From a virus, in IMG/VR virus record IMGVR_UViG_3300030380_004551, positions 1 through 23,585 of that record: DNA of 23,585 bases; one strand, written 5' to 3'. Of the stretch, positions 1 through 23,585 are shown piece after piece; position 1 is the stretch's first letter; every line of letters begins with the position of its first letter. The position numbers were made by a program, and so were the translations under genes. Under the pieces are notes generated by a model. That model had not been told where the DNA came from. It ran no database searches and saw nothing but the letters and a program-made list of their open reading frames with translations.

Positions 1-1
1 A

Positions 2-1423
2 AAAAAAATAATTGGAGATTTGTTTGGATGGAAAAATGAAAATGGTTTTCGTAAATATCGAACAGCCTACATTCAAGTCCCAAGGAAGAACGGAAAATCG
101 ACTCTTTGCGCTTCACTTGGACTGTACATGACCTTTGCAGATTCTGAAAGAGGCTCTGAAATTATCTCAGCTGCCAGCGATAGAAGTCAAGCTGGAATAG
201 TTCATGAAATCGCAAAACAAATGATTAATAATAATTCTGAACTAACAAAGAGAGCGAAAGTTTTCAGAAACTCAATTACTAATGAAGCGAAAGGAAATTT
301 TTATCAGGCCATCAGTGCTGATTCAAACACGAAACACGGCCTGAATTGTAATTGCGTTATATATGATGAACTACACACGGCAAAATCAAGGGACTTGTGG
401 GACACACTTTTAACATCTACTGGAGCAAGAACCCAGCCTCTAATGATTGCTATAACAACGGCGGGATATGACAAACAATCCATCTGTTATGAATTATATT
501 CTTACTCAAAGAAAGTTGAAGATAATATTATTGAAGATGAAAGTTTTTATTCTGCAATTTATGAATCAGAACTTGAGGATGACATTACAGATGAAAAGAT
601 TTGGAAAAAAGCAAATCCAAATTATGGAATTAGTTTGAAAGAAGATTACATGAAAAGAGAATCACAAAGAGCAATTGATGTTCCAAGTTATTCCAACAGT
701 TTTCGCCGGTTGATGTTAAATCAATGGACTGATTCAGTAACGGCTTGGATTGGTGCGAAAGAGTGGGAGGCATGTGGAACTGATGTTGATTTAAGTAAGT
801 TTGAAAATCAACCTGTTTGGATAGGGCTTGACCTTGCTTCAACACGAGATATAAGCGCCTTGACACTTCTATTCAAAGATGAAGATAAGTTTGTCATATA
901 TCCTTATTTTTTTGTTCCAGCGGAAAACGCAAAAAGGAGAAGTGAAAGAGATAAAGTTGATTATATAACTTGGGAAAAGCAAGGACATATTATTTATACG
1001 GCTGGAGATGTTGCTGATTATAATTTCATAAAAGAAAAGATTCGAGAAATTGGAGCTAGATTCAATGTTCAAAGCATTGCTTATGATAGATGGAACGCCA
1101 GTCAACTCGTTATTGATTTGACAAATGAAGGCGTTCCAATGGCTCCCTTTGGTCAAGGATTCGTTTCAATGAGTGCACCATCAAAAGAAGTTGAGGCTCT
1201 AATTATTGGAAAAAAAATATTACATAATAACAATCCAGCTGCCGCTTGGATGGTTTCAAATTGTGTAATGGAAGAGGATGCTGCTGGTAATATAAAGCCC
1301 TCCAAAAAAAGAAGTTCGGAAAAAATTGATTTTGTTGTCAGCTTAATTATGGCAGTTGGAGAGATGATGACAATGGATGATTCAAGTTCAGTTTATAACG
1401 ATAGAGGATTGTTGATATTATGA
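2..1423 (+). CDS. terL: Terminase large subunit (TerL), 5'-truncated by window edge
   Basis: ATPase/nuclease that drives DNA into the prohead and cuts the packaged concatemer. The frame is open to the first bases of the window and reads ...GDLFGW before any ATG, so the N-terminus, probably 60-80 residues, lies outside; the TTG at 20 is not a real start. Walker A (PRKNGKST) is at about 80-103 and Walker B (IYDEL) at about 357-371. The C-terminal RNase H-like nuclease shows acidic residues in GLDLAS, AYDRW and KIDFVVS. The order and spacing fit the Terminase_1 family associated with HK97-like phages. It overlaps the next gene by four bases (ATGA). Family assignment is confident; the host and cutting mode (cos or pac) are not shown by this gene alone. 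Confidence 0.95.
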   Translation, partial: KKIIGDLFGWKNENGFRKYRTAYIQVPRKNGKSTLCASLGLYMTFADSERGSEIISAASDRSQAGIVHEIAKQMINNNSELTKRAKVFRNSITNEAKGNFYQAISADSNTKHGLNCNCVIYDELHTAKSRDLWDTLLTSTGARTQPLMIAITTAGYDKQSICYELYSYSKKVEDNIIEDESFYSAIYESELEDDITDEKIWKKANPNYGISLKEDYMKRESQRAIDVPSYSNSFRRLMLNQWTDSVTAWIGAKEWEACGTDVDLSKFENQPVWIGLDLASTRDISALTLLFKDEDKFVIYPYFFVPAENAKRRSERDKVDYITWEKQGHIIYTAGDVADYNFIKEKIREIGARFNVQSIAYDRWNASQLVIDLTNEGVPMAPFGQGFVSMSAPSKEVEALIIGKKILHNNNPAAAWMVSNCVMEEDAAGNIKPSKKRSSEKIDFVVSLIMAVGEMMTMDDSSSVYNDRGLLIL

Positions 1424-1614
1424 AAGATAAAATTATTTTAATAAGTGCAGATGGATTTGTGAGAGAATTTTGGAAGCGTACAAAAGAGCATAAAACATTG
1501 ATTCAAGCTTATGAAAATCTTGAAAAAGATTATGAAAAAACTTTTGGAAAAAGGCGTTATTCAGACTACAATTCCTTTCGTGTTTGTCGTGATAGAAAGA
1601 CAAAAAAACATTAA
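1420..1614 (+). CDS. Small conserved phage protein of unknown function (64 aa)
   Basis: A 64-residue basic protein translationally coupled to terL through an ATGA overlap. It contains a short helical, charged segment (AYENLEKDYEKTFGKRRYSDYNSFR) rich in Tyr, Arg and Lys. There are no membrane segments or cysteine clusters beyond one Cys. From its place between terL and portal it could be a packaging accessory or a nucleic-acid-binding factor, but this is inference. The four-base coupling to terL and the lack of any competing frame make it a real gene. I do not recognise a named family. Confidence 0.7.
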   Translation: MKDKIILISADGFVREFWKRTKEHKTLIQAYENLEKDYEKTFGKRRYSDYNSFRVCRDRKTKKH

Positions 1615-1620
1615 AAAACT

Positions 1621-1650
1621 TATTTTACATAAAAATTATTATGTTAAATA
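1621..1650. repeat. AT-rich inverted repeat in the terL-portal gap
   Basis: Arms 1621-1632 and 1639-1650 pair over 12 positions with one T-T mismatch around a 6-base loop. No U-tract follows on the + strand, so it is not a clear intrinsic terminator for the terL transcript. It may be a protein-binding site or an mRNA-processing hairpin. It lies in the longest gene-free stretch of the window (1615-1827). Confidence 0.5.
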
Positions 1651-1663
1651 GAGTCAAAAAATG

Positions 1664-1675
1664 TTAACCTAGTAA
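1664..1675 (-). promoter_or_regulatory. 12-base motif, second copy in inverted orientation
   Basis: TTAACCTAGTAA, the exact reverse complement of the motif at 17952-17963. It lies 13 bases after the inverted repeat at 1621-1650 and 11 bases before TATATTTT at 1687-1694, a one-base variant of the Bacteroidetes -7 box without a visible TTTG partner. Confidence 0.35.
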
Positions 1676-1775
1676 TTTAAACAGGTTATATTTTCTCAAG
1701 TTTTTAATATACTGATAAGCAAAACAAGTCAAAGTTCCTTAGAAGTCATTAAAATAGTCTTAAACAAAGGAAACA

Positions 1776-1874
1776 ATGTTGCATAAAAAACGACAAAATA
1801 AGGCGTATTATTGCGAAAAATTTAACTGTGGGAATACTGCAAAGGCTCCAAAATATATTTATAACAACGCCTAA
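1776..1874 (+). CDS. Possible upstream micro-ORF overlapping portal start (32 aa)
   Basis: An ATG at 1776 opens a 32-codon frame that runs 47 bases into the portal gene in another frame and ends with TAA at 1872-1874. The peptide is basic with two Cys (YYCEKFNC). It has a better start codon and A-rich leader than the portal gene, whose only plausible start is a GTG. It could be a genuine small protein or a leader ORF that couples translation into portal. It could also be chance. I recognise no family. Confidence 0.25.
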   Translation: MLHKKRQNKAYYCEKFNCGNTAKAPKYIYNNA

Positions 1875-3033
1875 AAAAGGCGATAAAAGAAGCATAAATT
1901 ACAGCTTTGGTTTTGGAAATAAAATCTCAGTTAGTCCTTCATCAGCTTTGACTTTCTCAGCTGTCTGGGCTGCAATGAGATTGTTAAGTGAATCGGTTTC
2001 ATCACTGCCAATCAAAGTTTGTAAAAAAGAAAACAATGGAGATATTGTTGAGATTGATAATGATTTATCTTATTTATTAAAATACGCTCCGAACACATAT
2101 CAAAACAAAGTTACGTTCATGGAAAAGATTATGATGGACTTGCTTTGTAATGGAAATTCTTATGTGAGAATCGTAAGAAATAATTCTGGAAGGCCGATTG
2201 AATTATTGCCATTGAACTATGCTGGTGTTCAAGTTTACCTTAGAGAAAATAAATTATTTTACACATCAGATGAAGTTGCTGGAACTTTCACATCAGATGA
2301 AATATTACATTTCAAATTAATAACAGATGTAAACGCAACAAAAGGAATAACACACACTGAAGGCGGGATTGTTGGTTTAAGTCCTATTGAACAAAACGCA
2401 AATGCAATCAGTTGGGGTCAATCGGTGGAAGAATATGGAGCAACATTTTTCGCAAATGGAGCAAAACTTTCTGGAATATTAAAAACATCAAGGAGTTTAT
2501 CTGAAACGGCAATTGATAGATTGCGTTCATCTTTTAATAATAATTATGCAAAACTTAGTGGAGCAAATCAAACGGCAGTTTTAGAAGAGGGGCTTGAATA
2601 TCAGCCAATAAGTATTTCAAGCGAACAGGCTCAGTTTCTCCAGAGCAGGAATTTTTCTATTACTGAAATAGCAAGGATATTTAATATACCGCCACACATG
2701 CTAAAAGACTTGAGTAAGTCAAGTTTTAATAATATTGAAATGCAATCACAAGAATTTGTTACTTATACTTTAATGCCTTATTTGACAAAGATTGAAATGG
2801 AGTTAAACATGAAACTTTTTAGAAGAAATCAAATCGGAAAGGAGTATATTAAATTCAATACAAACGCATTATTAAGAGGAAATATAAAAGATAGAACTGA
2901 TTTTTACAAGGCTGGAATCACAAATGGATTTATGACAATCAATGAGGTTAGAAGAAAAGAAGATTTAAACAGAGTTGAGGGAGGGGATAAAAATTATATT
3001 CCTTTGAATTTAACTGATATAGAAAACTTATAA
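1828..3033 (+). CDS. Portal protein, HK97 family
   Basis: Forms the dodecameric portal vertex through which DNA enters and leaves the capsid and to which the terminase and neck proteins dock. The 401 residues have the usual family length and order: an N-terminal segment with SALTFSAVWAAMRLLSE, a central wing (LPLNYAGVQVYL), the block EILHFKLIT...GLSPIE, and the stem/clip segment SITEIARIFNIPPHML. The start is GTG at 1828: the frame is open back to a stop at 1750 but has no ATG. Starting MGILQRLQNIF fits portal N-termini. It overlaps the next gene by one base (TAATG), so head genes are coupled. Confidence 0.95.
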   Translation: MGILQRLQNIFITTPKKGDKRSINYSFGFGNKISVSPSSALTFSAVWAAMRLLSESVSSLPIKVCKKENNGDIVEIDNDLSYLLKYAPNTYQNKVTFMEKIMMDLLCNGNSYVRIVRNNSGRPIELLPLNYAGVQVYLRENKLFYTSDEVAGTFTSDEILHFKLITDVNATKGITHTEGGIVGLSPIEQNANAISWGQSVEEYGATFFANGAKLSGILKTSRSLSETAIDRLRSSFNNNYAKLSGANQTAVLEEGLEYQPISISSEQAQFLQSRNFSITEIARIFNIPPHMLKDLSKSSFNNIEMQSQEFVTYTLMPYLTKIEMELNMKLFRRNQIGKEYIKFNTNALLRGNIKDRTDFYKAGITNGFMTINEVRRKEDLNRVEGGDKNYIPLNLTDIENL

Positions 3034-4721
3034 TGCCAGCAAAAGAATGTGAAAATGGAAAATGGAAGTGGGGCGAAACTGGCGCTTGTAAATATGACTC
3101 TAAAGAAGAGGCTGAAAAAGATAATGAAAATTATTACAGAGATTTAGAAGATATTGATTTGACGCCAACAAAAGGAATGGTTGAAGCGGCAAAAAGAGGG
3201 TTGGAACTTAGAAAAGAATTTGGAAGAGGTGGAACTGAGGTTGGAGTGAAAACTGCTAGAATGATAATATCAAACCAGTTAACAATCCCAAGAGTTAAAA
3301 AAATGTATGCTTATTTCCAAAGACATGAAGTTGACAAACAAGCAGAGGGCTTTGAACTTGGTGAGGATGGTTTCCCCTCAGCTGGAAAAATAGCTTGGAT
3401 GTTGTGGGGCGATGACGCTGGAATGAGCTGGTCAACAAAGAAAAGAAACCAAATTGAAAAGGAAGAGAAAGAAGAAAGAGTTTCGGCAAAAATAAAAAAG
3501 GCTTTGGAAAAAAAGATGAAAGACCATAATGAAGAGGTTTCGGATATGAGTATTGATTGGAATGCAAAAGTTTCTTTAAAAACATTAGAAAAAGTTTTTG
3601 ATAGGGGCGTGGGAGCTTACAATACAAATCCAAGTTCAGTGAGGCCAAGTGTTTCAAGTCCTGAGCAGTGGGCTCTTGCTCGTGTTAATAGTTTTCTTTA
3701 TGCTTTGAAAAAAGGCAAATTTAGAAGTGGAAAACATGATACAGATTTATTGCCATCTAACCATCCAGTAGTTGAAAAAATGAAAGAAGATAAAAATTTG
3801 AGAGCAAAGGTCGGTTCAATGATAACAGATGGAATTGAACTTCCTTTATATGATTCAAAAGAAGAAGCAGAAAAAATGGCTGAAGAGTTAGGTGGGGAGC
3901 CTTCTTTTCACATTCATATTTTAGATGACAAAGAAGTTTATATGCCATTTGAAAATCATGAAGAGGCTTTGAAAGTTATGAGCAAGCCTGAAGAGGAAGA
4001 AATGGAAATGGTTGAAGAGGAAGTTGAAAACAACCATCATTATGAAGAAGAGGAAGAGGAAAGAAAACTTATAAGAAATATTTGGGATAATAAATATAAT
4101 GATATTATGGAAAAAAGAATATACAATTTAGAAACTAGAGTTGAAACAACTGAAAACAACAAAGATGTTGTTGTTGGATATGGGAGTGTTTTTAACAGTA
4201 GAAGTGAGAATCTCGGGGGTTTTTTCGAGTTCATCTCACCAACTGCAATAACTGATGAAACAATAAAAAATTCAGATGTTAGAGCTCTAATAAATCATGA
4301 CCCGAACTTGATATTAGCACGTTCAAAGTTTGGCGAGGGGAATCTTAATCTTTCAATTGATGAAACTGGATTGAAATATTCTTATGAATTACCAGATACA
4401 ACTTATGGAAGAGATTTGGGAGTCAATCTTAAAAATGGAAATATAAGTCAATCTTCTTTTGCCTTTACAATTGCAGAGGGTGGAGATTCATGGACTACTG
4501 ATGAGAATGGAAATGATATTAGAACAATAAACAAAATTGACAGATTGTTTGATATTAGTTCGGTCACTTACCCCGCTTATTCTGAATCTACATCGGATTT
4601 AGTAATTGCACAAAGAGGGCTCCAAAAATATAAAGAATCAATAAAAAGAAAAGATGAAGAAAACGATTTGGTTAAGCGTTCGCTGGCTAAACTAAAAATT
4701 GAAATTGCAAAGCGAAAATAA
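3033..4721 (+). CDS. Multidomain prohead protease (HK97 family protease at C-terminus)
   Basis: A 562-residue protein, much longer than the roughly 200 residues usual for prohead proteases. The C-terminal part (about 359-562) is the HK97-type serine protease that matures the capsid: His422 in INHDPN and the serine pair 474/475 in ISQSSFAF are the likely catalytic residues. In front are several blocks. Residues 1-35 form a small Cys/Trp motif (Cys6, Cys19). Residues 44-130 form a helical block (LELRKEFGRGGTEVG). Residues 165-255 include GAYNTNPSSVRP and RSGKHDTDLLP and resemble a phage domain often annotated DUF5824. Then comes a short HIHILDDKEVYMPF segment and an acidic stretch at 322-352. 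An in-frame ATG at 4107 could yield the protease alone. Protease call confident; functions of the leader blocks unknown. Confidence 0.88.
   Translation: MPAKECENGKWKWGETGACKYDSKEEAEKDNENYYRDLEDIDLTPTKGMVEAAKRGLELRKEFGRGGTEVGVKTARMIISNQLTIPRVKKMYAYFQRHEVDKQAEGFELGEDGFPSAGKIAWMLWGDDAGMSWSTKKRNQIEKEEKEERVSAKIKKALEKKMKDHNEEVSDMSIDWNAKVSLKTLEKVFDRGVGAYNTNPSSVRPSVSSPEQWALARVNSFLYALKKGKFRSGKHDTDLLPSNHPVVEKMKEDKNLRAKVGSMITDGIELPLYDSKEEAEKMAEELGGEPSFHIHILDDKEVYMPFENHEEALKVMSKPEEEEMEMVEEEVENNHHYEEEEEERKLIRNIWDNKYNDIMEKRIYNLETRVETTENNKDVVVGYGSVFNSRSENLGGFFEFISPTAITDETIKNSDVRALINHDPNLILARSKFGEGNLNLSIDETGLKYSYELPDTTYGRDLGVNLKNGNISQSSFAFTIAEGGDSWTTDENGNDIRTINKIDRLFDISSVTYPAYSESTSDLVIAQRGLQKYKESIKRKDEENDLVKRSLAKLKIEIAKRK
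4107..4721 (+). other. Possible internal start giving stand-alone protease (204 aa)
   Basis: In-frame ATG at 4107 (residue 359) directly follows the acidic stretch and precedes MEKRIYNLETR, which looks like the natural N-terminus of a prohead protease. The product would be 204 residues, the normal family length. The upstream bases are A/T-rich like other starts in this phage. Use of this start is inference. Confidence 0.4.
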
Positions 4722-4744
4722 TAGTAATAATAAAAAATAATAAA

Positions 4745-5968
4745 ATGAAATCAAGTATTGAATTAAAAGAATTGAGGTCAGATTATATTTCAAAGCTAGA
4801 AGTTATAAAAGAAACTTGTAAAGCTGAAGAAAGAGATTTGACTTCAGAGGAAAACAATGAGATGGATTCAATCCTTTCAAAGATTGATGATGTTGATGTT
4901 AAAATTGAAAGAGCTGAAAAAATAGAAACTAATTTGAGAAATTCAGCAAAAGTTGCTGGAATCAAAGTTTCAAAGAAAGTTGATAAAGACCTTGAAAAGT
5001 TTACTTTTCAATCAGCTGTTAGAGCTGCTTATAGTGGTAAACTAGAAGGCGTTATCAAGGAAGCTCATGAGGAAGCAATCAATGAGTGTCGTTATACTGG
5101 TGGAACTGTTAAGGGTGTTGGAATACCATCAAGCATTTTAACTAGAGCTAATGTTGACACTGCTGACGTTAACTCTTCTCAAACAATGAGTTTCACTGAC
5201 CAGTTAGAAGCAAACTTAGTTTTAACTTCTGCCGGAGGAAATTTTTACGGGGGTATAAACAACATGAAATTCCCAGTATTCTCTGGGATAACTTCAACTT
5301 TCGTTTCTGAGGATGGTGCATCTGGCACGCCTTCCGAAAATGGAACGACTTCAGCTGTAACATTATCTCCAAAGAAGTTAATCTCTATTGTTAACATGAG
5401 TCAAGAGTCAATGGTTCAAAGCACAGGTTTGGAAGCGGCTCTACAAAGAAACATGGCTGCTAATATTGCTGCAACAATGGAATCAGCTTTCTTAGCAAAT
5501 GATGATGTAACAAACGCTCCAACTTCTTTATTTAAAGATGCAACAGCTTCTGGAACTTCTGCTATTGACGCTGCTGGTGTTCAAAAACTAGAAACAGATT
5601 TATTAGCTGCAAATGTTGCTCTAGAGGGAGCGAGAATTGCTTATATCTTGAATCCAGCTGCTTATGCAACTGTTAAAGGATTGGCACAGGTTTCAAATGT
5701 TTCTGCTTTATATGATAACGCTGATAAAAGATTAAATGGATATTTCTCATTCATAACATCTAATTTGAACTCTGGTGGTACAGCTTCAAAAGATGCTGTT
5801 TTATTTGGAGATTTTTCAAAGGTGCATGTTGCACAGTTTGGAGGTTTGGACATATTATTTGACCCATATACAAACTCTGCTAAAGGTCTTCCAAGAATGG
5901 TGATAACAAGTTTAGTTGATGCTGCTGCTGTTCAAGCTTCAACTTTCCAAAAATCATTAGAAGCATAG
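4745..5968 (+). CDS. Major capsid protein, HK97 fold
   Basis: Main shell protein. The 407 residues start with a charged coiled-coil delta domain (about 1-85, with RSDYISKLEVIKETC and DDVDVKIERAEKIE) that would act as a built-in scaffold and be removed by the upstream protease. The mature part follows (KFTFQSAVRAAYSG onward) with the family hallmarks of an N-arm, an E-loop region rich in Ser/Gly/Thr (TFVSEDGASGTPSENG), the spine helix region (AALQRNMAANIAATMESAFL) and a C-terminal beta segment (HVAQFGGLDILFDPYT). It follows the protease by 23 A-rich bases with no Shine-Dalgarno sequence. A strong terminator follows it. Being directly after the protease and before connectors is the standard order. 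Confidence 0.95.
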   Translation: MKSSIELKELRSDYISKLEVIKETCKAEERDLTSEENNEMDSILSKIDDVDVKIERAEKIETNLRNSAKVAGIKVSKKVDKDLEKFTFQSAVRAAYSGKLEGVIKEAHEEAINECRYTGGTVKGVGIPSSILTRANVDTADVNSSQTMSFTDQLEANLVLTSAGGNFYGGINNMKFPVFSGITSTFVSEDGASGTPSENGTTSAVTLSPKKLISIVNMSQESMVQSTGLEAALQRNMAANIAATMESAFLANDDVTNAPTSLFKDATASGTSAIDAAGVQKLETDLLAANVALEGARIAYILNPAAYATVKGLAQVSNVSALYDNADKRLNGYFSFITSNLNSGGTASKDAVLFGDFSKVHVAQFGGLDILFDPYTNSAKGLPRMVITSLVDAAAVQASTFQKSLEA

Positions 5969-5990
5969 TAATTTGGTTTATTAATTAAAA

Positions 5991-6023
5991 AGGGCTGGTT
6001 GTTTTCAGCCAGCTCTTTTTTTT
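5991..6023 (+). terminator. Rho-independent terminator after the major capsid gene
   Basis: Arms 5992-6001 and 6006-6015 pair over 10 positions (two G-U) around a TTTT loop, followed by eight T's (6016-6023). It lies 23 bases past the capsid stop and just before the connector gene, which has no visible promoter. It is probably leaky, so that capsid mRNA is more abundant than the downstream mRNA. Confidence 0.85.
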
Positions 6024-6034
6024 ATTTATTTAAT

Positions 6035-6607
6035 ATGAAAAGAAGTTTAAAAGTTATAACGGCTGGAGATGCGGTCTTGACTCTTTCGGAAGTCAAACTT
6101 CATTTGAAAATTGATTCAAGTGCTGATGATGCATTGATAACTAATTTAATTTCAGCTGCAACGGAATCTTGTCAAGAATATACAAATAGATATTTCACAA
6201 CAACAGTTGTTGAACAATATTCTGACACCTTTGCTGGAGTAAAGCAATTGTATAAATCTCCAGTTATTTCAATAACTCATATTAAATATTATGATTCAAA
6301 TAATAGTTTGCAAACGTGGGATGCTGCTAATTATATTGTTGACAATGTTTCACAGCCAGCAAGGATTGGATTGGAAGTTCAAAAAGCTTATCCACAAATT
6401 GCTGATAGAATGAACGCTGTTGTTGTTAGATATTCAGTTGGATATGGAGAAGCTGCTGACGTTCCACAAGCTATTAAAAGTGCAATCCTTTTAACAATAG
6501 GAAATCTATATGAAAATAGACAATCTGTAATAACAGGCAGAACTGCAACTGAACTTCCTTTGTCAAGTCAATATTTGTTAAATCAATTTAAGGTTCAAGT
6601 ATGTTAA
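6035..6607 (+). CDS. Head-tail connector protein (gp6-like)
   Basis: A ring protein that docks under the portal (HK97 gp6 / SPP1 gp15 type). The 190 residues begin at ATG 6035; an upstream TTG in frame lies inside the terminator hairpin and is rejected. The helical N-terminal half carries the family pattern LTLSEVKLHLKID..ADDALITNLISAATESCQEYTNRYF, followed by a beta-rich insertion (SPVISITHIKYYDSN). The C-terminal helices (PQAIKSAILLTIGNLYENR) are typical. Overlaps the head-closure gene by seven bases. Confident by sequence pattern and by order after the capsid gene. Confidence 0.88.
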   Translation: MKRSLKVITAGDAVLTLSEVKLHLKIDSSADDALITNLISAATESCQEYTNRYFTTTVVEQYSDTFAGVKQLYKSPVISITHIKYYDSNNSLQTWDAANYIVDNVSQPARIGLEVQKAYPQIADRMNAVVVRYSVGYGEAADVPQAIKSAILLTIGNLYENRQSVITGRTATELPLSSQYLLNQFKVQVC

Positions 6608-6939
6608 GTATCGGACAGTTAGACAGGAGAATTGAAGTAAAAAATTTTACAAGTGTTAAGAATGATTTTGGTGGAACTACCAAAACTTATGCAACTCTTT
6701 ACACTTTGTGGGCAAAAAAAGATTATAAGAAATCAGATAGAAAAGAAGATTCTGAGCAAATCGTTCAAAATACTGAGGTTTGTTTTTATGTGAGAAACAT
6801 GAGTGATATTAGAATTTTAGGAACTTATCACATTCACGATATTGATGAAAACGAAACTTACATAATCCATGGAATAAAAGAAATAGATGGAAGAGATAGA
6901 TTCTTGGAAATAGAAACAACAATAAAAGATAATCAATGA
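6601..6939 (+). CDS. Head closure / head-tail joining protein (SPP1 gp16-like)
   Basis: A 112-residue, beta-rich stopper protein that seals the neck after packaging. The pattern IGQLDRRIEVKNFTSVKNDFGG at the N-terminus, TLWAKKDY in the middle and the closing strands YIIHGIKEIDGRDRFLEIE match the Phage_H_T_join family in length and order. Starts with ATG inside the end of the connector gene and overlaps the next gene by four bases (ATGA). These tight overlaps suggest translational coupling and assembly in fixed ratios. Confidence 0.85.
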   Translation: MLSIGQLDRRIEVKNFTSVKNDFGGTTKTYATLYTLWAKKDYKKSDRKEDSEQIVQNTEVCFYVRNMSDIRILGTYHIHDIDENETYIIHGIKEIDGRDRFLEIETTIKDNQ

Positions 6940-7472
6940 TAGCTGGAGCAAAGTCAAGTCAACAAACAGATAAGATTACATTTGAATTGCAAGGTATGCC
7001 AAAAGTTATTCAAATGTTCAAACAGATTGAAAGATGGAAAGATTCAAAGGCTGCCGATGCTGCTTGGGTTAGATTATGGAAAAAAACAATGAAACCTTTG
7101 CAAGATGCTGCAATTAGAAACGCTCCAGAAGCAGACAAAGACATTCCTTATCCTCCAAAAAAAAGTTTAACAATTAAAAGGGGAACTCTTAAAAACTCAA
7201 TTCAGTGGTTCAGGACTAAAGCTTCAAGAGATGTTAATGGAGGATATATCGGGCCAAGAGTCAAAGGAAAATTTGGTAAAAACAAAGGGGGATATTATGG
7301 CGCTTGGATTGAGTATGGAGACCAAGTGGAACACTTTGGAAAATATACATCTGAGGGAAAAACTTTTATGAAAGACGCTTTTAAAGCAAAAGGAGATAGT
7401 GTAGTTCGTTCAATTTTTCCTTTAGCTGAAAAAATGTATAAAAGAGCGGCTCGAAAATTTGCTAAACAATGA
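6936..7472 (+). CDS. HK97 gp10-like neck/tail completion protein
   Basis: A 178-residue basic protein. It carries the gp10-family pattern: an N-terminal helix-strand (FELQGMPKVIQMFKQIE), a central GTLKNSIQWFRTKAS block, a Gly-rich GGYYGAWIEYGD strand followed by a KTFMKDAF helix, and a Lys/Arg-rich C-terminus. In HK97-like phages this protein sits between head closure and tail terminator, as here. Overlaps neighbours on both sides by four bases. Its exact role (neck whisker, tail completion) is not settled for the family. Family call good. Confidence 0.82.
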   Translation: MIAGAKSSQQTDKITFELQGMPKVIQMFKQIERWKDSKAADAAWVRLWKKTMKPLQDAAIRNAPEADKDIPYPPKKSLTIKRGTLKNSIQWFRTKASRDVNGGYIGPRVKGKFGKNKGGYYGAWIEYGDQVEHFGKYTSEGKTFMKDAFKAKGDSVVRSIFPLAEKMYKRAARKFAKQ

Positions 7473-8557
7473 ATGTAGGGAGGGCAATATATAAAATTTT
7501 ATCTGATAACACGGCTGTTGCTGGTCTTGTTGGAACTAGGATTGCTCCGAGTGTTATGGAACAAAGTTCTCAATTTCCTTTTATAATATATGATATTGCA
7601 AATGATTCTCCAGATACTCAAAAAAGCACAACAGCACAACTCAATTCATATACGATTTTAGTATCGGCTTATTGTCAAACCTACACTGAAGCAAGTTTTC
7701 TTGGTAACTACATAAGAACGGCTTTGGATAGACGTTCAGGAAATTTTAATGGAGTGGAAATCCAGTCAATAGATTTTGAAGGCGTTGATGATGTTTTTGA
7801 TGATATGAGCGGCAAAGATGGAATATTTAGAAAGAGTTTAGATTTTAAAGTGAGAGTTACAAATTCAATCAACAATATATATTCGACAAAGTTTGATGGG
7901 GTTGATGAATCAATCACGTTGCCAGTTACTGGAATGGATTCCATTAAAACATCTGGAAGTTATTCTGTTTGGTTCAAAATGGATGCTGTAACAAGTGGAA
8001 GAGAATTTATTATTTACAAAAAAGATGACAATAATCATATTAGAATCTTTTACAATTACAGCGCATCTGAAATTAGAGCTACTTATAAAGCTGGAGGAAC
8101 TGCCAATATTGCGGCAAAAACTTTTATTTCTGGTGATGGTAATTGGCATCATGTGGCTGCAACTTGGAACTCAACTGGAAATATAAAAATTTACTTTGAT
8201 GGAGATTTGGTTCAAACAACTGCAATAAGTGGAACTTTTACAGGAAGTATTGATTCGGCTGCAATAGGAACCAATCTAACTGGAGGCAATTTTTGGAAAG
8301 GTAATATTGATGAAGTTTCAGTTTTCAACGCTGAATTAAGTTCGTCTCAAATTACAAGTTTATACAATGGAGGTTATCCAGATGCTGTTGCTGGAATATC
8401 AAATATAAAAGTTCATTATAAAATGGGAGATGGAGATAATCAAGGAAATCCGATTGCAACAGCTCCAACAATAAACGATGAAATTGGAAACAATAATGCA
8501 ACAATGGTAAATATGGAACAAGCTGATTTTGTTGCAGACGTACCAAAAGGAATTTAG
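7469..8557 (+). CDS. Tail terminator (DUF3168-like) fused to LamG-like lectin domain
   Basis: A 362-residue fusion. Residues 1-132 look like a complete tail terminator/tail-completion protein of the DUF3168 type: MNVGRAIYKILSDNTAVAGLV, then FPFIIYDIANDSPDTQKS, a SFLGNYIRTALDRRSG helix and closing strands KSLDFKVRV. That part has normal stand-alone length. Residues about 136-305 form a jelly-roll of the LamG/concanavalin type: YSTKFDGVDESITLP, SYSVWFKMD, GNWHHVAATWNSTGNIKIYF, FWKGNIDEVSVFNAELSSSQI and SLYNGG. A short tail (306-362) follows. Terminators cap the tail tube at the neck, so the lectin domain would sit on the neck or upper tail and may bind glycans of the host or environment. Both domain calls are good; function of the fusion is inferred. 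Confidence 0.82.
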   Translation: MNVGRAIYKILSDNTAVAGLVGTRIAPSVMEQSSQFPFIIYDIANDSPDTQKSTTAQLNSYTILVSAYCQTYTEASFLGNYIRTALDRRSGNFNGVEIQSIDFEGVDDVFDDMSGKDGIFRKSLDFKVRVTNSINNIYSTKFDGVDESITLPVTGMDSIKTSGSYSVWFKMDAVTSGREFIIYKKDDNNHIRIFYNYSASEIRATYKAGGTANIAAKTFISGDGNWHHVAATWNSTGNIKIYFDGDLVQTTAISGTFTGSIDSAAIGTNLTGGNFWKGNIDEVSVFNAELSSSQITSLYNGGYPDAVAGISNIKVHYKMGDGDNQGNPIATAPTINDEIGNNNATMVNMEQADFVADVPKGI

Positions 8558-8558
8558 A

Positions 8559-8792
8559 ATGGAATTAAAATATGTTATAATAAATAAAGAAGAGTTGGAT
8601 TCAGTAGATTTTAAAATGGTCATTGAGGATTCTATTGATTCATTAAGATATTCTTTGAATGGAGATAAAACAATCTTAAAATTTAGAGGAGAAACTCCAA
8701 AATTTTTTGATCGAAAAATGACATATAATCTAGTAGAAATAACAGAAATTATTGGAAACCCCGATAATGGTTGGATTGATAATGAAAATTAA
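8559..8792 (+). CDS. Small protein in tail module, unknown function (77 aa)
   Basis: Starts at ATG 8559, one base after the upstream stop; an in-frame TTG at 8529 lies inside the previous gene and is less likely. The 77 residues are acidic and beta/alpha mixed, with KYVIINKEELDSVDFKMV and TYNLVEITEIIGNPDNGW. No membrane segment or cysteines. Its place between terminator and tail tube suggests a structural or assembly accessory, but I recognise no family. Confidence 0.65.
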   Translation: MELKYVIINKEELDSVDFKMVIEDSIDSLRYSLNGDKTILKFRGETPKFFDRKMTYNLVEITEIIGNPDNGWIDNEN

Positions 8793-8797
8793 AAAAA

Positions 8798-8959
8798 ATG
8801 GAATTTAAATTAGAAAAAAAATATACCAGAGGCCACAAAACTTTTGAAGTTGGGAGTGTTATTAAAGTTGATTCTGAAATGTATAACTGGCTCAAAGAAA
8901 ATGGTTATGGAGATAAGGAAAAGAAAACAAAAACAAAAAAAGACAATAATAATAATTAA
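8798..8959 (+). CDS. Very small Lys/Asn-tailed protein before tail tube (53 aa)
   Basis: ATG at 8798, six bases after the previous stop, TAA at 8957-8959; 53 residues. The first 40 are structured-looking (YTRGHKTFEVGSVIKVDSE, MYNWLKENGYGDK), the rest is a low-complexity Lys/Thr/Asn tail. Similar tiny proteins with a 'fixed strand then WL' pattern occur beside tail genes, but I cannot name the family. It fills an otherwise unexplained 180-base interval, is in a start/stop arrangement like its neighbours, and is followed 12 bases later by the tail tube gene. Confidence 0.6.
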   Translation: MEFKLEKKYTRGHKTFEVGSVIKVDSEMYNWLKENGYGDKEKKTKTKKDNNNN

Positions 8960-8971
8960 AAATTAAACAAA

Positions 8972-9412
8972 ATGGCAACTTATAATGGTTCTTTAAATGG
9001 AACAAATCTTGGCGTTTACGTTGATGGTGTTTTAATCGGATTTTCAACAAGCGCAACAATTAATATTAATCAATCTCTTCGTTCAACCTCTTCAAAAGCT
9101 AGTGGTGGATGGGAAGAGAACATGGAGGGAATAAGAAACTTTGATGTTTCAACTGATGCATTATATTTATATACAAATGCAGATGGTTCAACTGTTACAG
9201 AAGTTACGGCTGATGAGCTTTATTTGCACTTACATAATAGAACATCTTTCGCTTTGAAATTTGGAGTTGGAACAACACAAACAGGAGATATCAATTATTC
9301 TGGAACTGGTTTTATTACTTCAATAAGTGTTTCTGCACCAATGGAAGATACTGCAACATATTCAGTTTCTTTTCAAGGAAGTGGAGCTTTAACTCAAACA
9401 ATTAGTAGTTAA
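8972..9412 (+). CDS. Major tail tube protein (TP901-1 type)
   Basis: A 146-residue beta-rich protein that stacks as hexameric rings to make the tail tube. The start MATYNGSLNGTNLGVYVDG, the strand ATININQSLRSTSSKASGGWEE, the block TADELYLHLHNRTSF and the closing strands GTGFITSISVSAPMEDTATYSVSFQGSG match the TP901-1 major tail protein family in length and order. The leader is A-rich without a Shine-Dalgarno sequence. A strong terminator immediately follows, as for the capsid gene, which fits high expression of a structural repeat protein. Confidence 0.9.
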   Translation: MATYNGSLNGTNLGVYVDGVLIGFSTSATININQSLRSTSSKASGGWEENMEGIRNFDVSTDALYLYTNADGSTVTEVTADELYLHLHNRTSFALKFGVGTTQTGDINYSGTGFITSISVSAPMEDTATYSVSFQGSGALTQTISS

Positions 9413-9425
9413 TATGTTTTTTAAG

Positions 9426-9471
9426 CGGCGTCATGCGTTTTCTTTTCTGAGTGCATGGCGTCGTTTTTTTT
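9426..9471 (+). terminator. Rho-independent terminator after the tail tube gene
   Basis: Arms 9426-9437 and 9452-9463 pair over 12 positions (three G-U) around a 14-base loop, followed by eight T's (9464-9471). It begins 14 bases past the tail tube stop and precedes the tail chaperone gene. No promoter is visible downstream, so partial read-through is likely. Confidence 0.85.
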
Positions 9472-9499
9472 AATTCAGGAAAGACAAAAAACTTAGAAA

Positions 9500-9856
9500 A
9501 TGACATACGAAATATTAGTAATTGATGGCAAAGATTTTCCAGTTAGATTTGGATTCAATGCGTTAAGAGAATATTCCAGAATAACTGGAGCAACAATGCA
9601 AGATTTAAATAAACTTGCTAATGGTCAAACAACTTTCAATGATGCTTTTGCATTGATTTATTGTGGAATGAAAGATGGAGCCAGAAAAGCAAAAAAAGAA
9701 TTTAAATATTCCATTGCTGATGTTACAGATTTATTTGATGGAAACATGGAAGCAATTGAAGAAGCTTTTGAAATACTTGCAAGAGCAATGGAAGAGTCAA
9801 GTGGAGAAAAAAAGTCCAAAGCCAAGATAACAAAAAAGAAAAGCAAGAAGAGTTAA
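9500..9856 (+). CDS. Tail assembly chaperone (gpG-like, zero-frame product)
   Basis: A 118-residue mostly helical protein that would coat and guide the tape measure during tail assembly. It has the chaperone-like block FGFNALREYSRITGATMQDL, a helix FNDAFALIYCGMKDGARKAKK and IEEAFEILARAMEE, ending in a Lys/Ser-rich tail. Directly downstream, overlapping frames and two slippery heptamers near its end mirror the lambda G/GT arrangement. The tape measure gene follows, as in other long-tailed phages. Position and overlapping frame make the role confident though sequence similarity is low. Confidence 0.83.
   Translation: MTYEILVIDGKDFPVRFGFNALREYSRITGATMQDLNKLANGQTTFNDAFALIYCGMKDGARKAKKEFKYSIADVTDLFDGNMEAIEEAFEILARAMEESSGEKKSKAKITKKKSKKS
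9808..9814 (+). other. Slippery heptamer A-AAA-AAG (site 1) for -1 frameshift
   Basis: A AAA AAG in the zero frame of the tail chaperone (heptamer starts at a third codon position). Six bases further begins a possible stem: 9821-9826 pairs with 9857-9862 (GCCAAG with CTTGGC). The loop segment 9839-9846 can pair with 9878-9885 over eight bases, giving pseudoknot topology. A slip here continues without stops into the downstream frame. Confidence 0.6.
9832..9838 (+). other. Slippery heptamer A-AAA-AAG (site 2) for -1 frameshift
   Basis: A second perfect A AAA AAG in the same register, six codons before the zero-frame stop. Slipping here gives 113 residues of the chaperone followed by EKQEELTWQKLEKIAFG, a join that reads as natural protein. 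The eight-base helix 9839-9846/9878-9885 starts right after it. Which of the two sites is used cannot be told from sequence. Confidence 0.65.
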
Positions 9857-9867
9857 CTTGGCAGAAA

Positions 9868-10188
9868 TTGGAAAAGATTGCTTTTGGAAGAATGAACATG
9901 AGTGTTGAAGAATTTTATGATATGTTGCCAAGACATTTTTTTAATAAAATGGAAGGCTTTTATGAAATGGAAAATCTAAGACAAAGGAATGATTGGGAAC
10001 GAACAAGATGGAGCACGTGCATTCTTTTGAATGTTCATGTTGCAAAAGGTAAAAGATACAAGCCAAAAGATTTAATTGAATTTGAGTGGGATAAAAAAGT
10101 GAATAAAGATTCTAAAACAGATTATGAAATTTTGAAAGCAAAAGCTGAGTATCATAAAAAATTAATAGCACATAAAAACAAAAAATAA
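9868..10188 (+). CDS. Tail assembly chaperone extension (gpT-like, made by -1 frameshift)
   Basis: The frame is open from 9772 to the stop at 10188, lacks a good start (only TTG at 9868) and lies at -1 relative to the chaperone. It is therefore best read as the C-terminal extension of a G-T fusion, about 229 residues if site 2 is used. The sequence WQKLEKIAFGRMNMSVEEFYDMLPRHFF looks like the T-type tail chaperone segment. A Lys-rich end follows. The stop overlaps the tape measure start by one base (TAATG). Separate initiation at TTG is possible but less likely. Confidence 0.8.
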   Translation: MEKIAFGRMNMSVEEFYDMLPRHFFNKMEGFYEMENLRQRNDWERTRWSTCILLNVHVAKGKRYKPKDLIEFEWDKKVNKDSKTDYEILKAKAEYHKKLIAHKNKK

Positions 10189-12674
10189 TGGCGGGAATTT
10201 CGGTTGGTTTTTTAAATTTTAAAGTTGGAGTTAATTCAACTGACTTCACAAAGAAGCTCAACAAGATGCAAAGAAGAGCTGCAAAGTTTGGAAGAGCGAT
10301 GCAGAAAACTGGACAAAGCATGACAATGAGTTTGACTTTGCCATTAGTTGCTTTGGGCGCTGGAGCTACAAAAGTTTTCATGGATTTTGAGCAAGGGATG
10401 TTAAAGGTTAAAGCGGTTTCGGGTGCAACTGATGGACAGATGAAAATGCTTTCTGATACCGCAAAAGAACTTGGTCGAACAACTTCATTTTCTGCCAGTC
10501 AAGTTTCAGAATTACAATTTGAACTTTCAAAATTAGGAATGACGCCTGAACAAATTGACGCCGCTTCTGCTAGTGTTTTAAGGTTAGCTCAAGCAACTGG
10601 AAGTGAATTAGGTTTTGCTGCTGAAACAACAGCTGTTGCGTTGAATGCTTTTGGATTGTCGGCCTCGGAATCTGGTAGGGTTACTGATGTTCTAGCGCTA
10701 GCGACTTCTAATTCCGCAGTTAACTTGGATAAATTGAACGCAATGCTCCCAAATGCTGCTGCAACAGCAAAAGCTTCTGGTCAAAGCTTAGAAGAGTTGA
10801 CATCAAAAGTTATGGCTCTGGCTGATGGAACAGCGATGGAGGGGGGTAAACTCGGAACACATCTTGGAATTATTTTTAGAAGATTAAACACAGCTGGTTT
10901 GACTTATGAAGAGGCGATGCAAAAAATTAATTCATCTACAAATAAGCTTTCAACAGCAACTGAAATTTTTGGAGATAGAGCTGGAAGCTCGGCTCTTGTT
11001 TTAGCAGAGTCAACAGAAAAGGTTGCAACTTATGAACAACAATTGATTAAATCAGAGGGAGCCGCTCAAGGCATGGCTGACACGATGGAATCTGGATTAG
11101 CTGGTTCAATGAGGCGTTTGGCATCTCGAACTGAAACTGCTGGAATTACAATGGGGGCGGTTTTAGCTCCTGCTGTTGATAAAGCCACTGAGCTTGTAGG
11201 AGATTTGATGGATAAGTTTACAGGATTATCTGATACAACAAAAACAATAATTGTTGTTTTTGGAGGCTTTCTTGCAATTTTAGGCCCTTTATTTTTGATA
11301 GTTGGAAAATTAGCTATGGCTTACGTTTCAATAACAAAAGCAGTTATGCTTCTTAGAGCCGCTCAATTGAAATTAAATTTAGCGTTTTTAGCAAATCCAA
11401 TATTTTTAGTTATTACCTTGATTATTGGACTTGTAACAGCTTTTGTTTTGTTATTTAATAATGTTGAACAAGTAAGAGGAGCAATATTTGGTTTGTTTGG
11501 AGCCGCTAAAAAGGTGTTTACTTCACTGCCAGGACTCGTTATGGATACTTTAGGGAGTGTTGGCGACATTTTAATTGGAATCTTTACTCTTGACAAGGAT
11601 AGAATTTTAAAAGGTTTTAGAGATTCTAAAAAGACGTTTTCTGATTTTGGAACTGGTGTTGCAGATGAATTTAGAGCGGGATATCAAAAAGGATTGGAAG
11701 CTGAGCCAATTGATGTAAAGGGACTTTTGGGATTTGATGCTGATGACATAGAAGCCTCGGCCGAAAATGTTGAAGTTGAAACTGATGATGTTGTTGAGCT
11801 AAAAGGGAAAAATGTTGATGTTGATACAAATGGAACAGGAACAACAGACGACCCGACAGGTCCATCGGGCCCCACAAAATCTTCTTTTGAAATCGATATT
11901 GATGCTCTTAAAAGAAATCACAAAGAATCAGTTATTGCATTAAAAGAAAATCTTCTTAATGGACTTTTAACAAAAGAAGAGTTCAATCAAAAAATAAGAG
12001 AAGAGGAGCTTGGACATCTTGAGCAAATGAAGATGGTTAATGAACATTATGGAAAAGATATTCTTGACTTAGAAGAGAAAATTGTTGATTCAAAACAAAA
12101 CATTTTTGACAATACTCCAATTAACGAATTTGAGGGAGCTCTTGGAAGTTTAGGAGATAAGATGGCGGAATTTTTTGGAACTGATGTGAAAACTTTGGAA
12201 GAGGGAATGGCTGGTATAATGCACAGAATTGAAGATGAATTAGCACAAGGGGCTGATAGTTTTGAAGAGTATGCGGAAAATGTAAAGAAAATGATGAAAG
12301 ATATCATTGGAGCTCAAATTGCCGCTGGAGTTTCTGCTGCGGTTAGAACAGCTCTTGAAACTTTGCCCCCATTTCCAGGCTCGGTGTTTTTAATTCCAGC
12401 TCTTGCTGGAGCTGCTGCGGGCTTAGCCAGAACAGCTTTCAACTCTTTGATTCCAGCATTTGCAGAAGGGGGATTAGTTACAGGCCCGACGCTTGGGTTA
12501 ATCGGAGAGGGTATTGGAACTAACGCTTCAAATCCAGAAGTTATTGCACCACTTGACAAATTAAAAGGATTTATGAATGGAGGAAATAAAGTTGTCGTTG
12601 AGGGTGTTATAAAAGGAAATGACATCTTCTTATCAAATAAGAGAACAAAACAAAACAGATTTAGAACAGTATAA
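10188..12674 (+). CDS. Tail tape measure protein (TP901 type)
   Basis: An 828-residue protein that sets tail length and is ejected ahead of the DNA. The N-terminal 300 residues carry the TP901 tape measure domain: MDFEQGMLKVKAVSGAT, ELGRTTSFSASQVSELQFELSK, ATETTAVALNAFGLSA-like repeats, LGTHLGIIFRRL and IFGDRAGSSALVLAES. Two hydrophobic stretches (about 354-380 and 400-428) would cross the membrane during ejection. A helical charged region follows, then a Gly/Ala-rich C-terminus with FAEGGLVTGPTLGLIGEG, a motif common at tape measure ends. At about 0.15 nm per residue the tail would be roughly 120 nm. Confidence 0.93.
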   Translation: MAGISVGFLNFKVGVNSTDFTKKLNKMQRRAAKFGRAMQKTGQSMTMSLTLPLVALGAGATKVFMDFEQGMLKVKAVSGATDGQMKMLSDTAKELGRTTSFSASQVSELQFELSKLGMTPEQIDAASASVLRLAQATGSELGFAAETTAVALNAFGLSASESGRVTDVLALATSNSAVNLDKLNAMLPNAAATAKASGQSLEELTSKVMALADGTAMEGGKLGTHLGIIFRRLNTAGLTYEEAMQKINSSTNKLSTATEIFGDRAGSSALVLAESTEKVATYEQQLIKSEGAAQGMADTMESGLAGSMRRLASRTETAGITMGAVLAPAVDKATELVGDLMDKFTGLSDTTKTIIVVFGGFLAILGPLFLIVGKLAMAYVSITKAVMLLRAAQLKLNLAFLANPIFLVITLIIGLVTAFVLLFNNVEQVRGAIFGLFGAAKKVFTSLPGLVMDTLGSVGDILIGIFTLDKDRILKGFRDSKKTFSDFGTGVADEFRAGYQKGLEAEPIDVKGLLGFDADDIEASAENVEVETDDVVELKGKNVDVDTNGTGTTDDPTGPSGPTKSSFEIDIDALKRNHKESVIALKENLLNGLLTKEEFNQKIREEELGHLEQMKMVNEHYGKDILDLEEKIVDSKQNIFDNTPINEFEGALGSLGDKMAEFFGTDVKTLEEGMAGIMHRIEDELAQGADSFEEYAENVKKMMKDIIGAQIAAGVSAAVRTALETLPPFPGSVFLIPALAGAAAGLARTAFNSLIPAFAEGGLVTGPTLGLIGEGIGTNASNPEVIAPLDKLKGFMNGGNKVVVEGVIKGNDIFLSNKRTKQNRFRTV

Positions 12675-12683
12675 AAAAAAAAT

Positions 12684-15149
12684 ATGGCAGTTCACACGGC
12701 TTATGGTTTACAAAAATACGCAACTTCAGTTGTTAAAAGCATGACTGAGGAAACTTTTACATTAACATTTTGGTGGAGTGGAGGTGGAGGCTCTCAATCT
12801 TGGACTTTAGCGGGAGAGGGTGCTGTTATTGATTATGAAACATCAAGTTCAGATGATAAAAATGCAAGTATAATTTGCTCACAAATGAGCGTTCCTTTAT
12901 TAGTCGAAAACTTAACAGAACAAAATTTTCTTGATGGTTTGAGGTCAAGTTTTCAAGAAAAAGATTTTTGGGTTACTTTAAATGTTGGAACAACTTATGC
13001 GTCTGGTTCTTTGATTTGGGCGGGTTACATGATTTTTGACTTAGAAACAAAAGAAGATATTTCTTTTCCTTACGTTCAAAATTTAACTTTTATTGATGGA
13101 ATTTCAACTTTAAAAGAGATTCCTTTTATAAGAGATACAAATTCGGAAGATGGCTCAGTTCCAACATATCCTTATGTAAGACAAGACACTTTTGATAACG
13201 GTGGATATAGAAGGCCAATTGGAGGAAGTCAAACATGGTTCAAAATGTTGATTGATAGGGTTGGAATGTTACTTGACCAAGATGACACTGGAGGCGATTT
13301 GGAAAATTATACAATTCAAACTTCTTTCAATTGGTGGAATGATGATATGGATGGCTCTCCTTCAGCAACAACCGACCCCTTATTTTTAATGAAGTTTTCA
13401 ATGCGTCCTTTTTACGAAAGAGATGAGAATGGATTTATGAAGGTTCCGACCTGTTATGATGTATTGGAACAAGTTTGCAAAAATTTTAACATGAGATTTA
13501 TTTATTGGAATCATACTTTCCACTTTATTCAAGTAAATCAATATAACACAGATGAATCAGGTGTTGCCCCTTATACAACTCCAATTAATATTCCAACAAG
13601 AGAATATTTTTACACAGGTTCAGCAAGGACTCAAAACAACTTTATTGGAAATACTAATTATTCATTATATAATATGGTCTTTGAAAATGTTACAAATCCA
13701 TCAAAAGGACTTCAAAAGCTTTCTGGTTCAACTTATCAATCACTTGCTGCTATCAAAAAAACAACTGGAACTTATTCTCAAAATGCTGGGATTAATGTTT
13801 TCAGCGGCTATCCTTTATTTGTTACTCATAATACTGGAAGTATAACTCCAACAGCTTGGCCAACAACTGGAAGTTATTCAGAAATAAAACAAACATCAAA
13901 TACAAATGGATTTGAAAATTCAATGGAAATCACAAACGCAAAAGAATTGGATGGATTTGTTTGCAAGATTTATGGAAATTTTGTGAACACAAGTGCTGCT
14001 GATTTGAAAATGGAAATGGCTTGGACTATTCTAGCAAAGCCTTTGGATTCAGCTTGGGGCGATTCTGACAATTTAACAATGTTTAGATTTCAAGGAGCTA
14101 CTTTTGCAGAATTTAGATGGCAATCTATTACTGGCGAATTTCCTTTGCAAAACCCGCAACAATATATGATTGATTGGCTTTGGATTCCAGCTAATACTGG
14201 TCAAAATGGAGTTATTTTAGAAATGTTTAATTCAACAACAACATCAACAACAAACACAACAAACAATCTTATTCCGATTGATAGTTCAATGGATGGGGAT
14301 TGGGAGTTTAAATTCTACACTTTTACTGGATATGATTCAACGCCAGGTGCTGGAGATACTAAGGTTCAAGCAAAAGGCTACAGTTCATTTTCAAATGTTA
14401 AATATTCTCATGGTAGAATTGTTGATATGAACGGCTCAACATCGGGGCTGGTTCTTGGAGATACGCCCCCAAATTATTCTTTTGACTATACTGATGCGGT
14501 TGACAATTCATCCCCTCCAATTTTGATTTCTCAATTTGTTCCAGTTGCTTCAAGTGCTGCTCAATTTGGAACGGCTTCCAATCAAACTGAATTTGAACAA
14601 GCTGGAAACAATACTTTTGTTTATGATATTGGAGAGGTCATTTATGGAGATGGAACTGGAGCAAACACAACTTCAACATTAAAAGTTTTTGATGGAAGCT
14701 CGTTTGTTTTTGTCAATCCAGATGGAAAATGGGCAGAAAATGTTTATACTTGGAATGGAAGTTCTTATGTTTATTCAACTGTCACTTATGACAAAAAAAT
14801 AATTGAACTTTTATCAGAATCAATTTTGTTTAACCAGAGCAAACCAATTTTAACAATTGGAACAACTACTGCTCTTGGAGTTAATGACAAATATTTTTCA
14901 GGCTCAACAAAATTAAAATTTATGAATCCAATTTCAAGATTGCAAGATACTGATAATAAAAAATACATGATGATGAGATGCTCGTACAATATAGCGGGAG
15001 ATGAATGGAGTGGAGATTGGGTTCAAGTTTTTAGGAGTGTTCCAGCTTCTACAACAATTAATTCAAATCAAGGGCCTTCATCTGGTTTTAGTTCAACATT
15101 AACAACAACAACGAGTAATAACACGGGAACAACTGGAAATTCTATATAA
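12684..15149 (+). CDS. Large tail-tip / baseplate hub protein
   Basis: An 821-residue beta-rich protein directly after the tape measure, the usual place of distal tail and hub proteins. The first 150 residues resemble a distal-tail-like domain (FTLTFWWSGGG, SLIWAGYMIFDLETKEDISFP, FIDGISTLKEIPF). The middle has YDVLEQVCKNFNMRFIYWNHTFHFIQ, a pattern seen in tail hubs. The C-terminal half is Thr/Ser/Asn-rich with aromatic-Gly strands (EFKFYTFTGYDSTPG) that look carbohydrate-module-like. The end (NTGTTGNS) is low complexity. It may combine Dit and Tal functions in one chain, as I have seen suggested for Bacteroidetes phages. Position is strong evidence; the exact role is inferred. Confidence 0.65.
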   Translation: MAVHTAYGLQKYATSVVKSMTEETFTLTFWWSGGGGSQSWTLAGEGAVIDYETSSSDDKNASIICSQMSVPLLVENLTEQNFLDGLRSSFQEKDFWVTLNVGTTYASGSLIWAGYMIFDLETKEDISFPYVQNLTFIDGISTLKEIPFIRDTNSEDGSVPTYPYVRQDTFDNGGYRRPIGGSQTWFKMLIDRVGMLLDQDDTGGDLENYTIQTSFNWWNDDMDGSPSATTDPLFLMKFSMRPFYERDENGFMKVPTCYDVLEQVCKNFNMRFIYWNHTFHFIQVNQYNTDESGVAPYTTPINIPTREYFYTGSARTQNNFIGNTNYSLYNMVFENVTNPSKGLQKLSGSTYQSLAAIKKTTGTYSQNAGINVFSGYPLFVTHNTGSITPTAWPTTGSYSEIKQTSNTNGFENSMEITNAKELDGFVCKIYGNFVNTSAADLKMEMAWTILAKPLDSAWGDSDNLTMFRFQGATFAEFRWQSITGEFPLQNPQQYMIDWLWIPANTGQNGVILEMFNSTTTSTTNTTNNLIPIDSSMDGDWEFKFYTFTGYDSTPGAGDTKVQAKGYSSFSNVKYSHGRIVDMNGSTSGLVLGDTPPNYSFDYTDAVDNSSPPILISQFVPVASSAAQFGTASNQTEFEQAGNNTFVYDIGEVIYGDGTGANTTSTLKVFDGSSFVFVNPDGKWAENVYTWNGSSYVYSTVTYDKKIIELLSESILFNQSKPILTIGTTTALGVNDKYFSGSTKLKFMNPISRLQDTDNKKYMMMRCSYNIAGDEWSGDWVQVFRSVPASTTINSNQGPSSGFSSTLTTTTSNNTGTTGNSI

Positions 15150-15150
15150 T

Positions 15151-15951
15151 ATGATAAGTTTTCCAAATACAATACAAATAAATAAAAAAGAATTAAGTAA
15201 TTCTTTAGACATTGCTGAGCTTACAACTATTATAAGCGATTCAAGTGCTATAACATCTTTAGCCGTTACATCAACAAAAGTTGATTTGAAAAATGGAGAT
15301 AGAATCATGATTAATGGTCAATCTTTTCAAATTGCTGCTGACGCTTCGGCGGGTGCTAGAAGTTTGACAATAACATCAATAACGCCATCAATTCCTTTAG
15401 GCATTGGAGATAAAATCTCAATTGACAAAGAAAATCTTTTCGTTCAATATCAAAGAAAAACAGAGGGAAAAATTGCTGGAATGCCAGTTGATTCAAACAA
15501 TCTAGGGCCTATTAATTTCACTTCTAATGTTTACAGTATTACCGCAGTTGACACAACATATATAAAAATACTTCCGAGAGATTTCATGGTCAATGATGAT
15601 GCAACAAGTCCGAACATAACACCAGCAATTTTTAATGATGGAACGAACACTGGAGTTTCGGTTGAAAACACTTCACAAGAACTTATTGCAACAGTCAACA
15701 TTCCAAGTGGAACCACAGCAACTGAAGTTTATATTTATGGAAGTAATGATACCAAATCTGTTGAGGTTTACGAAATGGATTTTAATGCAAATGGAAAAGG
15801 AGAAACAATTGGAAATGGAACTACAAATGGAGAAGCAATTAGCATTGGAGAAATTGCCTCTTCTGCAACAAATTTCTTAATGATAAAAATATTAGTTTCA
15901 TCTACAAATCACAGGATATGGGGTGGAAAAGTAACACTAACACAAAATTAA
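15151..15951 (+). CDS. Probable tail fibre / adhesin protein (266 aa)
   Basis: Begins at ATG 15151, one base after the hub stop. The 266 residues are Ser/Thr/Ile-rich. They show a repeated-strand segment with DLKNGDRIMINGQSFQIA and a GARSLTITSITPSIPLGIGD block, then YQRKTEGKIAGMPVDSN, and a C-terminal half of beta strands (ATEVYIYGSNDTKSVEVYEM, MIKILVSSTNHRIWGGKVTL). No enzyme motif. Position between tail tip and lysis genes, together with beta-rich composition, fits a fibre or adsorption protein. Structural role is likely; receptor binding is inference. Confidence 0.6.
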   Translation: MISFPNTIQINKKELSNSLDIAELTTIISDSSAITSLAVTSTKVDLKNGDRIMINGQSFQIAADASAGARSLTITSITPSIPLGIGDKISIDKENLFVQYQRKTEGKIAGMPVDSNNLGPINFTSNVYSITAVDTTYIKILPRDFMVNDDATSPNITPAIFNDGTNTGVSVENTSQELIATVNIPSGTTATEVYIYGSNDTKSVEVYEMDFNANGKGETIGNGTTNGEAISIGEIASSATNFLMIKILVSSTNHRIWGGKVTLTQN

Positions 15952-15952
15952 A

Positions 15953-16105
15953 ATGAAAGATAAAACAAAAGATATAATGGATTTGACAATTGCAAATGGT
16001 GGGGCTATTGGATTGAGTTTGGCTGAAGTCAATGAAATCCTTTTGACAATTTCAATCATTTTAGCAATCACAGTTTCTTTAGTAAAATTATTTAAAAAAA
16101 AATAA
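15953..16105 (+). CDS. Small single-span membrane protein, holin-like candidate (50 aa)
   Basis: ATG at 15953, two bases after the previous stop, TAA at 16103-16105. The 50 residues comprise a short N-terminal part, one hydrophobic helix (EILLTISIILAITVSLVKLF) and three terminal lysines that would stay inside. The size and topology match small phage holins or pinholins. It directly precedes the endolysin region. A second small membrane protein lies after the endolysin, so which one is the holin is unknown. Confidence 0.6.
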   Translation: MKDKTKDIMDLTIANGGAIGLSLAEVNEILLTISIILAITVSLVKLFKKK

Positions 16106-16106
16106 C

Positions 16107-16184
16107 ATGAAAAAATTAATCTGTAAAATTATTTATTACTTAACGTTTAAGAAAGTTTGTCGGGGTTTTTGCAAATGCCAATGA
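16107..16184 (+). CDS. Tiny Cys-rich basic peptide coupled to endolysin (25 aa)
   Basis: ATG at 16107, one base after the previous stop; 25 residues with four Cys (LICKIIYYLTF, VCRGFCKC). Its TGA overlaps the endolysin ATG by the same four-base ATGA used between other genes here, which supports real translation. A hydrophobic stretch with basic ends suggests membrane association. Function unknown; a lysis accessory is possible from position. Confidence 0.4.
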   Translation: MKKLICKIIYYLTFKKVCRGFCKCQ

Positions 16185-16591
16185 GTTTTGAATATTTTAA
16201 GTTCAGTGAGTTTGATTGCAGTTGTTGTGGAAAGGGTTCTGGAAAACAAAACATGAATCATGATTTTATCCTCTTTTTAGATAAGATAAGAAAGTCATGT
16301 GGTTTCGGCCTAGCTATAACTTCAGGATATAGATGTAAACGAAAACAACAATCTTTGGTTTTGAATCCTAAATATCAAGCAACGCATCCAGATAAATCTT
16401 CGCACTGTAAAGGCTTAGCGGCTGACATCAAAATAACAAATGATGAAAAAAGAGCAATCTTTGTTGGAACTGCTATGGATATAGCAAGCGAAATGGATTT
16501 GCCAATCAGAATCGGAATATCAAAAAGACAAGGATTTTGTCATATTGATATTGATAATAAACCAACGCCTCGGCTTTGGATATATAGCTAA
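16181..16591 (+). CDS. M15-family peptidase endolysin (136 aa)
   Basis: Zinc peptidase that cuts peptide cross-links in peptidoglycan to release progeny. The family's order is clear: FSEFDCSCCGKGSG at the N-terminus, ITSGYRC, the zinc motif SSHCKGLAADI (His and Asp ligands), and the second His in CHIDID. It has an insertion of several residues before the SxH motif compared with the short family members I know. Start chosen at ATG 16181 because of the ATGA overlap; ATG 16175 (MPM) or the upstream TTG are alternatives. No signal peptide, so it should need a holin. Confidence 0.88.
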   Translation: MSFEYFKFSEFDCSCCGKGSGKQNMNHDFILFLDKIRKSCGFGLAITSGYRCKRKQQSLVLNPKYQATHPDKSSHCKGLAADIKITNDEKRAIFVGTAMDIASEMDLPIRIGISKRQGFCHIDIDNKPTPRLWIYS

Positions 16592-16592
16592 A

Positions 16593-16614
16593 TGAGCGGG
16601 CTATAATACGCTCA
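16593..16614. repeat. Short inverted repeat between endolysin and holin-like gene
   Basis: TGAGCG at 16593-16598 and CGCTCA at 16609-16614 form a 6-base-pair stem around a 10-base loop. There is no T-tract after it, so a terminator is unlikely. It may be an mRNA-stabilising or processing hairpin. Confidence 0.4.
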
Positions 16615-16627
16615 AATAATTAAAACA

Positions 16628-16822
16628 ATGAAAATGAAAAAATTTATTCCAGTAGTTATTCAAGCAATGTTTAACTCAAAAAAATTTTGGTACGCTGTAA
16701 TTGGTATTCTAACAACTCTATTGAGTGAAAAGTTTGGATTGAATCCAGATGAATTACAAGGAGTTTTATTGAGTATTGGAGCTTTAATATTAGGACAAGG
16801 ATTTGCTGATATAAAAAAATAG
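16628..16822 (+). CDS. Holin-like membrane protein (64 aa)
   Basis: A 64-residue protein with two hydrophobic helices: FWYAVIGILTTLL and LQGVLLSIGALILGQGFA, joined by a short polar turn and ending DIKK. The N-terminal SKKFWYAVIG and the IGxLILGQGxADxxK end are a pattern I associate with small phage holins. It lies right after the endolysin in the lysis cassette. The reading frame is the same as the next gene's, separated by TAG and four bases. Confidence 0.6.
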   Translation: MKMKKFIPVVIQAMFNSKKFWYAVIGILTTLLSEKFGLNPDELQGVLLSIGALILGQGFADIKK

Positions 16823-16825
16823 AAC

Positions 16826-17905
16826 TTGGCGGGAAAGCGTTTAAGATTATCAGATGAAGAGGTTGAGATTATTAACGAATATAGAGGTTCGGAACTAAAA
16901 AATTTCAACAATAACACTGCCTTAAATTTACACTTGAAAGAAAGAGGCATCTTGAAAAAAGATGTTGTTAGTGTTAAGCATTGGCAAAACATGAAAGGAG
17001 AGTTAAGATTCTCTATTGTTACAAAAGAAAATCAATCAATTGAGGAGTCTGAAATATTAAACAAAATAAAAAATTTAATTGACAATCATGCTCCCTGTTA
17101 TCCTAAATTAAAAAAGGTTAGTGGGGAGCATTTGTTGGTTATAAATCCAGCAGACATTCACATAGGAAAATTAGCTGTTGAAATAGAAACAAAAGACGCT
17201 TATAACAATGATATTGCTTATCAAAGAGTAATGCAAGGAATCATTGGAATAGTTGAGAAATCAAAAGGTTTTGATATAGATAAAATTCTTTTCTGTATTG
17301 GTAATGATGTTCTTCATATTGATAATGTATATAACACAACAACAGCGGGAACTAATCAGGATGCGGATGGCAAATGGTGGCAACATTTTGAACTTGCTTT
17401 GAAACTGTATGTTAGTTCAATAGAGATACTCCAAAAGATTGCTCCAGTGGATGTAATTCATTGCATGTCAAATCATGATTATCAAAGTGGATTTCATTTG
17501 GCACATGCTCTCAAATCATGGTTCAGGAACTCAGATGATGTTTCTTTTGATATATCTGTAAACCATAGAAAATATTATGTTTATGGAAAAAACCTTATTG
17601 GATTAGAACATGGAGATGGAGCAAAGATGGATAAACTTCCATTAATGATGGCTAATGAGAATCCCCATGCTTGGGCGCAAACAAAATATCGTTATTGGTA
17701 TTTACACCACATACACCATAAAGTCAAACACAAATGGCTTGATGGAAAAGATTTCATTGGAGTTTCAGTTGAATACATGAGAAGCCCTAGTGGAACGGAT
17801 AGCTGGCATAACAGAAAAGGTTTCACAGGTGTTCCAAAAGCTGTTGAGGGATTCATTCATCAAAAGAAATCTGGCCAAGTTGCGAGGTTAGTTCACTATT
17901 TTTGA
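16826..17905 (+). CDS. Calcineurin-like metallophosphoesterase
   Basis: A 359-residue protein. The N-terminal 60 residues look like a small helical DNA-binding or linker domain (LSDEEVEIINEYRG). The catalytic part has the phosphoesterase motifs in order: DIHIGKL (D-x-H), GNDVLHID (GNDxxH-type), SNHD (NHD) and GLEHGDGAK plus a His-rich LHHIHHKVKH near the C-terminus. These suit binuclear metal binding; substrate could be DNA, as in SbcD/Mre11-like nucleases. The start is TTG at 16826, the only start before the frame's stop at 16820, and the next in-frame ATG would cut into the domain. Position at the end of the late region is unusual for a DNA-metabolism gene. Confidence 0.78.
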   Translation: MAGKRLRLSDEEVEIINEYRGSELKNFNNNTALNLHLKERGILKKDVVSVKHWQNMKGELRFSIVTKENQSIEESEILNKIKNLIDNHAPCYPKLKKVSGEHLLVINPADIHIGKLAVEIETKDAYNNDIAYQRVMQGIIGIVEKSKGFDIDKILFCIGNDVLHIDNVYNTTTAGTNQDADGKWWQHFELALKLYVSSIEILQKIAPVDVIHCMSNHDYQSGFHLAHALKSWFRNSDDVSFDISVNHRKYYVYGKNLIGLEHGDGAKMDKLPLMMANENPHAWAQTKYRYWYLHHIHHKVKHKWLDGKDFIGVSVEYMRSPSGTDSWHNRKGFTGVPKAVEGFIHQKKSGQVARLVHYF

Positions 17906-17951
17906 CGAAATTTCACACAAAAAAAACACACAAAATTAAAAAAAATTTAAT

Positions 17952-17963
17952 TTACTAGGTTAA
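17952..17963 (+). promoter_or_regulatory. 12-base motif upstream of early promoter (reverse-complement match near 1664)
   Basis: TTACTAGGTTAA here is the exact reverse complement of TTAACCTAGTAA at 1664-1675 in the terL-portal gap. It lies 17 bases upstream of the promoter's TTTG. Both copies are in the two largest gene-free stretches, which suggests a shared binding site for a regulator. Chance occurrence cannot be excluded. Confidence 0.35.
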
Positions 17964-17980
17964 AAAAAAATTAAAAAAGT

Positions 17981-18011
17981 TTTGGCAATAGTAAAATTAT
18001 TTTTATATTTG
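17981..18011 (+). promoter_or_regulatory. Bacteroidetes-type promoter for the early genes
   Basis: TTTG at 17981-17984, 19 bases, then TATATTTG at 18004-18011. This matches the published Bacteroidetes consensus TTTG / TAnnTTTG with normal spacing. It leaves an A-rich leader of about 34 bases before the first early gene. It is the only full match I found between genes, so the early region may be one operon driven from here. Confidence 0.82.
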
Positions 18012-18020
18012 TATCATAAT

Positions 18021-18035
18021 TAAACGAATTAAAAA
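18021..18035 (+). repeat. 15-base leader repeat, copy 1
   Basis: TAAACGAATTAAAAA occurs here between promoter and the first early gene and again, identically, at 18301-18315 just before the second early gene. The spacing to the ATG differs (16 and 3 bases). It may be a translation-enhancing leader or a result of duplication. Confidence 0.6.
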
Positions 18036-18051
18036 CAATAAAATAACAATT

Positions 18052-18300
18052 ATGAAAAAAGAATTCAACATCAATACAAGTTTATTAAACAACTTAACTG
18101 AAAAACAAATCGAATCTACAATCAACAAACATTCTAAAAGAGAATTGTTGGAGATATTATTAACATGGAAATCATTGGCAAAGCAACATGAATCAACTAT
18201 TGATGAACTAAATAGTGATTTATCTAAATTACAAAAAGAAGTTAATGAGTTAGAAAATAGTATTGAGATGCATGAATCCGAATTTGGAATGACAATATAA
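18052..18300 (+). CDS. First early gene, coiled-coil protein of unknown function (82 aa)
   Basis: The first gene behind the early promoter. The 82 residues are strongly helical: LTEKQIESTINKHSKRELLEILLTW, then STIDELNSDLSKLQKEVNELENSIE, the latter with a heptad pattern suited to a coiled coil. No membrane segment or cysteine. First-transcribed phage genes of this type often modify host functions, but nothing here shows that directly. I recognise no family. Confidence 0.68.
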   Translation: MKKEFNINTSLLNNLTEKQIESTINKHSKRELLEILLTWKSLAKQHESTIDELNSDLSKLQKEVNELENSIEMHESEFGMTI

Positions 18301-18315
18301 TAAACGAATTAAAAA
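18301..18315 (+). repeat. 15-base leader repeat, copy 2
   Basis: Identical to 18021-18035. It ends three bases before the ATG at 18319, and its TAA start overlaps the stop region of the previous gene, so it occupies almost the whole intergenic space. Confidence 0.6.
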
Positions 18316-18318
18316 TAC

Positions 18319-18507
18319 ATGAACTTAGAAAACGAAATAACAAAAGATGATTTGGTTGATTTGATTGTTTTAATAAATAAAAAAATGATTGAATTGAACA
18401 ATGAAACAGTTGATGAATACTTTGTCAAAACACAAATCAATAAATGGCAAAGAATAAAGAATGAATTAATAAAAGATTACAAACACTTACAACTTAAAAT
18501 TAATTAA
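18319..18507 (+). CDS. Small early protein of unknown function (62 aa)
   Basis: A 62-residue helical, charged protein (EITKDDLVDLIVLINKKMIELN, then TQINKWQRIKNELIKDYKHL). Starts with ATG directly behind leader repeat copy 2 and ends three bases before the next gene. No recognised motif, membrane segment or cysteine. The tight packing and lack of alternatives support a real gene. Confidence 0.6.
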   Translation: MNLENEITKDDLVDLIVLINKKMIELNNETVDEYFVKTQINKWQRIKNELIKDYKHLQLKIN

Positions 18508-18510
18508 ATT

Positions 18511-18723
18511 ATGTATAAAATAACACACAAAGAAACTGGATTTACACAGTACAGAAATGCTAAAGAATTAGCTGATTTTGTTTATAAAAATAAAAATACA
18601 AAATATGAAATTAAAGAAATATCAGAGTTTGATTTTACAGAGCTTCAAGACGCTTTGATTGCTTTATTTTTAATAATATTTGTTTTTGTTTCTGCTTACT
18701 TTTTACTTTGGATTTTTTATTAA
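18511..18723 (+). CDS. Small early protein with C-terminal membrane anchor (70 aa)
   Basis: The first 48 residues are soluble-looking (KITHKETGFTQYRNAKELADF, KYEIKEISEFDF). The last 22 form a strongly hydrophobic, aromatic-rich helix (ALIALFLIIFVFVSAYFLLW), so this is a tail-anchored membrane protein with the body in the cytoplasm. An early, membrane-bound phage protein might act on the envelope or in superinfection exclusion, but this is inference only. Follows the preceding gene by three bases. Confidence 0.65.
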   Translation: MYKITHKETGFTQYRNAKELADFVYKNKNTKYEIKEISEFDFTELQDALIALFLIIFVFVSAYFLLWIFY

Positions 18724-18729
18724 AATATT

Positions 18730-19101
18730 ATGAAAGAATCAGAAAAATTAAATCTATTATATAAAGACAACTCTTTGGACAAAGAAGATGTTTACAAAGA
18801 CAAACGAGGGTTTAGTATAATCAAAAGAAGTGGAATTGAAAAAATACAAGTCAATAACAATATAAAAGTTCATTTTGAATGTTTGTCATTTGAAATAAAC
18901 AATTGTGTAATAAAAGCAACGTCTTATATTGATGGAGTTGAACAAATGCAAACGTATGCATCGGCAACAAAAGAAAACTGCATTCAAAAATTTAGAATTG
19001 AGGTCTGCGAAAAGAGAGCTCTCGCGAGAGTAATAATAAAAACAATGAATCTAACCAACACTTATGGTGAAGATGAACTTAAATTTCAAAACAATAAATA
19101 A
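18730..19101 (+). CDS. Putative DNA annealing/recombination protein (123 aa)
   Basis: A 123-residue protein next to an SSB-like gene. It shows IIKRSGIEKIQVNNNIKVHFE, a strand-rich core (SFEINNCVIKATSYIDG) and EVCEKRALARVIIKTMNL. The pattern 'EKRALxR...' is reminiscent of the AETRAxxRAL helix of Rad52/ERF-type annealing proteins, and the neighbouring SSB-like gene supports such a role. The match is weak and the length short for the family. I consider the gene real and the function a guess. Confidence 0.5.
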   Translation: MKESEKLNLLYKDNSLDKEDVYKDKRGFSIIKRSGIEKIQVNNNIKVHFECLSFEINNCVIKATSYIDGVEQMQTYASATKENCIQKFRIEVCEKRALARVIIKTMNLTNTYGEDELKFQNNK

Positions 19102-19407
19102 ATGAAAATACAAGGAAAATTACATGACATTTTAGACATCCAGTCTGGAATCTCAAAAAATGGAAATGAATGGCAAAAACAACCTATCTTAATTGATACA
19201 GAGGCAAAGTATAATAATATAATAGCAATTGATTTATTTGGTGATACAATTGAAAAAATCCAGAATCTACAAATTGGAGCTTTTGTTGAGGTTAAGTTAA
19301 ACATAAGTTCTAAAGAATTTAATGGAAGATATTACACTAATGTTTCTGCTTGGGATATTAGTTTGGTTGAAAAAGTAGAATCAGAGGAATCAGAAATGCC
19401 TTTTTAA
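19102..19407 (+). CDS. SSB-like OB-fold protein (DUF3127-like)
   Basis: A 101-residue protein likely to bind single-stranded DNA. The N-terminus MKIQGKLHDILDIQSGISKNG and the segments QKQPILIDTEAKYNNIIAIDLFG and GAFVEVKLNISSKEFNGRYYTN form the five-strand OB-fold pattern of DUF3127, a family common in Bacteroidetes. The C-terminal acidic end VESEESEMPF mimics the D-D-I-P-F tip through which bacterial SSB recruits replication and repair proteins. Starts immediately after the previous stop and precedes the winged-helix gene by one base. Confidence 0.75.
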   Translation: MKIQGKLHDILDIQSGISKNGNEWQKQPILIDTEAKYNNIIAIDLFGDTIEKIQNLQIGAFVEVKLNISSKEFNGRYYTNVSAWDISLVEKVESEESEMPF

Positions 19408-19408
19408 T

Positions 19409-19780
19409 ATGTTGAAAGGTTATGAAAATATAACTTACGAATTAACTGATGAAGAGCTTAAATTAGTCGAGCCCATTATCAAAGGTTTGGAAGTTAGAAT
19501 CGGAAAAGAAAACGCTGTTACAAATAAAGAAATCCAAAAAGCAATGAATCTCAGTTCAGCGAGAGTTCACAAAATAATTCAACATATAAGAATCAACAAT
19601 CTATTGAATGGAATTTGCAGTTCAGGAAATGGATATTTTATCGCAAAAGACATTGAAGAACTTGATGAATGTTTGATTAGTTTAAGACAAAGAATTTATT
19701 CTCAAATGAAAACTTTACATTGTTTGGAGCGACAAGACATAATGTTTGGAGGTGTTGGTCAATTAACTCTATTTGAATGA
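19409..19780 (+). CDS. Winged-helix protein with C-terminal clamp-binding motif
   Basis: A 123-residue basic/acidic protein. About 15-80 form a winged helix (ELTDEELKLVEPIIKGLEVR, TNKEIQKAMNLSSARVHKIIQ) that likely binds DNA, followed by a helix (LISLRQRIYSQMKTL). The last residues GQLTLFE contain QLTLF (118-122), matching the sliding-clamp-binding motif QLxLF. A phage protein that touches both DNA and the host clamp would help recruit the host polymerase. ATGA-type overlap with the initiator-like gene. Fold and motif are seen; the partner is inferred. Confidence 0.68.
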   Translation: MLKGYENITYELTDEELKLVEPIIKGLEVRIGKENAVTNKEIQKAMNLSSARVHKIIQHIRINNLLNGICSSGNGYFIAKDIEELDECLISLRQRIYSQMKTLHCLERQDIMFGGVGQLTLFE

Positions 19781-20418
19781 ATATTATAAGAATACAAAAG
19801 AGTAAAAATTATTCTATAATTTCAAACAAAATTATAAGAAATAAAGAGTTATCATTGAAAGCAAAAGGATTAATGACTTTGATTTTGTCTTTGCCAGATA
19901 GTTGGGAGCTTTCTGTTAATGGTTTGGTTAAGATTGTAAAAGAGTCGAAAAACACTGTTTACTCAATTCTAAAGGAGTTAAACAAAAAAGGATATGTAGA
20001 GCGTCAAGTTCAAAGAGATAGTTCGGGAAAAGTCCTTAAATGGGATTTGTTCGTTTACGAGCATCCACTTACCAAAAATCCAGATGTGGAAAAACAAGAT
20101 GTTGAAAAGTGCACACAAATAAATAAAGAAGTTAAAACAAATACTAAAATAATAAAGCACACAAGGGAAAGTTTTTCGATTGATGTTTTTGAACTTGGAA
20201 TATTAAACAAAGAAGAGTCAAACAATTTTATTGATTATTGGAGCGAAAAAAACAAAAAAGGAAAAATGAGATGGCAGCTTCAAAAAACTTGGGATTTGAA
20301 TTTAAGATTAAAAAGATGGAAAAGAACAATCAAAACATCAAGTCGTTCTAAAATAGAAAATCAAATGAGTGCTCATTTTGGAGCATTGGAATTATTGGAA
20401 AAGAAATATGAAATTTGA
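19777..20418 (+). CDS. Replication initiator-like protein with N-terminal winged helix
   Basis: A 213-residue protein. Residues 1-100 have the layout NYSIISNKIIRNKELSLKAKG, LMTLILSLPDSWELSVNGL, and the helix-turn-helix ESKNTVYSILKELNKKGYVER, typical of the phage replisome-organiser N-terminal domain. The C-terminal part (about 145-205) has IDYWSEKNKKGKMRWQLQK and a Trp/Arg-rich helix block seen at the end of such proteins. It overlaps both neighbours. It probably binds the phage origin and brings in host helicase. No phage polymerase or primase is seen, which fits a loader role. Confidence 0.72.
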   Translation: MNIIRIQKSKNYSIISNKIIRNKELSLKAKGLMTLILSLPDSWELSVNGLVKIVKESKNTVYSILKELNKKGYVERQVQRDSSGKVLKWDLFVYEHPLTKNPDVEKQDVEKCTQINKEVKTNTKIIKHTRESFSIDVFELGILNKEESNNFIDYWSEKNKKGKMRWQLQKTWDLNLRLKRWKRTIKTSSRSKIENQMSAHFGALELLEKKYEI

Positions 20419-20587
20419 AAACGAAAAACAGAAACAAGAGTTTGCTTGCAATCCAGTTGGCAAAGCTAGAATCATTGTAAACACTTTAACAAATGATTCA
20501 AAACTTCAAAATAAACTTTTGCAAATATTTACAGAAAGTTTAACATCCGAACAAATAAACAAAATATATAATGAAAGAATTAACTAA
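20408..20587 (+). CDS. Small replication-region protein (59 aa)
   Basis: Starts at ATG 20408, overlapping the end of the initiator-like gene by 11 bases; an upstream TTG in frame is inside that gene. The 59 residues are helical and charged (KFENEKQKQEFACNPVGKARI, QNKLLQIFTESLTSEQINK). No recognised motif. The next gene starts inside it (17-base overlap), so translational coupling through the replication block is likely. Confidence 0.6.
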   Translation: MKFENEKQKQEFACNPVGKARIIVNTLTNDSKLQNKLLQIFTESLTSEQINKIYNERIN

Positions 20588-20978
20588 AAAATGTATTGGA
20601 TTAATTAGCTCAACATTGGTTCAACTTGGTCAAACCAAAACAGATAAGGACATTTTGATTCTAGCTTCAACATTAGCTGAAGATTTGGTTCGAGATTGGA
20701 AGATGCTTTGTTGGAAAGATGTTGAGGAATCTTTTCGCTCAGGAATAAGAGAAAGTGAAGAGTTTGCTCTAAATGTCAAAACTTATTATAAATGGCTTAG
20801 AACTCATAAAAAGTTGATTGATGAAGATGTTTACAAACAAAACAACTTGGAATCTTATACAATTGACAGGCGTTTGAAATATAGAAGTAAAAACAAAACT
20901 GGATTGTTAACTATTAAAAAATTAATTTATGAAAATACCAAATCTCAACAAACCAAAAAAAAGTTGGTTCACAAATGA
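20571..20978 (+). CDS. Conserved replication-region protein of unknown function (135 aa)
   Basis: A 135-residue helical protein with the segments ILASTLAEDLVRDWKMLCW, DVEESFRSGIRESEEFALN and VKTYYKWLRTHKKLI, then a basic tail. The block 'DVExxFRxGIRxSxEF..NVKTYYKWL' looks like a conserved phage domain beside replication initiators. A helicase-loader role is a possibility from position only. It overlaps the previous gene by 17 bases and the next one by 50, the largest overlap in the window. Confidence 0.6.
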   Translation: MKELTKKCIGLISSTLVQLGQTKTDKDILILASTLAEDLVRDWKMLCWKDVEESFRSGIRESEEFALNVKTYYKWLRTHKKLIDEDVYKQNNLESYTIDRRLKYRSKNKTGLLTIKKLIYENTKSQQTKKKLVHK

Positions 20979-21276
20979 TTGGATTGACAATGAAGAGATT
21001 ATTGTTCAGCATTGGTGGTTAAAGCCAAAGTTTTATGGATATACAGAAACTAAAGAAAATTTTGATTTGGGTGGCGTTACAAAATATATCGACTTCAAAA
21101 GAACAGATGATGATTATTTAGTTGTTGGAACACAACTTCAATTATATAGATTGTTTGAGTATATGCTTAACGAATACAACTGGGAACTAAAAGATTCTTG
21201 GCAAAGCAAACTTAAAGAACATCACTTGCAATTATACAAAGAAAACAATAATGAACCAATAATATTGAGAATATGA
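20929..21276 (+). CDS. Unknown protein (115 aa)
   Basis: ATG at 20929 within the previous gene. The 115 residues have an aromatic, acidic character (DWIDNEEIIVQHWWLKPKFY, VVGTQLQLYRLFEYMLNEYN) with no cysteines and no membrane segment. A C-terminal helix carries LKDSWQSKLKEHHLQLYK. It overlaps the HTH gene by four bases (ATGA). I recognise no family; the gene is supported by coupling and by lack of a competing frame. Confidence 0.6.
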   Translation: MKIPNLNKPKKSWFTNDWIDNEEIIVQHWWLKPKFYGYTETKENFDLGGVTKYIDFKRTDDDYLVVGTQLQLYRLFEYMLNEYNWELKDSWQSKLKEHHLQLYKENNNEPIILRI

Positions 21277-21509
21277 CAATACAAAGATTTAAGAAAAAAC
21301 AATATAAAACAAAAGACAAATCATTGTTTCATAAATGGTTGAAACAAGAGGGATATAACAGAGCGGGCTTGTCAATTGATTTGGATGTAACACCAATGAC
21401 AATTGATAGATATATGCGAGAGCCTGAAAGATTAACACTTAAACAAATAAAAACAATTTGTGAATCCACAAATGTTGACGCTAATTTTATAATAGATTTA
21501 ATATATTAA
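21273..21509 (+). CDS. Helix-turn-helix protein (78 aa)
   Basis: A small basic DNA-binding protein. The core LFHKWLKQEGYNRAGLSIDL followed by VTPMTIDRYMREPERLTLKQIKTIC has the spacing of a Cro/CI-type helix-turn-helix with the recognition helix around TPMTIDRYM. It may regulate the early operon or the switch to late genes. Overlaps the previous gene (ATGA) and the next (TAATG). No phage integrase or CI-length repressor is seen, so it need not be a lysogeny regulator. Confidence 0.65.
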   Translation: MTIQRFKKKQYKTKDKSLFHKWLKQEGYNRAGLSIDLDVTPMTIDRYMREPERLTLKQIKTICESTNVDANFIIDLIY

Positions 21510-21670
21510 TGAAAAAAAAACCATTTAAAGAATTGACATCTCAAAACAAAAAGTGGATTATTAGAAGGTTGAAAAAGAATGAAACCATTCCACAAATCGC
21601 AAAACATTTTAATTGCAGTATCATAACAATTAACAGAGTTATAGAAGAAAGATTCAAAATTAAGAATTGA
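21509..21670 (+). CDS. Second small HTH-like protein (53 aa)
   Basis: ATG at 21509 overlapping the previous stop by one base, TGA at 21668-21670. The 53 residues are very basic and contain NETIPQIAKHFNCSIITINR, a helix-turn-helix pattern of the 'IAxxFxxSxxTIxR' type. Small size suggests a DNA-binding regulator or part of a multi-subunit one. Its place right after the other HTH gene suggests a pair. Confidence 0.6.
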   Translation: MKKKPFKELTSQNKKWIIRRLKKNETIPQIAKHFNCSIITINRVIEERFKIKN

Positions 21671-21732
21671 TTGTTAATAAATTAGAATCAAAGAGTGAAA
21701 CATTATTACATAATTTTTATTAAAATTGTATT

Positions 21733-21873
21733 ATGAACTTGTTAAAGATATTTTATAATTTAACAATGGTATTGATACAAATAATTATTATCATTCCATT
21801 TGTTTTATTGTGGTATATATTAACACAAACTCTTGCTTGTCTTGAAATACTTTGGAAAAATAAAAAAAGGTAA
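21733..21873 (+). CDS. Small membrane protein (46 aa)
   Basis: ATG at 21733, TAA at 21871-21873; 46 residues with one long hydrophobic stretch (LIQIIIIIPFVLLWYILTQT) and a basic C-terminus. It overlaps the start of the NinB-like gene by 41 bases in another frame. Topology is likely a single span with the Lys/Arg end in the cytoplasm. The interval 21671-21732 before it is AT-rich and shows no clear promoter. Function unknown. Confidence 0.5.
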   Translation: MNLLKIFYNLTMVLIQIIIIIPFVLLWYILTQTLACLEILWKNKKR

Positions 21874-22222
21874 AATAATATTCGATAATAAAGCTAAACT
21901 TATCAATGACTTATCTAATTTTAATGATGATATAAAAGTTGTTATTGAGATTAGAGAAGCGAAAGATGTTAGAACAAACCAACAAAATAAGTTGTGGTGG
22001 GTTTGGATGAATACAATTGGAGATACAATTGGATATTCAGCTCCAGAGATTCATGAGATATTGAAATATAAATTCTTAATGAAAGAGGAAATGATTGATG
22101 GAGAAATGCACCAATCTTTGAAATCAACAACAACATTAACAAAGAAAGAATTTAATAAATTAACCAACGATGTTTTATATTGGGCAAACGATACGTTGAA
22201 CATAAATCTTCCAAATGAGTGA
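21833..22222 (+). CDS. NinB-like recombination protein
   Basis: A 129-residue protein resembling lambda NinB, which assists recombination by binding ssDNA. The segment VVIEIREAKDVRTNQQNKLW and WVWMNTIGDTIGYSAPEIHE, then a KSTTTLTKKEFNKLTNDVL block and a C-terminal LNINLP match the family order (DQNxKLW-type motif). The start is TTG at 21833 or TTG 21842; no ATG occurs before the core and a stop lies at 21821, so a non-ATG start is necessary. Overlaps the VRR-NUC gene by eight bases, a grouping that suits a recombination module. Confidence 0.7.
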   Translation: MLVLKYFGKIKKGKIIFDNKAKLINDLSNFNDDIKVVIEIREAKDVRTNQQNKLWWVWMNTIGDTIGYSAPEIHEILKYKFLMKEEMIDGEMHQSLKSTTTLTKKEFNKLTNDVLYWANDTLNINLPNE

Positions 22223-22568
22223 AGATAAAATTCAAGAAGAGGTTGTTAAATATATATTATATGTTTATCCAAAAACTTTATTGAGTGCAACTCTTGGAGG
22301 AATAAGAACATCATATAAACAGGCAGTTAAAGCAAAAAGAACAGGTTACAAAAAAGGACAACCAGACTTATTTGTTTACGAACCAAGAGGAGCTTATAAT
22401 GGTTTAGCCTTGGAGATAAAAACAAACAAAGGTTATGCAACCAAAGAACAAAAACAATGGATTCAAGATTTGAAAGATAGAGGATGGAAAGCTGAGATAT
22501 GTAAAGGGCTTCCAGCGTGTTTAGATGTTATTGATAATTATATGAAACTTAAAAGAATTGTAGATTGA
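22215..22568 (+). CDS. VRR-NUC domain nuclease
   Basis: A 117-residue PD-(D/E)xK-type nuclease that may resolve branched DNA. The order is clear: an N-terminal helix with the first Glu (QEEVVKYIL), KKGQPDLFVYEPR with the active Asp, ALEIKTNKGYATKEQKQW with the Glu-x-Lys pair, and the trailing helix-strand WIQDLKDRGWKAEICKG. This is the minimal VRR-NUC length typical of phage members. Overlaps the NinB-like gene by eight bases and the next gene by four. Confidence 0.88.
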   Translation: MSEDKIQEEVVKYILYVYPKTLLSATLGGIRTSYKQAVKAKRTGYKKGQPDLFVYEPRGAYNGLALEIKTNKGYATKEQKQWIQDLKDRGWKAEICKGLPACLDVIDNYMKLKRIVD

Positions 22569-22891
22569 AAAAGGTTAGTAAAAAACAGAATAAAATTAAT
22601 AAAGAACTCAGGAAAGTTTATTCTGAGATTGCTAACGAAAGAGGGGCTTATTGCAGTGGATGTGGGAGGTCGGATGTGCCCCTTTCTTTTTCTCATATAA
22701 TTCCAAGAAGTAGGCGTCCAGATTTACAAACTGATAAAAGAAATATTACTTATCATTGTTTGAGTCTGGAACGAAAAGGATGTCATGAGATTTGGGAATC
22801 AAACGAAAGATATAAGTTGTTAGATTATCATAAGAATATGGAATACATACTTGAAGTTGATACTGAATATTATTTTTTAATTAGTGAATAG
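22565..22891 (+). CDS. HNH-like zinc protein (108 aa)
   Basis: A 108-residue protein with zinc-ligand Cys pairs CSGCGRSD and a CLSLERKGCH block around SHIIPRSRRPD, giving an HNH/treble-clef layout (His in SHIIPR, His near C-terminal HE). It starts at TTG 22565 overlapping the VRR-NUC stop (TTGA); no ATG precedes the domain. It may be a recombination nuclease of the NinG/endonuclease VII type. It is a different HNH-like protein from the packaging-linked one at 23196. Confidence 0.6.
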   Translation: MKKVSKKQNKINKELRKVYSEIANERGAYCSGCGRSDVPLSFSHIIPRSRRPDLQTDKRNITYHCLSLERKGCHEIWESNERYKLLDYHKNMEYILEVDTEYYFLISE

Positions 22892-23020
22892 ATGGCAAAG
22901 AAAAGAAAGTTAAATTCAAAGAATCCTAAATGGAATAAAGATATGGAAAAAAAAGAGTTTACTAAAAGAATATTAATGAAACAAGTAAAGGGATGCAAGA
23001 TTTATTTTGTTTGGGAATAG
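22892..23020 (+). CDS. Tiny Lys-rich protein (42 aa)
   Basis: ATG at 22892 directly after the previous stop, TAG at 23018-23020. The 42 residues are very basic (AKKRKLNSKNPKWNKDMEKK) with a hydrophobic-aromatic end (CKIYFVWE). A nucleic-acid-binding or ribosome-type role is possible from charge. It overlaps the next tiny ORF by 28 bases. No family recognised. Confidence 0.45.
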   Translation: MAKKRKLNSKNPKWNKDMEKKEFTKRILMKQVKGCKIYFVWE

Positions 23021-23103
23021 TTTTGATTGTTGGAATAGTTATTGGAATCTATATTACAACTCAATTAAATAATAGTATTGATGAAAGAATTAAAAAAGAT
23101 TAA
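22993..23103 (+). CDS. Tiny single-span membrane protein (36 aa)
   Basis: ATG at 22993, TAA at 23101-23103; 36 residues, one hydrophobic helix (LFCLGIVLIVGIVIGIYIT) then a polar acidic-basic tail. Starts within the preceding ORF and its end overlaps the next by 23 bases. Three overlapping frames in a row suggest that at least some are real. Function unknown. Confidence 0.42.
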   Translation: MQDLFCLGIVLIVGIVIGIYITTQLNNSIDERIKKD

Positions 23104-23194
23104 TGAAAGAAGGCAGGTGTTAAACAAGGTAGAAAAAATATTATGTATTTTGTTTTATATAGCGTTAATCATTATTGCTTATAAACAATTTTAA
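23081..23194 (+). CDS. Tiny membrane protein upstream of HNH gene (37 aa)
   Basis: ATG at 23081, TAA at 23192-23194; 37 residues with a basic helical N-terminus (KELKKINERRQVLNKVEKI) and a hydrophobic C-terminal helix (LCILFYIALIIIAY). It is followed one base later by the ATG of the HNH gene, a tight arrangement that supports its reality. Topology is reversed relative to the previous tiny protein (soluble part first). Confidence 0.45.
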   Translation: MKELKKINERRQVLNKVEKILCILFYIALIIIAYKQF

Positions 23195-23195
23195 A

Positions 23196-23531
23196 ATGCC
23201 AAACCTACCAAAGAGCAGAACAAGACCATGGATTCCAAAGAAGCCACAACATATCAGAGAAGTTGATAACGCTTCATTCTACAATTCAAAGAGATGGCGT
23301 GCATTGAGAAACTACTACATCCAAGCAAATGCGCTTTGTGAGCAGTGTAAAAGAGATGGTTATGTTAAAGCGGCTCAGTGCGTCGACCACATCAAACCAA
23401 TAACATTGGGGGGTTCAATGGTTGATATTAAGAACCTGCAAAGTTTATGTAATACTTGTCATCATAAAAAAAGTGCACGTGAGGCAGTAGAAAAAAGAAA
23501 AAAAATAAAAATTTATGAAAGAAAAAAATAA
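23196..23531 (+). CDS. HNH endonuclease of the packaging type
   Basis: A 111-residue nuclease of the type encoded next to terminase genes, where it helps terminase cut at packaging ends. It carries RPWIPKKPQHIREVDNASFY, the zinc pair CEQC, the HNH core CVDHIKPITLGG, LQSLCNTCHHKKSA and a Lys-rich end. Starts at ATG 23196, one base past the previous stop; the upstream TTG in frame at 23175 is less likely. Position at the right end, with a small terminase expected next, agrees with the HNH-terS-terL order. Confidence 0.9.
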   Translation: MPNLPKSRTRPWIPKKPQHIREVDNASFYNSKRWRALRNYYIQANALCEQCKRDGYVKAAQCVDHIKPITLGGSMVDIKNLQSLCNTCHHKKSAREAVEKRKKIKIYERKK

Positions 23532-23585
23532 AAAAAATTTATACACTAGGGGGTGGTAAATCTTAAAGAGTTAATTTACAGTAAT
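23532..23585. other. Non-coding G-tract region, possible packaging (cos) site
   Basis: The last 54 bases hold no ORF. CTAGGGGGTGGT occurs at about 23546-23557, the most G-rich run in an AT-rich window. In HNH-containing phages the cohesive-end site lies between the HNH gene and the terminases, so this is the expected place. Only location and composition support the call. Confidence 0.3.

Follow-up and report, generated by a model that had tools for sequence, protein, structure and literature searches.

A tail terminator fused to a LamG domain and linked to a small ORF as a candidate exchangeable adhesin cassette at the siphophage neck

In lactococcal phages, sugar-binding modules vary at three sites, the neck (NPS), the tail tube and Dit (PMC6669499). 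Infection by TP901-1 does not require its NPS collar (PMC6669499), and domain shuffling has a hotspot in NPS proteins (PMC10684548). Tail tube proteins of lambda, SPP1, T5 and YSD1, and TpeX of the 936 phages, provide examples of an optional accessory domain on a ring-forming protein, in the form of CBM- or Ig-like C-terminal extensions. Tail terminators assemble into a hexameric ring that sits beneath the stopper and caps the tail tube (PMC13033339; PMC11784142), and some in contractile systems, PVC16 and others, bear an extra C-terminal domain, which is a duplicated terminator fold or a sheath contact (PMC11784142).

The window analysed here is the whole of the 23,585-base IMG/VR virus record IMGVR_UViG_3300030380_004551. 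An ORF at 7469-8557 (plus strand; P0001) encodes 362 aa in a single uninterrupted frame, and its ATG overlaps the stop codon of the upstream gene (ATGA). Residues 1-132 (7469..7864, plus strand) constitute a tail-terminator domain: PF11367 (Tail_completion_gp17), formerly DUF3168, covers residues 5-130 with 32.5 bits against a curated cut-off of 24.5, and the PHROG_347 'tail terminator' family matches with an E value of 1.6e-31. Standalone relatives score 40-46 bits with PF11367 and measure 133-138 aa in the closest clades, confirming that the domain ends at about residue 132. A linker of residues 133-138 (S-INNIY; 7865..7882, plus strand), delimited by junction comparison, leads into a LamG/ConA jelly-roll with a conserved C-terminal segment (residues 139-362; 7883..8554, plus strand). 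The Pfam LamG core (7895-8353, plus strand) corresponds to a PF13385 (Laminin_G_3) match over residues 143-295, with an E value of 1.4e-24 and 87.4 bits (curated cut-off 27.6). The initial annotation had placed the jelly-roll at residues 136-305; the fold assignment stands, and the boundary at 305 does not, since alignment of homologues reveals a segment running to residue 362 (...MGDG...TM.NM...D..VP) that persists even in homologues with a divergent LamG core.

An AlphaFold2 model of the fusion, built on 42 aligned homologues, has a mean pLDDT of 85, with values of 94-98 over most of the jelly-roll. In Foldseek comparisons with the PDB, the LamG part best matches a putative carbohydrate-binding protein from Bacteroides, pentraxins and other ConA-like domains, with a TMt of up to 0.69 for the pentraxin C-reactive protein. 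Among the viral models of BFVD, LamG-like proteins of marine viruses are the top matches to the fusion, and a 132-aa viral 'Tail completion protein' superimposes on its N-terminal part with a TMt of 0.86 and an rmsd of 2.0 over 129 columns. The agreement of sequence families with predicted structure confirms that P0001 combines, in one frame, a PF11367 tail terminator with a LamG/ConA jelly-roll, so that the complete N-terminal terminator and the same-frame C-terminal lectin fold first read from the sequence both hold.

The fusion is embedded in a canonical siphophage gene order: head-tail adaptor Ad1 (5999), head closure Hc1 (6601), an HK97 gp10-like neck/tail completion gene overlapping the fusion start (6936..7472, plus strand; PF04883), the fusion, and the tail tube (major tail) protein gene (8972..9412, plus strand; PF06199 and phrog_1407), followed by a tail chaperone-like gene (9500) and the tape measure gene (10188). 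Lying between the head-closure/gp10-like genes and the tail tube gene, it occupies the terminator position, and this order together with the known place of terminators in virions supports the earlier suggestion that the lectin sits at the neck. Of cultured phages with a similar gene order, Cellulophaga phage phi39:1 has the nearest capsid, at 24% identity; in this phage the order around the terminator is the same and the products are annotated as virion proteins by MS/MS, including gp17, at the syntenic terminator position, which has a weak phrog_347 match. Searches with the terminase and capsid gave relatives too remote for host assignment, and from such sequence comparisons a Bacteroidota host is plausible only. 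A prohead protease (PF04586) at 3033-4721 is unusually long (562 aa), with a long same-frame N-terminal part in which a DUF5824 match lies. Behind the tape measure, the genes at 12684-15149 (821 aa) and 15151-15951 (266 aa) presumably encode tail-tip components; the 821-aa product matches no family, neither contains a LamG domain, and no recognisable receptor-binding protein was found in the 23,585-base record.

Six scans of viral contigs, with identical proteins removed, yielded 81 distinct fusions of terminator and LamG along with 78 distinct standalone terminators, and among 160 distinct proteins of the family no C-terminal domain other than LamG was seen. Homologous fusions, whose presence in further phages the initial annotation had raised, are thus frequent in viral contigs and were not recovered from cultured phages, where tblastn with three fused proteins returned LamG-only or terminator-only matches and no record with 80% coverage. 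Scans of bacterial genomes for short peptide patterns, which divergent prophages may escape, detected no relative of the fusion or of its downstream neighbour ACC. Both halves of the fusion are under purifying selection: among close relatives of 94-100% identity, dN/dS is 0.02-0.07 for the terminator and 0.04-0.10 for the LamG part, and the medians in a wider clade are 0.085 and 0.267, respectively, indicating that the LamG part is kept by selection but diverges faster than the terminator. A stop or frameshift between the halves, named at the outset as what would undo the fusion, is absent from all 81 distinct fused homologues. An annotation or assembly artefact, in which a missed stop or frameshift joined two genes, is effectively ruled out by these in-frame homologues from many contigs, by the 94-100% identity of close relatives across the junction and by the low dN/dS of both halves.

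Fused and unfused states interleave on a maximum-likelihood tree of 58 terminators, which was built with a quick method and has some long branches. The tree implies at least 8 changes of state, 3 of them forced by well-supported branches, compared with a mean of 19.7 when the states are shuffled; the LamG module has been gained or lost repeatedly among terminators. One fused and one unfused terminator (L014 and L026, respectively), about 82% identical, are sisters on this tree. The junctions of such loci (MRYELLKDWPSKRHGKTI in L014, MKYELLKDWPSKRHGKTI in L026) define the site of change. A typical standalone gene ends in ...R-I-I-N-(S/T/N)-stop and the next gene begins a few bases on, whereas fused genes run on from that end residue through LamG, are followed by ACC, and then rejoin the same next gene as in standalone loci. 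The insert of about 0.93 kb therefore lies, as one unit, exactly between the last codon of the terminator and the next gene. Its right boundary in the window is a 53-aa lysine-tailed ORF (8798..8959, plus strand), identified by junction comparison, whose type directly follows the terminator in phages that do not have the cassette. This small ORF is conserved throughout the phage group between the terminator or cassette and the tail tube gene. No LamG of this kind was found elsewhere in the contigs of near-complete standalone relatives, indicating that the module is dispensable.

The second half of the insert, missed by the initial account of the fusion, is a 77-aa ORF (ACC, P0002; 8559..8792, plus strand), which starts 1 nt past the fusion stop codon. 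Its AlphaFold2 model is a confident small alpha/beta fold (pLDDT 92) with no match in the PDB (Foldseek; best E value 0.5), and its sequence has no match in Pfam, PHROG or NCBIfam. Weak single matches among 36 ACC members (BppU_N, 0.005; PHROGs, 0.0009 and 0.002) were judged to be chance. Linkage between the two parts is close, in counts from contigs that overlap in lineage: ACC accompanies 74 of 76 fused terminators (absent in 2, with 5 more at contig edges); LamG is adjacent in 75 of 75 assessable ACC-selected loci (3 more at contig edges), LamG having been kept out of the query that selected them; and neither LamG nor ACC is present at 72 of 72 standalone terminators (6 more at contig edges). 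At LamG loci that have no terminator, ACC is present in 27 of 29 and absent in 2 (3 more at contig edges), a figure possibly biased towards one LamG subfamily because the LamG profile was built from ACC-adjacent proteins. These counts identify the insert as a two-gene LamG-ACC cassette, and an independent Pfam check recovered LamG in ten selected carriers, nine of them above the cut-off.

Small proteins encoded behind tail fibres are known to help fold or assemble them. ACC resembles such helpers in its place directly behind adhesin-type genes, and by this analogy it would most likely help the LamG domain to fold or assemble. It is not strictly required, since two fused lineages do without it. 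In partial Mantel tests, where all trees correlate, ACC distances track the terminator as much as LamG and so offer no indication, apart from linkage, that LamG and ACC have specifically co-evolved.

The cassette is mobile and also occurs on other phage proteins. The LamG-ACC pair is found on terminators of two divergent subfamilies, that of the window and that of L085, L099 and L104; behind an unrelated N-terminal domain of about 160 aa (L075); on proteins barely larger than LamG itself (L106-L108, L226, L228 and L253); and on multi-LamG arrays in contigs of 190-210 kb (L241 and L246). Among cultured phages, an ACC-like gene follows that of a 960-aa protein with four LamG repeats in Synechococcus phage S-SKS1, and Flavobacterium phage immuto has one near LamG genes, directly behind a protein that has no Pfam match; Synechococcus phage S-H68 has LamG with a similar C-terminal tail and no ACC. 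A broader reading, possible but tentative, is that LamG and ACC would form a self-contained, portable adhesin unit, which marine-type phages attach by recombination to the C-termini of various virion proteins, with ACC as a new family of lectin chaperones or cofactors. Several loci depart from the simple arrangement. L075 (2653-3867) has the LamG-ACC-small ORF-tail tube block of the window behind different upstream genes, of a different capsid type, and is either a natural recombinant or a chimeric assembly. In L109 (3980-4998) the LamG gene lies downstream rather than upstream of ACC, the sole such locus in one ACC scan. L241, L246, L238, L231 and L244, in contigs of up to 210 kb, contain several LamG genes or repeats in a row, with few copies of ACC for each run.

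We favour, with moderate confidence, a model in which the fusion is a functional terminator whose LamG domains act as accessory glycan-binding adhesins. As inferred from terminator biology, the protein would form a hexameric ring at the end of the tail nearest the head, placing six LamG domains around the neck. The domains may project outward, and by analogy with the lactococcal neck modules they would bind polysaccharide of the host surface or surrounding matrix reversibly and with low affinity, apart from the tail-tip machinery for receptor binding. LamG would have arrived together with ACC, its likely helper, as a single exchangeable cassette at the 3' end of the terminator gene. Outward display is not guaranteed: in T5, tagging the C-terminus of the terminator led to aberrant polymerisation, and the tag may end up folded inside the lumen (PMC11784142).

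Structural decoration of the head-tail joint or tail ring, with LamG stabilising it by binding virion proteins rather than glycans, would have a parallel in the Ig-like domains at the periphery of tail tubes, which often have no clear function. Protein contacts are another known use of LamG/ConA folds, the domain begins only about 6 residues from the terminator core, and peripheral C-terminal domains are common on tail tube proteins (PMC9022992). We nevertheless consider such a role unlikely, given that close relatives assemble with no LamG (the 78 distinct standalone terminators), that the same LamG-ACC pair occurs on unrelated carriers, and that relatives have exchanged the LamG type but retained the terminator: terminators related to that of the window (L015-L017, 405 aa) carry a second, very different LamG type. 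Another use of the same putative glycan-binding fold, to which the domain and structural evidence applies equally, would be to hold phages near their hosts through matrix polysaccharide (mucus, exopolymer or algal glycan) instead of through the host cell itself. Ig-like capsid domains that bind mucus are a known analogue, and the neck is far from the membrane-contacting tip. By sequence this function is inseparable from host binding, and as an exclusive role it appears improbable to us.

Compared with known systems, the closest precedent for the proposed neck adhesin is the NPS of lactococcal 936 and P335 siphophages (PMC6669499), in which carbohydrate-binding-type domains at the siphophage neck likewise vary between close relatives, are present in part of the group only (73 of 113) and are followed by short conserved C-terminal tails. 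The NPS is built from a protein of its own, which has coiled-coil fibres and, at its N-terminus, a BppU-like ring domain, whereas here the scaffold is the terminator, with no fibre, the lectin fold is LamG, and the phages are uncultured contigs, the nearest cultured relative being a phage of a Gram-negative marine bacterium. BppU_N has no Pfam match in P0001 at E ≤ 1, which sets the fusion apart from lactococcal-type NPS. Tail tube extensions decorate the whole tube, while here the terminator alone would carry the domain, in six copies at the neck, and no frameshift is used in the window. Unlike the extra domain of PVC16-type terminators, that of the fusion has a lectin fold and is encoded in the gene cluster of a non-contractile tail. 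PHROG_347 (394 positions) is the same family as the fusion and already contains it unremarked, as model positions 126-394 match LamG domains (L075); it is annotated 'tail terminator' alone, with no mention of the lectin or the small ORF. Among open-licence papers, none was found that joins 'tail terminator' and LamG. Neck-displayed sugar-binding modules are already known; the terminator scaffold and the LamG-ACC cassette appear undescribed.

Terminators have been treated as plain joint proteins, and here they emerge as a recurrent platform for a probable neck lectin, in several lineages, with other proteins and multi-LamG arrays carrying the module elsewhere. In environmental phages, ACC is a marker by which LamG adhesins can be found from sequence, and it is a candidate for a new class of assembly helpers. 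Natural pairs with and without the cassette, such as L014 and L026, make the role of LamG in adsorption or host range directly testable. The LamG domain probably gives the neck of these viruses a swappable sticky patch.
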